From NCBI RefSeq assembly GCF_000800015.1, contig NZ_JUGR01000001.1, positions 868,001-932,000 of the forward strand: 64,000 nt of DNA, written 5' to 3'. How positions within the stretch are numbered: the first letter of the stretch is position 1; each line of letters opens with the position of its first letter. A program made the position numbers and the translations under genes. Source of the DNA: Terriglobus sp. TAA 43 (lineage in GTDB: Bacteria; Acidobacteriota; Terriglobia; Terriglobales; Acidobacteriaceae). This document shows positions 1 to 64,000 of this stretch, in pieces. The notes under the pieces were generated by a model. That model did no database searches. It saw nothing but the letters and a program-made list of their open reading frames with translations, and was not told the origin of the DNA.

Positions 1-702
1 GAGCGCCAGAACTTCGCTTGCAGGCGTGGTTGCGGGAACTACCGTTACACGGCAGTTTTCGCGCGCCAGCATACGCAGAATGTTCTGCTTGATACCGAAG
101 TCATACGCAACGACATGCATTTCGCGTCCGCCATCAATGGCTGCCGGAAGGAACTTGTCGCCGGTTTCATTGCGCTCTGTCGCCGCGGACCATTCGTAGG
201 TCTGCTTTGTGGTGACTTTGCTGGCAAGATCCGTGCCGTCCATCTTGGGGATGGAACGCGCCTTCACCACGAGAGCATCCGTGTCGACGACAGCGTCCTT
301 CTCGAAGGTGGCGATGACACCACGCATCACGCCGTTGGCGCGAAGATGACGAACGATGGCGCGCGTGTCCACGTCAGCAATGACGGGAACGCTGTTCTTT
401 TCCAGGTACTCGTCTGTGACTTGGGTGGAACGCCAGTTGGACGACACCGGAGAGAACTCACGAACTACGAGACCTTCGATATAGGGCTTCGTGCTTTCGT
501 CGTCGCTCGGGGTGGTGCCGTAGTTTCCGATTTGTGGATTGGTGAGAACGACAATCTGCCCGGCGTAGGAGGGATCTGTAAAGATCTCCTGATAACCGGT
601 CAATGCAGTATTGAAAACGACTTCCCCGACGCGTTCGGCTGGGGCGCCGAAGCCTTTTCCGCGGAAGATGCGCCCGTCTTCGAGCGCTAAAATGGCTTGC
701 AT
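1..702 (-). CDS. carA: Carbamoyl-phosphate synthase small subunit, partial (3' end beyond window)
   Basis: Glutamine amidotransferase subunit that supplies ammonia to the large subunit for carbamoyl phosphate, feeding pyrimidine and arginine synthesis in the cytoplasm. The reverse strand translates from ATG at 702 ([19 protein letters not shown]) with the family's conserved N-terminal domain, including [20 protein letters not shown] and TNPQIGNYG. It then enters the amidotransferase domain ([19 protein letters not shown]) before running off the left edge at about codon 234 of an expected 370-380, so the catalytic Cys/His are not visible. A GGAGAGG ribosome-binding site lies just upstream of the ATG. 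It is divergent from the histidine kinase at 852. The identification is firm; the missing part cannot be judged. Confidence 0.95.
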
Positions 703-851
703 TGCCTCTCCAAAGGAGTGGATTCAATCGATTCTACCAGTCTTTAGCCTCGGAACCAACTCGCACCGCTCTTTTGCCGGAAAAGCCGCGCCACACATCT
801 GGCAAACTCAGTCCTGCATCTCAACCTAGTGGAAAGACCTCCCCTGAAACG

Positions 852-2495
852 ATGCCGATTCGCCCAATTCCTTCGTCGGTGACAGACGACTCGCACCAAA
901 GCCATCTGCTGGACCGCGTGCGTCTTCTCGCGGAAATTGACGAGGCTGCGCGCCGTCTTCTTTCGCCAGAGGAAATTGTTCTTCGCTCTGCCACGCTGCT
1001 GGGCGAATTCCTGCGAGTGAATCGCTGCGCTTTTGCCGATGTGGAAGAAGACGAAGACACGTTCAACCTGACCGGCAACTACCTGAACGGTGTGCGAACC
1101 ATTGTGGGGCGTTATACGTTCCATGATTTTTCGCTGGAGTGCCTGCGATGCATGCGGGCAGGCGAGCCTTACGTGGTCTACGACAGCGAGGAAGACTGGA
1201 GCACGCAGGCTGTGCTGGAGGCTTTCCGTGCACCGCAGATTCGTTCGGTGATCTGCGTCTCAGTCAAACGCGGCGGCGTGCTGCTGGCTGCTATGGCTCT
1301 TCACTGCAAGGAGCCGCGTGTCTGGACCGCGGATGAAATCGCGCTACTGCAGGCTGTTGCGAATCGCGTGTGGGAGTCGATCATCCGCATCCGCAGCGAC
1401 AGAAGAGCAGTCGAAGCTCGCGAAGTATTGAACATGGCCCTGGAGGCCGGACACGCAGGTGTTTTCGACTGGAGCATCCAGGATGATCGCATTACGTGGT
1501 CTCCGCAATTGGAAGCACTGTACGGTGTGCCGACCGGCACTTTTGAGGGTAGCTTTTCAGACTGGTCGCGCCGTGTTGTTCCGGAGGATGCGGAACGAGT
1601 CAAGCATGAGATCGCGACCGTCATGCAAATGCAGCAACGCGATTTTGGTTACGATTTCCGCGCCTGCCTGCCTGATGGGACACAGCGATGGCTGCATGGA
1701 CAGGCTCGTTTTCTGTATGCGTACGATGGCACGCCGCTGCGCATGATCGGCATTAACATCGACATCCACGAACGGAGACAGGCGGAACTGGCTCTGCTGG
1801 AAAACGAGAAACTGGCCGCAGTGGGCAGATTGGCAGCTTCCATTGCGCACGAGATCAACAATCCCCTGGAGTCCATTACCAACCTGCTTTACCTATCGCA
1901 GCATAGCGATGACATCACGGAGATCCAGCACTATCTACAGACCGCGGAGAAGGAACTCTCACGTGTTTCTGTTATCAGCGCGCAGACCCTGCGCTTTTAC
2001 AAGCAATCCACCGCTCCACGGCGCGTGACGGTCCAGGAATTGTTTGAGAGTGTGATCTCTGTGCTGCAGGGGCGACTGTTCAAACACGGCGTGCAGTTAG
2101 AACAACGATGGTGTGCCGCTCAACCGGTTCGGTGCCTGGACGGTGAGATCCGGCAAGTGTTGGCCAATCTGATCACCAACGCCATTGATGCCCTGCCCGC
2201 CAACGGTGGCCGCATCTGTCTGCGTTCCCACGACGGGCAGGATCGCAAGGGCCGTAAGGGCGTGTACATCGTGGTGGCTGATACGGGAACCGGCATGCCT
2301 CCGCTGGTGCAGAGGCGCCTGTTCGATGCCTTCTTCACCACGAAGGGTGAAGAAGGAAACGGGCTGGGCCTTTGGGTGAGCAAGGAGATCGTGGATCGGC
2401 ATGAAGCCGTGCTGCGGCTTCGGAGCAGCCAGAAGCCCGACGCAAGCGGTACGGTCTTCCGCCTGTTTCTTCCTTTCACTTCGGCAGTTGGCTGA
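852..2495 (+). CDS. GAF-PAS sensor histidine kinase
   Basis: Probably soluble sensor kinase of 547 residues; no transmembrane segment is visible. In order: a GAF-like domain (about residues 25-185), a PAS_3-like domain with PAC tail (about 195-315, ending IGINIDIHERRQAE), a HisKA dimerisation helix with the phospho-acceptor His near residue 333 in IAHEINNPLES, and an HATPase_c domain with N box (NLITNAIDAL), G1 box (VADTGTGMP) and G2 region (GLGLWVSKEIV). The reading frame is open back to 702, but that would overlap the carA start and encode a low-complexity leader, so the ATG at 852 is preferred, although its ribosome-binding site is weak. No response regulator is adjacent, so the partner and signal are unknown. 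Confidence 0.85.
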   Translation: MPIRPIPSSVTDDSHQSHLLDRVRLLAEIDEAARRLLSPEEIVLRSATLLGEFLRVNRCAFADVEEDEDTFNLTGNYLNGVRTIVGRYTFHDFSLECLRCMRAGEPYVVYDSEEDWSTQAVLEAFRAPQIRSVICVSVKRGGVLLAAMALHCKEPRVWTADEIALLQAVANRVWESIIRIRSDRRAVEAREVLNMALEAGHAGVFDWSIQDDRITWSPQLEALYGVPTGTFEGSFSDWSRRVVPEDAERVKHEIATVMQMQQRDFGYDFRACLPDGTQRWLHGQARFLYAYDGTPLRMIGINIDIHERRQAELALLENEKLAAVGRLAASIAHEINNPLESITNLLYLSQHSDDITEIQHYLQTAEKELSRVSVISAQTLRFYKQSTAPRRVTVQELFESVISVLQGRLFKHGVQLEQRWCAAQPVRCLDGEIRQVLANLITNAIDALPANGGRICLRSHDGQDRKGRKGVYIVVADTGTGMPPLVQRRLFDAFFTTKGEEGNGLGLWVSKEIVDRHEAVLRLRSSQKPDASGTVFRLFLPFTSAVG

Positions 2496-2546
2496 TTCTT
2501 TCGGAGTGCCTTGCAGAGCAGACCTCGCCGCTGCAACACTGTTCAG

Positions 2547-3341
2547 GTGAACATTCTTTTCGTAGGCGACGTCTTTGGCTCGGCGGGCCGCCGTATTGTC
2601 GCCGAACACATCGGCCATGTGCTTGAATCCAACGCTGTCGACCTTTGCATCATCAATGGCGAAAACGCTGCCGGCGGGTTCGGTCTAACACCTCCCATCG
2701 CCGATGAACTCTTCGATCTGGGCGCGCATGTCATCACCACGGGCAACCACTTCTGGGACAAGAAAGAGCTTCTGGATTACCTCAAGGTCCCGGTGGATTC
2801 GCACGACCGTCCTCGCCGCATCCTGCGCCCCGCGAATTTCGCCCCGAAGACGCCGGGGTTTGGCGTGTACGAAGGCGCGCTGCCCAACGGGCAAGCCTAT
2901 GCCGTGGTGAACCTGCAAGGCCGCGTATTCATGTCGCAGAACGATGATCCGTTCCGCAAAGCAGACGAGCTACTGAACGGTATCCGCAGCCGCGTGATCT
3001 TTGTCGATTTTCACGCCGAAGCCACCAGCGAAAAGATCGCGCTGGGATGGTATCTGGATGGCCGCGTTACTGCCGTTATCGGCACGCACACCCACGTTCC
3101 CACGGCGGATGAACGTGTTCTTCCCAGCGGCACGGCCTACCAGACAGACACAGGCATGAGCGGGCCGTACGACTCTGTGATCGGCGTGGAACGGCAAGCA
3201 GTGATTGACCGCTTCCTGACCGGCCAACCAGCAAAGTTTGAGGCCGCCAGGGGAAACCCGAAGATGGCTGCGACGCTGGTCGAATGCGACGGCGCCACAG
3301 GCCGCGCCTATGGCATTCGTCGTATCCTGCTGGGCGAATAG
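2547..3341 (+). CDS. YmdB-like metallophosphoesterase (TIGR00282 family)
   Basis: 264-residue calcineurin-like phosphoesterase close to Bacillus YmdB, a 2',3'-cyclic-nucleotide phosphodiesterase. Metal-site motifs appear in the expected order: FVGDVFGSAGR near the start, INGENAAGGFGL, TTGNHFWDKKEL, FVDFHAEATSEK, and GTHTHVPTADERVLP. Length matches the family. I chose GTG at 2547 because homologues begin directly with the first beta strand (VNILFVGD). The frame is open to an ATG at 2511, which would add 12 residues without similarity, and neither start has a clear Shine-Dalgarno. The gene ends one base before the convergent gene at 3343. The cellular role in this organism is inferred only from family. 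Confidence 0.88.
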   Translation: MNILFVGDVFGSAGRRIVAEHIGHVLESNAVDLCIINGENAAGGFGLTPPIADELFDLGAHVITTGNHFWDKKELLDYLKVPVDSHDRPRRILRPANFAPKTPGFGVYEGALPNGQAYAVVNLQGRVFMSQNDDPFRKADELLNGIRSRVIFVDFHAEATSEKIALGWYLDGRVTAVIGTHTHVPTADERVLPSGTAYQTDTGMSGPYDSVIGVERQAVIDRFLTGQPAKFEAARGNPKMAATLVECDGATGRAYGIRRILLGE

Positions 3342-3342
3342 G

Positions 3343-3672
3343 TCAGCGTGCCTCTTCGAGAGCAAAGCGCCCCAACGGGATAGCTTCTGATACCCGTGGC
3401 TTGTTATCGAGAGGCGAGACGGGATACGAGTCTGACGTTCCGGTTGGGTAGCCATACACATTGCCGGTGCGCAGGTTGACGACGACCTTTCCAAGCACCT
3501 GGCCACCCTTTGCGATGCGAAGCATGTGAACGCCCGGCTCGATATAAAGCGGGTCAAATGAGTTGGCGTCGGCATGGACAGTAGCCGGTGCAATGTAAGG
3601 CCGTACAGCAAGCACCATGAGAGAACCTGCAATCAGGCCCAGCAGTACATTTGTCGCGCGATTGGTTGGCAT
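3343..3672 (-). CDS. Small membrane-anchored or secreted protein of unknown function
   Basis: 109 residues beginning MPTNRATNVLLGLIAGSLMV, with one hydrophobic N-terminal segment (about residues 8-30) that could be a signal peptide or anchor. A short soluble domain follows with VHMLRIAKGGQVLGKVVVNL and a Gly/Tyr/Pro stretch (TGNVYGYPTGTSDSYPVSP). I do not recognise a family. The C-terminal part mentions no catalytic motif. Downstream of the exported repeat protein at 3745-5049 on the same strand, separated by a 72-base gap that holds a strong stem-loop, so cotranscription is uncertain. Confidence 0.6.
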   Translation of the reverse strand: MPTNRATNVLLGLIAGSLMVLAVRPYIAPATVHADANSFDPLYIEPGVHMLRIAKGGQVLGKVVVNLRTGNVYGYPTGTSDSYPVSPLDNKPRVSEAIPLGRFALEEAR

Positions 3673-3697
3673 GAAACCATCCCTTTTTCTGCAATAG

Positions 3698-3725
3698 CGA
3701 GAGGCAGCCCGCAGGCTGCCTCTCG
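3698..3725. terminator. 12-bp GC-rich stem-loop between two reverse-strand genes
   Basis: CGAGAGGCAGCC and GGCTGCCTCTCG form a perfect 12-bp stem with a 4-base loop. It sits just past the stop of the gene at 3745-5049. No U-tract follows on either strand, so it may be an attenuating or RNA-stabilising hairpin rather than a classical intrinsic terminator. Confidence 0.5.
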
Positions 3726-3744
3726 TGGTTCTGCTGTATGCGTC

Positions 3745-5049
3745 CTAGCGACGGCGAGGAGCTGCCTTGTGCGCCGGAGCTGCCTTGGCAGCCGGCTTGG
3801 CAGCGGCCTTCTGTTCGATCTCGCCACCCGTCATGGTGATCATGAGGGGCTTTTGCGCGTACGAGTCAAAGGTTGCAACCACGTTGACGTCTGAACCGGC
3901 AGCCGGAGCTGTCTTCGGAGCTTCCTTCAGCGTGATCGTGAAGTCGGCAACCAAGGGATTCGCCTGCTTCGCGTCATCGGAAACAGCAAGCTGCAGGCTG
4001 GTGTCGGTGATGCTGACAACCTTACCCGGAACCTTGGTTTCCTTGCCCTTGAAGCCGTCAAACACCTTCTGTGCCTGATCTGCGGTGCCGTTCTGAATGA
4101 TGTATTCCACGTCAGCCAGAGCCAGCTTGGTTACATCGGGAGTGCTGTCCAGAACCTGCTTCACAGTGTCTGCAGGGGTGGGAGCGGGCTTAACGCTGGT
4201 GGCGAATTCCGGTGCCGGGAAGACGCTTGCTGCAGCAGCAGTCTTGACCGCGTCATAGCCATCTTCTGCGCCGTGGAACTTCTTGTAGCAGTAGGTTGCC
4301 AGCGGCTGGAAGGTGGGCTTGAACTGGTCCGGTGCGAAGGTCGCGGTGCGGGTCGCAAAGAACGTGCAGTTCAGGTAATCCGGCGGCGTGCTGGTGTAGT
4401 ACGCCTGAGCCAGGAAGTAGGTGTCCTGAAGGATTTGGCCGGGCTGGTGTGTAGCGGCCGGGTCAACCGACTTCAGTTCAGCGGTGTAAGCAGCAATTGC
4501 GCCTGCCGAGTCCTTCTTGGTCAGCGCATCGATACCGATGGCCGAGTAGAAGTAGGGTGTTACCTGCTTGGTGATGGCGGTCCAGTCTGCATCAGCGACA
4601 GCAGCAGGCTTGGTTACCTTCAGGCCCTTGCTGGCAGCGTCTGCAGCTTTGTCATAAGCAGCCTGCTTGGCGGCAGGATCCGTCGCGGAGTCACCCTGCG
4701 CCTTCAGAAGGCTGGTTTCCAGCGCCAGAGCGCGAATGTTGTTGGGATCCACGGCCAAGAGACGGTCCGCAGCCTCCAGGGCCTTGGGTGCGTTGTTGGA
4801 GCCGGCGTAACCCGCCAGCAACTGTTCAAGCACGGTACCCTTCACAGTGGACGCGGGGTACTTCGTCAGGAACGCCTCGGCTGCCGCGGCCTTGGTGGCG
4901 CCGTCGGTGGCCGTGATCACCTTCTGGTAATCCGCGTATTCGTCCTGCGAGAGTTGAGGTCCCTGTGCTGCCTGGGCAAACATCGGTGTCACAGCTACTG
5001 CGGAAACGCAGGAAACTGCCAGCATCGAGGCAAGAAATGCCTTCTTCAT
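3745..5049 (-). CDS. Exported TPR-like protein with Lys/Ala-rich tail
   Basis: 434 residues with a signal peptide (MKKAFLASMLAVSCVSAVAV ... AQAA) and therefore probably periplasmic. The body is Ala-rich and helical, with tetratricopeptide-like spacing (for example KALEAADRLLAVDPNNIRAL around residues 90-110). A beta-rich segment near residues 330-410 (KVVSITDTSLQLAVSDD, VNVVATFDSYAQKPLMITM) and a C-terminal tail of AKPAAKAAP-type repeats ending in RRR follow. The ATG at 5049 is preceded by GGGAGAG; an upstream in-frame ATG at 5085 would put charged residues before the signal peptide. Only a general scaffold or protein-interaction role can be suggested. Confidence 0.7.
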   Translation of the reverse strand: MKKAFLASMLAVSCVSAVAVTPMFAQAAQGPQLSQDEYADYQKVITATDGATKAAAAEAFLTKYPASTVKGTVLEQLLAGYAGSNNAPKALEAADRLLAVDPNNIRALALETSLLKAQGDSATDPAAKQAAYDKAADAASKGLKVTKPAAVADADWTAITKQVTPYFYSAIGIDALTKKDSAGAIAAYTAELKSVDPAATHQPGQILQDTYFLAQAYYTSTPPDYLNCTFFATRTATFAPDQFKPTFQPLATYCYKKFHGAEDGYDAVKTAAAASVFPAPEFATSVKPAPTPADTVKQVLDSTPDVTKLALADVEYIIQNGTADQAQKVFDGFKGKETKVPGKVVSITDTSLQLAVSDDAKQANPLVADFTITLKEAPKTAPAAGSDVNVVATFDSYAQKPLMITMTGGEIEQKAAAKPAAKAAPAHKAAPRRR

Positions 5050-5441
5050 CGAACTCTCCCTGTTCTTTTTTCGATCTGTATTCAATTCAGAGCACTACCG
5101 TGCTTCTGTAGGTCGCACAGGCTTGAATAGATGCAAGCAATGTATCAGGTGTAGGTATGCATTCTGAAGAACCCTCTTTAAACGTGTGTTGAATCACGCC
5201 TATTTTGACGCATGAGAATGCCGATTATCGAACCGGATTCGGAATATTGCTCCAGCTCCATCCATTTTGCCGAGCGATTTTGTTCGGGAGCCGAAATACA
5301 CCACATATACGAAGGCACCCCTTTCCGTTGCGTTTAGGGACCTCTTATCCACAAGATAGACCCTGTATCTCGCTTGATTCCGCCCCTGCAGACGCTTAGC
5401 CTCAAGTCAAACAGGAATACCGTCCAGAGAGGCGGTGTGTT
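5050..5441. other. Intergenic region without a recognised gene
   Basis: About 390 bases separate the divergent starts of the exported TPR-like protein and smc, so it must hold both promoters. Several short open frames cross it but none has a good ribosome-binding site or a recognisable product. I found no convincing -35/-10 pair, tRNA or riboswitch here. The left part is AT-richer than its surroundings. Confidence 0.5.
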
Positions 5442-5446
5442 GGAGG
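5442..5446 (+). promoter_or_regulatory. Ribosome-binding site that fixes the TTG start of smc
   Basis: GGAGG sits 7 bases ahead of the TTG at 5454, and the protein from that TTG (MLKLKRVQILGFKSF) starts exactly where SMC proteins normally start. No ATG or GTG is suitably placed. Confidence 0.8.
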
Positions 5447-5453
5447 TTCCCTT

Positions 5454-8400
5454 TTGCTCAAGCTCAAGCGCGTTCAGATTCTCGGTTTCAAGTCGTTCTG
5501 CGACCGTACGGACGTTCAGCTCAGCGGAAATGGCATTGCCGCCATCGTTGGTCCCAACGGCTGCGGCAAATCGAACATCTCCGACGCCATCACCTGGGTG
5601 CTGGGCGAACAGAGTGCCAAGAGCCTCCGCGGCATCAAGATGGAAGACGTCATCTTTGCCGGAACACGTGATCGCAAGCCCACCGGCATGGCCGAAGTAT
5701 CACTGACGCTGGTTGATCCTGATGTGTACGACGCCAGCGACAGCGGCGATGCCATCAGCATTGGGTCTGCAGGCAATCGTCCTGCAGAGCTGAACGATTG
5801 GGACGAACAGAGCGAACGCGACGTCCGCTCTGCCGATACCGCAGCCGCCATTGCTGAAGCGCAGCCCGGGCCGATACCGGTTGGTGAAGATTCAGAAGAA
5901 ATTGAAGTGGATGCCCCACAGAGCGCAACCGTCGATGAGAACGGTGAGCCTGTTGCTCCTGTTGTTCTGAAAATTCGTCGTCGCAAATTTAACCGCGCTC
6001 CAGTACGTGCGGGTGAAATCACCATCACGCGCCGCCTGTTCCGTTCGGGTGAATCGGAGTATTTGCTAAACGGCAAGATCTGCCGTCTGCGCGACATTCA
6101 GGACATCTTCTTCGGCACGGGTCTTTCGGGCGAAAACTACGCCATCATTGGGCAGGAACGCATCGGTCAGTTGCTGTCGTCGAAGCCGCTGGATCGCCGC
6201 TCCATTCTGGAAGAGGCTGCGGGCATCACGCGTTTCAAGACGAAGAAGCGTCTTGCAGAACTGCGACTCGAAGCCAGCAAGCAGAACCTGGCCCGCGTGG
6301 ATGACATCTTCGACGAAGTGACGCGACAGATGGGTTCACTGAAGCGTCAGGCTGCGAAGGCCGAACGCTATGGTCAGATTCGCGATGAACTGCGCGGCAA
6401 GCTGCGCATTGTTCTCCGCTCGCGCTTATCGCAGCATGACGAAGATCGCAATGCCTCGGAAACAACGATTGCCAAGTTGACCGAGACGATTGATACCCAG
6501 GCTGCTTCACTGGAAGCACTGGACGCGGAGCATACTGCAAGCGTCACGCGCGGCTATGAGTTGGATGAAGAGATCCGTGTGGCACAGGGGCGCACCAACG
6601 AGACGCGCATTGAACTGGAGCGCGCGACATCGCGCATTGCCAGCAATCACGATCGCATCCACGATCTTGCTGCACGCATTGCCAGCGGCACCGATGAACT
6701 GGCGCAGTTGAAGCACCAGATGGAAGGGCTGGCCGCGGATCGCGAAGGTCTGCAGAAATTTCTTGAAACAGCGACTGCCGATACGGAAGAAGCTCGCCAC
6801 ACGGCCCAGGATCGTCAGCAGGAAGCAAATGAAGCGCAGGCTCAGGTGAACTCGGCTGACCGCGATGCGCAACAGGGACGCCATCATTCCATGCAGTTGA
6901 TGCAACGCATCAGCAATGTGCATCGTGAGGAGGCACAGGCGGCGGAGTCACTTGCCGGGCTTGAGCGCGAAGCGCAGCGACTCGTGTCAGAGAGCGAACA
7001 GGCCAAGGCCGAACTGGATGCGCTGGGTAAACAGCGTGGCCAGGTGAGCATGAGCTTTGAATCCATCACCGATCGCCTGAAGCGGCTTGAGGCAGAGATT
7101 GCGGAGTTCCGCATTGAGCTGAGCAACAAGCGGAACGAAGAGATGGAGATGCGCCGCAAGGGTGATCATTTGCGTGCGGAAGCAGCTACGCTGACGGGTC
7201 GTCGCAATTCACTGGAAGCACTTATTCGCGACCACAGCTACTCCAGTGACACGGTGAAGAAGCTATTCAAGGCGAACGATATTGCCAGCACTGTTGCACC
7301 GGTGGGAACACTCGCAGACTTTCTGGAAGTGGAGGACAAGTACGGCCTGGTTGTCGACGAATTCCTCAAAGACGAGCTGAACTATGTCGTCGTAAAGAAC
7401 TGGAATTCAGCGGATGCAGGCATTGGCCTGTTGAAGACCTCCGTCGATGGGCGTGCCACCTTCCTGGTCCATGAAGACCATGCACCTACCTACATGGACG
7501 GCATGCAGAGCCGCGTCAACGGCGATCTGCGTGGAGCGCGTCCCCTGAAGGACTTCATCAAGGTGCAGAATGGTTTTGGCCGTTCGCTGGAAGTGATTCT
7601 GCCGAAGCTGCGCGAAGGCTACATTGCACCGGATGCAGATGCGGCACGTGAACTTGCGGTCACGAATCCTGAAGCGTTCTTCCTTGCGCCAACGGGAGAA
7701 ATCTTCCACAACCTGACTGTCACGGGCGGCAAAGCACGTTCCGGTGGCCCGCTTGCATTGAAGCAGGAATTGCGTGAGATTCAGGTAAAGCTGGAAGGCG
7801 TGCAAGCAGAGCTGTCGCAGAGCGAGGTTGGCGTTGCGGCGCTGACGCGCGACATTCACGACCTGCAACAGATCATTGAAGTAAAGAGCAACGAACGTCG
7901 TGATGCGGAGCGTGAAGCCGCCAACAGCGGCGCTGCGCTGCGCCAGATGGAATCAGAAGCTGCGCGCATTGAGCGTCGTCTTGCGGACTGGTCGCTGCAC
8001 ACGGAGCGCAATCGCGATGCGCGCGCACAGCGACAGGAGCTGATCGAGCGCAAGCAGGCCGAAGCCGCGCAGTTGACTGCTGAGCGTGAAGCGATTGAGG
8101 TACGCATCAACGAAGCGATGCTGCGTACCGATGATCTGCGTCGTGCACGTGAAGAAGCGCAGTCTGCCGCTGCTGCTGCCGCTGCTGCACTTGCAGGATT
8201 GGAAGAGCGTCGTCGCAATGCTTCTGCAAACTTCGAGCAGAACGAGCGTATGCGCAATACCACGCAGCAACGCATTCATCATCTGGAAGGTCAGAATGCA
8301 GGCGCCACAGCGGAACAAGCTCGTCGTGAAGAAGAGACTGTCGCGCTGCAGGCACAGCAGGAAGAACTGACCGCACAGCGCGAACAACTGAATGCCGAGG

Positions 8401-9311
8401 CCAATCGCCTGACGGCGGAAGCCTCCGCTCTGCGTGCTCAGATTGCAGAGAAGAACAACACACTTCGCACACTGCGTACGGAGATCGACGGTCTGCGCGA
8501 ACAGCGCGCCACGTTGCAGGCGAAGATTGCACGACTTTCGAGCGAGATTGAACATCTTGAAGCCCAGTCGCTGAATGATCTGAATGTGCCTGCGGAAGAG
8601 TTGCGTGCGGACACCACCATTGAAGCCATCACGTCCGAAGCGCTCGACGCTGCGGAAGAAGACACGCGTTCGCTCAAGGGCAAGCTGGAAGCGATGGGCC
8701 CGGTGAACATGATGGCGCTGGAAGAGTTTGCCGAAGCAGAGCAGCGTCACGGCTTCCTGGAAGCGCAGCGCAAGGACTTGCTGGACGCGATCGAAAACAC
8801 CCAGAATTCCATCAAGGAAATCGACGAAATCAGTAAGACGAAGTTCGACGAAGCCTTCGCCATCATCAACAAGAACTTCTCCGACATGTTCGTGAAGCTC
8901 TTCGGTGGCGGACAGGCGCTGATGAAGCTTACCGACGAGTCGAACTCTGCGGAAAGCGGCATTGATCTGATTGCATCGCCTCCGGGCAAGAAGCTGCAGA
9001 ACGTGCTGCTGCTCTCCGGTGGAGAGAAAGCCCTCACTGCCCTGTCGCTGCTGGTTGGTATCTTCCAGTTCCAGCCCAGCCCGTTCTGCGTGTTGGACGA
9101 AGTCGATGCACCGCTCGACGAAACCAACGTGGGCCGCTTCGCACGCCTGATCCACGAAATGAGCAAGGAGACTCAGTTCGTGGTCATCACCCACCACAAG
9201 CGCACGATGAGCGAAGCCGACGTGATCTACGGCGTCACTATGCAGGAGCCCGGCGTGAGCAAAATCGTCAGCGTAAATCTCAACAAGGCGGAACGGCGAG
9301 CGGTAGCGTAG
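5454..9311 (+). CDS. smc: Chromosome segregation ATPase SMC with an insert in the N-terminal head
   Basis: 1285-residue structural-maintenance-of-chromosomes ATPase that compacts and segregates DNA with ScpA/ScpB. Visible: Walker A GPNGCGKS (residues 33-40), conserved YAIIGQERIGQLL, long coiled-coil arms (about 260-580 and 750-1110), a hinge (about 590-740, with VAPVGTLADFLEVEDKYG), ABC signature LSGGEK (1187-1192) and Walker B VLDEVDAP (D1215/E1216). The start is TTG with a strong GGAGG. Between strands of the N-terminal head, residues about 89-186 form an Asp/Glu/Ser-rich insert that Bacillus-type SMC lacks. Both catalytic halves are intact, so activity is expected. A strong hairpin follows the stop, and no scp genes are adjacent. 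Confidence 0.97.
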   Translation: MLKLKRVQILGFKSFCDRTDVQLSGNGIAAIVGPNGCGKSNISDAITWVLGEQSAKSLRGIKMEDVIFAGTRDRKPTGMAEVSLTLVDPDVYDASDSGDAISIGSAGNRPAELNDWDEQSERDVRSADTAAAIAEAQPGPIPVGEDSEEIEVDAPQSATVDENGEPVAPVVLKIRRRKFNRAPVRAGEITITRRLFRSGESEYLLNGKICRLRDIQDIFFGTGLSGENYAIIGQERIGQLLSSKPLDRRSILEEAAGITRFKTKKRLAELRLEASKQNLARVDDIFDEVTRQMGSLKRQAAKAERYGQIRDELRGKLRIVLRSRLSQHDEDRNASETTIAKLTETIDTQAASLEALDAEHTASVTRGYELDEEIRVAQGRTNETRIELERATSRIASNHDRIHDLAARIASGTDELAQLKHQMEGLAADREGLQKFLETATADTEEARHTAQDRQQEANEAQAQVNSADRDAQQGRHHSMQLMQRISNVHREEAQAAESLAGLEREAQRLVSESEQAKAELDALGKQRGQVSMSFESITDRLKRLEAEIAEFRIELSNKRNEEMEMRRKGDHLRAEAATLTGRRNSLEALIRDHSYSSDTVKKLFKANDIASTVAPVGTLADFLEVEDKYGLVVDEFLKDELNYVVVKNWNSADAGIGLLKTSVDGRATFLVHEDHAPTYMDGMQSRVNGDLRGARPLKDFIKVQNGFGRSLEVILPKLREGYIAPDADAARELAVTNPEAFFLAPTGEIFHNLTVTGGKARSGGPLALKQELREIQVKLEGVQAELSQSEVGVAALTRDIHDLQQIIEVKSNERRDAEREAANSGAALRQMESEAARIERRLADWSLHTERNRDARAQRQELIERKQAEAAQLTAEREAIEVRINEAMLRTDDLRRAREEAQSAAAAAAAALAGLEERRRNASANFEQNERMRNTTQQRIHHLEGQNAGATAEQARREEETVALQAQQEELTAQREQLNAEANRLTAEASALRAQIAEKNNTLRTLRTEIDGLREQRATLQAKIARLSSEIEHLEAQSLNDLNVPAEELRADTTIEAITSEALDAAEEDTRSLKGKLEAMGPVNMMALEEFAEAEQRHGFLEAQRKDLLDAIENTQNSIKEIDEISKTKFDEAFAIINKNFSDMFVKLFGGGQALMKLTDESNSAESGIDLIASPPGKKLQNVLLLSGGEKALTALSLLVGIFQFQPSPFCVLDEVDAPLDETNVGRFARLIHEMSKETQFVVITHHKRTMSEADVIYGVTMQEPGVSKIVSVNLNKAERRAVA

Positions 9312-9342
9312 GTTCCATCGTTTACAGAAACCCAAATCATCG

Positions 9343-9369
9343 AAGGGGCCCAGCTAAGCTGGGCCCCTT
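9343..9369. terminator. Bidirectional hairpin terminator between smc and the FAD monooxygenase
   Basis: AAGGGGCCCAG and CTGGGCCCCTT form a perfect GC-rich stem around a five-base loop, placed between the two convergent stop codons. The A/T-flanked stem can serve both strands. Confidence 0.8.
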
Positions 9370-9391
9370 CACACTTATGCGCATCACCGCT

Positions 9392-10531
9392 CTATGACTT
9401 TGCGGGAAACGCTCTTGCCTTTGGGATAAGCTGCTGCATCATGTGGAAGCTATGCGTGAATCCGTCTGGTGAAAAAGCCTTCAGGATGGCTGCATTTGCC
9501 GCTGCAGCCGGACGTTCGCAGCGTGCTGCCATAGCCTCTTCGAAGATCGGAAGCTGCTGTCTCCAATCCTTCTGCAAGAGGACTTCGGCAAGCTCACCTG
9601 CATCCTGCAGTGCGAAATTTGCGCCGTCGCCGCCGAAGGGACTCATCACATGTGCGGCGTCTCCAAGCAATGTGACACCCGGTACATGTTTCCAGCGATG
9701 TCCCGGCGGCAGCCAGTAGATTCCGCGCACACCAACCACTTCATCGCTCTCTGCAATCAGGCTGGTCAGATTGCCAGCCCATCCGGAAAACTTCTTCATC
9801 AATTCAGCGCGAATTTCAGCTTCCGATTTTCCCGCATAGATATCCACGGGACCGTGAAACGCTGCGTAGAAGCCGATATGCGCGTTCGCATCGCGATGCA
9901 TCATCAGCCCCATGCTGTCGCCGAGAGAAAACGTCATGCCATGCCCGACAAGTTTTGCGATGGCAGGATGGCGTCGATCCACATTGTGAATACCCAGTTC
10001 CACAAAGACGATTCCGCTGTATTCCGGTTGTGCAGGGGATACTGCTGGACGGACTTTTGACCATGTGCCATCGGCGCCCACCACCAGGTCGTAGCGCTCA
10101 CGATGGCCGCCCGCAAAGATCACGTCGCAGGTTCCATCCTGCTGTGCTTCAACAGACGTCACATGCTGATTCCAGCGCACCACGTCTTGCGGTAAGGAAT
10201 CAAGCAGCATCTGACGCAGATGGCCGCGATCTACCTCAGGCCTTTCACCTTCGGAACTTTCATCCAGCAGGCGCAGAGTTCCTTCCTTGTCGTAGAGCCG
10301 CATCTGCTGGTCCTGATGACGGGCGATACGCTGGAACTCTGCGGTTAGTCCGGCCTTTGCCAATGCAATCTGGCCGCTGTCCGCGTGGATGTCCAGCGAA
10401 CCTCCCTGAGGCCGGTAGACAAAGGAAGATTCGCGTTCCAGGACGGCGACTTCCCTGCCGTTTTGATGGAGGATGCGCGCCAGTGTTACCCCTCCGGGTC
10501 CTCCACCGACGATTGCGATGCGTGCAGTCAT
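9392..10531 (-). CDS. TetX-like FAD-dependent monooxygenase
   Basis: 379-residue flavoprotein of the class A aromatic monooxygenase family, nearest by eye to TetX (tetracycline-inactivating hydroxylase, 388 residues). Rossmann FAD motif GGGPGG at residues 9-14 with the ribose-binding Glu in LERE (about 32). Residues 43-54, GGSLDIHADSGQ, closely match the TetX signature GGTLDLHKGSGQ. DLVVGADGTWSKVR (148-161) and GDAAHVMSPFGGDG (290-303) are the second and third FAD motifs. An ATG at 10531 has GGAGG nine bases upstream. The divergent MarR gene and the palindrome between them suggest induction by a small aromatic ligand. The natural substrate cannot be read from sequence; tetracycline is one possibility only. 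Confidence 0.85.
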   Translation of the reverse strand: MTARIAIVGGGPGGVTLARILHQNGREVAVLERESSFVYRPQGGSLDIHADSGQIALAKAGLTAEFQRIARHQDQQMRLYDKEGTLRLLDESSEGERPEVDRGHLRQMLLDSLPQDVVRWNQHVTSVEAQQDGTCDVIFAGGHRERYDLVVGADGTWSKVRPAVSPAQPEYSGIVFVELGIHNVDRRHPAIAKLVGHGMTFSLGDSMGLMMHRDANAHIGFYAAFHGPVDIYAGKSEAEIRAELMKKFSGWAGNLTSLIAESDEVVGVRGIYWLPPGHRWKHVPGVTLLGDAAHVMSPFGGDGANFALQDAGELAEVLLQKDWRQQLPIFEEAMAARCERPAAAANAAILKAFSPDGFTHSFHMMQQLIPKARAFPAKS

Positions 10532-10555
10532 TTACATAGCCTCCTATTTATTATT

Positions 10556-10569
10556 CATAGGATACTATG
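10556..10569. promoter_or_regulatory. Candidate MarR operator between divergent genes
   Basis: CATAG-GATA-CTATG is a perfect 5+5 palindrome within the 55-base gap between the FAD monooxygenase and the MarR start, flanked by AT-rich sequence. Position and form fit a MarR-family autoregulatory site. Confidence 0.5.
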
Positions 10570-10586
10570 CATTTAGAAAACGATTC

Positions 10587-11027
10587 ATGGATAGCAAATT
10601 TTCTCCAGGGCCGGGTCAACTCATCCAACGCATGGCGCGCATGAGTAATCGCTGGATCGAGCCACGTCTGCAGGAGATGGGGCTGGCTGTGGCGCAGGTG
10701 CCGGTGTTTGGGGCATTGCAGCAGCGGGGTTCGATGTCACAGCGAGAACTGGCCACGCTGCTGCATGTGGAGCAGCCGACGATGGCGCAACTTCTGAATC
10801 GCATGGAACGCGACGGTCTGATTGTCCGCAAACCCGATCCGAACGATGGCCGCAGCAGCCTGATTTCAATTACGCCGCGGGCGCTCAAACGCTCAGAGGC
10901 TGCACGCGATGTACTGATGGAAGGTCGCCAGATCTCGTTGCAGGGGTTCACAAAGGCCGAAGTGGACACGCTGCAACAGCTTTTGCAACGCATGGTGGAC
11001 AACATGGAAGCGGAACTGGGCAAGTAA
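10587..11027 (+). CDS. MarR-family transcriptional regulator
   Basis: 146-residue winged-helix regulator. The MarR fold is visible: an N-terminal dimer helix (PGQLIQRMARMSNRWIEPRL), a helix-turn-helix (SQRELATLLHVEQPTMAQLL), the wing with NRMERDGLIVRKPDPNDGRSS (the conserved D-x-R region), and a long C-terminal dimerisation helix. ATG at 10587 is chosen because the frame upstream overlaps the divergent gene's start and encodes only a hydrophobic translation of the intergenic DNA; its ribosome-binding site is weak. It probably represses both itself and the TetX-like monooxygenase through the palindrome at 10556-10569, by family analogy. Confidence 0.9.
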   Translation: MDSKFSPGPGQLIQRMARMSNRWIEPRLQEMGLAVAQVPVFGALQQRGSMSQRELATLLHVEQPTMAQLLNRMERDGLIVRKPDPNDGRSSLISITPRALKRSEAARDVLMEGRQISLQGFTKAEVDTLQQLLQRMVDNMEAELGK

Positions 11028-11102
11028 CAATTCTGGTTCATTTCCTCGCGCCTCAGAAGACGGGGCTTTCCCTTGTTGCGCCAAAGTGATGAACTGGTGT
11101 GT

Positions 11103-12005
11103 ATGAGTGAAATGCCACTGGGCGACCGGAAACCGATTTTGAGCGGTAAGGTGCGAGACCTGTATGAGGCCGGACCGGACCAGCTGCTCTTTGTTGCCAG
11201 CGACCGCATCTCTGCGTTTGATCACGTACTGGGCAGCACCATCCCGGACAAGGGCAAGGTGCTTACGCAGATCTCCCTTTTCTGGTTCGACTATCTACGC
11301 AACCTGGTGCCGAACCATCTGCTGACGGCCGATGTGCGCGATTATCCCGCTGATCTGCAGCCGTACAGCAACTACCTCCGTGGCCGCAGCATGATCGTCC
11401 ACAAAGCAAAGATGGTGCAGGTGGAGTGCGTGGCTCGCGGCTTCCTTTCCGGATCGGGATGGAAGGACTATCAGCGTACCGGCGAAGTGTGCGGGATTCC
11501 GCTGCCTGCGGGTCTGCGCGAGAGCGATCGCCTGCCGACGCCGATCTTCACGCCCGCGGCAAAGAACCATACCGGGCACGATGAAAACATCGGATTCGAT
11601 CAGGTGGTGGCTTCAGTGGGCGGTGAACTCGCCGAGAAGCTGCGCACGCTGACGCTTTCCATTTACACCACCGCCGCGAAGTATGCGGAAAGCAAGGGGC
11701 TGATCCTTGCGGATACGAAGTTTGAATTTGGCTTCGTCCCGGCAAAGGACGGCAGCGACATGCTGGTTCTGGCCGATGAAGTCCTGACACCGGATTCGTC
11801 GCGCTACTGGCTCGCGAGCGGCTATGCTCCCGGTGGAGCGCAGCCTTCGTTCGACAAGCAGTACGTCCGCGACTATCTGGAAGAGATTCACTGGGACAAG
11901 CAGCCTCCTGCGCCGTCGTTGCCGGAAGAAGTGGTCACCGAGACGCGGTTGAAGTATCTACAGGCGTTCATGCAGCTGACGGGCAAGGCAAAGCTGCCGG
12001 AATAA
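11103..12005 (+). CDS. purC: Phosphoribosylaminoimidazole-succinocarboxamide synthase
   Basis: SAICAR synthase, which ligates aspartate to CAIR with ATP in purine biosynthesis. Diagnostic segments: GKVRDLYEAG and LLFVASDRISAFDHVL in the N-terminal ATP-binding lobe, VECVARGFLSGSGWKDY, TPAAKNHTGHDENI, and LADTKFEFGF followed by VLADEVLTPDSSRYW. About 300 residues, the longer eukaryote/yeast-like form common in several phyla. The frame is open to TTG 11073, but ATG 11103 begins MSEMPLGDRKPI, in line with the usual start shortly before the first strand; no strong ribosome-binding site is seen for either. No other pur genes are adjacent. Confidence 0.95.
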   Translation: MSEMPLGDRKPILSGKVRDLYEAGPDQLLFVASDRISAFDHVLGSTIPDKGKVLTQISLFWFDYLRNLVPNHLLTADVRDYPADLQPYSNYLRGRSMIVHKAKMVQVECVARGFLSGSGWKDYQRTGEVCGIPLPAGLRESDRLPTPIFTPAAKNHTGHDENIGFDQVVASVGGELAEKLRTLTLSIYTTAAKYAESKGLILADTKFEFGFVPAKDGSDMLVLADEVLTPDSSRYWLASGYAPGGAQPSFDKQYVRDYLEEIHWDKQPPAPSLPEEVVTETRLKYLQAFMQLTGKAKLPE

Positions 12006-12007
12006 CG

Positions 12008-12625
12008 ATGAACGAAGCTCTCCATGGCGCGGCGGCTGGACTGGGGCACATGAACCCCTTGGACTGGTGCATTGCGCTGGTGCTGACCCTGTCGACCGTG
12101 ATGGCGTTTATGCGCGGTCTGATTCGGTCAGTGGTTTCGTTGGCGGGGATTCTGGCTGGGGTGCTGCTGGCGTTCTGGTATTGCCATCGACTTGCGGGGT
12201 GGCTGCATCGCTGGATCACGCAGTCGTCTTTGGCGGAAGTTGCGGCGTTTGTGCTGATTCTGGTTTCCGTGATCGTGGTGGCCGCGCTGGTGGGGCGGGC
12301 ACTGCGGGGGGCGTGTTCGGCGGTTGGATTGGGTTTCCTGGACCGGCTGGGTGGGGCCTGTTTCGGCTTTGCGAGGGGGATTTTGCTGCTGGCGGCGTTG
12401 TTGTTGCCGGTGGCTCCGTTTCTGGGGAGTGTACCCGCGGCACAAACATCTCTCTTGCTTCCCTATTTGCTTCCGGCCGCACATGGGATATCCTTCGTTG
12501 TGCCGCGTGACTTTGGCAGACGACTCTCCGCAACCGATTGGCTGACCCATGCCAGGACGGCTGCAGGCGAGTGGACGCCCGCCGTAGTCCGCACGATGCC
12601 ATCTGAGCGAGGTAAGTACGAGTGA
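12008..12625 (+). CDS. CvpA-family inner-membrane protein
   Basis: 205-residue membrane protein with four hydrophobic segments (about residues 20-38, 44-62, 78-98 and 115-140). The spacing and the opening (NPLDWCIALVLTLSTVMAF, then RGLIRSVVSLAGILAGVLLAF) fit the CvpA family (named for colicin V production), which affects envelope homeostasis and secretion by an uncertain mechanism. It begins two bases after purC stops and its end overlaps the next gene by 4 bases, so the three are probably cotranscribed. The C-terminal 40 residues are soluble. Confidence 0.8.
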   Translation: MNEALHGAAAGLGHMNPLDWCIALVLTLSTVMAFMRGLIRSVVSLAGILAGVLLAFWYCHRLAGWLHRWITQSSLAEVAAFVLILVSVIVVAALVGRALRGACSAVGLGFLDRLGGACFGFARGILLLAALLLPVAPFLGSVPAAQTSLLLPYLLPAAHGISFVVPRDFGRRLSATDWLTHARTAAGEWTPAVVRTMPSERGKYE

Positions 12626-12912
12626 AGCGCGAACTGGACGCACTGGTGGCACAAATGCACGCCGATGGCATTTCCTATGAGGACGCTGTCCGCGAATTCA
12701 AGCGCCGTTACCTCCTTCAGGTACTCATCAATCACCGCGGCAATCAGTGCAAGAGCGCTGAAGAACTGGGCATGCACCGCAATACGCTGAGCCGTACGCT
12801 CGCGGAGCTGAACATGGACACCGCGCAGATTCGCAACGGCTTGAAGCGTCCGGCACGCAGCGAGCGCGCAGCGGGTACACCGCGTCTGCAGACGATCGCC
12901 CGCGTCCGTTGA
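12622..12912 (+). CDS. Small Fis-type helix-turn-helix protein
   Basis: 96 residues. The centre (RYLLQVLINHRGNQCKSAEE, then LGMHRNTLSRTLAEL) matches the HTH_8 Fis-type domain found at the C-terminus of NtrC proteins and in Fis, where it binds DNA as a dimer. It stands alone here, without an AAA+ or receiver domain. The start is GTG inside the CvpA gene (GTGA overlap), a typical translational coupling. The tail is basic (Arg/Lys-rich). A DNA-binding or nucleoid-associated role is inferred from the domain only. Confidence 0.75.
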   Translation: MKRELDALVAQMHADGISYEDAVREFKRRYLLQVLINHRGNQCKSAEELGMHRNTLSRTLAELNMDTAQIRNGLKRPARSERAAGTPRLQTIARVR

Positions 12913-12930
12913 GCTGCGTCTAACCAAGCA

Positions 12931-14835
12931 GTGGTTACTGCATCCAAGCTGATTTCTGGCGGTCTGCTGGCAGGCGTTTGCGCTGTTGCGCCGTTTTCTG
13001 CCTGTACCGCGCTTGCGCAGCGAACTCCGAACCTTCCCCCTGATTCCCAGGAACCGGCGGCGAGAAAGCCGAAAGAGCCTTCGCAAAAGGATCGCGACGC
13101 GGCCGAGAAGGCGTATCTCTCCGGGGCGAAAGAGCTCCAGGACGGACGTTTCCCGCAGGCTGAAAAACTCTTCGCGCAGGCCGTCGATCGTAATCCCCTG
13201 CGTAGCGAATACGTGCAGGCACTCCTGCTGGCACGAGAACATCACCTGACCGACCTGCTTCACGAAGCCGCCAAAGAGCGCACCACGAATCCCGCCGTTG
13301 CGGAGGCGCTTGTGGCGCAGGCACGGCTGCTGGATGCGTCGAATCCTGCCGTTGTGCAGCACGCCCCCCCTGTCGATCTACATCCCATTCGAACCGAGCG
13401 GCTGGCCACAAGCATTGTGCTTCTGCACAATGCATCGCGGCACAGCTATCACCAGCGTGGAGATATTCATTCGCTGGCGGAGACGGTTGCCCGCGATTAC
13501 GGTCTCCGTGTGGTGCTCGATCCTGACATGCAGACGAAGGATTTCCGCATGGACGTGGACGATGCCAACTTCGACGAAGCCATGCGGGTGCTTGGGTTGG
13601 TCAGCGATTCGATGTTCGTTCCGCTGGATGAGCACACGATTCTGCTCGCGCAGGACACCATGCAAAACCGCCAGCGATATGAACGGATGGTGGAGGAAGC
13701 CTATTTCTTTCCGGGATATGCCGCCGATCAGCTCAAGGACTTTGTGAGCATTGCGCAGACCATTCTGAAGATCGACAAAGTCAGCGTGGATGCCGGGCAG
13801 AACGCCATCGTGGTGCGCGGTCCGGCGGATCTTGCCGACGCGGCCGAACGTATCTTCACTGACCTGATGGGTGGCCAGAGCGACGTCGTGTTTGATGTGA
13901 AGGTCTACTCCGTGGACCATTCGCGCATGCGAAATCTGGGCGTGGTGTTGCCGAGTTCGTTCACCGCCTACAACCTGGCGACAGAGGCACAGAGCATCAT
14001 CTCCGCAAACAGTTCGCTGGTGGAACAGCTCATTGCCAACGGCGTCATTCCATCCGGCACCAGCAATGTGGAGATTGCGGCTTATCTCGTCTTTGTGGCC
14101 GGGGTGAGCGGCTCCACTTCCTTGACCAATACGTTCTTCGTTTTTGGCGGAGGATCGACGACGACCGGCGTCACCACAGCGAACGCTCCCACAATCAATC
14201 TTGCACTGAGTACCAGTGATGCCCGCACGCTGGAAGATGTTCAGTTGCGCGCGGGAAACATGCAGAACGCCATCTTCAAGGCCGGGATGCGTTATCCCAT
14301 TCAGACGTCGCTCTATAGCGATATTGCCAGCAGCACTTCTGCAGCCAACACGTCGGTGAACGGCGTGAGTTTGGCCAGTTTGCTGGCGCAGTACACCGGA
14401 TCCAGCTCCATCAGCAACGGTTCTGTCATCCCGCAGGTGCAGTACGAAGATCTGGGCATCACGCTGACCGCGAATCCCAAGATTCAATGGACGGGAGATA
14501 TCTCCACGCATCTAGACATCAAGATCACCGCGCTTGCCGGAACATCGCTCAACGGCATTCCGATTCTGGCGAGCCGGCAGTTCTCGTCGGATCTGACCGT
14601 GCACGACGGCGATACGGTGATGATGATGAGCCAAACCACCAGTACGGAAATTGCTGCAGTTATCGGACTTCCCGGTTTAAGCGAAATTCCAGGATTTCAG
14701 AGCACGACGAACAAGAACGGCAGCAAGTCTACCGGCGAGTTGGTGGTGCTGGTAACTCCGCACATCACACGCCATGCACATACGTCAGCGCGCGGGCCTT
14801 ATATTCCACTGCAGTCTCGCCCCGAGACGGATTAG
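12931..14835 (+). CDS. Orphan secretin (type II/III secretion family outer-membrane pore)
   Basis: 634 residues with a signal peptide ending near ALAQR. An N-terminal helical repeat region (about 45-130) is TPR-like. N0/N1-like ring domains follow (about 150-330, with LDPDMQTKDFRMDVDDANFD and VSVDAGQNAIVVRGPAD), then the secretin beta domain (about 340-620) ending with the family signature IGLPGLSEIPGFQST and GELVVLVTPHITR. These pass proteins or pili through the outer membrane. The start is GTG with no clear ribosome-binding site, so it is the least certain part. No other type II, III or type IV pilus gene is within the window; the upstream neighbours are CvpA-like and Fis-like genes. Confidence 0.85.
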   Translation: MVTASKLISGGLLAGVCAVAPFSACTALAQRTPNLPPDSQEPAARKPKEPSQKDRDAAEKAYLSGAKELQDGRFPQAEKLFAQAVDRNPLRSEYVQALLLAREHHLTDLLHEAAKERTTNPAVAEALVAQARLLDASNPAVVQHAPPVDLHPIRTERLATSIVLLHNASRHSYHQRGDIHSLAETVARDYGLRVVLDPDMQTKDFRMDVDDANFDEAMRVLGLVSDSMFVPLDEHTILLAQDTMQNRQRYERMVEEAYFFPGYAADQLKDFVSIAQTILKIDKVSVDAGQNAIVVRGPADLADAAERIFTDLMGGQSDVVFDVKVYSVDHSRMRNLGVVLPSSFTAYNLATEAQSIISANSSLVEQLIANGVIPSGTSNVEIAAYLVFVAGVSGSTSLTNTFFVFGGGSTTTGVTTANAPTINLALSTSDARTLEDVQLRAGNMQNAIFKAGMRYPIQTSLYSDIASSTSAANTSVNGVSLASLLAQYTGSSSISNGSVIPQVQYEDLGITLTANPKIQWTGDISTHLDIKITALAGTSLNGIPILASRQFSSDLTVHDGDTVMMMSQTTSTEIAAVIGLPGLSEIPGFQSTTNKNGSKSTGELVVLVTPHITRHAHTSARGPYIPLQSRPETD

Positions 14836-14840
14836 TTTCG

Positions 14841-15503
14841 TTACGCCGCCGGCGCTGCGTGGCGAATGTCGCGTCCCTTTACCCAGAAAATGACATCTTC
14901 CGCGATGTTGGTGGCGTGGTCGCCTACGCGTTCCAGATTGCGCGCAATCAGCATGGCATGCAGCGCCTGCGAGGTGTACTGCGGCTGATTGCGGATCACG
15001 TTCGAAAGCGCGTGGAAGGCAGCAGAGTTCAGCGTATCCACTTCGTCGTCCAATGCGAGTACGTTTTCGGCAAGCTGCGCGTCACCGTCGATGAAGGCTT
15101 CCAGTGCTTTACGAATCATTGCGGCAGCGAGCGTTCCCATGCGCGGAATGTCGACCGGAAGATCTACCGGCTGCAGGTCGTTCGTTTCTCCGGCACGCAG
15201 GGCAATGTTCACGGCCAGATCGCCGACACGTTCCAGGTCACCATTGATACGGATGACTGAGAGGATGAAACGCAGGTCCACGGCCATAGGCTGTTCCATG
15301 GCGAGCAGGTCGAGCGCAGTGGAATCGATCTCGCGTTCGAGGCGATTGATGGCTGGTTCGCTGCGGCGCACAAGCTCCACCAGTTCGGGGTCGCGTGTGC
15401 GGTACGCCTCAATGGAACGCTGAATGGCCTGCTCCGCAAAGCCTGCCATCACCAGCAGTTTTTCCTTCAGTTCGTCCAGCGATTGATGAAAGCGTTTACG
15501 CAT
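14841..15503 (-). CDS. phoU: Phosphate-specific transport accessory protein PhoU
   Basis: 220-residue all-helical protein, a negative regulator of phosphate uptake and of PhoR. Two PhoU repeats are visible, with metal-binding signatures ERVGDLAVNIA (about 90-100) and ERVGDHATNIAEDV (about 192-205), and an N-terminal MRKRFHQSLDELKEKLL. The ATG is two bases from the pstB stop (15506). Together with phoB, phoR and pstB on the same strand it forms a phosphate-control cluster. PhoU is expected to dock on the Pst transporter; the pst membrane genes are not in this window. Confidence 0.95.
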   Translation of the reverse strand: MRKRFHQSLDELKEKLLVMAGFAEQAIQRSIEAYRTRDPELVELVRRSEPAINRLEREIDSTALDLLAMEQPMAVDLRFILSVIRINGDLERVGDLAVNIALRAGETNDLQPVDLPVDIPRMGTLAAAMIRKALEAFIDGDAQLAENVLALDDEVDTLNSAAFHALSNVIRNQPQYTSQALHAMLIARNLERVGDHATNIAEDVIFWVKGRDIRHAAPAA

Positions 15504-15505
15504 CG

Positions 15506-16264
15506 TCAGCCGAACCTCCCTGTAATGTAATCCTCGGTTCGCTTGTCGCGTGGGTTGGTGAAGACGCGGTCGGTCTTATCGAACTCGACCAGTTCCCCCG
15601 AAAGAAAGAAGCCTGTATCCTCTGCCACGCGCGCCGCCTGCTGCATGCTGTGCGTGACGATGACGATGGTGTAATCGTCCTTCAGCTCAAAGATCAAATC
15701 TTCAATCTTGCCTGTTGAGACGGGATCGAGCGCACTAGCGGGTTCATCCATCAACAGCACTTCGGGGTCGACTGCAAGAGCGCGTGCAATGCACAAACGT
15801 TGCTGCTGACCACCGGAAAGACTGGCGCCGCTCTTGGTGCGGAGGTGATCCTTCACCTCTTCCCATAGAGCAGCCTGTCGCAACGATCGCTCGACAACTT
15901 CGTCCAGTTCCGAGCGCTTGGCAACGCCGCCCAACCTCAGCCCGGCTGCCACATTCTCGTAGATGGACATCGTCGGAAACGGGTTGGGTCGCTGGAAGAC
16001 CATACCGACGCGACGGCGCACTTCGACCGGCGACGCATCGTCATAAATGTCTTCATCGCCGATGCGGATGGTGCCTTCCACGCGGGCATGCGGAGCCGTC
16101 TCATGGAGACGGTTCAGGCAGCGTACAAACGTGCTTTTGCCGCAACCGGAGGGTCCGATCAGCGCCGTTGCGGAGTTTGCCGCAATCTCCAGCGTGATGC
16201 CCTTCAGCGTGTGGGTCTTGCCGTACCACGCATTCAAATTGTCAACGGCGATAGCAACGCCCAC
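15506..16264 (-). CDS. pstB: Phosphate ABC transporter ATPase
   Basis: 252-residue ATPase of the PstSCAB phosphate uptake transporter. Walker [10 protein letters not shown], the [16 protein letters not shown] segment typical of PstB, Q-loop [20 protein letters not shown] signature [16 protein letters not shown], and Walker [14 protein letters not shown] are present. The start is GTG at 16264, eight bases after GGGAG, giving the usual length; the frame is open to 16339 with a leader that is not family-like. The stop is two bases from phoU's start. The permease and binding-protein genes pstSCA are absent from the window. Confidence 0.93.
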
Positions 16265-16271
16265 GCTTCCG

Positions 16272-16276
16272 CTCCC
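16272..16276 (-). promoter_or_regulatory. Ribosome-binding site supporting the GTG start of pstB
   Basis: GGGAG on the reverse strand, 7 bases from GTG at 16264. It argues against the upstream ATG at 16339. Confidence 0.6.
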
Positions 16277-16384
16277 AGCCACGGAATGCACACGAATCCG
16301 TGCATCAAGAGTACTTGAGAAGCATGAACACCGTGTCAATGCGTGCCAGGGAGCGTTTAGAAAGTTAACGGTGACGCTGCTATT

Positions 16385-17743
16385 TCACGAAGCTACTGGC
16401 AGCGTGAACAGGAAGGTGCTTCCCTTGGCGAGTTCACTTTCAACCCAGATACGACCGCCGTGCTGCTCGATGAGTTGTTTCGCGATGGAGAGGCCCAGAC
16501 CAGTGCCACCCTTCTCACGCGAACGCGCTTTTTCGACGCGATAAAAACGCTCAAAGAGGCGCGGCAGATGTTCAGACGGAATGCCAGGGCCGAAGTCCTT
16601 CACGGAAAATTCCACCGCATTCTCTACAGGACGCGCGCTCACGATCACATGTGGCACGCGCTCCATGCCGGAGGAGTACTTCAGCGCATTCTCTAGCAAA
16701 TTACCCAGTACTTGAAGGATGGCGTGTTCATCGGCCATGACACGCTGCTCTGTGATTTCACCGATCTCAAGCTTCGCCTCTTCGGCATAGGGTGCGCCTG
16801 AGACAGTCACAAGTGCGTCCCGGACGAGGAGTTCTGCAGAGATAGGAAGAGGGTCAAGGATCACATCGCCACGCTCTACCTTCGCCAACATAAGCAGATC
16901 TTCTGTGAGGCGATGCATACGTGAAGCGTTCTTCAAGACCGTTTCCAGAAATTCGTTAGCTGCAGGCGAAAGCGGTTCGGTGTCCAGAACCGTTTCCACG
17001 TAGCCAACGATGGAGGTCAGGGGTGTGCGCAATTCATGCGAGACGTTCGCTACGAAGTCGCGCTGCTGGCGCTCCACGGCCTCAAACCGTGTGGTGTCGC
17101 GCAACACAACGACAGCACCGCCTCCGGGCAGCGGCGATGCCGTCACATGAAAGATGCTGCCATGCAGCAGCAGTTCACTGCGGCATTCCTGCGTGGTCCC
17201 GTTGTCGAGAGTTCCCTGCACGCAAGCCAGCACCGCAGGATCACGGAAGGTGTGGACCAGTGCGCGTCCGTGGCGCACGGAGACGCCCGGCCCTTCGCGC
17301 TGCATGAGTCGCTGCAAAGCGGCGTTACTCCACTGCACGCGACCTGCAGCGTCCAAGCCGAGAACAGCGTCTTGCATGCCTTCTAGAAGCACTTCCAGCT
17401 GATGACGGCTTTCCAGCAGACGTTCGCGATCACGATCCACGGCTTCCGCAGAGCTTCTTACCGCAGAAAAGACTGGCTGCAGAATGCGAATCGACTCGGC
17501 AGAGCCAGACGAAATCTGCTGTGCGGGTACAGCGCCGATCTGCTCAACGGCCCTGGCGGCAGCCTCCGCACGACGGAGCATCCCGCTTCGTACTGCCATA
17601 CCGCAAAGCGTGCAGACTGCAACGAAGAGAACCGCAGCAGGCCACAGCCACACGGGATGTTGCGCCACCAACAACAGGAGCGCAACACCCGCCAGCAGAG
17701 CCAGCAACAGTGATACCAACGGATTGTGGAGCGGACGCGTCAC
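16385..17743 (-). CDS. phoR: Phosphate-regulon sensor histidine kinase PhoR
   Basis: 452-residue membrane kinase. Two close transmembrane segments (about 8-26 and 30-50) with almost no periplasmic loop, as in PhoR. A PAS domain (about 112-215) with [20 protein letters not shown] is followed by HisKA with [19 protein letters not shown] (phospho-acceptor His in SHELRT), N box [12 protein letters not shown]1 KDFGPGIP, F box [10 protein letters not shown] and G2 [19 protein letters not shown]. It is 26 bases downstream of phoB on the same strand and presumably phosphorylates it when phosphate is short, sensing the Pst/PhoU state. ATG at 17743 gives the full first transmembrane segment. Confidence 0.93.
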
Positions 17744-17769
17744 GTACGGAGTCTACGTTCTTATTGTTC

Positions 17770-18501
17770 TTATTCCGTGACGGTGGCTGCAGTCAGCGTC
17801 TGGGCAATGCGATCCGGACGCTCAAAGCGATAGCCTGCACCGCGCATGGTCTTCAGGTAACGCGGATCTTCGGCATCGTCTTCAATCTTTTCGCGAATGC
17901 GGCGCACGTACACGTCGACAGAGCGCGGCGTGACAAAGCGTGCATCGCCCCAAACGGCATCCAGCAACTGATCGCGGCTGAAAACGCGGCCGGGATGGCG
18001 GGCAAGATAATCCAGCAGACGGAACTCGGTGGCGGTGGTGGTAACCACTTCTCCACGCACGCGAAGCTGCATGGCGCCGCTATCAATCTCAATGTCGCCC
18101 ATGCGGATGGTCTCAGCAGGCTCGTGGCGCTCAAACCGGCGCAGCACAGCCTTTACGCGGGCCAGAAGCTCGCGCGTGCTGAAGGGCTTGGTGATGTAAT
18201 CATCGGCACCAAGTTCCAAGCCGTGGACGCGATCGCTCTCCGAAGCCAGCGCGGTCAGGAAAATCACCGGAATGGAGCTCAGTGCAGGATTCAGGCGAAG
18301 ACGGCGGCACAGATCCAGGCCATCGCCACCAGGCACCATGATGTCCAGCAGGAACAGTCCCGGAGCCTTCCGTTCGGCTGCCGGAAGCACTTCTCCGGCA
18401 TTCGCAAAGGCCTGGACGATGAATCCGTTCGCCTCCAGTTGGTAGCGGACTAACCGGCTAATATCCGCATCGTCTTCCAGCAAAAAGATAGTCTGGCTCA
18501 C
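17770..18501 (-). CDS. phoB: Phosphate-regulon response regulator PhoB
   Basis: 243-residue OmpR/PhoB-type regulator. Receiver domain (about 1-120) with acidic pocket LLEDDADIS, phospho-Asp in LFLLDIMVPGGDGLD, Thr in VIFLTALAS and Lys in YITKPFS. The C-terminal winged helix (about 145-235) includes RLLDYLARHPGRVFSRDQLL and SVDVYVRRIREKIE. GTG at 18501 (VSQTIFLLEDD) follows GGGAG by 12 bases and matches the usual start; the frame upstream to 18744 lacks similarity and would overlap the divergent permease gene. It is the first gene of phoB-phoR-pstB-phoU. I looked for Pho boxes nearby and saw none. Confidence 0.93.
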   Translation of the reverse strand: MSQTIFLLEDDADISRLVRYQLEANGFIVQAFANAGEVLPAAERKAPGLFLLDIMVPGGDGLDLCRRLRLNPALSSIPVIFLTALASESDRVHGLELGADDYITKPFSTRELLARVKAVLRRFERHEPAETIRMGDIEIDSGAMQLRVRGEVVTTTATEFRLLDYLARHPGRVFSRDQLLDAVWGDARFVTPRSVDVYVRRIREKIEDDAEDPRYLKTMRGAGYRFERPDRIAQTLTAATVTE

Positions 18502-18680
18502 GCTGATTGCAGTCTCCCTGTACCCCGATAACAGGCGGTACCCGCAATCAGCGTAGCGCAAAGTGCGGTGACCAATTGCAAATGGACGGTAAATCGTTGA
18601 TAGAAAGTGCGCCGGAGTCGGCCGTGGGGTAGCCTTACCGCAAACCAACCTTATACTTGGCTGGGTACTCCCAACAATCA

Positions 18681-20546
18681 ATGAGCTTTCCTGACTGGCT
18701 GCTAGCCGACCTGAACGTACCGAGCACGCACCAACCGGAGGCACAAAATGCCTGGTGGCGGGTGATGTGCCTGACCGGCGTGGATTACTTCTCCACGTTG
18801 GGATACCAGCCGGGCATTGCTTTTCTGGCCGCGGGTGTCTTATCGCCGCTAGCTACGCTGGTGCTGGTGCTGGTCACGCTGTTTGCGGCGCTGCCCATCT
18901 ATCGGCGCGTCTGCCAGGCCAGCCCATACGGCCAGGGCTCCATTGCAATGCTGCAGTCGCTGTTCCCTGCGTGGTTCGGCAAGATATTCGTACTGATTCT
19001 GCTGGGGTTTGCCACAACGGACTTCATCATCACGATGACGCTGTCCGCGGCCGATGGCGCGGCCCACTTGATCCATAATCCGCTGATGCCTGCGTGGATC
19101 GATCACCAGGTAGTGGTGACGCTGCTGATTCTGGCGATTCTCAGCGGCATCTTCCTGAAGGGTTTCAAGGAAGCCATTGGCGTTGCGGTGTTTCTGGTCA
19201 CCAGCTACCTGGTTCTGAATGCAGTGGTTGTTGTGGCGGGAGTGCGGGAGATCATGCATCATCCGGAGACGCTTCACGGCTGGCGCATGGCCCTTGCCGA
19301 CCGACACCAGAGTCCGTGGATGATGATCGGCATCGCGCTACTGTTATTCCCCAGGCTGGCACTGGGTCTCTCAGGATTCGAAACCGGCGTAGCTGTAATG
19401 CCTCTGATCAAGGCGAAGGACCAGGAAGAACGGGTTCGGAATGCGCGTCATCTGCTGGTAACGGCGGCGGCGATCATGAGCGTCTTCCTGATTGCCACCA
19501 GCGTCATCACCACCGTGCTGATTCCCCCTGCGGCATTCCAGCCCGGCGGAGACGCGAACGGCCGCGCCATGGCGTGGCTGGCACATCACTATGCCGGGAA
19601 CGTCATCGGTACGACCTACGACATTGTCACCATCCTGATTCTTGGGTTTGCCGGCGCTTCCGCCATGGCGGGATTGCTGAACCTGATTCCGCGTTACCTG
19701 CCAAAGTTCGGTATGGCACCGGAATGGGCGCGCGCGTCGCGTCCGCTGGTGCTGGTGTTCATGGGCATTGCGACGCTGGTTACCGTTCTGTTCCACGCAG
19801 ATGTCGACGCGCAGGGTGGCGCCTATGCAACTGGCGTGCTGGTGCTCATCACGTCTGCCTCCGTCGCCGTAATGCTGAATGTGCAGGAGAAACGGCTGCG
19901 CTATATATTTATGGCGACCACAGCCATCTTCACCTACACGACCATCGCAAACATCGTGGAACGACCAGAAGGTCTGAAGATTTCTTCCATCTTTATCGCT
20001 TCCATTCTGTTTTCATCGTTCGTCTCGCGTGCGATGCGCTCTACCGAACTTCGCATCTCCGATGTGAAGCTGGATGCCGAGGCAGAAGCCATTCTGGAAG
20101 AAGATGTGGATCAAATCATCCGCCTGGTGGCGCGCGGGCCTGAGGCAGGAGACGCGGAACAGGTGCTCGATGTGGCCGATTGGAAGATCAGGCACTTTCA
20201 CAATCTATCGAATCAGGAATGCATGTTCTTCTTCGAAGTAATTCGCGGCGATGCGTCTGACTTCTCCCAAACTCTTCAGGTGACGGGACGGCGCGTGGGA
20301 CGACACCGCATTCTAAGTGCGCGCAGCCCTGTGATTGCCAATTCGATTGCGGCGCTGCTGATCTATTTGGAACAACGCACCGGCAAAGTTCCGCATGTGT
20401 ACTTCCGCTGGACCGAAGTCAGTCCCGCAGTGAACATCATGCGCTTCCTCTTCCTGGGTGAAGGCGATACAGCACCGTTGACGCATGAAGTGCTGCGTCG
20501 CGCGATTCCGCAACAAGAGCGGCGGCCTGTGGTTCACGTAAGTTGA
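18681..20546 (+). CDS. APC-superfamily amino-acid/cation permease with long cytosolic C-terminus
   Basis: 621-residue integral membrane transporter with about 12 hydrophobic segments between residues 30 and 470. An opening close to [20 protein letters not shown] fits the amino-acid/polyamine/organocation superfamily. ATG 18681 is chosen over an upstream start at 18657. The last 150 residues are soluble (from about [20 protein letters not shown] to the end). Their pattern, including [20 protein letters not shown] and [20 protein letters not shown], resembles a regulatory domain rather than transport helices. It is divergent from phoB. The substrate is unknown; amino acid or K+ symport are both plausible within the superfamily. 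Confidence 0.75.
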
Positions 20547-20629
20547 TGCGGCTTTCTTGACGGTGTGAAGAGCAGGACGATACCCTCGTCGAGACCTGCC
20601 ACCACCTTTCTCAGGAGAGCTGTAGCCAA

Positions 20630-21958
20630 ATGCCCTTTGACGATGCTCCTCATGGTGCTGCTGCAAGGTCGTTGCGTCCCGAGATTGCGAATCGGCCCGA
20701 TATGCGGCGGCGATGGTTCGTCATCATCCCTGCTGTCTTTGTCACCTACAGCCTTGCATATGTAGACCGCGCGAACTATGGCTTTGGCGCGGCCGCCGGG
20801 CTTGCGGATGAACTTCACATCACCGCGTCGCAATCGGCGCTGCTGGGGTCATTGTTCTTCTTCGGCTATTTCCTGTTTCAGATTCCCGGCGCAGCCTATG
20901 CGCGTAAACGCAGTGCGCGGCTACTGATTGCGTTGGCACTTTGCACGTGGGGCATTCTTGCTGCGTTGACCGGTGTCATTCGCAGCTATCCCCTGCTGGC
21001 GATTGATCGCCTGCTGTTGGGTGCAGCAGAGAGCTTCATTCTTCCGGGCATGCTGATCCTGCTGACGAAGTGGTTCACTCGACCCGAACGTTCACGCGCC
21101 AACACCATTCTGCTGCTGGGTAATCCAGTTACGGTGCTCTGGATGTCGGCCATTACCGGCTACATCATTCGTGCCTTCGGTTGGCAGATGACGTTCATCA
21201 TCGAAGGTCTGCCGTCCGTGCTGTGGGGATTCGTCTGGTATGCGATAGTCCGCGACAAACCACAGGATGCGCACTGGACCACTAGTGAAAGCCGGTTGGA
21301 ACTGAACATGGTGTTGGCGGCAGAACAATCATCACTGCCTGCCGTTCCGAACATCGCCGCAGCGCTGCGTAATCCCAACGTGATTCTGTTGTCGGTGCAA
21401 TACCTGCTGTGGTCCATCGGCGTGTATGGATTCGTGTTGTGGCTGCCGTTAATGGTACGCAAAGGGGCAGCGACGGGCATGGGCGTGACGGGCCTGCTCA
21501 GCGCGATTCCTTACGCCGCAAGCATCGTGCTGATGCTGATCAATAGCTACTTCTGTGACCGCGCATCCACGCGTTCGCGCTTTGTGTGGCCATACCTTCT
21601 GGTGGCGGGAGCGGCCTTCTTCGGGTCGTATCTGGCGGCGGATACCAGCTTCTGGATTGCCTTCGGATTCCTCATCGTTGCGGGTGGATGTATGTATGCA
21701 CCGTACGGCCCGTTCTTCGCGATCATCCCGGAGATGCTTCCCGCCAATGTTGCAGGAGAAGTAATGGCGCTCATCAACAGCATGGGCGCGCTAGGTTCGT
21801 TCCTGGGAAGTTATCTTGTGGGTTATTTGCAGGGTGCGACGGGCAGTTCGAAGGCTGGCTATCTGTTGATGTCCGTGTCGCTACTGCTGTCGGGAATATT
21901 GATTCTGCTGCTGCGGCCGGTGAAAGCCACAGCAGCAGTCAAACTCTCGGTGGAATAA
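20630..21958 (+). CDS. MFS anion:cation symporter (hexuronate/sugar-acid type)
   Basis: 442-residue major-facilitator transporter with 12 predicted helices. The first helix region VFVTYSLAYVDRANYGFGAA and the loop with RSARLLIALALCTWGILAAL match the ACS family, which carries hexuronates, galactarate/glucarate and related acids with protons. FFGYFLFQIPGAAYARKRSA holds the expected A-motif position. ATG at 20630 has AGGAG upstream at about 12 bases. Its stop abuts the stop of the convergent KDPG-aldolase gene. Proximity to eda and kdgK suggests a sugar-acid substrate; that is inference from context. Confidence 0.8.
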   Translation: MPFDDAPHGAAARSLRPEIANRPDMRRRWFVIIPAVFVTYSLAYVDRANYGFGAAAGLADELHITASQSALLGSLFFFGYFLFQIPGAAYARKRSARLLIALALCTWGILAALTGVIRSYPLLAIDRLLLGAAESFILPGMLILLTKWFTRPERSRANTILLLGNPVTVLWMSAITGYIIRAFGWQMTFIIEGLPSVLWGFVWYAIVRDKPQDAHWTTSESRLELNMVLAAEQSSLPAVPNIAAALRNPNVILLSVQYLLWSIGVYGFVLWLPLMVRKGAATGMGVTGLLSAIPYAASIVLMLINSYFCDRASTRSRFVWPYLLVAGAAFFGSYLAADTSFWIAFGFLIVAGGCMYAPYGPFFAIIPEMLPANVAGEVMALINSMGALGSFLGSYLVGYLQGATGSSKAGYLLMSVSLLLSGILILLLRPVKATAAVKLSVE

Positions 21959-22612
21959 CTAGGCCTGTGCAGCGCGGAATTCGCGCACGATGCCTGCATA
22001 CTTTGCGGCGACGGCAGTCACCTCGTGCAGACGTTCTTCGAAGCAGGCTTTCTCATCCACAAGGTCCGCGCCTACTCCCAACGCGTAAGCTCCTGCTGCG
22101 AGGAAGTCCTTGGCAGTGTTCACATTCACACCACCGGTCGGGATGAGTTCAATCTGCGGCAGTGGAGCCTTCAGCGATTGCAGGTACTTCGCGCCGCCCA
22201 TGGCGCTCGCCGGGAAGATCTTGATGATGTCCGCACCTGCCTGCCACGCAGTCACAACTTCTGTCGGAGTCAGTGCGCCGGGTAATACCGCGATGGAATA
22301 GCGATGGCACAGCGCAATCGTCTCCAGGTTGATTGCAGGACTTACAACAAACTGCGCGCCCTCTGCGATGCACATGCGCGCGGTCTCGGGGTCCAGCACA
22401 GTGCCAGCGCCCACCAGCAGGTCCGGGCGCTCCTTCACCAGACGGCGGATCACTTCGATGGCCCCCGGCACGGTCATGGTCACTTCCATGGCAGAAACGC
22501 CACCTTCGGAAATGGCTTCAGCCAGCTGCATGGCTGTATCGATGGAACTGGCGCGCAAGACGGGCAGAACACCTACTTCGCGAATCGCCTGTAGAACTTC
22601 AGTCTTCTTCAT
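21959..22612 (-). CDS. eda: KDPG/KHG aldolase
   Basis: 217-residue class I aldolase cleaving 2-keto-3-deoxy-6-phosphogluconate to pyruvate and glyceraldehyde-3-phosphate. The family core is present: GVLPVLRASSIDTAMQLAEA, EVTMTVPGAIEVI with the catalytic Glu, VGAGTVLDPETARMCIAEGA, Schiff-base Lys in ADIIKIFPASAMGG, and IPTGGVNVNTAKDFLAAGA. Ribosome-binding site GGAGAG precedes the ATG at 22612. The kdgK stop is 20 bases upstream, so kdgK-eda form an operon for KDG breakdown. Confidence 0.95.
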   Translation of the reverse strand: MKKTEVLQAIREVGVLPVLRASSIDTAMQLAEAISEGGVSAMEVTMTVPGAIEVIRRLVKERPDLLVGAGTVLDPETARMCIAEGAQFVVSPAINLETIALCHRYSIAVLPGALTPTEVVTAWQAGADIIKIFPASAMGGAKYLQSLKAPLPQIELIPTGGVNVNTAKDFLAAGAYALGVGADLVDEKACFEERLHEVTAVAAKYAGIVREFRAAQA

Positions 22613-22632
22613 ACTTCTCTCCGCGTAAAGCG

Positions 22633-23718
22633 TTAACGCTGCACGCCACTCCCTTTGCCATCCATGGCATGCATAACTTCTGTCAGTGTGGACATAGAGC
22701 TGTCACCCGGAGTCGTCATGGTCAGCGCACCATGCGCTACGCCACAATCCAATGACCATTTCAGATCTTTGCCTTCCATCAGTCCATAGAGCAGACCAGA
22801 GGCAAACGAATCTCCCGCACCAACGCGATCCAGAATCTCAAGATCGAGGAAGCGAATGCTCTCTTCTACCGCACCATCCATCCATGCAAATGCGCCCCAG
22901 TCATTGCGATTGGCAGTGCGTACTTTGCGCACTGTAGTGGCGATTACATGGACGTTGGGAAACTCACTTTGAATGCGCTCCGCCATGGCTGCGTAACTTT
23001 CTCGGTCATGCCAGGGCGGCCCGCTGGATGCCTCACAGATTTCAGCAGCCAGATCGCCGTCATGGCCAAACAAAACATCGACCATCGGAGCCAGTTCGCG
23101 ATTCAAGCGACTGGCAGCAATCCTTCCGCCGCGATCGCGCCAGAGCGATGGACGATAGTTGCAATCGAACGAGACCACTACACCGTGGCGCTTCGCCGAC
23201 TCCATCGCCTCGCGTGCCACCGCCGCAGCGGAATCTGACAGCGCACAGAAGATACCACCTGTGTGAAACCAGCGCACACCTTCCTGCCCGAAGATCGCGT
23301 CCCAATTCACATCGCCTGGCTTGATCTGCGCAATGGCAGTGTGGGCGCGATCCATCATGCCCATGGCGGGTCGGTTGCCAAAACCGCGTTCCAGAAAGTA
23401 AATACCGTTGCGCGCCTCTGCGCCGATGCCGTCGAACTCCGTCCAGAGAACGTGGCTCAGGTCCACGCCGCCCTGCAGCATCAGATCTTCCACCAGCCTG
23501 CCGACGGCGTTGTCGACCAATGCGGTAGCGACCGCGCTGCGCAGACCAAAGCAGCGACGCAATCCGCGCGCCACGTTGTATTCGCCGCCGCCCTCCCATA
23601 CGCGAAAACTCCGTGTGCGGCTGATGCGGTCCTCACCCGGATCGAAGCGAAGCATCACTTCGCCGAGACTCAGCAAGTCCCATCGACAGGTAGAAGACGA
23701 ACGTAAATCGAGTGCCAT
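22633..23718 (-). CDS. kdgK: 2-keto-3-deoxygluconate kinase (PfkB family)
   Basis: 361-residue ribokinase-family sugar kinase predicted to phosphorylate KDG to KDPG. LLSLGEVMLRFDPGEDRISR at the start, the Gly-rich motif WEGGGEYNVARGLRR, substrate-lid region with RWFHTGGIFCALSD, VVSFDCNYRPSLW, and C-terminal anion hole and catalytic Asp in DRVGAGDSFASG are visible. ATG 23718 follows AGGTGAG; a frame start at 23745 is less likely. It is cotranscribed with eda. The KDG specificity is inferred from the neighbouring aldolase and the PfkB substrate pattern. A candidate operator lies 65 bases upstream. Confidence 0.85.
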   Translation of the reverse strand: MALDLRSSSTCRWDLLSLGEVMLRFDPGEDRISRTRSFRVWEGGGEYNVARGLRRCFGLRSAVATALVDNAVGRLVEDLMLQGGVDLSHVLWTEFDGIGAEARNGIYFLERGFGNRPAMGMMDRAHTAIAQIKPGDVNWDAIFGQEGVRWFHTGGIFCALSDSAAAVAREAMESAKRHGVVVSFDCNYRPSLWRDRGGRIAASRLNRELAPMVDVLFGHDGDLAAEICEASSGPPWHDRESYAAMAERIQSEFPNVHVIATTVRKVRTANRNDWGAFAWMDGAVEESIRFLDLEILDRVGAGDSFASGLLYGLMEGKDLKWSLDCGVAHGALTMTTPGDSSMSTLTEVMHAMDGKGSGVQR

Positions 23719-23782
23719 GACTTCAGTCTCACCTAGCATCCGCAATCTGAAACTGCGGCTTCACCCTTCACAAAACGTCACT

Positions 23783-23797
23783 ACCTATCGTACAGGT
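23783..23797. promoter_or_regulatory. Candidate GntR operator upstream of kdgK
   Basis: ACCTATCGTACAGGT, near-perfect inverted repeat around a CGT centre, between the kdgK start and the GntR stop. It matches the palindrome at 24602-24616 in 12 of 15 positions or so (shared ACCTAT and AGGT ends). Confidence 0.55.
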
Positions 23798-23809
23798 TGA
23801 AGAATTGTT

Positions 23810-24517
23810 TTAAACAACTTGCGCTCGCCGCAGGGCCCTCCGGGCATCCGCAAAGTGGCGCTTCATCCACATGCCCGCCTTGGCCGGTTCACGATCCTCG
23901 ATAGCATCGGCAATGCGCACATGAGCCTGCACCACCTCCAACATCTCTGTCTTTTTTCGCCTCTGGAGGATACCGCTGCGCATGGATTGCCGCATGCAGC
24001 CGTGCATTGCGCAACCGATCACATCCACCAACAGATTGCCCGTAGCGCGGTTGATAATGCTGTGAAAGCTGACATCGTGTTCCACGAAATCTGACGCGTT
24101 TTCCAGCGACTGCTTCATGCCGGTGATAGCGGCGCGTAACTGCTGGATGTCTGCCCGGGAGCGGCGCAGTGCCGCCAATTCCGCCGATCGCACTTCAACT
24201 GCGGTTCGGACATCCATCACCTGTTCGGTTGAAATCTGCTGTGTGGAAACGGCGTGAAGCAATAGTTGCGTGAGAAATCCGCTGTCCAGCGTTCCAACTT
24301 TGGGCGAACGGCCATTTCCCTTTTCAATAATTCCGGCAACTTCAAGCGAATGAAACGCCTCCCGCACAACACCGCGGCTGACCTTCAACTCCGTGCTGGT
24401 CTTCAGTTCGGACGGAAGCGAATCTCCCGTAGAGAGACCATTTTCCCGTATGTACTCAAAGACAAAATCCGTTACTCGCGATGCGAGCGTGTTGATTGGA
24501 ACGCGTTCCGCTGCCAT
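23810..24517 (-). CDS. FadR-subfamily GntR regulator
   Basis: 235-residue regulator. N-terminal winged helix: LASRVTDFVFEYIRENGLST, SLPSELKTSTELKVSRGVVR, EAFHSLEVAGIIEKGNGRSP. The C-terminal FCD all-helical ligand-binding domain includes VMDVRTAVEVRSAELAAL, the metal-type HDVSFHSIINRATGN and a histidine in VQAHVRIADAI (about residue 200). Start chosen at the ATG at 24517 (MAAERVPINTL), where homologues begin; ATG 24547 is ten residues upstream. Located between the KDG operon and the TonB receptor, with matching 15-bp palindromes in both flanking gaps, it most likely represses them in response to a sugar acid. That regulation is inference. Confidence 0.85.
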   Translation of the reverse strand: MAAERVPINTLASRVTDFVFEYIRENGLSTGDSLPSELKTSTELKVSRGVVREAFHSLEVAGIIEKGNGRSPKVGTLDSGFLTQLLLHAVSTQQISTEQVMDVRTAVEVRSAELAALRRSRADIQQLRAAITGMKQSLENASDFVEHDVSFHSIINRATGNLLVDVIGCAMHGCMRQSMRSGILQRRKKTEMLEVVQAHVRIADAIEDREPAKAGMWMKRHFADARRALRRAQVV

Positions 24518-24601
24518 GGTTTGCAAGTATGCCACTCCGCACGACATAAGACCAAGAAGATATATCACTTCCTGGCGAATCCTTCGGAAGCGCTTCCGAC
24601 G

Positions 24602-24616
24602 ACCTATTGTATAGGT
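24602..24616. promoter_or_regulatory. Candidate GntR operator, distal site
   Basis: ACCTAT-TGT-ATAGGT, a perfect 6+6 inverted repeat, between the GntR and TonB receptor starts. It is the strongest copy of the motif seen also at 23783-23797. Confidence 0.6.
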
Positions 24617-24623
24617 TCCGGCG

Positions 24624-24638
24624 ACCTGTCGTCTAAAG
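24624..24638. promoter_or_regulatory. Candidate GntR operator, degenerate second site
   Basis: ACCTGTCGTCTAAAG keeps the left half and centre of the motif. It starts 22 bases after the previous site, two helical turns, so two dimers could bind the same face. Confidence 0.35.
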
Positions 24639-24653
24639 ACGCCCAAAAAACCG

Positions 24654-24683
24654 TTGACCGTCCAATCCCACCGGATCTATAGT
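24654..24683 (+). promoter_or_regulatory. Sigma-70-like promoter of the TonB receptor gene
   Basis: TTGACC at 24654-24659 and TATAGT at 24678-24683, with 18 bases between, each differing at one position from consensus. It sits 16 bases downstream of the candidate operators and about 40 bases ahead of the start. Confidence 0.5.
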
Positions 24684-24720
24684 TCGCTGGCTTTAGCTAC
24701 TCAAGGTGGATTGGTTTCCT

Positions 24721-27700
24721 ATGCCCTTTAAGCTCAGCACTTCCTGCGTTTTGCGCTCCGTGGCCCTGGCGGCACCGATTCTCATGATGCCCGTTGCTGG
24801 TTACACCCAAACCCTCTATGGCGGCTTAACCGGTGTAGTAACGGATGCGACAGGTTCTGTGGTTCCCGCAGCGACTGTCTCTGCGGAGAATCCGGCAACC
24901 GGCCTGAAACGCACCGCGACTTCCGATAGCAGCGGTAACTATCAGTTCACGGATCTGCCTCCGGGCACATACAACGTCACCTTTACCGCCGCTAACTTCG
25001 GGACATCGTCCTCACAGGGCATTGCCATCAGCGCGAACCAGACCCGTCGTGTCGACGTGGCGTTGACTGTTGGCAATGTGACGGAATCCGTCAATGTAAA
25101 TACCGCACCGCCCGCGCTACAAACGGAGCGCGCTGACGTAAATTATGAAATTTCACCGACGCAGGTGCAGGAGTTGCCTACGACTTCGACCGCCGGTCGT
25201 AACTTTCAAGGACTGTATCGCCTGATCCCTGGCGTTCCCCCACCGACGGAGAACAACTCGCAGGCTGGTAACCCCGGCCGTACGCAAGCGGTCACAGCAA
25301 ACGGCATTGTGAACACGGTGAACTCCACCAAGATTGACGGCGCAGCGGTGGGCTATCCGTGGCTTCAGTCCATTGTGGCGTATATTCCCCCAACTGATTC
25401 GATTGAATCCGCGAACATCGTAACCAACAGCTTCAATGCGGAACAGGGCGCGGCCGGCGGTATCGCTGCCAACCTGATCGTAAAGAGCGGCACCAATAAC
25501 TTCCACGGCGGTATTTGGGAGTACAACTCCATTGCTCAGTTCAACTCGCGCCAGTATTTCACTCGCTATACCACCACGCCGGTAACGCCGAAGAACATCT
25601 ACAACGAGTACGGCGGCAATATCGGCGGTCGCATTATCAAAGACAAGCTGTTCTTCTTCTTCAACTACAACAAGGTTTCGCTGCGGCAATTTAAAACTGG
25701 CAGTGCTATGACCGTGCCATTGGCAGCATTGCGTAATGGAGACTTTTCCGGGACGGGCGTGACCATCTACGATCCGACAACCGGAAATGCGAACGGATCA
25801 GGTCGCACACCGTTTACCGGCAACATAATTCCTGCAGCGCGACTTAGCTCAGCTGCGCAGAAGATTCTGGCGCTGCTGCCAACAGAAAAAGTAGGCGGAA
25901 CATCAGGAAACTATCCGGGTGGCGCGGTACTGCAGTACGACCGTTCTTCCTATGACGCGAAGGTTAGTTACAACCCGACATCGAAGACCACCTTCTTCGG
26001 GCGTTACTCTATCGGTCGTTCAAACATCACCGACCCTCCGGCATTAGGCAATGCGATCGGCAATACGTGGGATGGTGGGCAGCCCGGCACGGCGCCGGGC
26101 ACCATTCAGAACGTTGGTCTGGGTGCCACACACACCTTCACACCAAATTTCCTGATTGACGCGAACGCCGGTTTTGTCCGCATCAATCTGGCTGCGAAGG
26201 CTCCGGATTACGGTAAGAATGTTGGCTTGGATACGCTGGGTATTCCTGGAACGAATGGACCGACGCCCTTCCAGTCCGGCACGCCTGGATTCATTGTTGC
26301 CAACAACTCCAGCTTTGGTAACTATATCCAGTCCAATCCATTTCAGTTCCGCGACATGCAGTATGTGGCCAACCTGAATGGCACTTACATTCACGGACAA
26401 CACACGATGCGTTTCGGTGGTGAGTATGTCCACTCAGCCATCAATCATCTGCAGGCAAACAACGCTGGTCCACGCGGACAGTTCACTTTCAGCGGCGGTG
26501 TAACGGGCAATAACAGCGGCGTAACGACGGATGGCCCCAACTACTATCGTGCGGTTGCTGACCTGTTATTGGGAATGCCGCAAGCCATCGGCAAAACCGT
26601 ACAGTCGTTCCAACCGAATGGACCACGCTTCTCGTCGTTCAGTTTCTATGCGCAAGATACCTGGAAACCTAACCCGAATCTCACCATTAACTATGGCGTG
26701 CGTTACGAATACTATCCGTTTGCGAATCGCGACCACACAGGCGTGTTCCGCTTTGATCCCGCCACCAGCAATGTACTGATTGGCGGGCGCGGTTCCATTC
26801 CAACAGATACCGGCGAAAATGTTGGGTGGGGCATGATCGTGCCTCGATTTGGTATCAACTATCGCGTCAACGAAAAAACCGTCATTCGGTCCGGCGCAGG
26901 CATCACGGTAGATCCGGAAAACTTCCGCTTCTTCCGCGACTCGTATCCTGCGCTGATCACACTGAACAATACTGGTGCCAACAACTATGTCGCGGCTGGT
27001 TCCCTTACAGGGCCAAATGCGGGTGCGCCGAACATGAACACCACACCCGCGGGTACTCTGAACCCAGGCGTTCCGACAGTGAATGTTCCGGATATCTCGT
27101 CCGGTATCGTTCCCCTGCCCTATAACTACACGACACAGACTGCACCGCAGAAATGGCGTCGCGGTTATATCGAAACGTGGAACCTCTTTATCGATCGCGA
27201 CCTTGCGCATGACCTTGTAGTGAGTGCAGGTTATGTGGGCACGCATCACGTGCGGCAAGTTGAGGGTATTGATATCAACGCTGGTGGTGTGAGCCCTCTC
27301 GGTGCTGCCAGTCGTCCACTTTTCGCAAATGCGAATGCGCCAGGCGGTGCACAACGCTATACCGGAACAATCCTCAACGTTCTCCCCCTTGGGGACGAAG
27401 AATATTCCGGTTTGCAGGTACAGCTAACAGATCGGCAACTGAAGTCCTTGCAATTCGGATATAGCTATACGTACTCGAAATACATGAACAACTGGGATGC
27501 CGACTCCACCCTAGGCACACCGGCTTTCAGCACCCAGGGATTGTTCAAACGGAACTTCGCGTTGTCCGGCTACGACCGCCCTCACATGAATTCCTTGTGG
27601 ACGGTTTACCAACTTCCCTTCGGCCGCGGTCGCCAATTCCTGCAGTCCGGTATTGCGGGAGTTCTTCTGGGCGGATGGGATCTCAATACCATCACGACCT

Positions 27701-28131
27701 ACTACAGTGGTAAGCCTTTCCAGATTACCGATGGTTCACAGAACGGTAACGGCGACACGGTCGTTCCGAACATGGTGTCCAAACCGACGCTGTCTGGAAC
27801 ACGTTACGGCACCGGCTCCACCACGTATCCGTATTACTTCGTGAATAACGGCAACTTCACCAAGCTGCCGAACGCAAGCGCCAACGGCAACGTAGGTCGC
27901 AACTCCGTTCGCGGTCCGGGCTATTTCAACCTGGACGTGGGCATTACACGCAATATCCCCATCTGGCGGGAGTTTAAGCTCGTTTTCAAGGCAGAGAGCT
28001 TCGATGTAACCAACACTCCACAGTGGGGCCAGCCCGTCGCCGACGTAAACAACAGCGGCTTCGGTCAGATCCAAAGCGTGCTTTCCACCAGCAACCGCAC
28101 GCTTCGTTTCAGCGGACGCATCTCCTTCTAG
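24721..28131 (+). CDS. Oar-type TonB-dependent outer-membrane receptor
   Basis: 1136 residues with signal peptide. An N-terminal carboxypeptidase-regulatory-like beta-sandwich (about 28-110, starting GGLTGVVTDATGSVVPAATV and containing YQFTDLPPGTYNVTF) is followed by a plug domain (about 125-240, with PGNPGRTQAVTANG near 190) and a long barrel. Members of this family take up large carbohydrates or other ligands using the ExbBD-TonB proton-motive system. ATG 24721 (MPFKLSTSC) has a weak AAGGTGG ahead; an in-frame GTG at 24706 is an alternative. A hairpin terminator follows. The neighbourhood of KDG/KDPG genes suggests uronate-containing oligosaccharides as ligand, an inference. The barrel end motif finishes in a Phe (RISF), as expected for BAM recognition. 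Confidence 0.92.
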   Translation: MPFKLSTSCVLRSVALAAPILMMPVAGYTQTLYGGLTGVVTDATGSVVPAATVSAENPATGLKRTATSDSSGNYQFTDLPPGTYNVTFTAANFGTSSSQGIAISANQTRRVDVALTVGNVTESVNVNTAPPALQTERADVNYEISPTQVQELPTTSTAGRNFQGLYRLIPGVPPPTENNSQAGNPGRTQAVTANGIVNTVNSTKIDGAAVGYPWLQSIVAYIPPTDSIESANIVTNSFNAEQGAAGGIAANLIVKSGTNNFHGGIWEYNSIAQFNSRQYFTRYTTTPVTPKNIYNEYGGNIGGRIIKDKLFFFFNYNKVSLRQFKTGSAMTVPLAALRNGDFSGTGVTIYDPTTGNANGSGRTPFTGNIIPAARLSSAAQKILALLPTEKVGGTSGNYPGGAVLQYDRSSYDAKVSYNPTSKTTFFGRYSIGRSNITDPPALGNAIGNTWDGGQPGTAPGTIQNVGLGATHTFTPNFLIDANAGFVRINLAAKAPDYGKNVGLDTLGIPGTNGPTPFQSGTPGFIVANNSSFGNYIQSNPFQFRDMQYVANLNGTYIHGQHTMRFGGEYVHSAINHLQANNAGPRGQFTFSGGVTGNNSGVTTDGPNYYRAVADLLLGMPQAIGKTVQSFQPNGPRFSSFSFYAQDTWKPNPNLTINYGVRYEYYPFANRDHTGVFRFDPATSNVLIGGRGSIPTDTGENVGWGMIVPRFGINYRVNEKTVIRSGAGITVDPENFRFFRDSYPALITLNNTGANNYVAAGSLTGPNAGAPNMNTTPAGTLNPGVPTVNVPDISSGIVPLPYNYTTQTAPQKWRRGYIETWNLFIDRDLAHDLVVSAGYVGTHHVRQVEGIDINAGGVSPLGAASRPLFANANAPGGAQRYTGTILNVLPLGDEEYSGLQVQLTDRQLKSLQFGYSYTYSKYMNNWDADSTLGTPAFSTQGLFKRNFALSGYDRPHMNSLWTVYQLPFGRGRQFLQSGIAGVLLGGWDLNTITTYYSGKPFQITDGSQNGNGDTVVPNMVSKPTLSGTRYGTGSTTYPYYFVNNGNFTKLPNASANGNVGRNSVRGPGYFNLDVGITRNIPIWREFKLVFKAESFDVTNTPQWGQPVADVNNSGFGQIQSVLSTSNRTLRFSGRISF

Positions 28132-28147
28132 CTTTCTCCAACGATGA

Positions 28148-28173
28148 AAAGGCCCCGCTTCAGCGGGGCCTTT
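28148..28173 (+). terminator. Intrinsic terminator after the TonB receptor gene
   Basis: AAAGGCCCCGCT and AGCGGGGCCTTT form a perfect 12-bp stem with two central bases, followed by CTATT. Confidence 0.85.
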
Positions 28174-28247
28174 CTATTCGTCTTGAAACGGATTATCTTC
28201 ACAGAACATCGAACATAAAACAATCTCTGGGTATTCGGAGGAATGCA

Positions 28248-28682
28248 ATGCCAGTGATTCGAGCCTGTGAAGCGTGCGGCAGGAAAAACCGTATCCCCGC
28301 GGAACATCTTGCGGATACCGGGCGTTGTGGTTCGTGCAAACAACCGCTGGCTGCCGTGAGTGAACCGATTGCCGCTGATGTTGCGCTCTTCGATGAAATT
28401 CTGCAGAAGGCACGCGTGCCGGTGCTGGTGGACTTCTGGGCGGCGTGGTGCGGCCCCTGCCGCATGGCTGCGCCTTACGTTGCAGAGACGGCGAAGCAGA
28501 TGGCCGGTCGAGGCTTGGTGTTGAAGGTAGATACCGAGGCGAATCCGCAGCTTTCCGCGCGTTACAAGATACGCGGCATCCCGAATTTCGCTATCTTCCG
28601 CGATGGTGCGCTCGTTCGGCAGCAGGCTGGCTTGGTCGATACATCACAGATGGTGCGATGGCTGCAGGACGCCGCAGCCTAG
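28248..28682 (+). CDS. trxC: Thioredoxin 2
   Basis: 144-residue thioredoxin with an N-terminal zinc-binding ribbon of two Cys pairs (CEACG at residues 7-11 and CGSCKQPL at about 27-34) and the redox site WCGPC (about 67-71) inside FWAAWCGPCRMAAPY; cis-Pro in IRGIPNFAIF. This architecture is TrxC/Trx2, a cytoplasmic disulfide reductase linked to oxidative and zinc stress. GGAGG lies six bases ahead of ATG 28248; the frame upstream crosses the terminator. The stop codon overlaps the stop of convergent araD in a shared CTAG. Confidence 0.95.
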   Translation: MPVIRACEACGRKNRIPAEHLADTGRCGSCKQPLAAVSEPIAADVALFDEILQKARVPVLVDFWAAWCGPCRMAAPYVAETAKQMAGRGLVLKVDTEANPQLSARYKIRGIPNFAIFRDGALVRQQAGLVDTSQMVRWLQDAAA

Positions 28683-29389
28683 CACTGTCCGTAAGTTGCC
28701 GATGCTCCGTGTTTGCGGAAGTAGTGGCGATCCAACAGCGCCTTCGAAACACTTTCGCAATTCGCGCGCAGCGTTAGCGTTTGATAAGCCATCTTGGCGA
28801 CTGCCTCAAGAACGACGGCGTTATGTGCGGCATCATGGGCGTTACGTCCCCACACAAACGGCGCATGACCCGCGACAAGGCATGCAGGAACAGCGAGTGG
28901 ATCGATGGGCTGACCATCTTCTCCCTTGCGGAAGTATTCAACGATCGCCAGACCTGTTTCGTGAACGTAGCGGCCATGAATCGCTTCGTCGCTGAGCGGT
29001 GCTGTCACCGGCACGGGGCCGTAGAAATAATCTGCGTGAGTGGTACCAAACGCGGGGATCGGCAGGCCAGCCTGTGCAAAGCTGGTGGCATAGTCAGAGT
29101 GCGTGTGAACGACGGCGCCGATCGTTGGGAACTCGCGATACAGCAACGTATGCGTATCCAGATCAGAAGACGGCCGTAGGTTTCCTTCTACGATTTCGCC
29201 CACTAAGTTGGTCACAACCATGTGCTCGGGCTTCAGCTTGTCGTAGTCCACGCCGGATGGCTTGATCACGACGAGTCCCTGTTCGCGGTCAACGCCCGAA
29301 GCATTGCCAAAGGTGTACAGCACCAGGCCACGGCGCACCAGTTCCAGGTTTGCTTCCAGTACTTCTTCGCGTAGTTCTTTTAACAGCAT
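28679..29389 (-). CDS. araD: L-ribulose-5-phosphate 4-epimerase
   Basis: 236-residue class II aldolase-fold enzyme converting L-ribulose 5-phosphate to D-xylulose 5-phosphate. Metal-binding His cluster in VHTHSDYATSFAQAGLP, Ser/Gly phosphate site FGNASGVDREQGLVVIKPSG, and C-terminal His/Asp region VAGHAPFVWGRNAHDAAHNA. Starts 12 bases after araA stops on the same strand; ribosome-binding site GGGAGCAGG. Last gene of the araBAD set. Confidence 0.95.
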   Translation of the reverse strand: MLLKELREEVLEANLELVRRGLVLYTFGNASGVDREQGLVVIKPSGVDYDKLKPEHMVVTNLVGEIVEGNLRPSSDLDTHTLLYREFPTIGAVVHTHSDYATSFAQAGLPIPAFGTTHADYFYGPVPVTAPLSDEAIHGRYVHETGLAIVEYFRKGEDGQPIDPLAVPACLVAGHAPFVWGRNAHDAAHNAVVLEAVAKMAYQTLTLRANCESVSKALLDRHYFRKHGASATYGQC

Positions 29390-29400
29390 CCCTGCTCCCG

Positions 29401-30879
29401 TTACAGCAGCTTGTAGGCTGCGTCGTTCCAGCGAAGTTCATTGCGGAAGGTGTGCAGCTTCGTCTCGTCGTCGATGCGCACCAGTTCGATACCGGCGATC
29501 TCCGCGAAGTCTGCCATGTGCTCCATCGTCAGCGCCTGCGAATAGCCGGTGTGATGTGCGCCGCCTGCATAAATCCATGCAGCAGCGGCGATCTTCAGGC
29601 TTGGCTTCGGATGCCACAACACACGCGCTACCGGAAGCTTTGGAAGCTCTTGTGCGGGCTTCACTGCATCGATCTCATTCACAATCATGCGGAAGCGATT
29701 GCCCATGTCCACGATGCTGGCGACAATCGCTGGTCCCGCCGGAGAGTTGAAGACGAGACGCACAGGATCTTCCTTGCCGCCAATGCCCAGCGGATGCACC
29801 TCAAGCGAAGGCTTGCTCTCTGCAATGGACGGGCATATCTCAAGCATGTGTGAACCGAGGATGGAAGGCTTGCCCGCGAAGTCGTAGGTGTAGTCCTCCA
29901 TGAACGATGTGCCGCCGGGAAACCCCTGCGCCATAACCTTCATGATGCGAACCAGCGCCGCTGTCTTCCAGTCACCTTCACCGCCGAAGCCAAAACCGGA
30001 AGCCATCAACCGTTGCGTGGCAATGCCGGGCAACTGGCGCATGCCGTGCAGATCTTCAAACGTATCGGTGAATGCACCGAAACCGCCTTCTGTAAGAAAG
30101 GCACGCAGGCCAAGTTCAATACGAGCCGCCACCGTCAGCGCATCCGCACGATCATGCTGCGGTGCAATCGTGTAGGTATCGCGATACTCCTGCACCTGCG
30201 CTGCAACGTCTGCATCGCTGAAAGCATTCATGCGGTCGGTTAGATCGCCAATGCCAAAACCAGATACGGTATAGCCGAAGACACTCTGCGCTTCGACCTT
30301 GTCACCTTCGGTTACGGCCACGTTGCGCATGTTGTCGCCAAAGCGTGCGACCTTCAGATGTTGCGACTCATGCCAGCCCAGCGTTGCACGCGTCCATGTG
30401 GCGATTTCGTTGACGGTCTCCGCATCGCTCCAGTGGCCAACAACCACCTTGCGTGCCAGTCGCAGACGCGCCGTGATGAATCCGAATTCGCGGTCGCCGT
30501 GCGCCGCCTGATTCAGATTCATGAAGTCCATGTCGATGGACGCATAAGGAAGTTCGCGATTGAACTGTGTGTGCAGATGCAGGAAAGGCTTGCGCAGCGC
30601 CTTCAGTCCGGCAATCCACATCTTCGCCGGTGAGAAGGTGTGCATCCACAGCACCAAGCCGATGCAATTATCCGCAGCATTCGCTTCCTGGCACAGCTTC
30701 AGAATGCTGTCCGCAGAAACCATGACAGGCTTCGCCACGACGCGCACGGGGATTGCATCCCGCTCGTCGAGCGAAGATGCAATCGTGCCTGCGTTCTCTG
30801 CCACCTGGGCCAACGGGCCGGGGCCATACAGATGCTGACTGCCTGTAACAAACCACACTTCCAGCGGATTCCTGCTCAT
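29401..30879 (-). CDS. araA: L-arabinose isomerase
   Basis: 492-residue Mn-dependent isomerase of L-arabinose to L-ribulose. Opening [20 protein letters not shown] and metal-ligand segments near [20 protein letters not shown] (about 300-320) and [10 protein letters not shown] (about 345). The acidic residues and the His pair HHTGYSQAL (about 450) match the family. It lies between araB (33 bases) and araD (11 bases) on the same strand. Length and all core motifs are normal. Confidence 0.97.
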
Positions 30880-30912
30880 GTGCCAACTTCTCCATGAGCA
30901 GGATAACGGCTT

Positions 30913-32496
30913 TTAGTGTGCGCCACGGCTCCTGGCTGCAATCTCACGGAGATCATGCAGCACTTCGGTCAGCGACTGCGGCGCAGCGTTGCGATCACCA
31001 AAGCTTTCGTAGACACGGCGATACAGCGGATACAACTGCTGGTAGATCACCACCGCATCCGGGTCTGGCTCGTAGACCTTGTACTGCGGGCACATGCGTT
31101 CCTGCGCCTCTTCAATCGTTGCAAACGACCCAGCAGCCACCTGCGCAAAGATGCCTGCGCCCACACTCGTGGTGGAAGAAGCAGGTACCAGCACTGGCTT
31201 GTTGAACACGTTCGCGTAGATCTGGTTCAGCGTGGGATTGTGCTGCGGAATACCGCCACCGTTGATGACGCGTTCCACCGGCACACCAAATTCGCCCATG
31301 CGCTCAAGGATGATGCGGGTATGGAACGCAGTGCCTTCAATCGCCGCGAATAACTCATCCTGCGCCGTGCTGACCAGATGCCAGCCAAGCGTGATGCCGC
31401 CAAGGTCGCTACGCACCAGCACGGTGCGGTCGCCATTGTCCCAAGAGAGGCGGAGCAATCCCGTCTGCCCTGCGCGGAAGGTATCCAGGCCCTGCGAAAG
31501 CGTCTTTACATCGGTGCCAGCTCGTTTCGCGATGGCATCGAAAATATCGCCTACAGCGGATAGGCCCGCCTCAACGCCGGTGTACTGCGGATGCACACTG
31601 CCAGGGACAACGCCGCATACGCCGGGGATCAGCGTCGTCTTGGGCTGCATGGCGATGATGCAGGTGGATGTGCCAACAACGTTGACGACATCGCCTTCAC
31701 GGCAACCAGCTCCGATGGCGTCCCAATGGGCGTCGAAAGCGCCAACAGGAATTGGGATGCCCGCCTTTAGGCCGAGCTTCTCTGCCCATGTCGCGGCGAG
31801 ATGACCGGCGAGATGATCCGATGTCAGCACTTCTCCCTGAAGCTTTTCGCGGACACCCTCGAGCAGAGGATCGACGGCAACAAGGAACTCTTCCGATGGG
31901 AAACCATCCCACCTCGGATTCCAAAGCCACTTGTGCCCTAATGCGCAGACGCTGCGTTTCGCGTCGCGTGGCGACGTAATGCCTGAGAGCGTTGCGGCGA
32001 CCATGTCGCAGTGCTCAAAGGCTGACGCGAACTGCGCGCGTTTCTCCGGGTTATGCCGCAGCCAGTGAAGCAACTTGGCCCATCCCCACTCGTGCGAGTA
32101 CACACCTCCGCACCACTCGATGGCCTCAAGACCGCGTTCGTGTGCCAGCGCGGTGATCTCCTGCGCTTCGTTCAGAGCACGGTGATCGCACCACAGGTAG
32201 TAGTCGTCCAGCGGCTGCATCGCGGCGTCGACGGGAACGACGCTTGACCCGGTGGTGTCCAACGCGAACGACTGCACATCCGCGCCGTTCACGCCGGTTT
32301 GTGCCAGCACCTCGCGCGTGGCCTGCACCAGCGCATCCATCTGCGCCGTATGGGACTGCGTAGCGAAATCCGGATCGTCACGCTTGCGGTTCAACGGATA
32401 CGATGCGGAGGCTGTTCCCAGGCGTCCGCGTTCACTGTCCAACAGCGTCACACGGACGCTGAGTGTTCCAAAATCTGCTCCAGCTACGATGGCCAT
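30913..32496 (-). CDS. araB: L-ribulokinase
   Basis: 527-residue FGGY-family kinase phosphorylating L-ribulose at O5. ATP-phosphate loop near ADFGTLSVRVTLLDSERGRL at the N-terminus, sugar-binding DTTGSSVVPVDAAMQP, DYYLWCDHRALNEA, PIPVGAFDAHWDAIGAGC, and C-terminal FGGY signature region RVINGGGIPQHNPTLNQIYA. First gene of araBAD. No araC-type regulator or arabinose transporter is in the window. It is divergent from the ABC exporter, with 173 bases between. Confidence 0.95.
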   Translation of the reverse strand: MAIVAGADFGTLSVRVTLLDSERGRLGTASASYPLNRKRDDPDFATQSHTAQMDALVQATREVLAQTGVNGADVQSFALDTTGSSVVPVDAAMQPLDDYYLWCDHRALNEAQEITALAHERGLEAIEWCGGVYSHEWGWAKLLHWLRHNPEKRAQFASAFEHCDMVAATLSGITSPRDAKRSVCALGHKWLWNPRWDGFPSEEFLVAVDPLLEGVREKLQGEVLTSDHLAGHLAATWAEKLGLKAGIPIPVGAFDAHWDAIGAGCREGDVVNVVGTSTCIIAMQPKTTLIPGVCGVVPGSVHPQYTGVEAGLSAVGDIFDAIAKRAGTDVKTLSQGLDTFRAGQTGLLRLSWDNGDRTVLVRSDLGGITLGWHLVSTAQDELFAAIEGTAFHTRIILERMGEFGVPVERVINGGGIPQHNPTLNQIYANVFNKPVLVPASSTTSVGAGIFAQVAAGSFATIEEAQERMCPQYKVYEPDPDAVVIYQQLYPLYRRVYESFGDRNAAPQSLTEVLHDLREIAARSRGAH

Positions 32497-32669
32497 TTCG
32501 AAGGTTTTCCCAAATAAAAGCTTTGTTGTCCGTAACAGTCTGCCGGATTGCAGAAAGAATTGTCACACCTTGCGACAGCCGGGAACATTTTCCTGTCATG
32601 ACGCGTTTTGCGAGAGGCAAGCGAGCGATACTGTTCACGCTTGTTTGCAGCCCACGGGAGAAACGCACA

Positions 32670-33455
32670 ATGATCCGTGTACGAAATCTTGTCCGCACCT
32701 TTGGTGATTTCACCGCCGTGAAGGACATTACCTTTGACGTGGAGCAGGGCGAGATTTTCGCCTTCCTGGGGCCGAACGGCGCGGGAAAATCCACCACCAT
32801 CAAGATGCTTACCACGCTGCTGCGCCCCACCAGCGGCTCCATTGAGCTGGATGGCAAAGACCCCAATCGCAACCAGATTGCAGCGCGGCAGAGCTTTGGC
32901 ATCGTCTTCCAGGACCCCAGCCTGGATCAGGAACAAACGGCCTGGGAAAACATGGAGTTGCACGGCGTGCTGTACCACGTGCCCCGCAAGGTCCGCGCAG
33001 AACGCATTGAAACGCTGCTGAAGACCTTTGAACTATGGGACCGCAAAGATGCGATGGTGAAGACTTTCTCTGGTGGTATGAAGCGTCGCCTGGAAATCGC
33101 GCGTGGTTTCCTGCATACGCCCAAGATTCTCTTTCTAGATGAGCCCACGCTGGGCCTTGATCCACAGAGCCGCAACCAGCTCTGGACACACGTGAAGGCG
33201 CTGAACGAGAGCGAGAAGACGACCGTCTTCCTCACCACGCATTACATGGATGAGGCAGACCGCGTGGCGCATCGCATTGCCATCATGGACCACGGCGCTA
33301 TTGTGGCGCAGGGAACCTCCGCGGAGTTGAAGGCGCAGACAGACACGGATTCCCTGGAAGCGGCATTTCTTGCGCTGACTGGTTCGTCGCTGCGTGACGA
33401 AGGTGCGGATGCAAAGGCTGGCCTGCGGCAGATGGCCCAGATGTGGAGGCGATAG
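32670..33455 (+). CDS. ABC-2 exporter ATPase subunit
   Basis: 261-residue ATPase of the DrrA type. Walker A FLGPNGAGKSTTIKML, Q-loop FQDPSLDQEQTAWENMELHG, signature KTFSGGMKRRLEIARGF, Walker B ILFLDEPTLGLDP, and H-loop TTHYMDEADRVAHRI are intact. The start is ATG 32670 with GGGAG at about nine bases; the open frame reaches 32463 without similarity. The permease gene follows after 4 bases, so the two form one operon. Substrate unknown: such pairs export drugs, polysaccharides, glycopeptides or lipids. Confidence 0.9.
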   Translation: MIRVRNLVRTFGDFTAVKDITFDVEQGEIFAFLGPNGAGKSTTIKMLTTLLRPTSGSIELDGKDPNRNQIAARQSFGIVFQDPSLDQEQTAWENMELHGVLYHVPRKVRAERIETLLKTFELWDRKDAMVKTFSGGMKRRLEIARGFLHTPKILFLDEPTLGLDPQSRNQLWTHVKALNESEKTTVFLTTHYMDEADRVAHRIAIMDHGAIVAQGTSAELKAQTDTDSLEAAFLALTGSSLRDEGADAKAGLRQMAQMWRR

Positions 33456-33459
33456 GGCG

Positions 33460-34206
33460 ATGGGTGCAATTTACATTCTGTGGCTTCGGGAACTGAAGCG
33501 TTACATCCGTTCGCGCGTGCAGGTGGTGGTATCGCTGGCGCAGCCCTGCCTCTACCTGTTTGCCTTTGGAGCCGGTTTCAGCCCGGTCTTTCGGCAGGCC
33601 GGTCTGGGCAGTTATCTGCAGTTCATCGCGCCGGGCATCATCGGCATGACGATTCTGTTTTCATCCGTATTCAACGGCATTGCCATGTTGTGGGATCGCC
33701 AGTTCGGATTCCTGAAAGAGACGTTGGTAGCGCCTGTATCGCGCCTGCAGATTATGACGGGCCGTACGCTTGGTGGCGCTACCGTTGCCATGATTCAGGG
33801 CACGCTAGTGCTGCTCATCTGCCTGCTCTTCGGCTTCCGGCCGCAACACTGGCTATCACTTCCCTTTGCGTTTCTTTTTGTTTTCCTCGTAGCCATGTTG
33901 TTCTCTGCGCTGGGAACGGCCATCGGCTCCGTCATTAAGGACATGCAGGGGTTCCAGTTGGTGATGAACTTTCTGGTGATGCCCATTTACTTCCTCAGCG
34001 GCGCGCTGTATCCGCTGGCCAATCTGGGTAATGTGATGAAGGTCATCACGCATCTTGACCCACTGACCTATGGCGTGGACGGGCTGCGTGGAGCGTTGAT
34101 TGGCCACTGGCAGTTCTCACCCGCGCTGGACGCAGGCATATTGGCTGCGATTACCTGTGGCTTCCTGGTACTGGGCGCTTACCTGTTCTCGAAGATCGAG
34201 GTATAG
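33460..34206 (+). CDS. ABC-2 exporter permease subunit
   Basis: 248-residue membrane protein with six hydrophobic segments. The opening IYILWLRELKRYIRSRVQVV, followed by SLAQPCLYLFAFGAGF, and the final YFLSGALYPLANLGNVMKVI match the ABC-2 permease family (DrrB-like). GGAGG lies before ATG 33460, 4 bases after the ATPase gene's stop. Two copies would pair with two ATPases. No other component, such as an adaptor, is adjacent. Confidence 0.88.
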   Translation: MGAIYILWLRELKRYIRSRVQVVVSLAQPCLYLFAFGAGFSPVFRQAGLGSYLQFIAPGIIGMTILFSSVFNGIAMLWDRQFGFLKETLVAPVSRLQIMTGRTLGGATVAMIQGTLVLLICLLFGFRPQHWLSLPFAFLFVFLVAMLFSALGTAIGSVIKDMQGFQLVMNFLVMPIYFLSGALYPLANLGNVMKVITHLDPLTYGVDGLRGALIGHWQFSPALDAGILAAITCGFLVLGAYLFSKIEV

Positions 34207-34219
34207 GTCCGCTCAATGA

Positions 34220-34253
34220 GTTGACCTGAGTTGACTGATCAACTCAGGTCAAC
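34220..34253. terminator. Bidirectional 15-bp perfect stem-loop after the ABC exporter
   Basis: GTTGACCTGAGTTGA and TCAACTCAGGTCAAC with a 4-base loop, lying in the 66-base gap between convergent stops. No run of T follows, so it could also be a protein site, but stem length and location favour termination. Confidence 0.7.
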
Positions 34254-34272
34254 ACCGCCTTCCGCAAAAAAT

Positions 34273-34533
34273 CTAAAGATTAAGAAGTTGGATCCACATC
34301 CCAGGCAAGGCACGAGATGAGTTCCTCACCCGGCGCGTAGCGTGCTTGATTTGCAACGTCGCCATTTGGCTCTTTGATGACCATTCCACCATGTCATAAA
34401 TCACATGCCGCGAGTCATCTAGATCGGTACTGATGCACAGGAGTTGAGCGACCACAATTTCTCCGTCGCTGAAAGTCATGCGGACACGCCTGTCGTGTAG
34501 GCTGGCCAGCGCTTTAAACTCCGCGAGGGTCAT
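34273..34533 (-). CDS. Small protein of unknown function next to a rhodanese
   Basis: 86 residues from ATG 34533 (MTLAEFKALASL), with AAAGGAAG six bases upstream. The core RVRMTFSDGEIVVAQLLCIS has a beta-strand pattern reminiscent of small Sm-like or Hfq-like folds, which is a guess from hydrophobic periodicity only. The C-terminal third is basic (ATRRVRNSSR). The gene sits 28 bases downstream of the rhodanese gene on the same strand. I do not recognise a family. Confidence 0.5.
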   Translation of the reverse strand: MTLAEFKALASLHDRRVRMTFSDGEIVVAQLLCISTDLDDSRHVIYDMVEWSSKSQMATLQIKHATRRVRNSSRALPGMWIQLLNL

Positions 34534-34561
34534 TCGACTTCCTTTAACTGGTACCTCTAAA

Positions 34562-34888
34562 TCAATAACGCGGGACGCTTCCGTCGATCTCGCGTGACCA
34601 CTGCTCAATGCCGCCAGCCATGGATTGCACGTTGTCGAAGCCCTCGCGGCGAAGCCATGCCGTTACTGACAAGGAACGCGCTCCGTGGTGGCAAATGACG
34701 ACAATATGCGCATCGGGATCCAGCTCGTTGTTGACCCGCGCGGGTATGTCATTCATAGGAATATCTTTACTTCCGGCGATATGCGCGGTTTCAATCTCCC
34801 ACGGCTCGCGAACGTCCAACAGAACAAAAGGGGTTTGGGATGCGCGCATCTGCGCAACCTCTGCGACACTGATTTCATAGGGCAGCAC
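34562..34888 (-). CDS. Rhodanese-like sulfurtransferase
   Basis: 108-residue single-domain rhodanese. FVLLDVREPWEIETAHIAGS (about 21-40) and the active-site loop with Cys66 in ICHHGARS are complete, and the C-terminal helix GFDNVQSMAGGIEQW is conserved. It transfers sulfane sulfur to a thiophilic acceptor; a GlpE-like or metabolic-sulfur role cannot be separated from sequence. ATG 34888 has no strong ribosome-binding site. Confidence 0.88.
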   Translation of the reverse strand: MLPYEISVAEVAQMRASQTPFVLLDVREPWEIETAHIAGSKDIPMNDIPARVNNELDPDAHIVVICHHGARSLSVTAWLRREGFDNVQSMAGGIEQWSREIDGSVPRY

Positions 34889-34963
34889 AGAACAAGCATA
34901 CGCAAACTTCCAGCCGGGAAGCGCATCCTACCCTTGAACTTACGTTGAAAGGTCTATTACTGA

Positions 34964-36406
34964 GTGGCACAGACCAAGGTACTGGTCGTTGAAGATGAGC
35001 CGAACGCACGCGCCGGCCTGGCAGAACTGATTGCTTCCTGGGGCTATCGCACCGAGACCGCGGTGGATGGCGTAATGGGGCTTGACTTGGTGGTGCGCTG
35101 GTCGCCCGACGTGGTGGTCACGGACCTGATGATGCCCCGCATGGACGGCCTGCAACTGCTGGACCGCATCAGTGAGCTGCCGCAGCAAAAGGTCGCCGTT
35201 GTGGTTCTGACGGCCCAGGGGTCGATTGAGTCGGCGGTGGATGCGATGCGCATGGGCGCGTACGACTACCTGCAGAAGCCGGTCGATCCACAGCGCTTGA
35301 AGACCATTCTGCAAAATGCGCAGCAACAGGCGGAAACAAACGAAGAGATTCATTCAGAAGAGCTTTCTTCCGAAGAAGAGGGCCGTCTTGGACCACTAGT
35401 CGGGTCGTCGCCACACATGCGTGAGATTTTCCACCTGATAGAGCGTATTGCGCCGAATAACGTCAGCGTTCTGATCACAGGTGAAAGCGGTACGGGTAAG
35501 GAACTGGCAGCACGCGCGCTGCACATGTTTAGCGGTCGCCGCAATAAGCCTTTTGTCGCGGTGAACTGCGCCGCGATCCCGGAGACGCTGATTGAAAGCG
35601 AGATCTTCGGGCACGAGAAGGGTGCTTTCACGGGTGCGCAGGAGCGTCGCGCCGGATGCTTTGAACTGGCAGAGGAAGGCACGCTGCTGCTGGATGAAAT
35701 TGGCGAAATGCCTGCAGCCACGCAATCGAAGCTGTTGCGTGTATTGGAAGACCGCAAGCTGCGCCGTCTGGGGTCGCGCGATGAGATTCCCGTAAACGTG
35801 CGCGTGGTTGCCGCCACGAATAAGGACCCGCATCAGGCCGTTGCCAGCGGTGAATTACGCGGCGACCTCTTCTATCGCCTGAACGTCTTCAACATCCAGA
35901 TGCCTTCCCTCCGCGACCACAAGGAAGATATTCCTGCCATGGCAGAGGCGATGGTGCAGGAGATGAATGACCGCCATGGCATGCAGGTGCCCGGAATCTC
36001 GCGTGCGGTGATGGATCGTTTCATGGCCTATAGCTGGCCCGGCAATGCGCGCGAACTGCGCAATACCATTGAGCGCGCGGTGATTCTTGCGAATGGCAAG
36101 TCGATTGATGTGTCGCATCTGCCGCCGGGATTCGGTGAGGAACAACACACACCTCCTGCGCATGGCGCTCATCTCAACAACCAGCAGCCGACGACGTTTG
36201 CAGGGACCGCCAACAGCAACGATATCGTGCATCTATCCGTTGGCATGACGGTGGATGAGGCGGAAAAACAGCTTATCCTGAAGACACTGGAAGCAACGCG
36301 GAACAACAAGACGCGCGCTGCAGAAATTCTGGGCATTAGTTCCAAGACTCTGCAGAATAAGCTGAAGGAATACGCTCTAGAAGACAAGGATGCCCTCGAA
36401 CCATGA
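34964..36406 (+). CDS. NtrC-type sigma-54 response regulator
   Basis: 480 residues. Receiver domain (1-120) with VLVVEDEPN, phospho-Asp at residue 54 in VVTDLMMPRMDG and K105 region. AAA+ domain with Walker A GESGTGKE (173-180), sigma-54 contact loop GAFTGA (220-225), Walker B LLLDEI (241-246) and sensor motifs. C-terminal Fis-type HTH (about 450-475, RAAEILGISSKTLQNKLKEY). Start is GTG 34964. The stop overlaps the kinase start by 4 bases (ATGA). It is expected to activate sigma-54 promoters when phosphorylated by the adjacent kinase; targets are unknown. Confidence 0.95.
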   Translation: MAQTKVLVVEDEPNARAGLAELIASWGYRTETAVDGVMGLDLVVRWSPDVVVTDLMMPRMDGLQLLDRISELPQQKVAVVVLTAQGSIESAVDAMRMGAYDYLQKPVDPQRLKTILQNAQQQAETNEEIHSEELSSEEEGRLGPLVGSSPHMREIFHLIERIAPNNVSVLITGESGTGKELAARALHMFSGRRNKPFVAVNCAAIPETLIESEIFGHEKGAFTGAQERRAGCFELAEEGTLLLDEIGEMPAATQSKLLRVLEDRKLRRLGSRDEIPVNVRVVAATNKDPHQAVASGELRGDLFYRLNVFNIQMPSLRDHKEDIPAMAEAMVQEMNDRHGMQVPGISRAVMDRFMAYSWPGNARELRNTIERAVILANGKSIDVSHLPPGFGEEQHTPPAHGAHLNNQQPTTFAGTANSNDIVHLSVGMTVDEAEKQLILKTLEATRNNKTRAAEILGISSKTLQNKLKEYALEDKDALEP

Positions 36407-38283
36407 GGCTTCGTTACAAGCTGATAGCAGCCACCCTGCTGTTCACCTTCACCCTAACGGTGGTGCTTTCGCTTGTTTTCCTATCGGAGATTCTGCGTGA
36501 GCGCATTGCGCAGACCGAGTCTTCGAACGTTGTGCTGGTGCACGAGATGCTGTCGGCCACCCGCACGGCGCTGCAGAACGGCCTGCGCGACCATCCCCCG
36601 ACGGAGATAGGGGAGCAGGCATTGCAAGCAGCGATTGAATCCGCGCTGCAGAATGATGACGCACTCGCTGACACGTTGAACGGGTTTGTCCGTTACTCCC
36701 CCAGCATCCAGGATGCATACCTTGCTGATGCCAATGGTCGGGTTCTGGTCAGCAGCGATCCTTCCCTATTGAATGCGGTGCAGCCGCACCGTCGTGACTT
36801 CTCCGTCGTGACCACGGCTTCCCTGCTGCAGAAACGAGCCCTGCTCTTTGGTGAGGCCGAGACGCTTGACATGAGCCTGCCAATGGAGCGGAATGGACAG
36901 CCTTTCCTGACGGCCCATCTCGGTGTCCGGTCCACGCTTCTGCGTAATGCCTATGCGCCTTGGTTGCGCGATGCCGCCATGATCTGCGCGTTTGCGCTGG
37001 CCGGTGCCTTGCTGGTGGCCGCCGCTCTCTCTGCAGCAGCAATGCGCCCGCTGGAAGACATCAGCCGTGAACTCGATGTGCTTTCCGGCACTTCCGGAGT
37101 GCAGACCGAAGAGGAACAGAACAGTGACGCCGTGCAGCGTGTCACCACGTCCATCAGTCGTCTGGATGAACGCATTCGCACCAGCGAACAGACGCGTACC
37201 GAGATGGCGACCAATCTGAACAGCATGTTGCAGACGCTGAAAGACGGCGTCATGCTGATCGATGCGGACCTGCGCGTCATCATGACCAGCGAGGCCATGC
37301 ACCATTTTTTGCCGCCGGGCAAAGACGCCGAACTAGGCGCGCCGTTGACAGACATCTTCCCGCGCAACACCGCGATTGGCGCGTTGCTTGCGGACCTATT
37401 GGCGGAGCGACGAAGCGTTCGTTCCCAACCTGTAGTTCTGGCCGACGGTCGCACTGTAGAACTGTCCTTCGATTACTTTCCCGGCAACTCGCCGGGCACG
37501 TTGCTGACGCTACACGACGTAGCAGCGCAGGAAGAATTAGAGCGCGAGATCGAAGTCGCACGTCGCATGGCAAGCATCGGACGGCTGACGGCGGGTGTTG
37601 GCCACGAAGTAAAGAATCCGATCAACGCCATGGTTGTCCATCTTGAACTTCTTCGGAGCAAGCTGGCCTCTGGCACGAATGCCGATGGTGCGCAGCGACA
37701 TGTGGATGTGCTCTCAAGCGAGATGGGGAGACTGGATCGCGTGGTGCAGACGCTGGCTGACTTTTCACGGCCGATGGAACCCACGTTCCTGGAACAGGAC
37801 CTGCTACCCATCGTGCAGGCTGTGGTGCAGCTTGTGGCGGCAGAGGCAGAAAAAGCAAACATCGCCATTACGATTGCCGATGGAACTCCAGATATCTCCC
37901 TACGCGTTGTTGCCGATGCCGAATTGCTGCGGCAAGCATTCCTGAATATCGCATTGAACGCCATGCAGGCTATGCCCGGAGGCGGCGCTGTTCAGATCCA
38001 ACTGTCCCGGGAGCGCGGCAGTGCCGTAGTCTCTATCCGCGATTCTGGCAGCGGCATTCCGCCAGAGAAGCTGGACCGTATCTTCGACCTCTACTTCACC
38101 ACCAAGCCAACCGGCAGCGGAATCGGTCTGGCCTTGACGTACCGCATTATTCAGCTTCATCGCGGCGTCATTGCCGTCGCTTCCGACGCAGATACCGCGT
38201 CGCCGACACATGGCACGACGTTCACCCTGCGGCTACCGCTGGCCAATCGTGCGGCCGCATCAATTCCGGCGGTGACGGCATGA
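36403..38283 (+). CDS. NtrB/AtoS-type membrane sensor histidine kinase
   Basis: 626-residue kinase. Transmembrane segment 1 (about 9-28) and segment 2 (about 185-212) bracket a 155-residue periplasmic domain of the Cache/dCACHE kind (contains IQDAYLADANGRVLVSSDP). Then a HAMP-like linker (about 212-265), a PAS-like domain (about 285-385), HisKA with H401 in GVGHEVKNPINAM, and HATPase with N box (NIALNAMQAM), G1 RDSGSGIP and G2 GSGIGLALTYRII. It is translationally coupled to the regulator before it and to the lipoprotein after it (4-base overlaps at both ends). The ligand is unknown. Confidence 0.93.
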   Translation: MRLRYKLIAATLLFTFTLTVVLSLVFLSEILRERIAQTESSNVVLVHEMLSATRTALQNGLRDHPPTEIGEQALQAAIESALQNDDALADTLNGFVRYSPSIQDAYLADANGRVLVSSDPSLLNAVQPHRRDFSVVTTASLLQKRALLFGEAETLDMSLPMERNGQPFLTAHLGVRSTLLRNAYAPWLRDAAMICAFALAGALLVAAALSAAAMRPLEDISRELDVLSGTSGVQTEEEQNSDAVQRVTTSISRLDERIRTSEQTRTEMATNLNSMLQTLKDGVMLIDADLRVIMTSEAMHHFLPPGKDAELGAPLTDIFPRNTAIGALLADLLAERRSVRSQPVVLADGRTVELSFDYFPGNSPGTLLTLHDVAAQEELEREIEVARRMASIGRLTAGVGHEVKNPINAMVVHLELLRSKLASGTNADGAQRHVDVLSSEMGRLDRVVQTLADFSRPMEPTFLEQDLLPIVQAVVQLVAAEAEKANIAITIADGTPDISLRVVADAELLRQAFLNIALNAMQAMPGGGAVQIQLSRERGSAVVSIRDSGSGIPPEKLDRIFDLYFTTKPTGSGIGLALTYRIIQLHRGVIAVASDADTASPTHGTTFTLRLPLANRAAASIPAVTA

Positions 38284-38822
38284 ACCGCGCTCTATGTGCT
38301 TCGGTTTCGCTGATCCTGGCGCTTCCGTTGGCAGGTTGCAATAAGCGTGTGACCGCAGTGGCGCCTCCACCACCGCCAACGCCAACGGCCGTGGTCAGCG
38401 TTCCGCCTCCAACGCATCCTACGGAGCCGCTGCCAGAGATTCCCGTGATTACTTCGGAAGAAGTTCCGATCCCAACAGAGCCGGTCGTCCGGCCCCCTGT
38501 GCGTCGCCGCATCCCAACGACGAACCAGCCTGTGGAGACAGCTTCTGCGGCGCCGTCAGGCATTGCCGATCTTGGGGAGTTAACCACCGGTGGCGAATCC
38601 AACAACGAACAGTTCCGCCATCAGACAGAAGACCTGCTCCGCACGCAAAACCGCCGACTCACCTCCATGTCTACCGCAATCATCGCCATGCACAGCCAGC
38701 AGGTGGAGCAGGCACGGCTCTACCTGAGGCAGGCAGCGGACGCGTGGAAGAAGCAGGACATGGAAGGCGCTCGCACGCTTGGCACCAAGGCCAAGGTCAT
38801 TCTGGACGAGATTCTCGGCTAG
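38280..38822 (+). CDS. Proline-rich lipoprotein
   Basis: 180 residues. A lipobox, LAGC at residues 18-21, gives acylation at Cys21. A Pro-rich spacer (about residues 30-90, with APPPPPTPTAVVSVPPPTHP) probably extends it across the periplasm. A C-terminal helical domain (about 110-180) contains QQVEQARLYLRQAADAWKKQ, possibly a TPR-like helix pair. Its ATGA start overlaps the kinase stop. Translational coupling to the two-component genes suggests it works with the sensor, for example as an accessory. No family recognised. The stop overlaps recR's stop in a shared CTAG. Confidence 0.7.
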   Translation: MNRALCASVSLILALPLAGCNKRVTAVAPPPPPTPTAVVSVPPPTHPTEPLPEIPVITSEEVPIPTEPVVRPPVRRRIPTTNQPVETASAAPSGIADLGELTTGGESNNEQFRHQTEDLLRTQNRRLTSMSTAIIAMHSQQVEQARLYLRQAADAWKKQDMEGARTLGTKAKVILDEILG

Positions 38823-39424
38823 AGCTCGCGGCGACCTTCCAAGGCGCGGCTCATTGTGACTTCATCCGCATATTCGATATCGCTGCCGGCAGGAATGCCG
38901 GTGGCAATCCGAGTAATACGCAGGGGATGATCGGCTGCTGCGCGATGCAATTCCCCTGCAAGCCAATGCGATGTGGCTTCGCCTTCCACCGTAGGCGATA
39001 GCGCGAGGATGATCTCCTCAATACCGCCAAGCCTGCTGAAAAGGTTTGCTGTTCGAAGCTGCGCTGGACCAATGCCATTCAGTGGCGACAGCGTTCCGTG
39101 CAGCACGTGATACACGCCGTTGTAACTGCGCGTTTTCTCAATGGCTGCAATGTTCGTGGGTTCTTCGATCACGCAGACAGTCGCATGAGTGCGCGTGGGG
39201 CTTGAGCAATACACGCAGGGGTCTACATCCGTGACGTTATTGCATACGGAACACAGGCGTAGCTTCGCACGAAGCTCCTGGATGGCCTGCGCCAGTGCTG
39301 ACGCCTCTTCCCCGGGGGCGCGCAGGATGTGAAACGCCAGCCGCTGGGCCGATTTGGCCCCGATTCCGGGAAGTCTGCGCAACTCTTCAATGAGCCGCGC
39401 CATGGGTTGGGCAAATCGTTCCAT
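38819..39424 (-). CDS. recR: Recombination mediator RecR
   Basis: 201 residues. HhH-type N-terminus (IEELRRLPGIGAKSAQRLAF), zinc finger with CSVCNNVTDVDPCVYC (about 57-72), Toprim domain with VCVIEEPTNIAAIEKTRSYN, and the C-terminal Walker-B-like ITRIATGIPAGSDIEYADEV. RecR works with RecO/RecF to load RecA on gaps. No dnaX or YbaB-type gene is next to it here, unlike the order common in other bacteria. It is convergent with the lipoprotein gene. Confidence 0.96.
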   Translation of the reverse strand: MERFAQPMARLIEELRRLPGIGAKSAQRLAFHILRAPGEEASALAQAIQELRAKLRLCSVCNNVTDVDPCVYCSSPTRTHATVCVIEEPTNIAAIEKTRSYNGVYHVLHGTLSPLNGIGPAQLRTANLFSRLGGIEEIILALSPTVEGEATSHWLAGELHRAAADHPLRITRIATGIPAGSDIEYADEVTMSRALEGRREL

Positions 39425-39509
39425 TCGATACCTGCGAGCTTCATCCTATCAGCGGACGAAACCGGCAAATTCACAGTCGGCCCTTGTGGGCTTTCTGAAG
39501 CCTTTGCTG

Positions 39510-41522
39510 TCAGCGGCTTGACACATCCGGCAGAGGCCCAACATCGTTCAAATCGATTGGCTGAAAGCTCAGTTTGAGCGCCGGCGATCCGGGCAGCAAT
39601 GTGAAGTCATAAGCGGCGGCGTTACGGAAGAGCGGATCGGCGATGGTGGAATGCACATCGTTCCCTTTCGCCTGCCACTGCTCCCATGTACTACCCGCAA
39701 ATTGCATTGCGCTATGGCGCGCATTCCAGTAAAGATTCCTGTCCAGAGTTACATTGCCGTCGGACCAGGCACCGTCCAACGTTGCTCCTGTTGCAAGAAC
39801 CACTATGTTGCGCTCAAAGGTCAGCGCATGAAAATTCTCGGATCGCGTGCGTCGCGCGGCATAGTCGCGATTGGATGCAAAGATGTTGTTCCGGACAACG
39901 TTGTCGCGCCCATAATGAATGTGAAAACCGGCGCTTTGCGCTTCATACACAATATTGTTTTCCACAGTGATGCCGGTTGATCCTTCATCCAGGTAGATAC
40001 CCCATCCGCCGTAGGTGAAGCAGCCGACGTGATGAATCAGGTTGTGATCAACACGCGTTCCGGGTTGCACACCCAGCAGATAGATGCCGCCCAGATCGCT
40101 AAGCACCGTTCCAATGTCATGGATCAGATTGTGATCAATGTGATTGTTCGCCACGGGCACAGGGTTATAACCCCAGCTCCAACCTACGGAGATAGCGGAG
40201 TAGGTCAGATCGTGCAGGTGATTATGAGCGATAGTATTGTCGCCACTCATCAGCACCCAGAGACCTACTGCCGACGGGTACACCAATCCATCGTGATCGA
40301 TCTCATTGTTCGTGATCACGTGGTGCGAAGAGATCTGTTCTGGTGCCTTCGGAATCTCGCCTTCGCCAACGCGAATGCCCCCAGCGCCCAGGTCAAACAA
40401 ATGATTGTGATCAATGATCGCGTGCTGGTTGCCGCCACGCAGTGCCAGCGCATAACCGCCCATGCCATGGAAGGTGCAATGATCAATCGTTACATTGTCC
40501 GTTCCGCGAAGGATCACGGCCGCATCCGCGACATCGGCTGCCTGATTGCTCTTCAATCCGCTATCGGTCATCTCCCAGCGGGAATATGCAAATGTTATGC
40601 CGGAGAACCGCACATCGTGCACACGACCCTGACTATTGCCACCGCGTATCTCCATCAAATGCGATAAGCGCGGCGCGATAATCTCGGCGTTGCGAAGTGA
40701 TTCCAAGGGTCTTTCGCGCAACTGAATCACGTTCGACTTCTTATTCTGCCACCATGTGCCTGCAACCGCAGGCTCACCAGGAATGTTCTCCACGATGTAC
40801 CGCGCCTGCGATTCGAATGCCGAACCCTTTGCTGAACCCGCAAGTATTGCTATGTGATGAGTCGTATCGACTTCAACGATGCGATAGCGGGCTTCGAACC
40901 ACGCAATATACAGAACGACTTCAGCTCCCGTACCAGCCCACTCTGGACGAATATCGTCGTTGTCGTACTGCAGTTGGAACTGGGTATCTGCATTGGTCTT
41001 CCCAACCATACGCAGATAACCATTCTTTGGTGTTTGCGTGCGAGGCAGCCGCAGACCATCCCAAAAGAGCTGCGACGTAGCGAAGTTTGGCGATGTCTGC
41101 CATTGCCCTTTGCCTCTATCAGTCCAATCCGTCACACGTACGCCACCGCTTATAACGGGCTCTTCGTGTGAATATGCCTCGTAGATAGTAGCCCCAGAAG
41201 CAAGACCAGAATCTTCCGGGCGAAGTTCGAACGTGCGATTCAGAGTATAAGTGCCACCACGCAGAACAACGCGGATAGCCCCCGTATGTTTTTCCTGACG
41301 CAGCTGGCGCACATGGTCACGCGCGGCTTCCAGCGTATGCAATGGACCATCACTGCCAGTAGCGTTCGCAGTTGCGACCTTCCCGCTCCAGGCGTCGTTA
41401 CCCGAAGGAGACACATAAAACACATCCTGCGCGCTGCAGATCCCTGCACAAACAACGATCAGAAACCATGCAACCCGTTGCCAACGACGGACGAAGCGTA
41501 CGGAGCGACGACGCAGTTGCAT
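39510..41522 (-). CDS. Exported parallel beta-helix protein (pectate-lyase-like fold)
   Basis: 670 residues. A basic/hydrophobic N-terminus (RWQRVAWFLIVVCAGICSAQ) is a signal peptide ending at Ala-Gln. The FYVSPSGNDAWSGKVATANA region then starts an Asx-rich beta-helix: repeated rungs such as NVTIDHCTFHGMGGYALALR, HAIIDHNHLFDLGAGGIRVG, NEIDHDG, NTIAHNHLHDLTYSAISVG, and NIVYEAQSAGFHIHYG span about residues 290-560. These match right-handed beta-helix proteins (Pfam beta_helix/DUF1565 N-term), many of which act on polysaccharides. No individual catalytic triad can be assigned. RBS AAGGAG; nine bases downstream of the sialidase-like gene, so cotranscribed. Confidence 0.8.
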   Translation of the reverse strand: MQLRRRSVRFVRRWQRVAWFLIVVCAGICSAQDVFYVSPSGNDAWSGKVATANATGSDGPLHTLEAARDHVRQLRQEKHTGAIRVVLRGGTYTLNRTFELRPEDSGLASGATIYEAYSHEEPVISGGVRVTDWTDRGKGQWQTSPNFATSQLFWDGLRLPRTQTPKNGYLRMVGKTNADTQFQLQYDNDDIRPEWAGTGAEVVLYIAWFEARYRIVEVDTTHHIAILAGSAKGSAFESQARYIVENIPGEPAVAGTWWQNKKSNVIQLRERPLESLRNAEIIAPRLSHLMEIRGGNSQGRVHDVRFSGITFAYSRWEMTDSGLKSNQAADVADAAVILRGTDNVTIDHCTFHGMGGYALALRGGNQHAIIDHNHLFDLGAGGIRVGEGEIPKAPEQISSHHVITNNEIDHDGLVYPSAVGLWVLMSGDNTIAHNHLHDLTYSAISVGWSWGYNPVPVANNHIDHNLIHDIGTVLSDLGGIYLLGVQPGTRVDHNLIHHVGCFTYGGWGIYLDEGSTGITVENNIVYEAQSAGFHIHYGRDNVVRNNIFASNRDYAARRTRSENFHALTFERNIVVLATGATLDGAWSDGNVTLDRNLYWNARHSAMQFAGSTWEQWQAKGNDVHSTIADPLFRNAAAYDFTLLPGSPALKLSFQPIDLNDVGPLPDVSSR

Positions 41523-41531
41523 GGCGACTCC

Positions 41532-42677
41532 TTATCGCGCGGGAACCTGCGCAAGTTCCAGGCGAACGTGTTTTATCGTGGTGCGATGCCAGGTGTAGGT
41601 CATCTCCAACGCTTTATCGTTCCCTTGAATGATTGCAGGATACGAATACTCGCCCTCACCCTGCTCCAACGTGGCGAAGATGCGGAAATGCTCGCCATCC
41701 GTGCTCACAGCCAGATTGAGTGGAGACCGCCCACGCGTTGTGTCGTTGAAGATCATCACCACGCGTCCATCCTGCAAATGCACAACGTCGAGACCAGAGT
41801 TGTTATTCGGCAGATCGAGATAACGAGGCGTGGACCACGTCACACCTTCATCCATGGAGTCAGATACGACGATGCGAGAAGCAAGCGTCTTCGAGCGTGC
41901 GTAGAAACGAAGATGCTTGCTACCCAACGAAATCACTGAGGGCTGAATAATGCCGCCGTAGGGCCGTGCCGCCTTATCCTTGGCACGCACTTCCGATGAG
42001 TCCGATGGTGGATCAGGCCAGGGCTTCGCTGCCGCATCATCCTCTCGACTGATGGTGAGAGGACCAATTCGCTTCCACGTATTGCCACCATCGGCGCTGC
42101 GTTCAACAAACACGCGCCACCCATCCTTGCCTTCATTGGATGAACCACTAACGATGACTCCGCTGGATAGAACAAGAGGCTTTGCTCGGATAGGACCAAG
42201 TACACCGTCAGGCAAGCGCTCCTTCGGCGACCAGTTCTTACCTTCATCCGTGCTCACCATTCGCATCCCTGACCAGGTGTCGGGACTGGGGCCATATTTG
42301 TAATAGAGCCAGAGCTTGCCGTCACTCGTATGAAACAGGACCGGGTTCCATGTTGGGATTCCCTGATCACCATCCTTCTCACGTGCGACTTCAACCGGCG
42401 CGGACCAAACACCCTTGTGCTTGCGTGCTGTGTAAATGGCTACATCTGGCGCTCGCTCTGCCTTGCCGCCAAACCAGGCAGCCAACAGATCACCGTCTTT
42501 CAACGCCACAACTGTTGATGCATGGCACTGCGGAGTCACGGTTGCCGGCGTGTAAATGAACTCGCCTACCGGATGCACTCCGGGATCAGTCGCATGTGAC
42601 GGAACCCACTGCGCACCGGCAGTTCCCACCCAAATTGCACATGCTGCCGCCAGCATTTGCATCCCGCATCGATACAT
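41532..42677 (-). CDS. Exported sialidase-like (BNR/Asp-box) protein
   Basis: 381 residues. A hydrophobic signal (MLAAACAIWVGTAGAQW) precedes a six-bladed beta-propeller of the neuraminidase fold. Asp-box-like repeats include STDEGKNWSPKE, RSADGGNTWKRIG and DSMDEGVTWSTP. Catalytic-site-type Arg/Asp residues are likely but cannot be aligned here with certainty. ATG 42677 has GGAG six bases upstream; an ATG at 42755 is in a region with no signal-peptide sense. The family (exo-alpha-sialidase superfamily) cleaves terminal sialic or ulosonic acids; related acidobacterial proteins may act on other glycans. Confidence 0.75.
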   Translation of the reverse strand: MYRCGMQMLAAACAIWVGTAGAQWVPSHATDPGVHPVGEFIYTPATVTPQCHASTVVALKDGDLLAAWFGGKAERAPDVAIYTARKHKGVWSAPVEVAREKDGDQGIPTWNPVLFHTSDGKLWLYYKYGPSPDTWSGMRMVSTDEGKNWSPKERLPDGVLGPIRAKPLVLSSGVIVSGSSNEGKDGWRVFVERSADGGNTWKRIGPLTISREDDAAAKPWPDPPSDSSEVRAKDKAARPYGGIIQPSVISLGSKHLRFYARSKTLASRIVVSDSMDEGVTWSTPRYLDLPNNNSGLDVVHLQDGRVVMIFNDTTRGRSPLNLAVSTDGEHFRIFATLEQGEGEYSYPAIIQGNDKALEMTYTWHRTTIKHVRLELAQVPAR

Positions 42678-42836
42678 GAAAACTCCACCCCATTCGCAAC
42701 GCTTTGCTACGAGCCTACGTAGTGGCATCCAGCATACCCGTCGAAGTCTCTGCAATGAAGATGGGAAGCGGTGGAGTGTTAAGAATGTTGTTTTAACAGC
42801 TTCAGCACGACGCCTTTAGGCGGCTGTCAGAGGGCC

Positions 42837-44279
42837 TTATTTCCACCCTCCGCCCAGCGCCGCATAAAGGTTCACAAGCGAACCAGCTTCTTGCGCTTCT
42901 GCCTGCGCGAGCTTCAACTGGGCATCGTACAGATCTGTATCGGTCGTGAGCACCTCAAGATAGCTGGTATTCCCTCCCGAATAACGCAGGCGCGCCAGAC
43001 GGACAGCATCGGCTGCTGAGACCACCACTTGATGTTGCTCCTCGCGAGAATTCTGCGTCTCTCGATATGTCACGAGTGAATTGGATACGTCCTTGAATGC
43101 ATTGAGAATTGCCTTCTGATAGCTCGCCAACATCTCCTGCTGTTGCGCTTGCGAGTACTTATAGTTGCTGGTGATCCGTCCACCGGCAAAGATCGGCTGT
43201 GTAAGCGAACCGGCCGCATACCAGTACGCATTTTTGCCTTCGAAGATACTTTGCAACTGATTGCTTGCAGAACCACCCATGCTAGTAAGCGAGATCTGTG
43301 GGAAGAACTGCGCTTTTGCAACACCGATACGCGCATTGGCGGCCATCAACTCTGCTTCCGCTTTGCGAATGTCTGGCCGTCGCTCCAGCAACTCTGATGG
43401 CAACCCTGCAGGCACAGATGCAGGATGCGGTTGTTCTGTCACACTCAGACCACGCTGTACGTCCTGCGGATTGTGACCAAGAAGCACGCTGATAGCGTTT
43501 TCCTGAATTGCGATTTGACGTCGAATCTCGGGCAGATTCGCTTGCGCCGTATGGAGAAGCTCTTCGGCCTGTCGAGTATCCGCGCGTGAACCTGCTCCGT
43601 ACTTCTCCAGCGACTGTGTCAAATGAAGTGAGTCTTCCCTCGCCTTAATCGTGTTTTGCGTAATCTCTAACTGCGAATCGAGGCTGCGCAATTGGAAGTA
43701 CGCTGTCGCAAGCTCTTCGATGAGAGACGCACGTGTCGCGCGTTGAGCCCACTCTGTCTGCAGAAGCTCCGCTCGCGCGGCTTCCGTCTGACGGCGATAG
43801 AGTCCCCAGAAGTCAAGATTCCACGCAGCTGAAGCACTGAAGCCGCCTCCACGGATGAAGTCATTCGATGTGCCGTCTGCGTTCTTGTTCGCAAGCCCTG
43901 CGGGCAATTGAAGAGCACTGAAGCTCCCACCCGCTCCGATACTGGGCAGTTGTTGCGCCCGAACAATTCCCACTTGGGCTTGCGCTTCAAGGATGCGCTG
44001 CGCCGCAATCTTCAGGTCCAGGTTATTCTTCAGCGCCTCATCAACAAGGCTCTGAAGCACCGGATCAGCAAAGATCGTGCGCCAATCCTGCTCTGCAATG
44101 GACGGCTCACTTGCGATTGCAGGCGCTATCGCTCCACGATATGCCTGCGGCGTGGTTACGGCAGGGCGTGCGTAGTTTGGTCCCACCCTGCAACCCGCAA
44201 TGAGGAGTATCAGAAAGGCTGCAGTCGCAACCCACCCTGCACGATAAAGCAATTGGTTTGAATCAGCGGACTTCCACAT
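42837..44279 (-). CDS. RND efflux outer-membrane channel lipoprotein (OprM/NodT family)
   Basis: 480 residues. Lipobox in LILLIAGC near residue 30 of the start at ATG 44279 (RBS GAGGGAC); the ORF is open to 44333 but lacks a better start. The two OEP repeats, with TTPQAYRGA near the beginning and YSGGNTSYLEVLTTDTDLYD near the end (about 420-440), match TolC-like lipoprotein channels that couple RND pumps to the outside. Its start overlaps the periplasmic adaptor gene's end by 17 bases, so all three pump genes are one operon. Confidence 0.92.
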   Translation of the reverse strand: MWKSADSNQLLYRAGWVATAAFLILLIAGCRVGPNYARPAVTTPQAYRGAIAPAIASEPSIAEQDWRTIFADPVLQSLVDEALKNNLDLKIAAQRILEAQAQVGIVRAQQLPSIGAGGSFSALQLPAGLANKNADGTSNDFIRGGGFSASAAWNLDFWGLYRRQTEAARAELLQTEWAQRATRASLIEELATAYFQLRSLDSQLEITQNTIKAREDSLHLTQSLEKYGAGSRADTRQAEELLHTAQANLPEIRRQIAIQENAISVLLGHNPQDVQRGLSVTEQPHPASVPAGLPSELLERRPDIRKAEAELMAANARIGVAKAQFFPQISLTSMGGSASNQLQSIFEGKNAYWYAAGSLTQPIFAGGRITSNYKYSQAQQQEMLASYQKAILNAFKDVSNSLVTYRETQNSREEQHQVVVSAADAVRLARLRYSGGNTSYLEVLTTDTDLYDAQLKLAQAEAQEAGSLVNLYAALGGGWK

Positions 44280-45513
44280 GTTGTCCCTCACTGAGTACAT
44301 CGCTCGGGCTGGCGACCAGCGCTTCGCCGCCATTTAACCCAGCCAGTACCTCAATCTCTTTGCCCATGTCTTTGCCAATCGTGACTGGAACGAAATGGAG
44401 ATTATGTTGCGAGTTGACCGTCACGACATGCATTCCTGCTCCATCGACCACGAGCGCGCTAGTAGGAATGACAAGCGATGCACGCTGTTGCGACAGGGTG
44501 AAGTGAACCTGCGCATACATACCCGGTAGCAACGATGCGTCGCCATTCGCCACTTGTACTTCCGTTCGCATCGTTCTCGCAGCGTCGTTCAACGCAGACG
44601 CATTGCGCGTGACAGTTCCGCTGTAATTGCGTCCAAAGCGTTCACTTACCTGTACGACAGCATTCTGCCCATCACGAATATTCACGGCTTCCGATTGCGG
44701 CACGTCGACGTAGACACGTAGCGTGTCACTCTGCGCAATGCTGAAGAGTGGCTTCCCACCAGTAGGCGCAGTCGCACTAACAAGATCACCTCGTTCAATG
44801 TTTCGTTGCGTAATCACACCATCGAAGGGTGCAACGATACGTTCGAAACCCTGCATCTGCTGTAGCCGCGCCACGTTTGCCTGGTTTGCAACCACGGCCG
44901 CCTCCGCTGCTGCGATGTTCGCATTTGCAGCTGCAACGTCAGCCACTCGAGCGTTATGCGTCTGCACAGCTGAATCGACGATCTGTTGCGAGATGGCGTG
45001 CTGCTCACCGAGAGGCAGATTGCGCTCTTTGGTAATGCGCGCCAGCTCCGCGTTTGCTTTTGCCTGCTCCAGCGCTGCACGCGATTGAAGTAATGTGGCC
45101 TGCGATTGAGCAAGTGTTGCCTTTGCCTGGCTCAGTTGCTGATCGATTTCCGGTGAGGAAATGACAGCAAGAACCTGTCCTGCGCGCACCTTTGTCCCAA
45201 TGTCGACATTGCGGCGATCCACGTAACCGTCCACTCGAGCAAAGAGATTCGCCGTATAGAGAGGTTCAACGTTCCCAGGCAGGATGAGCTGTGAAGTGGG
45301 CTCACCCTTCTGTGCGTGGATGACTGTGACAACGGGATGCGTTACCGGAGCATCGTTGGTTGCGGCAAGCGCTTCACGATAGCTTGCAATGCGCGGCACA
45401 GCGCCAACGGCAACCAGGGCAACTGCGATAACAGCTCCCAATCCAACCGCTTTGATGCGGCTTCCTTTTTGTGTCTGAACGCGCTCGCCGGTCGGAATTT
45501 CCTGCGTGATCAT
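44263..45513 (-). CDS. RND efflux periplasmic adaptor (membrane fusion protein)
   Basis: 416 residues. Single N-terminal membrane anchor (about 25-43), lipoyl and hairpin domains (LILPGNVEPLYTANLFARVD, then VRAGQVLAVISSPEIDQQL, coiled-coil about 120-200), beta-barrel domain (GFERIVAPFDGVITQRNIER) and membrane-proximal domain. It bridges the inner-membrane pump and the outer channel. AGGAGG lies just upstream of ATG 45513; the frame is open further upstream but overlaps the pump gene extensively. The start overlaps the pump gene's end (45510-45513). Confidence 0.92.
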   Translation of the reverse strand: MITQEIPTGERVQTQKGSRIKAVGLGAVIAVALVAVGAVPRIASYREALAATNDAPVTHPVVTVIHAQKGEPTSQLILPGNVEPLYTANLFARVDGYVDRRNVDIGTKVRAGQVLAVISSPEIDQQLSQAKATLAQSQATLLQSRAALEQAKANAELARITKERNLPLGEQHAISQQIVDSAVQTHNARVADVAAANANIAAAEAAVVANQANVARLQQMQGFERIVAPFDGVITQRNIERGDLVSATAPTGGKPLFSIAQSDTLRVYVDVPQSEAVNIRDGQNAVVQVSERFGRNYSGTVTRNASALNDAARTMRTEVQVANGDASLLPGMYAQVHFTLSQQRASLVIPTSALVVDGAGMHVVTVNSQHNLHFVPVTIGKDMGKEIEVLAGLNGGEALVASPSDVLSEGQHVEVR

Positions 45514-48500
45514 GCGGCCTCCTGAGTGGTGTTTCTTCCGTGAATCAACGTGAACATCAAAGGAACAAAGAAAAGAGTTGCGAATGTTGCAATGCTGAGT
45601 CCGCCGATAACAGCGCGGGCCAATGGAGCATTCTGCTCGCCGCCTTCGCCCATTCCCAAAGCCATGGGCAACATGCCGATGATCATGGCGCAAGCCGTCA
45701 TAATGATCGGGCGCAGGCGTGTGAAACCCGCCGTTACAGCAGCCCGCAGAGGCGACTCACCGTTAGCTCTTAGTTCGTTTGCAAAAGTAACCAGCAGAAT
45801 TGAGTTGGCCGTAGCGACACCGATCGACATGATGGCACCCATCAGTGATGGCACATTGAAAGTGGTTTGGGTGAGGAACAGCGCCCAGACGATACCGCAG
45901 AACGCACCAGGTAGAGCGCAGATGATGATGAACGGATCGAGCCAGCTCTGGTAGTTCACAACCATCAACAGATAGACCAGCAGCGCAGCAAACGTGAGGC
46001 CGACACCCAGGCGCGTGAATGCCTCATTCATGCTTTCCACTTGACCCCGGATGACAATTTTCGTTCCCGCCGGCAGGTTGGCACTCTCCTGTTTCACGAT
46101 GCGATTCACCTTGGCAGCTACAGAGCCAAGATCACTGTCCTGTGTGTTCGCATAGATGTCATACACCGGTGCGCCATTGTGGTGATTGATGACAACGGGC
46201 ATGATGGCCGGACGAAGTGTTGCCATGTTGCCCAACACCTCTGTCCGATTCGCTATCGTGTGCATCGGGATCGGCGTATTTTGCAGCGCGTTGATGGAGT
46301 CAATGCTGTATTGCGGTGTCTGGGCTGCAACCGTGTAAGTAATACCCATCTTCGGATCGAGCCAGAAATTCGGCTGCACCGCAGCGCTGGAACTTAGCGA
46401 AACATACAGACTGTTTGCTACATCCTGCTGCGTAAGCCCAAACTGCGCCGCCCGAACACGATCAATGTCGAGATGAAGATCCGGCGCATCCACTACCTGG
46501 TGCATGTGCACGTCAACAGCGCCAGGTACAGTGGCCAATTGCTCGCGTAGACGTTTTGCAATGGCATAGTTTGCTGGATCGTATCCCTGTATCTGGATGT
46601 CGATTGGCGCCGGAAGCCCGAAGTTCAGGATCTGCGTCACCATGTCCGCAGGCTGAAAGAAGAACGTCGCATCAGGAAACTTCTTTGGGAGCTCAGCACG
46701 AAGTTGCTTAATGTAACGCTGCGTGGAGTGGTGCTTTTCGTTCAACGCGATGAGAACTTCGCCATCAGCACTGCTGATCGTGGATCCATCACCAAAGGCA
46801 TAGTTAAACGTTTCCGGCGTAAGCCCGATGTTATCCATCACGAGTTCTGTCTCATCGGCAGGAATCGTTTTGCGGATTTCCTCTTCCACCTGGCTGAAGA
46901 TGACTTTCGTCTTCTCAATCCGGGTTCCGGGACGCGTGCGGATATGTAACTTGATCTGTCCCGCATCGACACTGGGAAAGAAGTCGCGGCCGATAAATGG
47001 CAACAACACGAAGGCTGAAAGCATCACCGCTACCGAAGCGAATAGTGCCTTTCGACGATGGGCAAGGAATGTTCCCAACGCTGCGGTATAACGATGCTGA
47101 AAGCGCTCGTATCCTTGATTGAAACGCTCGTTGATACGACGAAAGAAGGATGGCGCACCAGCATTGCCAGCTTCGATGGAGTTCCCCTCGAAGCTATGCT
47201 CCGCACCAAGAAGGAAGTTCACCAGAACCGGGACAAGCGTGCGAGAGAGCACATAAGAAGCGAGCATGGCAAAGACGACTGCAAGCGCCATGGGAGTGAA
47301 CAGGAACTTTGCAGGCCCCGTTAGGAAGACAACCGAGACAAACACGATGCAGATCGTGAGCGTCGAAACTAGTGTGGGCGTTGCGATCTCCGACGCACCG
47401 ATAAGAACAGCTTCGCGAAGCGATTGCCCGTGCATGTGACGATGAATGTTTTCAATGGTCACCGTCGCATCGTCAACCAGGATGCCGATTGCGAGTGCGA
47501 GACCACCGAGAGTCATCGTATTCATCGTTTCCCCAAGTGCACTGAGGACGATGATGGAACTCAGGATGGAAAGCGGAATCGAGATTGCGATGATAAGCGT
47601 GCTGCGCCAGCTTCCAAGAAATAACAGGATCATAAGCGCCGTAAGCGAAGCAGCAATCAATCCTTCACGCAAGACGCCAACAATCGACGCCTTTACGAAG
47701 ATGGATTGATCGAAAAGTTCGGTGATCTTCAAGCCCTTGGGCGCTGCTGCACGTGATGCAGGAAGTACATCGTCCTTAATCTGCTTGACGATATCCAGCG
47801 TAGACACCGAACCTGTTTTCATGATGGTGAGAAGTGCAGCAGGCTTTCCGTTGGCTCTTGCGACGTTCTGCTGTACAGACCAGCCATCGCGTACGTGGGC
47901 AACGTCGCGCATGTACACCATCGCGCCATTTACCTGCTTAATAGGCACATCGTTCAAAGACAATGCATCGACAGGGCTGGAATTAGTACTGACCGTGTAC
48001 TCGGTGTTCTCGACTTTGGCAGTACCAGAAGGCAGAGTGACATTCTGCGCATTGATAGCGTTCGTCACATCAATCGGCGTAAGACCTTTCGCCAGAAGCG
48101 CGTTCTGATCAAGATCCACCATGATTTGCCGTGCAACGCCGCCATAAGGCGTGGGCAGAAGTGTCCCTGGGACCTTCGTCAATTGCTGACGAACACGGAA
48201 CAAACCGTAGTCATAAATCTCTGATTCGGACAGCGTATCGCTTGAAAGAGACAACTGAATGATCGGTACCGTAGACGCACTGAACCTCAGAATCCATGGT
48301 GGATTCACGCCCTGCGGCATTCGGAATCGAATGGAGTTCACCGCAGCGCCCACTTGCGACATGGCAGCATCAATACGCACCTGGGGCTGGAACGAAATCT
48401 TGATGACGGACGCACCATTCGTAGTTTGCGAATCAATCGACTTCACATCGTTGACCACAGCCATCACGAACTCGCTAAACGTCGTGATGCGTTGTTCCAT

Positions 48501-48674
48501 CTCTTTGGCGGGTAGACCAGAGTAGGACCAAATCACCGTAACTTGCGGAATATCAATGTTGGGAAAGATGTCCGTCGGAGTCGTCGCAATCGAAGAAAAC
48601 CCAAGAACAAGGATGAGAATCGACGCTACAATAAATGTGTAAGGCTTATTGAGCGCAAGACGGACTATCCACAT
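45510..48674 (-). CDS. RND (HAE/AcrB-like) inner-membrane multidrug pump
   Basis: 1054 residues with two large periplasmic loops and 12 transmembrane helices, the AcrB plan. Helix-4 proton-relay Asp pair is present in AIGILVDDATVTIEN. In helix 10 the equivalent of AcrB Lys940 appears replaced: GVATANSILLVTFA aligns with the AcrB GLSAKNAILIV pattern, giving Ala for Lys. The N-terminus, ASILILVLGFSSIATTPTDI, and VDAGQIKLHIRTRPGTRIEK fit the larger HAE-like branch rather than metal CusA/CzcA pumps, where the metal-site Met triad is expected but not recognised. ATG 48674. First gene of a pump operon transcribed away from an ArsR gene. Confidence 0.95.
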   Translation of the reverse strand: MWIVRLALNKPYTFIVASILILVLGFSSIATTPTDIFPNIDIPQVTVIWSYSGLPAKEMEQRITTFSEFVMAVVNDVKSIDSQTTNGASVIKISFQPQVRIDAAMSQVGAAVNSIRFRMPQGVNPPWILRFSASTVPIIQLSLSSDTLSESEIYDYGLFRVRQQLTKVPGTLLPTPYGGVARQIMVDLDQNALLAKGLTPIDVTNAINAQNVTLPSGTAKVENTEYTVSTNSSPVDALSLNDVPIKQVNGAMVYMRDVAHVRDGWSVQQNVARANGKPAALLTIMKTGSVSTLDIVKQIKDDVLPASRAAAPKGLKITELFDQSIFVKASIVGVLREGLIAASLTALMILLFLGSWRSTLIIAISIPLSILSSIIVLSALGETMNTMTLGGLALAIGILVDDATVTIENIHRHMHGQSLREAVLIGASEIATPTLVSTLTICIVFVSVVFLTGPAKFLFTPMALAVVFAMLASYVLSRTLVPVLVNFLLGAEHSFEGNSIEAGNAGAPSFFRRINERFNQGYERFQHRYTAALGTFLAHRRKALFASVAVMLSAFVLLPFIGRDFFPSVDAGQIKLHIRTRPGTRIEKTKVIFSQVEEEIRKTIPADETELVMDNIGLTPETFNYAFGDGSTISSADGEVLIALNEKHHSTQRYIKQLRAELPKKFPDATFFFQPADMVTQILNFGLPAPIDIQIQGYDPANYAIAKRLREQLATVPGAVDVHMHQVVDAPDLHLDIDRVRAAQFGLTQQDVANSLYVSLSSSAAVQPNFWLDPKMGITYTVAAQTPQYSIDSINALQNTPIPMHTIANRTEVLGNMATLRPAIMPVVINHHNGAPVYDIYANTQDSDLGSVAAKVNRIVKQESANLPAGTKIVIRGQVESMNEAFTRLGVGLTFAALLVYLLMVVNYQSWLDPFIIICALPGAFCGIVWALFLTQTTFNVPSLMGAIMSIGVATANSILLVTFANELRANGESPLRAAVTAGFTRLRPIIMTACAMIIGMLPMALGMGEGGEQNAPLARAVIGGLSIATFATLFFVPLMFTLIHGRNTTQEAA

Positions 48675-48709
48675 AACGACGTCTCCACAATGCGACGTTT
48701 TGCATTTCG

Positions 48710-48735
48710 ACTACTTTGATGCACGTCAAAATAGT
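48710..48735. promoter_or_regulatory. Candidate ArsR operator between the pump operon and arsR-type gene
   Basis: ACTACTTTGA-TGCACG-TCAAAATAGT, a 10+10 imperfect palindrome with one mismatch, in the 117-base divergent gap. Confidence 0.6.
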
Positions 48736-48791
48736 TGGATTCAGGATTCACACGTTTTGAATATTTGCGCCGGTAGCCACGTCTGATAGAT

Positions 48792-49076
48792 ATGAGCGCG
48801 ATGAAAGAAAAAGAGGCGACACAGATCGCGAAGGCACTGGGAGAGCCGAGCCGCTTCTCTATCTACAGGCAGATCGCCGAAGGCGATGAGGTTTACTGCG
48901 GAGAGGTTTGTGAGAAGCACGCCCTCTCACCCGGAACGGTGTCGCATCACCTCAAAGTGCTCACGGACCTCGGCCTCATCACATCGCGCAAAGAGGGACT
49001 AAACGTTTACTACCGCTCTGTCCCGGAAAAGTTTTCTTCCTATCTTGCTTATCTGCAAGGTCTGAATCAGAAGTAA
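48792..49076 (+). CDS. ArsR-family winged-helix regulator
   Basis: 94 residues. HTH with LSPGTVSHHLKVLTDLGLIT (about 50-69) and wing SRKEGLNVYYRS are typical of the ArsR/SmtB family. Two Cys are placed at the start of the alpha-3 region, in VYCGEVCEKH (about 34-43), comparable to the ELCVC metal/thiol-sensing site of ArsR. No other Cys is present. ATG 48792 starts immediately in the family's first helix. Divergent from the RND pump, with a good palindrome between, it probably represses the pump operon and itself. The inducer is unknown. Confidence 0.9.
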   Translation: MSAMKEKEATQIAKALGEPSRFSIYRQIAEGDEVYCGEVCEKHALSPGTVSHHLKVLTDLGLITSRKEGLNVYYRSVPEKFSSYLAYLQGLNQK

Positions 49077-49163
49077 GCCTCCCGCACCCAATGTTTTCCA
49101 TATCGAAATAGCAGTACACTGTTCGGGTTGAATGCTTCTGGGACAGAGCGTGTTCGGGTGACG

Positions 49164-50135
49164 ATGCGGCAGCGCATGGAATACGCCGCGTTGCGTCTGA
49201 TCGTTGGGATGCTACGAGTCCTGCCGCGGAATACAGCGCGCGCTCTGGGTGCGTGGCTCGGCACGCTTGCAGGCAAACTCGCAGGAAAACTCTCCTCCGC
49301 CGGCGAGCAGAATCTTCAGATTGCTTTTCCCAAAATGAGCGCCACGGAGCGCCGCGCCATTCTGCAAAAAACGTATCGCAATCTCGGATGGCTGCTCGCT
49401 GAGTTTTGCCAGATGTCGAAGTACTCGCCGGAGTTCGTGCAGCGAGAAGTCATGCGCTACGAAGGCCTGGATCACTATCAGTTGGCCAAGGCAAAGGGCA
49501 AAGGCGTCCTTGTACTCACCGGACATCTGGGCGCGTGGGAGCTATCAAGCTTTGTCCATTCTCTGTTGGGCGAACCGATGGGTATGGTCATACGGCGACT
49601 GGACAATCCGCTGGTGGACAACTTTGTAAACAGCATTCGCTGTCTGCATGGCAACCGCGTGTTGCACAAGGATGACTTCGCGCGCGGCATCATCAAGGCT
49701 ATGCATCGCGGCGAAGCGGTCGGCATTCTGATGGACACGAACATGACGCCGCCACAAGGTGTATTCGTTCCCTTCTTCGATATACCCGCATGCACTGGAA
49801 GCGGTCTGGCACGCATCGCACGCAAAACGGGCGCGACTGTGATTCCCGGATTTCTTCTGTGGTCCGAAGAAGAGTCGCGCTATGTGCTGACCTTCGGCGA
49901 AGAATTGCAACTGCAGAAGACGGACGATGCCGAAGCCGACGCGCTGGCGAATACCGCTCTCTTCGCACGAGTCACCGAAGATTACATCCGTCGCTATCCG
50001 GATCAGTGGTTATGGCTGCATCGCCGTTGGAAGACACGTCCTGAAGGCGAACCTCCGATTTACAAACGGCGTACTTCTTCAACTGAACCTGCATTGCCGG
50101 TATCGCGCACAGCAAAACAAGGTGAGTTAGTTTAA
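49164..50135 (+). CDS. Lipid A biosynthesis acyltransferase (LpxL/HtrB family)
   Basis: 323 residues. HX4E catalytic motif in [12 protein letters not shown] (about residue 127), a membrane-binding N-terminal helix ([18 protein letters not shown]) and [20 protein letters not shown], characteristic of Kdo2-lipid A late acyltransferases. It adds a secondary acyl chain to lipid A. ATG 49164 ([10 protein letters not shown]) is preferred to a TTG at 49128 because of similarity to known starts. Its final base overlaps lpxD's first base. Confidence 0.88.
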
Positions 50136-51058
50136 TGGCGACCATTGCAGAGATTGCAGAATGGACCGATGGAAGGGCTGCCTCTTCGCCTTTTGAGGGC
50201 GAGATTACGCGTGTCAGCTCTCTCGATGATGCTGACATTCATGCGGCCGTCTTTGCTTCGTCTCCAGACGTTTTACAGAGTGCTTTGCAGTCTCGCGCTG
50301 GAGTCATTCTTGCCGCCGCAAAGATCGCCGCAGAATCAAACGACAATCGGCTTGTGCTGGTGACGGACCCTCGACTGGCGTTCTCCATTATTGGAGATCG
50401 GCTGCACCCCTTGGCTGCAACGAGCGTTCATCCCACCGCAGTGATAGACGTGACCGCACATATTGGTAATCACACCAGCATCGGTCCCGGCGTAGTTATT
50501 GGCGCTAACGTTCGCATCGGCAACGGGTGTCTCATCGGTGCTCGTGTTGTCATTGAACCCGGCGTCGTCATCGGGGATCGTGTACGCATCCAGGCAGGAG
50601 CGATACTTGGCGCGCTCGGCTTTGGTTATGCCCGTAGACCTGACGGTAGCTACCTGATGTTCCCGCAACAGGGTGCGCTTGTAATTGAAGACGACGTGGA
50701 GATCGGTGCGAACACCACCATCGACCGCGGCGCACTGGAAGAGACACGCATCGGCGCAGGTACGAAGATCGATAACCTGGTGCACATCGGCCACAACTGC
50801 CGCATTGGACGCAACGTAATCATCGCAGCACAAACCGGAATCAGCGGCTCATCGGTGGTGGAAGACGGAGCGATCCTCGGCGGACAGGTCGGCATGGGCG
50901 AGCATGCAACGGTTGGTCCGGGCGTGATTCTTGGTGGAGGCGCAGGCGTACTTAGCGGCAAGAAGCTCTTTGGTGCTGGCCAGGTTTTCTGGGGACGCCC
51001 CGCACGTCCGTTGAAGCAGTACCTACGCGACTTGGCACGACTCAGCCGAGGCCGTTAA
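50135..51058 (+). CDS. lpxD: UDP-3-O-acylglucosamine N-acyltransferase
   Basis: 307-residue left-handed beta-helix enzyme; the third step of lipid A synthesis. N-terminal uridine-binding domain (1-100) and hexapeptide repeats (about 100-250) with [20 protein letters not shown] analogues, then catalytic His in [12 protein letters not shown], and C-terminal helices ([18 protein letters not shown]). It is coupled by a one-base overlap to the acyltransferase gene. A long hairpin terminator follows. lpxA, lpxC and fabZ, the common neighbours, are not in the window. Confidence 0.95.
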
Positions 51059-51073
51059 AAGAGACTAATCGAC

Positions 51074-51114
51074 ACACAACAATGGCCCGCTCATAAAGCG
51101 GGCCATTGTTGTGT
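51074..51114. terminator. 18-bp perfect bidirectional hairpin terminator
   Basis: ACACAACAATGGCCCGCT pairs perfectly with AGCGGGCCATTGTTGTGT around a five-base loop, between the convergent stops of lpxD and the lipoprotein gene. T-rich flanks help in both directions. Confidence 0.88.
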
Positions 51115-51129
51115 TCTTGTGATGCGGAG

Positions 51130-52641
51130 TTAGTTGGCTACGTTCGTGGATGCATCCATATAAGCCACGTCGGTCGCTGTTCCCTGCACCGTGATGTTCG
51201 TGTTATCGATTTCCGAACCGTCAGCGGTGTTGAAGGCATGAACCTGGCCACCGTACGCCGTGTACACCTTGTTCAGACCTTCCACCCAGCACAGACCAGT
51301 CAGGCTTCCGTAGTAGTACCTGTCCAGATTCTCATTCGGATAGGGCACGGTCGTCGAACCACCCGGTGTGACATTGGGGACAATGCCTGCAGTCCTGTTC
51401 GTGATGTCGTAGCGAGTCAGGCAGTTGTAGTTCTGGCTGTGCGCCGCACGCTCGCCGCTTGCGCAGTTGGAAGAACCAATCCAGAGCGTGTTGTTATCTG
51501 CAAAGAGCATCTTCGTATGCGTTCCATCGGAGATGGAATAAGTCGCCGAGATGGTCTTGGTGGACAGCGGGATCACCGAAAGGTTGCCGCCAAAGAGACC
51601 GTCCGTCTGCAACGACTGACCCGATACGTACAGCGTGTTGCCGTCGGAGATAGCTGCCGTAGCGCCGCCTGGGACAGGAACAAAGGTGGTTGACGGCGAA
51701 ACAGCTGCTCCATTCGGCGGATAGTAGTCGATACGTAGCGTGTTCAGGTCAACAAAGGAAACACCAGCTACACCATCGCCCGTTGCTGTCGTTCCGCCGC
51801 ACTCCCGACCACAGTTCAGGAAGTACACCTGCGACCCATCCGGCGAAAAGTACGCATCGTAGGGTCTGTGGAAAGTAGGCTGCGGAGTGCCATTGCTGGT
51901 GCCATCCGGCGCATTAACCGGGACGATGCAGTACACGGGATTATTTACCGGCATGCAGGTCAGCGAATTTGCAGGAGGCGTCTGGTTTCCAGCCTGGTTG
52001 GCGTTGAGCTGCAGAACACGGTAAACGTTGTTCGAATTGCGCAGCATCAGCAGGATCACGCTGTGGGACGGGTTCGCCACCACCTTGTATACGCTGGGAA
52101 CCGGGAATGCGTATGTCGTCATGACCGAGCTCGTTGTGGCCGACGCCGTCGACGGTGCATTCATCACGAACAAGCCACTGCTCTCAACGGCAGTCAGAAC
52201 CGAGTACACGTCCTGCGACACGAAGTACGAAGACAACGCACCGGTGGTGGATGCCGTAGTACCGGATGCCGCCTCCGTTGAGTAGTTGATCGTATTGATG
52301 GCACCATCCGTGCTGTACACGTAGCCGCGCATCTGCTCTGGATAGTTGATGATGCTCTTCGCATTGCTGCTGTAAGCGCCGATCATCGTGGTGCTGTTGG
52401 CCACGTAGACGTTGGAACGGATATCGCGCTTAGCGTCCAGAACTTCCAGACCGCCACCAAGTAACGATGCTTGCGAGATGGCGACCATCACGCGCTGGGT
52501 CAGCTTCGACGGCGGTACGGGACGACCGGCGAACTGATTCTCCGTGGTCTTATAGGGGCGATACCCACAACCCGTCAGGAGAACAACAACGGTGGCACAC
52601 AGCAGGGCGGTTGCCGACCGCGCAACGGAAACACTCTTCAA
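51130..52641 (-). CDS. Large secreted lipoprotein with propeller-like repeats
   Basis: 503 residues. Lipobox LLTGC at residues 21-25 (signal ALLCATVVVLLTGCGYRPYK). The rest is Ser/Thr/Asn-rich with motifs such as YDAYFSPDGSQVYFLNCGRE, VSFVDLNTLRIDYYPPNGAA and TKMLFADNNTLWIGSSNCAS. Such aromatic-Asp-Gly repeats are reminiscent of YncE/NHL-type beta-propellers, which is an impression rather than an assignment. Low-complexity runs (TTASTTGAL) are present. It probably sits on the outer membrane facing out or in the periplasm. I do not recognise the family. RBS not obvious; the ATG at 52641 gives a full signal peptide. Confidence 0.65.
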   Translation of the reverse strand: MKSVSVARSATALLCATVVVLLTGCGYRPYKTTENQFAGRPVPPSKLTQRVMVAISQASLLGGGLEVLDAKRDIRSNVYVANSTTMIGAYSSNAKSIINYPEQMRGYVYSTDGAINTINYSTEAASGTTASTTGALSSYFVSQDVYSVLTAVESSGLFVMNAPSTASATTSSVMTTYAFPVPSVYKVVANPSHSVILLMLRNSNNVYRVLQLNANQAGNQTPPANSLTCMPVNNPVYCIVPVNAPDGTSNGTPQPTFHRPYDAYFSPDGSQVYFLNCGRECGGTTATGDGVAGVSFVDLNTLRIDYYPPNGAAVSPSTTFVPVPGGATAAISDGNTLYVSGQSLQTDGLFGGNLSVIPLSTKTISATYSISDGTHTKMLFADNNTLWIGSSNCASGERAAHSQNYNCLTRYDITNRTAGIVPNVTPGGSTTVPYPNENLDRYYYGSLTGLCWVEGLNKVYTAYGGQVHAFNTADGSEIDNTNITVQGTATDVAYMDASTNVAN

Positions 52642-52787
52642 CGGAAAACCTCAATGTTGCTGCGGGAATCTCCCTGTCCGCAACCTGCCAAAGTATACCA
52701 AAGCAAACAGGCTGATTTGCAGAGCGGGTACCATGTTGGACGATCAGAACGGCGAAGCGTTGGACAAAGTAGGATAGGAAGATACCT

Positions 52788-54665
52788 ATGTCTGACGTTT
52801 CTCTGCCCAGCATCGACCGCATTTTCGGCTCTCGCCCCATCCTGTGCGATGGCGCTATGGGAACCATGCTGTATGCGCGGGGCATTTTTATCAATCGCTG
52901 TTTCGACGAACTGAACCTCAGCGAACCGACGATGATCCGCGATATTCACGAAGAATATCTCCTTGCGGGTGCGGAACTTCTGGAGACCAATACCTTTGGC
53001 GCGAATGCCATACGGCTGAAGCGCTTTGGACTGGAAGACAAGGTGGCAGAGATTAACGCTGCCGCGGTAAAGCTCGCCCGTGAAGCTGCTAACGCCGTCC
53101 GTGAGAAGCACGCCCACCATGCCTATATTGCTGGCGCGCTCGGTCCGCTCGGTCTGCCGGAACCGGCTCGGGATGCAACCGTCATGATCGAGGCTTACCG
53201 CGAACAGGCTCAGGCGCTGGCCCATGCAGGCGTGGATCTGTTCGTGGTGGAAACGATGACCTCCATGGCTGAAGCGAAAGCGGCCATAGACGCCATCCGA
53301 CAGGTAGGCGCCGATCTCCCCATCATCGCCATGATCACCGTGACGGATGCAGGCAATGTCTCGGACGGCACATCACCCGAAGAGGCGGCACGCCTGATGG
53401 GTGAGTGGGGCGCGAATGCCATCGGATGCAACTGCAGTGATGGTCCGCAACTTGTACTGGACACCATTGAGCGCATGCGCCGTGTGACTTCCCTGCCGAT
53501 CGCCGCGATGCCCAATGCGGGTGTTCCCAGTTGCGTGGACGGTCGAAGCATCTATCTTTCGTCGCCGGAGTATCTTGCCAGCTTCGCGCGCAAGGCGATG
53601 CGTCTGGGCGCCACGATCATTGGCGGTTGCTGCGGCACCACGCCACAACACATTCGCGCCATGCGTTCTAGCGTAAAGGCGATTCAGTCGCAGGCAGAAG
53701 GAGTGGCGCAGGTGGGCGATAAGCCTTCCGCAATACTGATCGAGCCCGCACCACTCGCAGAGCGATCACAGCTTGGCCGCCGCATTGCCATCGGCGAATT
53801 CGTCACCATGGTAGAGATCGTTCCGCCGAAGGGCTTCGATCCCTCGCGCGAACTCGAAGGCGCACGCATGCTGAAGAAGCTCGGCGTGCATGCCATCAAC
53901 GTGCCCGACTCCCCACGCGCCAGCACACGCATGAGCGCCAGCAGCCTGTGCCTGCAGATTGAGCAGAAGATCGGCATAGAAACGGTCATCCACTTTACCT
54001 GCCGCGACCGCAATTTGTTGGGCATTCAGAGCGACCTCCTCGGAGCTGCATCGCTCGGCATGAAGAACATCCTTTGCCTTACGGGCGACCCGCCGAAGAT
54101 GGGCAATTATCCCGATGCGACAGGCGTCTTTGACGTGGATGCCGTCGGCCTGACGCGTGTGCTGCGCGACATGAATCACGGCCTCGACATTGGCGGTCAG
54201 AGCATTGGCGCGAGTACCGGGTTTGTGCTCGCCTGCGCGGCCAATCCTGGCGTGCCGGATCTTGATATGGAAGTTCGTCGCTTCGCAGCAAAAGTAGAGG
54301 CGGGAGCAGAGTTCGCCATCACACAGCCCGTCTTCGATTTGAAGTTGCTGGAGACATTCCTGAAGCGGATCGAGGGTTTCCGCATTCCGGTCGTCGCAGG
54401 TATCTGGCCGCTCACAAGCGTGAAGAATGCGGAGTTTATGAAGAACGATCTGAAGGTGCGCATGCCGGATCAGATTCTGCATCGCATGGCTGCGCATGCC
54501 GGGACACCGGAGCAATCGCGAGCAGAAGGTATCCGCATTGCGCAGGAAATGCTGGCCGAGGCGCAGCCCATGGTGCAGGGCGTGCAGGTAAGTGCTCCCT
54601 TCGCCCGTTACGTTGCAGCAGCAGAAGTACTGGAAGCACTGCTGGTACCAGTCACGGCAGAGTAG
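52788..54665 (+). CDS. Fused homocysteine S-methyltransferase/methylenetetrahydrofolate reductase
   Basis: 625 residues, of YitJ-type architecture. The N-terminal Pfam S-methyl_trans domain (about 1-290) has the Zn-binding Cys pattern: CNCSDG (about 206-211) and the pair GGCCGTTPQHIRAM. The C-terminal methylenetetrahydrofolate reductase TIM barrel (about 330-620) includes VTMVEIVPPKGFDPSRE, CRDRNLLGIQSDLLGAAS and NILCLTGDPP. One polypeptide can thus make 5-methyl-THF and methylate homocysteine, or move both steps together. RBS GGAAG about eight bases before ATG 52788. No SAM riboswitch was recognised in the upstream 146 bases. Confidence 0.95.
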   Translation: MSDVSLPSIDRIFGSRPILCDGAMGTMLYARGIFINRCFDELNLSEPTMIRDIHEEYLLAGAELLETNTFGANAIRLKRFGLEDKVAEINAAAVKLAREAANAVREKHAHHAYIAGALGPLGLPEPARDATVMIEAYREQAQALAHAGVDLFVVETMTSMAEAKAAIDAIRQVGADLPIIAMITVTDAGNVSDGTSPEEAARLMGEWGANAIGCNCSDGPQLVLDTIERMRRVTSLPIAAMPNAGVPSCVDGRSIYLSSPEYLASFARKAMRLGATIIGGCCGTTPQHIRAMRSSVKAIQSQAEGVAQVGDKPSAILIEPAPLAERSQLGRRIAIGEFVTMVEIVPPKGFDPSRELEGARMLKKLGVHAINVPDSPRASTRMSASSLCLQIEQKIGIETVIHFTCRDRNLLGIQSDLLGAASLGMKNILCLTGDPPKMGNYPDATGVFDVDAVGLTRVLRDMNHGLDIGGQSIGASTGFVLACAANPGVPDLDMEVRRFAAKVEAGAEFAITQPVFDLKLLETFLKRIEGFRIPVVAGIWPLTSVKNAEFMKNDLKVRMPDQILHRMAAHAGTPEQSRAEGIRIAQEMLAEAQPMVQGVQVSAPFARYVAAAEVLEALLVPVTAE

Positions 54666-54679
54666 GATCAGAAACAGAC

Positions 54680-54904
54680 ATGGCAACCTTCGAAGAGCAA
54701 TTAAAGTCGCTGGAAAGCGTCGTGGAACGACTCGAAAAGGGAGACCTTCCCCTGGAAGAATCTCTCGCGCTTTTTGAACAAGGTGTCGCTCTGTCCGAAT
54801 CCTGCAAGAAGGAGTTGGATGCGGCGGAAGGCCGTGTTCAGGTCCTTCTGCAACGAGGCCGCAAGACGGAAGCAGAAGACCTTGCGCTAAGCGAAGACGA
54901 GTAA
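54680..54904 (+). CDS. xseB: Exodeoxyribonuclease VII small subunit
   Basis: 74 residues. FEEQLKSLESVVERLEKGDL and SLALFEQGVALSESCKKELD contain the conserved XseB helical repeats. The C-terminal tail is acidic (AEDLALSEDE). It binds the large nuclease subunit XseA, not seen in the window. Fourteen bases after the preceding fused methyltransferase gene, so probably cotranscribed. Confidence 0.9.
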   Translation: MATFEEQLKSLESVVERLEKGDLPLEESLALFEQGVALSESCKKELDAAEGRVQVLLQRGRKTEAEDLALSEDE

Positions 54905-55040
54905 TCTACCGCCTTGAATCTGCGCCTCTCAACAATCCATCTCGAAGAAACGAACTTCATGCGTAATCGCTATGGAGCGAAGGCGCTTGTAATGCGATAC
55001 TCGAACTTCACACTGCCACCAGAACTGGGAGAACGCCTGC

Positions 55041-55721
55041 TTGGGTAAGCCACCGATCAGCGATGCCGCGATGCGGAAGATGTACGAAACCATGAAGGCG
55101 CTTCGCAGCGCAAAGCGGGATGCCCCTACATGGACGGGCGTAACGCGAAATGCCAAGGCATCCGCAATGGCAGAGCCGGAATCACTACTGGTCGGAATTC
55201 TTTCGCAGTTGCATCGCCGCGACACCGTAGTCACGGCTGGTGAACTTCCGCTCCTGAAGACTGCTGTGGAAAGTTACTTTCCCATTTCCGTTGCATCGCT
55301 TCACACCGTCGTCTGTAACGGGTCAACTGAAGAATGCGCTTCGGTCGCAGCCGGCATGGCACTGCGGTCCATGGATGCCACACGTGAGCCGAAGCCTGTG
55401 ACCGTCGTTCTGCTCCAGGATTTTCCTGCACTCCAAGGGACTCTGAAATTGATGGAGTCCAACGATCTGCCCCTGCTCGTGATTGCAAAGGGCGAAGCGG
55501 AATCAAGAGCTGTTGCGGAAAAGCGTATGAGGTCCACCCAGGTTCCGATACTCCCGGCAGACGCAGCAGATGCAGTGGCTGTATGCCGCGTGATGCAGGA
55601 GTCTTTGCTGCGTGCTCGCAACGGCTGGGGCGGCTCGGTCATTCACGCCATCGCGGTTCCCGGGGCGGCTGATTCCGTGGCGGGAATGGAAGAACGCTTG
55701 CGCGCTCGCGGTCTGATCTAG
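55041..55721 (+). CDS. Degenerate dehydrogenase E1-alpha-like protein
   Basis: 226 residues from TTG 55041 (MGKPPISDAAMRKMYETMKAL). The N-terminal helix matches the opening of E1-alpha subunits of 2-oxo acid dehydrogenases (ISDAAMRKMYETM). In E1-alpha a GDG motif precedes NN about 25 residues later to hold thiamine diphosphate. Here the matching stretch (118-152) reads VTVVLLQDFPALQGTLKLME then NDLPLLVIAKGEA, without GDG or NN, and the protein is about 100 residues short. TTG has GGGAG ten bases upstream; ATGs at 55071 and 55080 are alternatives. Function unknown; a catalytic role is unlikely if the alignment is right. It follows xseB by 136 bases, and a strong terminator follows. Confidence 0.6.
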   Translation: MGKPPISDAAMRKMYETMKALRSAKRDAPTWTGVTRNAKASAMAEPESLLVGILSQLHRRDTVVTAGELPLLKTAVESYFPISVASLHTVVCNGSTEECASVAAGMALRSMDATREPKPVTVVLLQDFPALQGTLKLMESNDLPLLVIAKGEAESRAVAEKRMRSTQVPILPADAADAVAVCRVMQESLLRARNGWGGSVIHAIAVPGAADSVAGMEERLRARGLI

Positions 55722-55760
55722 ACGCTTCTCAGAAGCTCGCGTGACAATGAAGTCCGTGTA

Positions 55761-55798
55761 AATAAGAAGGGCATGGCGTCTGCCATGCCCTTCTTATT
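55761..55798. terminator. 17-bp perfect bidirectional terminator
   Basis: AATAAGAAGGGCATGGC pairs with GCCATGCCCTTCTTATT around loop GTCT. It lies between the convergent stops of the E1-like protein and the decarboxylase; the flanking T/A runs give a U-tract on both strands. Confidence 0.9.
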
Positions 55799-55813
55799 TA
55801 TATGTAGGACGAG

Positions 55814-56764
55814 CTATGCACTTGCAGCAACCCGCCCCTTGAAGTAATCCATGGAAAGCTCCAAACCTTCACGCAGATTCACCTTCGGCTCCCATCCCAA
55901 CAACGTTCTTGCCTTGGTGATATCAGGCTTGCGCTGCTTTGGATCGTCCTGTGGCATGGGTCGATAAACAATCTTGCTGCTGGACCCGGTCACTTCAAGC
56001 ACCGTTTTCGCGCAGTCAAGAATGGTCCACTCTTCGGGGTTTCCAATGTTCGTCGGCAGGGGCTCGCCGCTCTTTGCCAGCGCCACAATGCCGCGCACCA
56101 GGTCCGATTGGAAACAGAACGAACGCGTCTGCGATCCGTCACCGTAGATCGTCAGATCCTGTCCCTGGAGCGCCTGCATCATCAGGTTGCTGATCACACG
56201 GCCATCGTTCGGCTGCAGGCGCGGGCCATACGTGTTGAAGATGCGCACCATGCTCGTCCGCACCTTGTAGTAGTTGTGATAGGCCATGATCGTGGCCTCA
56301 GAGAATCGCTTCGCTTCGTCGTAGACCGAGCGCGGACCGATGGGATTCACGTTCCCCCAGTAGGTCTCTTTCTGCGGATGCTGTTCGGGGTCGCCGTAGC
56401 ACTCCGAAGTAGACGCGTGAAGGAATCCGGCGCCGTACTTCTTCGCCACTTCCAGCGCGTTCACCGTGCCATCGGAACCAACCCGCAACGTCTCCGGCCC
56501 CAGCTTCATGTAATCCACCGGGCTGGCAGGTGACGCGAAGTTAAACACGAAGTCCACTTGGCCAAAATCAAACGGCTTGCAGATATCCTGCTGCTCAAAC
56601 GAGAACTTTGAGTTTGACTTCAGGTGCGCCAGGTTCTCAAGCGAGCCCGTGCAGAGATTGTCGACGCCGACAACCTCTGCACCTTCGGCTAATACAGCAT
56701 CCGTCAGATGCGATCCAAGAAAACCTGCCGCGCCTGTAATCAGAACGCGCTTCCATTGCGCCAT
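55814..56764 (-). CDS. UDP-glucuronate decarboxylase (UDP-xylose synthase), extended SDR
   Basis: 316 residues. NAD-binding motif ITGAAGFLGSHLTDA, catalytic Ser/Tyr/Lys in ASTSECYGDP and RSVYDEAKRFSE, and RIFNTYGPRLQPNDGRVISN, all typical of Uxs. It converts UDP-glucuronate to UDP-xylose. ATG 56764 (MAQWKRVLITG) is preferred; an in-frame TTG at 56773 sits too near the GAGAGGA site. It is directly downstream of ugd on the same strand (18 bases), so the two steps UDP-Glc to UDP-GlcA to UDP-Xyl come from one operon. Confidence 0.9.
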   Translation of the reverse strand: MAQWKRVLITGAAGFLGSHLTDAVLAEGAEVVGVDNLCTGSLENLAHLKSNSKFSFEQQDICKPFDFGQVDFVFNFASPASPVDYMKLGPETLRVGSDGTVNALEVAKKYGAGFLHASTSECYGDPEQHPQKETYWGNVNPIGPRSVYDEAKRFSEATIMAYHNYYKVRTSMVRIFNTYGPRLQPNDGRVISNLMMQALQGQDLTIYGDGSQTRSFCFQSDLVRGIVALAKSGEPLPTNIGNPEEWTILDCAKTVLEVTGSSSKIVYRPMPQDDPKQRKPDITKARTLLGWEPKVNLREGLELSMDYFKGRVAASA

Positions 56765-56782
56765 GTCTTGCAATCCTCTCGC

Positions 56783-58186
56783 TTACGCGTTGACCGTTTC
56801 GCGGACAGGATGCGCCACCGGGCGTCCCACGCTGTAGTAGGTGATGCCCGCATCCGCGACCTTTGCCGGGTCGTACATATTGCGACCATCGACAATGATG
56901 GAATAACGCAGCGCCGTACGGAGCTTCTCCAGATCGAGCGCGCCAAACTCATTCCAATCGGTGAGGATGAGCAACGCATCAGCGTCTTCTGCTGCCGTAT
57001 AGATGCCATCGGCATACCGCAGTTTGTCCGACTCAGGCAGTACAGCGCGTGTACGCTCCATCGCAGCCGGATCGTAGGCAGTGATCGAGCATCCTTCCGC
57101 GATCAGCATCTTCACCATCTCAATGGCGGGGCTGTCGCGGATGTCGTCCGTATCGCCCTTGAATGCCAGTCCAAGGACGGCAACCTTCTTCCCGCGGAGC
57201 GTCCACAGGGCTGCACGCACCTTCGCAAGGAAGCGCTTCTTCTGGTTTGCGTTGATACGCTCGACTTCTGTCAGCAACGAAAAGTCCACGCCCATCTGTT
57301 CTGCAACAGAACGGAACGCAGCTACGTCCTTCGGAAAGCAGGATCCACCGTAGCCGATACCAGGGCGGAGGAAGCGCGGTCCGATGCGCGTGTCCAGGCC
57401 CATTCCCTGCGCCACCTGCTGCACGTTGGCATCCGTGGCTTCGCAGAGGCTGGAGACAGCATTAATGAATGAAATTTTCAGCGCCAGGAAGGCATTCGAT
57501 GCGTGCTTGATGATCTCTGCGCTCTTCGTGGAAGTGAGCAGGAGCGGCGGCGGCGCGTCTGATGTGAAATCTCCGGGAATAATTCCTTCCTGCTTGTAGT
57601 AATCGCCGGAGGTCAGCGGAGCATAAATTTCTTGTAACAACCGGGCTGCCTTCTCCGAATCCGCACCTACAACGATGCGATCCGGGTGCAGGAAGTCCGA
57701 CACAGCGGTTCCCTCGCGCAGAAATTCGGGGTTCGAGCAAACATCAAACAGGCTGCGATCCACACCATTACGCTCGATTGCGCGGCGGATCCACTCGTTG
57801 GTATAGACGGGCACGGTGCTCTTTTCGACGATTACCTTGTACGTCTTCAGATGGCGTGCGATTTCGCAAGCAACGGCTTCCACGTAGGAAAGATCTGCGT
57901 CGCCTGTCTCAGACTGCGGGGTTCCCACGGCAATAAAAATCGCTGCAGCTTTCTCGGTTGCAGCGCCCAGATCGGTGGTGAACTCAACGCGATTATTGCG
58001 GTAACGATTCAGTAATTCAGGAAGATGCTCCTCATGAATGAGGCTATCTCCGCCCTGCAGGGCCTTTACTTTTGCGGGATCGTTGTCCACGCAAATCACA
58101 TGGTGCCCCATCTCAGCAAAACAAACGGCAGCCACAAGGCCGACGTAACCGGAACCTACAACCGCGATATCCACAGTCTTTCCCAT
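56783..58186 (-). CDS. ugd: UDP-glucose 6-dehydrogenase
   Basis: 467 residues. N-terminal Rossmann GSGYVGLVAAVCFAEMGHHV, catalytic Cys in GYGGSCFPKDVAAFRS, Lys/Asn in KHASNAFLALKISFINAVSS, and C-terminal VAVLGLAFKGDTDDIRDSPA complete. It oxidises UDP-glucose to UDP-glucuronate with two NAD+. ATG 58186 starts MGKTVDIAVVGSG; the frame upstream is shadow. It is divergent from the Wzc-like gene, with 112 bases in between holding both promoters. Confidence 0.95.
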   Translation of the reverse strand: MGKTVDIAVVGSGYVGLVAAVCFAEMGHHVICVDNDPAKVKALQGGDSLIHEEHLPELLNRYRNNRVEFTTDLGAATEKAAAIFIAVGTPQSETGDADLSYVEAVACEIARHLKTYKVIVEKSTVPVYTNEWIRRAIERNGVDRSLFDVCSNPEFLREGTAVSDFLHPDRIVVGADSEKAARLLQEIYAPLTSGDYYKQEGIIPGDFTSDAPPPLLLTSTKSAEIIKHASNAFLALKISFINAVSSLCEATDANVQQVAQGMGLDTRIGPRFLRPGIGYGGSCFPKDVAAFRSVAEQMGVDFSLLTEVERINANQKKRFLAKVRAALWTLRGKKVAVLGLAFKGDTDDIRDSPAIEMVKMLIAEGCSITAYDPAAMERTRAVLPESDKLRYADGIYTAAEDADALLILTDWNEFGALDLEKLRTALRYSIIVDGRNMYDPAKVADAGITYYSVGRPVAHPVRETVNA

Positions 58187-58298
58187 GAAGACAGCATACC
58201 TCACAGCATTGTCCACAGAGGGGTCTTTAGCCGTAGGTCCCAGGACCTCCGTTGGGCATTCACTCCAGTTGCAACAAAGAAGGTTATGATCTTGAGAG

Positions 58299-60557
58299 AT
58301 GCCGCCCCTCACGAATCAGCCAGCCGAGCGCGGAGTGCCTGAAGCCAACGCCAGTTTCAGCGCTATTACCGCAGAAAGTGCACTTTCGGAAGCCCTGAAC
58401 GTGCTGCGAAAACGCAAATGGGTCCTCATTATTGCGGCAATACTCGGCATTTTGTATGCCGTTTATCAGGCCGCCACGCAGCCCATCGTCTATACCGCCA
58501 GCGGCAGAATTCAAGTGGCCAGACCGAATGGACAAGCATCCCTGGGCGTGTCGACCGGAAACCTCACGGGCAGCTTGCAGTCGGAAGACCTGGAAACTGA
58601 AGTTCTGATCATCAGCAGCGACTCGCTGATGTTGAGCGTCGCGCAGGAAATGAATCTGGCGAACAATCCAGATTTCATGGGACCCGGCCCGTACCGGAAC
58701 ATCAACGATCCGATCGTCCGCGCGGCTGTTGTTGGCAAGCTCGCGAATTCCTTCAAAGTAGCGTCGATTCCCCGAACGCAGATGATCCGCATCGCGGTGA
58801 CCGCCAGCAAGGCTCAACTTGCTGCCGATCTGGTCAACCATCTCATCAATGCCTATCAACAGCGTTCCTTTGAGAGCCGCTTCGCCTCAACCCAACGAGT
58901 CTCGCAGTGGTTGCAGGGACAGTTGGACGACCTGAAGCAGCAGGTAGAAGCTTCTCAAGAACAGTTGATGGATCTTCAAAAGAAGATCGGTGTGCTGGGC
59001 CTAGGGGCGGACGCCAGTAAACCCGTCACCACTCAGGTCACAGCCGCTGTTGAAGCACTCAGCAACGCTGCAATCATGGCTAAGGTGCAACGCATCCTAG
59101 CGGAATCTCGCTATCGCGTCCTATCTTCTTCCGACCCCACACTGATGGAAAGCAACCTCCAAGCGCAGGGGCAGGGGCAGGGGCAATCCGAACTCTCCAG
59201 GTTGAGGGATGACGCCTCGCAGACGAAAGCGACGATCGCGCAAACCAGTGTCACCCTGGGGCCGAAGAATCCTCAGATTCTCGCCTTGCAGGCTCACCTG
59301 CGTGAAGTGGACCGGGAAATCCAGACCGAAGAAACGCGCATGGTTACCGATGCCAAGCAGGCCCTGGTGGCAGCACAGGCAAATGAAAGCCAGACGGAAG
59401 CGGCACTCGAAGATCAGAAGAACCAGTCCTACCGTCTACGCGACGATTTGGTCGAATACACACTCCGTCAGCGTGACTACGAGACCAACCGAGCGCTCTA
59501 TGAAGCACTGCTTGCCAAGCTGAGAAGTGCCAGTGTTCAGGCCGGTCTTGACGCTCTTGAGATCGACGTCGTCGATCCTGCGTACAAACCGGTTGGACCC
59601 ACCATCACGCCGCGCTCCAGCATCCTGGGCAGAGATCTGATCATTAGCCTGGTACTGGGTGTCATGCTTGCATTTGCCCTGGAGAGCCTCGACACCGGCA
59701 TCCGTAGTGTTGCGGAAGTGGAACACATCACACAACTTCCGTCGCTCAGTATCATCCCTCGCGTGCGTCGAATGTCATCCGACGGCTCGGGGGCCATGAC
59801 GGTGGCCCAGACGAATATCGGAGTCCTGGCCACATCCAAGTCCCAGTTCTCGGAAGCATTTCGATCTCTTCGAACCGCTCTGCTGCTGGCAACGACGGGC
59901 CATCCCCCAAAATTCATCCTTATCTCCAGTTCAACGCCATCCGAGGGCAAGACCACTGTGTCAACAAACCTTGCCGCGATTCTGGCGCAACGGGAAACTC
60001 GGGTTCTGCTCATCGACGCGGATCTTCGACGTCCCAATGTGCACCATCGCTTTGGGTTGAACGGCCGCATTGGTCTGTCCACGGTGCTGTCCGGCGGAGC
60101 CACCCTGGAAGAAGCAGCGAAGAACGTTCCCGAGGTTCCGAATCTGGATGTGCTCTGCAGCGGTCCGGTGCCGCCCTTCCCCACTGAAATGCTCTCGTCC
60201 GAGAGCATGCAGAATCTTCTGAAGCAATGTGGCGAACTGTACACCCACGTCGTGATCGATTCCCCGCCGATCCTTTCCGTAACGGACGCTGTCATTCTGG
60301 CCCACTACGCGGATGCCATCGTCATGGTGGTGCGCCACGGTAAGAGCAGCCGCAACGTCGTGCGGCGTGCGCGTGACCTCCTGGTACGGTCCGGTGCGGC
60401 CGTGACCGGAGTTGTCCTGAACTCTGTAGACATCAACGCCCCCGAATACCACGGCTACTACGGATACTCGGGATACAGCTACTCCAACATCGACTCGGAA
60501 TCATGGGAATCGCACGGAAACGACAGCGAACGGAACAACAAAGGAGACGAAGCATGA
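58299..60557 (+). CDS. Polysaccharide co-polymerase with BY-kinase domain (Wzc-like)
   Basis: 752 residues. Wzz-like N-terminal part: transmembrane segment (about 40-60), periplasmic coiled coil (about 190-420) and second transmembrane segment (about 445-465, LGRDLIISLVLGVMLAFALE). Cytosolic BY-kinase domain (about 520-720) with Walker A SSTPSEGKTTVST, Walker A' LLIDADLRRP and Walker B HVVIDSPP. A tyrosine cluster near the C-terminus (YHGYYGYSGYSYSN) is a typical autophosphorylation tail. It controls chain length and export. ATG 58299; 4-base overlap of its stop with the next start. Confidence 0.94.
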   Translation: MPPLTNQPAERGVPEANASFSAITAESALSEALNVLRKRKWVLIIAAILGILYAVYQAATQPIVYTASGRIQVARPNGQASLGVSTGNLTGSLQSEDLETEVLIISSDSLMLSVAQEMNLANNPDFMGPGPYRNINDPIVRAAVVGKLANSFKVASIPRTQMIRIAVTASKAQLAADLVNHLINAYQQRSFESRFASTQRVSQWLQGQLDDLKQQVEASQEQLMDLQKKIGVLGLGADASKPVTTQVTAAVEALSNAAIMAKVQRILAESRYRVLSSSDPTLMESNLQAQGQGQGQSELSRLRDDASQTKATIAQTSVTLGPKNPQILALQAHLREVDREIQTEETRMVTDAKQALVAAQANESQTEAALEDQKNQSYRLRDDLVEYTLRQRDYETNRALYEALLAKLRSASVQAGLDALEIDVVDPAYKPVGPTITPRSSILGRDLIISLVLGVMLAFALESLDTGIRSVAEVEHITQLPSLSIIPRVRRMSSDGSGAMTVAQTNIGVLATSKSQFSEAFRSLRTALLLATTGHPPKFILISSSTPSEGKTTVSTNLAAILAQRETRVLLIDADLRRPNVHHRFGLNGRIGLSTVLSGGATLEEAAKNVPEVPNLDVLCSGPVPPFPTEMLSSESMQNLLKQCGELYTHVVIDSPPILSVTDAVILAHYADAIVMVVRHGKSSRNVVRRARDLLVRSGAAVTGVVLNSVDINAPEYHGYYGYSGYSYSNIDSESWESHGNDSERNNKGDEA
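59166..59183 (+). repeat. Three tandem hexamers CAGGGG inside the Wzc-like gene
   Basis: The hexamer encodes Gln-Gly three times and lies in the periplasmic coil about residues 290-295, so slippage would keep the frame. Confidence 0.6.
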
Positions 60558-61525
60558 AGAAGTTTTATGACTTCATTTTTCTTGCGTCTCTCTTGCTGGG
60601 TGGAACGGCATGGTGCCACGCGCAATTTACGGGCGTCGCGGCCACTTCTGCTCCAGGGCTGAATGTACGCCACCCCCTCACCACGGATCAGGTAGTCCTG
60701 TTTCCTCCACAGCAGGACATGACGATTTTCCCAAATGATGTCGTGGGTATTTCCGTCTTTGGCGTTACTCCTTCCTATTTGGATACGGAGCGGGTGTCGC
60801 TCGATGGGAACATTCATCTCCCATTGGCCGGAATCGTTAGTATCGGAGGCCTGACCATTACGGCCGCAGAACAGAAGATCGCTCGTCTTCTCGAGGACCA
60901 AGGGCTTTTCCACGACGCACAGGTAAATCTGGTGATCTCCGAAATGCCTGACCATGTCGTCACACTGGTAGGAGCCATCGGCAAAACCTTGCCGCTCGTC
61001 GGTCAACGCCGTCTTCTGGACGTGCTTTCCCTCGCCGGTGGTCTGCCCGAAACTGCCAGCACCGTCATCAAAATAGATCGGCCAGGATTGGCTGAGCCAA
61101 TTTATGTGGATCTGGGAAATGATCCGTCCACCAGTGTTGCCTCTAACATCCCTATTTTCCCGGGCGATGTCATTACCACTGGAAATGTGGGAGCGTTTTA
61201 TGTTGTGGGCGCAGTTCTCGCGTCGGGAACACACGTTTTGTCGGGATCGCGGCCTATAACTGTGTCCATGGCTATCGCCTCCGCCGGAGGTACCTCAGAA
61301 ATCGCCAGTCGGAACGATTCGGTTCTCGTTCGCACAACCGGAAATACTCGCACTGTCGTTCCTCTACACCTGAAAGATATTCAGGAAGGTAAAGCGGCCG
61401 ACCCCGTGTTGCAGGCGAACGACATCATTCTTGTTCCCACGAGTGTGCTCAGAAGCATCTTCCGCCCCAGCAACGCGACCGTTTTGGTTAGCCTCGCCGT
61501 ATCTATGGCTGCGCTTCTACGTTAA
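60554..61525 (+). CDS. Polysaccharide export outer-membrane protein (Wza/BexD-like)
   Basis: 323 residues. A hydrophobic signal peptide (MKKFYDFIFLASLLLGGTAW ending near CHAQ) is followed by the Poly_export domain (DVVGISVFGVTPSYLDTERV, about 60-100, and HLPLAGIVSIGGLTITAAEQ) and SLBB-like folds (GDVITTGNVGAFYVVGAVLA). It forms the outer channel for the chain. ATG 60554 follows AAGGAG and overlaps the upstream stop by 4 bases; translational coupling to the kinase is likely. No lipobox is apparent. Confidence 0.9.
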   Translation: MKKFYDFIFLASLLLGGTAWCHAQFTGVAATSAPGLNVRHPLTTDQVVLFPPQQDMTIFPNDVVGISVFGVTPSYLDTERVSLDGNIHLPLAGIVSIGGLTITAAEQKIARLLEDQGLFHDAQVNLVISEMPDHVVTLVGAIGKTLPLVGQRRLLDVLSLAGGLPETASTVIKIDRPGLAEPIYVDLGNDPSTSVASNIPIFPGDVITTGNVGAFYVVGAVLASGTHVLSGSRPITVSMAIASAGGTSEIASRNDSVLVRTTGNTRTVVPLHLKDIQEGKAADPVLQANDIILVPTSVLRSIFRPSNATVLVSLAVSMAALLR

Positions 61526-61566
61526 TGCTTAGTCGTTTCGACGGTTGATGGCATTACAGGAGATCG

Positions 61567-62793
61567 ATGGTTTCAACGAATGAACGGGTTCGGCTGGCGT
61601 ATGTCGTCAGCCATCCGATTCAATACCAGGCGGAACTGCTGCGGCGCATCGCTACAGAGCCGGGAATAGATCTGCACGTCTTTTATTGCTCCGACTTTTC
61701 TTTGCGAAGCTACAAGGACGCAGGTTTTGGGGTGAGTGTGGAATGGGATATTCCCCTGACGGAGGGGTATCGGTTCACAGTGCTTCCTCGCTGGCGCGAT
61801 ACTCATACTCCGTCGCCAACCCGGCCTATTTCGAGAGGTTTCTTTCGGGCTTTCCTTCGAGGCATTGATGGCAAGCCGTTCGATGCAGTGTGGGTCCACG
61901 GATACTCGACCATGAACTCAATGCATGCCTTCCTGGCCGCAAAGGCGCTCGGTATTCCTGTTCTATTGCGTACAGACTCGTGGCTGGGTGAGAGGCCACG
62001 CACGGCGAATAAGCTGCGCATCAAACGTCTTTTCTTCGATGCGCTTCGCTGCATGGTAGACGGCATCCTCGCGGTGGGACAGCGAAACGCAGTCTACTGG
62101 AAATACTATTTTGGTGACGAATTTCCGGTGTTTCTGATGCCCTACGCTGTCGACAACGCCTATTTTGCGCGGAAGACAGTTCAGGCCACTCCGCTTCGTG
62201 GAGAACTGCAGAAGGAACTGGGTCTCGATCCTGAGAGACCGGTGATTCTTTACGCGTCGAAACTCATTCGCCGCAAGAACGCAGACCAGCTGCTGGAAGC
62301 CTTCCTGCAGCTCAGAGACAGTACCACTCCACGACCGTACCTGCTCATTGTTGGCGATGGTGAGCTGCGCGAGATGCTGGAGCAACGAGCAGTCGCGGCG
62401 TGTGCAACCGAGGATGTTCGCTTCACAGGCTTCCGCAACCAGAGTGAGCTACCCCGTTTTTTTGATCTCAGTACTGTGTTTGTCCTTCCTGCCCGCCATG
62501 AGGCCTATGGTTTGATCGTGAACGAAGCCATGGCCGCAGGGCTGGCAGTGGTGGTCAGCGACGATGTCGGCTGCGCAGACGATCTGGTCGCGCATGGCGA
62601 AAATGGCTACGTGTATCCCGTTGGAAACGTCGACGCACTTCGCAATGCGCTTGAAAAGGTTTTGTCTTCTGGTGAAGCACAGCGCATGGGACAGCGAAGC
62701 CGCGAGATCATTTCGGGCTGGAGTTACGCCGAAGATCTCACCGCACTGAAGGGCGCATTGCGCCACATAACCGGTAGACAGGCAGGAGCCTGA
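61567..62793 (+). CDS. GT4-family glycosyltransferase
   Basis: 408 residues, GT-B fold. N-terminal domain RLAYVVSHPIQYQAELLRR, C-terminal nucleotide-binding half with LYASKLIRRKNADQLLEAFL (about 235-255) and PARHEAYGLIVNEAMAAG with the EX7E motif (about 315-332). It probably adds one sugar to the polysaccharide. Start ATG 61567 has GGAGATCG close ahead. It is followed by another glycosyltransferase after 4 bases. Confidence 0.9.
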   Translation: MVSTNERVRLAYVVSHPIQYQAELLRRIATEPGIDLHVFYCSDFSLRSYKDAGFGVSVEWDIPLTEGYRFTVLPRWRDTHTPSPTRPISRGFFRAFLRGIDGKPFDAVWVHGYSTMNSMHAFLAAKALGIPVLLRTDSWLGERPRTANKLRIKRLFFDALRCMVDGILAVGQRNAVYWKYYFGDEFPVFLMPYAVDNAYFARKTVQATPLRGELQKELGLDPERPVILYASKLIRRKNADQLLEAFLQLRDSTTPRPYLLIVGDGELREMLEQRAVAACATEDVRFTGFRNQSELPRFFDLSTVFVLPARHEAYGLIVNEAMAAGLAVVVSDDVGCADDLVAHGENGYVYPVGNVDALRNALEKVLSSGEAQRMGQRSREIISGWSYAEDLTALKGALRHITGRQAGA

Positions 62794-62797
62794 AGCC

Positions 62798-63958
62798 ATG
62801 CGCATCCTTCATGTCATCGCCACACTGGACCCCGCTGCAGGCGGCCCGATCGAAGGCGTGCGGACACTCTTCGGATATAAGAACGAAGGTTACGAGGGCG
62901 AAGCCGTGACCTTCGACGCGCCCGACGCGCCTTATCTGAAGGGACTTCCCTTTCCCGTTTATCCACTCGGCCCACGCACCTCCACCTATGGCTACACGGC
63001 AAAGCTATTGCCTTGGCTGCGCGAAAACCGCGATCGGTATGACGGCGTGATCGTCAATGGCTTGTGGCAATACACGGGTCTTGCCACGATGCTAGCCATG
63101 CGCGGTCACACGCCGTATATGGTGTTCTCGCATGGCATGTTGGACCCGTACTTTAAACGTCGCTTTCCGCTGAAACATCTGAAGAAAGCCATTTACTGGT
63201 ATCCCGCGGAATATTGGGTTCTGAGAAACGCCTATCGTGTGCTGTTCACCACCACCAGCGAAGAAAAGCTGGCGGAAGAAAGCTTTGCTTTCTGGAAATG
63301 GAAATCGCAGGTAGTCCCGTACGGCATTCGTGCGCCCCAGAGCGATCCCGCTGAGGACATCGCTGCATTCCTTCGTGTGGTTCCTGCCGTAGAAGGCAAG
63401 CGTTTCCTCATCTATCTGAGCCGTATCCATCCCAAGAAGGGGTGCGACCAGTTACTACAGGCGTTTGCCTCCGTTGCCGCCAGCGACCCCGGCCTGCATC
63501 TCGTCATGGCCGGCCCGGACGAGACCGGCTGGATACCGGAGCTACAAAAGATCGTAGATAACGCAGGTTTGAGTGACCGCGTTCACTGGCCGGGGATTTT
63601 GCGCGGTTCAGAAAAGTGGGGCGCGTTCCGTGCCGCGGAAGCATTCATCCTTCCTTCTCACCAGGAAAACTTCGGCATTGCTGTTGCGGAGGCACTGGGA
63701 GCGGGCAAGCCTGTTTTGTTGAGCGATAAGGTCAACATCGGAGACATGATCCGCGACGAAGGCTGTACTCTCATTGAGCCAGACACCCTTGAAGGGACAC
63801 GCCTGCTACTGGAGCGCTGGATTGGATTATCAGCGGAAGAAAAGCGGCGCATGAGCGCAGCTGCGAAAGAATGTTTTCGAACACGCTTCAACATGGTGGA
63901 GACCGCACAAACCATCATGACTCTCTTCCAGCAGGCGAAGAACGAAGGAGCAAGCTGA
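62798..63958 (+). CDS. GT4-family glycosyltransferase
   Basis: 386 residues, GT-B fold. VIATLDPAAGGPIEGVRTLF at the N-terminus and, in the second half, FLIYLSRIHPKKGCDQLLQA and PSHQENFGIAVAEALGAGKP with EX7E. The donor and acceptor are not predictable. Start ATG 62798 has AGGAG near ten bases; the previous gene's stop is 4 bases upstream. The next gene's ATG overlaps one base after its stop. Confidence 0.9.
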   Translation: MRILHVIATLDPAAGGPIEGVRTLFGYKNEGYEGEAVTFDAPDAPYLKGLPFPVYPLGPRTSTYGYTAKLLPWLRENRDRYDGVIVNGLWQYTGLATMLAMRGHTPYMVFSHGMLDPYFKRRFPLKHLKKAIYWYPAEYWVLRNAYRVLFTTTSEEKLAEESFAFWKWKSQVVPYGIRAPQSDPAEDIAAFLRVVPAVEGKRFLIYLSRIHPKKGCDQLLQAFASVAASDPGLHLVMAGPDETGWIPELQKIVDNAGLSDRVHWPGILRGSEKWGAFRAAEAFILPSHQENFGIAVAEALGAGKPVLLSDKVNIGDMIRDEGCTLIEPDTLEGTRLLLERWIGLSAEEKRRMSAAAKECFRTRFNMVETAQTIMTLFQQAKNEGAS

Positions 63959-64000
63959 ATGCCGCGCGAAGCCGCCTACGTGGCCACGGACCATATCGAC
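63959..64000 (+). CDS. Start of a further polysaccharide-cluster gene (partial)
   Basis: ATG directly follows the TGA of the previous glycosyltransferase, with AAGGAG 12 bases before. Fourteen codons (MPREAAYVATDHID) reach the right edge. The tight spacing suggests another gene in the same operon. The product cannot be identified from this. Confidence 0.5.
   Translation, partial: MPREAAYVATDHID

Follow-up and report, generated by a model that had tools for sequence, protein, structure and literature searches.

We describe here E1alpha*, a degenerate relative of the alpha subunit of 2-oxo acid dehydrogenase E1 in Terriglobus sp. TAA 43. Its gene occupies positions 55041–55721 of the forward strand of the window, by which we mean the whole 64,000-nucleotide stretch analysed (G000:C1:868001-932000, in a genome of 4.95 Mb). 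The explanation that we favor, with moderate confidence, is that E1alpha* is a non-catalytic E1-alpha pseudoenzyme, retained after the enzyme to which it belonged was displaced; on this view its ancestor was the alpha subunit of an E1 of the heterotetrameric type, from a 2-oxo acid (probably pyruvate) dehydrogenase, and E1alpha* would neither bind ThDP nor decarboxylate. Degenerate E1-alphas, as classified from their sequences, are a family in the Acidobacteriaceae and their relatives, and form mainly one clade among intact E1-alphas. An earlier, sequence-only reading of this DNA had recognized an E1-alpha-like protein, and the predicted fold, the matches to family PF00676 and the tree bear it out on this point; its picture of a stand-alone remnant has to be given up, since E1alpha* belongs to a family.

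Taken by itself, the window protein falls below threshold against Pfam PF00676 (E1_dh; E=0.077, 12.4 bits against a cut-off of 22) and far below the cut-off of 411 for TIGR03181 (E=0.0013, 17.7 bits), and a PDB sequence search with it alone gave no match. We consider that the E1-alpha resemblance is nevertheless not a matter of chance, because 62 of 63 sequences of the family alignment A4 match PF00676 at E<=0.001, the window protein being the sole exception, because the A4 profile matches solved E1-alpha chains in the PDB (best 3.1e-44), and because the predicted fold is that of E1-alpha. (A4 combines the window protein with 62 references, L144 and L145 having been left out of the 64 that were prepared; no start was found for L135 and L143, and no motif was read in L103.) With A4 as the input alignment, AlphaFold2 models the window protein at a mean pLDDT of 86.5 and a pTM of 0.85, and all 50 rows among the Foldseek matches listed are of the E1-alpha type, one of them an integrative model. 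Structure prediction and fold comparison had been proposed with the earlier reading, and they place E1-alpha first: VIA-align superimposes the model on Thermus E1-alpha 1um9_A over 212 residues with a Z of 20.4 and an rmsd of 2.9 A, with other ThDP enzymes behind at a Z of about 16. Nor do profile searches assign the protein elsewhere; they point only to E1-alpha, and no other Pfam family was matched at E<=0.001 among the 63 A4 sequences. An E1-alpha fold and E1-alpha descent are therefore supported by the model and the profiles.

The loss of the ThDP motif is seen in the alignment to the intact E1-alpha L069, in which the GDG columns correspond to Q126-D127-F128 of the window protein (55416–55424, forward strand) and the NN columns to G151-E152 (55491–55496, forward strand). 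The sequence-only reading had given these residues as LQD and KG, and although its register was one residue off, the loss that it described is real. Using L069 as the reference, we compared the columns of 18 intact rows with those of 98 degenerate rows, degenerate meaning without the full motif. Lost from the degenerate rows are both glycines of GDG and both asparagines of NN, two residues of the SHRD loop (P89 and R92), three of the helix that follows this loop (H180, N184 and F185), and the greater part of the C-terminal loop between T263 and W286 (L069 columns 263–286 are altered or gapped); in the window protein, the deletion site of this loop (YRxxxHS...YR in intact E1-alphas) lies at residues 205–210 (55653–55670, forward strand). 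The C-terminal loop of E1-alpha has a role in ThDP binding and phosphorylation, and we take the lost residues to be those involved, in E1 structures, in binding ThDP and in forming the interface with the beta subunit. A few degenerate relatives keep part of the motif, as with NN in L087 and G062. Throughout a clade, residue substitutions and deletions of loops have removed the motif. A local frameshift or a mis-called gene was considered and rejected, as the frame is open and dN/dS low in three genomes and the motif is lost across many.

The degenerate rows keep the N-terminal helix (L34, Y38 and R45 in L069 numbering), D85, the LP that precedes the NN strand, and the series V231-D232..D235..A238-Y240-R241-V242..E245...R251.G253.G255. 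The best retained segment of the window protein, DxxDxxAxxRVxxExxxxxRxxxG at residues 174–197 (55560–55631, forward strand), contains D174, D177, A180, R183, V184, E187 and R193, which are invariant in all 63 A4 sequences, as is D61. Retention of the core of the fold in the predicted model, together with the invariance of D61, D174, D177, R183, E187 and R193, could be accommodated by a model in which E1alpha* is still an enzyme or a ligand-binding protein, its vacated ThDP pocket taking another small molecule; R183, V184 and E187 (R241, V242 and E245 of L069) are moreover more uniform in degenerate rows (0.99–1.00) than in an intact set that includes four distant outgroup rows (0.72–0.89). We regard this model as very improbable. 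The A4-invariant residues are also common in intact rows (0.72–1.00) and so look structural, and the degenerate rows show no new conserved motif in the GDG and NN columns.

When 150 genomes of the same family were searched with the window protein, 51 gave matches at E<=0.001, none of them with an internal stop (some longer profile matches run over one stop, which in the window genome is the gene's own terminal stop). Only two genomes hold close relatives, G095 (93% identity) and G031 (82%), and the others match at 25–55%, often over part of the length. In a collection of species genomes, a 10-sequence alignment (reduced from 30) gave 142 pattern hits and 103 confirmed places, and the best 80 of the 103, which were kept, all come from Acidobacteria or genera of that group; one of them (L074) is from Acidipila rosea. 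A phylum-wide profile search matched 230 of 297 genomes, ordinary E1-alphas included. A tree was built from 116 rows, of which 98 are degenerate, 14 are intact ingroup rows and four are intact outgroup rows. The degenerate rows group in a single clade (SH-aLRT 95) that is nested among those of the intact ingroup; ten rows (fragments, duplicates, the wrongly extracted L007 and L019 and one empty row) were left out. A 184-row tree, in which several genomes are present twice, by name and by handle, requires a minimum of three changes, namely in a 139-row clade (support 92), in L087 together with the copy from its genome, the position of which is unsupported, and in G062 alone. Quick methods were used for both trees, and that of 116 rows carries long-branch and composition warnings. 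In it the window trio (G000, G095 and G031; branch 2.28) meets the long-branched G128, and because these long branches meet, the place of the trio inside the degenerate clade is unsure.

E1alpha* is under purifying selection, and evolution tends to be faster in degenerate copies than in intact E1-alphas. Nei-Gojobori dN/dS is 0.054 for G000/G095, 0.095 for G000/G031 and 0.101 for G095/G031, at dS of 0.53–1.07, and 0.075 for G128/G148, two further genomes of the window's genus; the values for metF, xseB and the epimerase gene in the trio are 0.015–0.054 (ugd comparisons with G095, in which 28 codons were aligned, were dropped), and those for aceE and wzi in G128/G148 are 0.020 and 0.039. In further pairs, degenerate copies give 0.083–0.444 and intact copies 0.022–0.305, ranges that overlap and that were obtained with stop-to-stop frames, with some pairs repeating a genome and saturated-dS pairs yielding no ratio. 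The low values in the trio, and values below 0.45 in all degenerate pairs measured, indicate constraint, in agreement with the earlier view of a gene maintained rather than decaying. With faster evolution and wide divergence both in evidence, part of the degenerate family may be eroding. E1alpha* could in principle be a relic under relaxed constraint, decaying slowly with a frame that has stayed open without a selected function, and its shortening, the large divergence (mean column identity in A4 is 29%), the higher dN/dS relative to intact E1-alphas, and the 64 of 150 genomes in which neither form was classified are all in keeping with this. We think it decidedly unlikely, however, given the dN/dS values in the trio and in G128/G148, the absence of internal stops, the invariant charged residues in A4, and the retention of E1alpha* after its move to a new neighbourhood. 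Since selection still preserves E1alpha*, a new non-catalytic job is probable.

The open reading frame of 226 residues (stop codon included in the coordinates) with its TTG start is as first described, and the start and the bases before it are kept in the alignment to G095 and G031; a possible Shine-Dalgarno sequence, GGGAGAA (55027–55033, forward strand), read directly and identical in these two genomes, lies 7 nt 5' of the TTG. The upstream neighbour at 54680–54904 (forward strand), which we take from its sequence to be xseB (metF is named likewise), is 136 bp away, and the gene order is the same in G095 and G031. Convergent to E1alpha* is an NAD-dependent epimerase-like gene (55814–56773, reverse strand; named by Pfam on a homologue from another locus) that travels with it within the window's genus. 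Between the two lies a perfect inverted repeat with 19-bp arms and a 4-nt loop (55759–55800), probably a terminator common to the two convergent genes. The strong terminator of the earlier reading is this repeat; a simple consensus scan of the region found three terminator-like sites against a shuffle mean of 3.0, which is no excess. A strongly conserved stretch of 119 bp (54930–55048, forward strand) lies upstream of and overlaps the start, with 97% identity to G095 and 90% to G031, whereas divergence at synonymous sites within E1alpha* is 38% and 57%, respectively; it is present in three of 19 genomes of the genus. An Rfam search with it gave no match, and fold z-scores of 0.08, 1.43 and 0.03 give no signal of RNA structure; perhaps it is a promoter or leader. 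We also note a 44-residue open reading frame (54914–55048), the stop codon of which overlaps the TTG of E1alpha*, such that translational coupling is conceivable. As a conserved small protein it found no support: most differences among the three species, judged by eye, alter amino acids, and it is therefore probably not a conserved peptide.

Comparison of loci across the family suggests where E1alpha* came from. Neighbour clusters were named by Pfam on one member each and include ArgJ, Wzi, E1-beta (PF02779/PF02780), AceE (PF17831), the epimerase and UDP-glucose dehydrogenase, and synteny was counted within 3.2 kb at those named loci whose flanks each extend for 3.2 kb or more (9 of 13 intact and 48 of 66 degenerate). 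E1-beta lies downstream at all nine intact loci and at none of the 48 degenerate loci, argJ upstream at six of nine and 34 of 48, and wzi downstream at two of nine and 30 of 48, respectively; aceE is found on either side at no intact locus and at 12 degenerate loci, co-directional in all 12. The commonest place of E1alpha* is argJ-[E1alpha*]-wzi. In the closest intact lineage (L069, L071, L073 and L108), E1-beta is directly downstream, followed by wzi, and argJ or its place is upstream where the flank is present; other intact E1-alpha loci have glucoamylase or other genes at that position. Because the closest intact lineage has it, argJ-E1alpha-E1beta-wzi is probably the ancestral order of the degenerate locus.

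Orthologues beside xseB, for which a search had been proposed with the earlier reading, were found in G000, G095 and G031, and as a general conserved site the xseB neighbourhood was rejected, xseB being found in those three alone among 30 loci. In the window's genus, G128 and G148 have the order argJ-aceE-E1alpha*-wzi-epimerase-ugd, and G031 has metF-xseB-E1alpha*-wzi-epimerase-ugd; wzi was not found at the E1alpha* locus of G095 or G000. In the window genome argJ-aceE is kept elsewhere without E1alpha*, about 0.75 Mb away. Since G128 and G148 keep the argJ-linked block and argJ-aceE of the window genome stands without E1alpha*, a rearrangement seems to have moved E1alpha* and the block downstream of it behind xseB in the window lineage.

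Better profile matches were fetched from the 150-genome sample and classified by motif (DISPLACEMENT). Matches at E<=1e-10 occur in 144 of the 150 genomes, many of them ordinary other E1-alphas, and a degenerate copy is present in 68, of which 62 (G062 among them) are degenerate-only and six also have an intact orthologue, carrying an intact E1-alpha/beta pair together with the degenerate copy; a further 18 genomes are intact-only. L215, in which GDG is kept and which is probably another E1-alpha, was left out of the degenerate genomes, and G038, G043, G101 and G103, weaker orthologues at less than 130 bits, were retained. An E1-beta orthologue (at least 69% identity; 25 orthologues at 3.8e-153 or better) is present in 18 of 18 intact-only genomes versus none of the 62 degenerate-only ones. 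The best match of the window genome to the E1-beta query has E=7.3e-77, and none of its five PF02779 matches is an E1-beta-sized frame. One of the five is a fused E1alpha-E1beta enzyme with an open frame of 734 residues (L031, G000:C1:256154), and similar fused-E1-like frames of about 730–800 residues occur in many genomes of the family.

The likely replacement in most degenerate genomes is AceE, and in some PFOR (pyruvate:ferredoxin oxidoreductase). AceE (E<=1e-50, searched in the 150 genomes, up to G149) is present in four of 18 intact-only and 53 of 62 degenerate-only genomes (Fisher p 9.5e-7, kinship ignored), while a kinship-aware independent-pairs test yielded one supported pair and so had no power. 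These counts invite a model in which E1alpha* is a regulatory or assembly subunit specific to the AceE-type pyruvate dehydrogenase, the successor of the old E1, and the co-directional aceE at 12 of the 48 degenerate loci and the adjacent (less than 1 kb), co-directional arrangement by hand count in 17 of the 59 genomes with both genes (E1alpha* first in eight, aceE first in nine) are in line with it. We nonetheless consider this model unlikely. Nine degenerate-only genomes (G002, G008, G020, G081, G083, G102, G122, G124 and G144) yielded no match to AceE, and completeness is 98% or higher in five of them; in a search of eight genomes, these five and three others, PFOR was above the cut-off in four of the five (G083, G102, G124 and G144), fragmentary in G008, below the cut-off in G001, which has the intact pair, and without a match in G000 and G128. 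In addition, aceE of the window genome stays at argJ, far from E1alpha*, 53 of the 116 genomes with AceE were classed neither as degenerate nor as intact, and the AceE association is confounded by kinship, with the adjacency perhaps merely reflecting inherited insertion at one locus. Because genomes with AceE and genomes with PFOR both carry E1alpha*, we consider a shared component (such as an E2 core or the fused E1) or a new one to be a likelier partner than AceE by itself. We also observe that full-length AceE scores in the family fall into two bands, of about 1370–1470 and 1260–1330 bits, which may represent two AceE lineages, and that E1alpha* appears by eye to be commoner in genomes of the lower band.

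We return to the pseudoenzyme explanation, for which we propose that another enzyme arrived, that E1-beta was then lost, and that the ThDP site eroded thereafter, with E1alpha* being kept for a protein-protein role, scaffolding or regulating some other component of a 2-oxo acid dehydrogenase. The regulatory or structural role offered by the sequence-only reading is likewise one that we infer. The more specific proposal, that after displacement the family was co-opted to regulate central pyruvate or 2-oxo acid metabolism, or to serve it as a scaffold, without catalysis, acting on the shared E2 core, the fused E1alpha-beta or AceE, is a tentative one, which we advance as possible while expecting that it could well be wrong. 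Living genomes of one genus, g62, look like stages along such a path: G138 is intact without AceE, G114 is intact with AceE, and G062 has AceE, a motif reading DEG..NN, and an E1-beta remnant of 26 residues (73% identity) that adjoins E1-alpha and ends in a stop; the fully degenerate family lies beyond. The G062 remnant (L221 6054–6131, reverse strand) is situated between the eroding E1-alpha and a glucoamylase gene. Among 64 downstream stretches of other degenerate loci searched for E1-beta remnants, there was one match, at chance level (E=0.79). G004 offers a mirror image of E1alpha*, an E1-beta orthologue (L220 4395–5369, forward strand; 72% identity) for which the surrounding 9 kb yielded no E1-alpha.

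E1alpha* resembles the E1-alphas of the pyruvate and branched-chain dehydrogenases PDH and BCKDH (PF00676, TIGR03181; PDB 1um9, 1w88) in fold, order of elements and N-terminal helix, and shares with them the DxxD...RAR.G.GP segment and common descent, but differs in lacking GDG...NN and the YR..HS loop, in the changed P89 and R92 of SHRD, in its length (226 residues versus about 330–360), and in having no adjoining E1-beta. AceE, the homodimeric pyruvate dehydrogenase E1 (TIGR00759, PF17831), is a catalytic protein of about 890 residues encoded by a separate gene, present in most E1alpha* genomes and sometimes adjoining. With metabolic-enzyme pseudoenzymes in general, E1alpha* has in common a kept fold, a lost catalytic motif and maintained selection, and yeast Thi3 is a precedent for a pseudoenzyme retained from a metabolic enzyme. 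In the titles and abstracts of the literature on E1-alpha and ThDP pseudoenzymes we found no E1-alpha pseudoenzyme, and in those on acidobacterial pyruvate dehydrogenase subunits and the replacement of heterotetrameric by homodimeric E1 we found nothing relevant.

Displacement of an enzyme is expected to end in loss of the old gene, but here one subunit persists under selection. Because most members match PF00676 even though they lack the ThDP motif, degenerate members may be annotated as ThDP-dependent E1 subunits. The living genomes of one genus that resemble stages of the path make this a tractable case of pseudoenzyme birth. If the co-option proposal is true, an E1 subunit has outlived its own enzyme by a change of job. 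In this soil bacterium, and in many related ones, E1alpha* probably does new, non-catalytic work.
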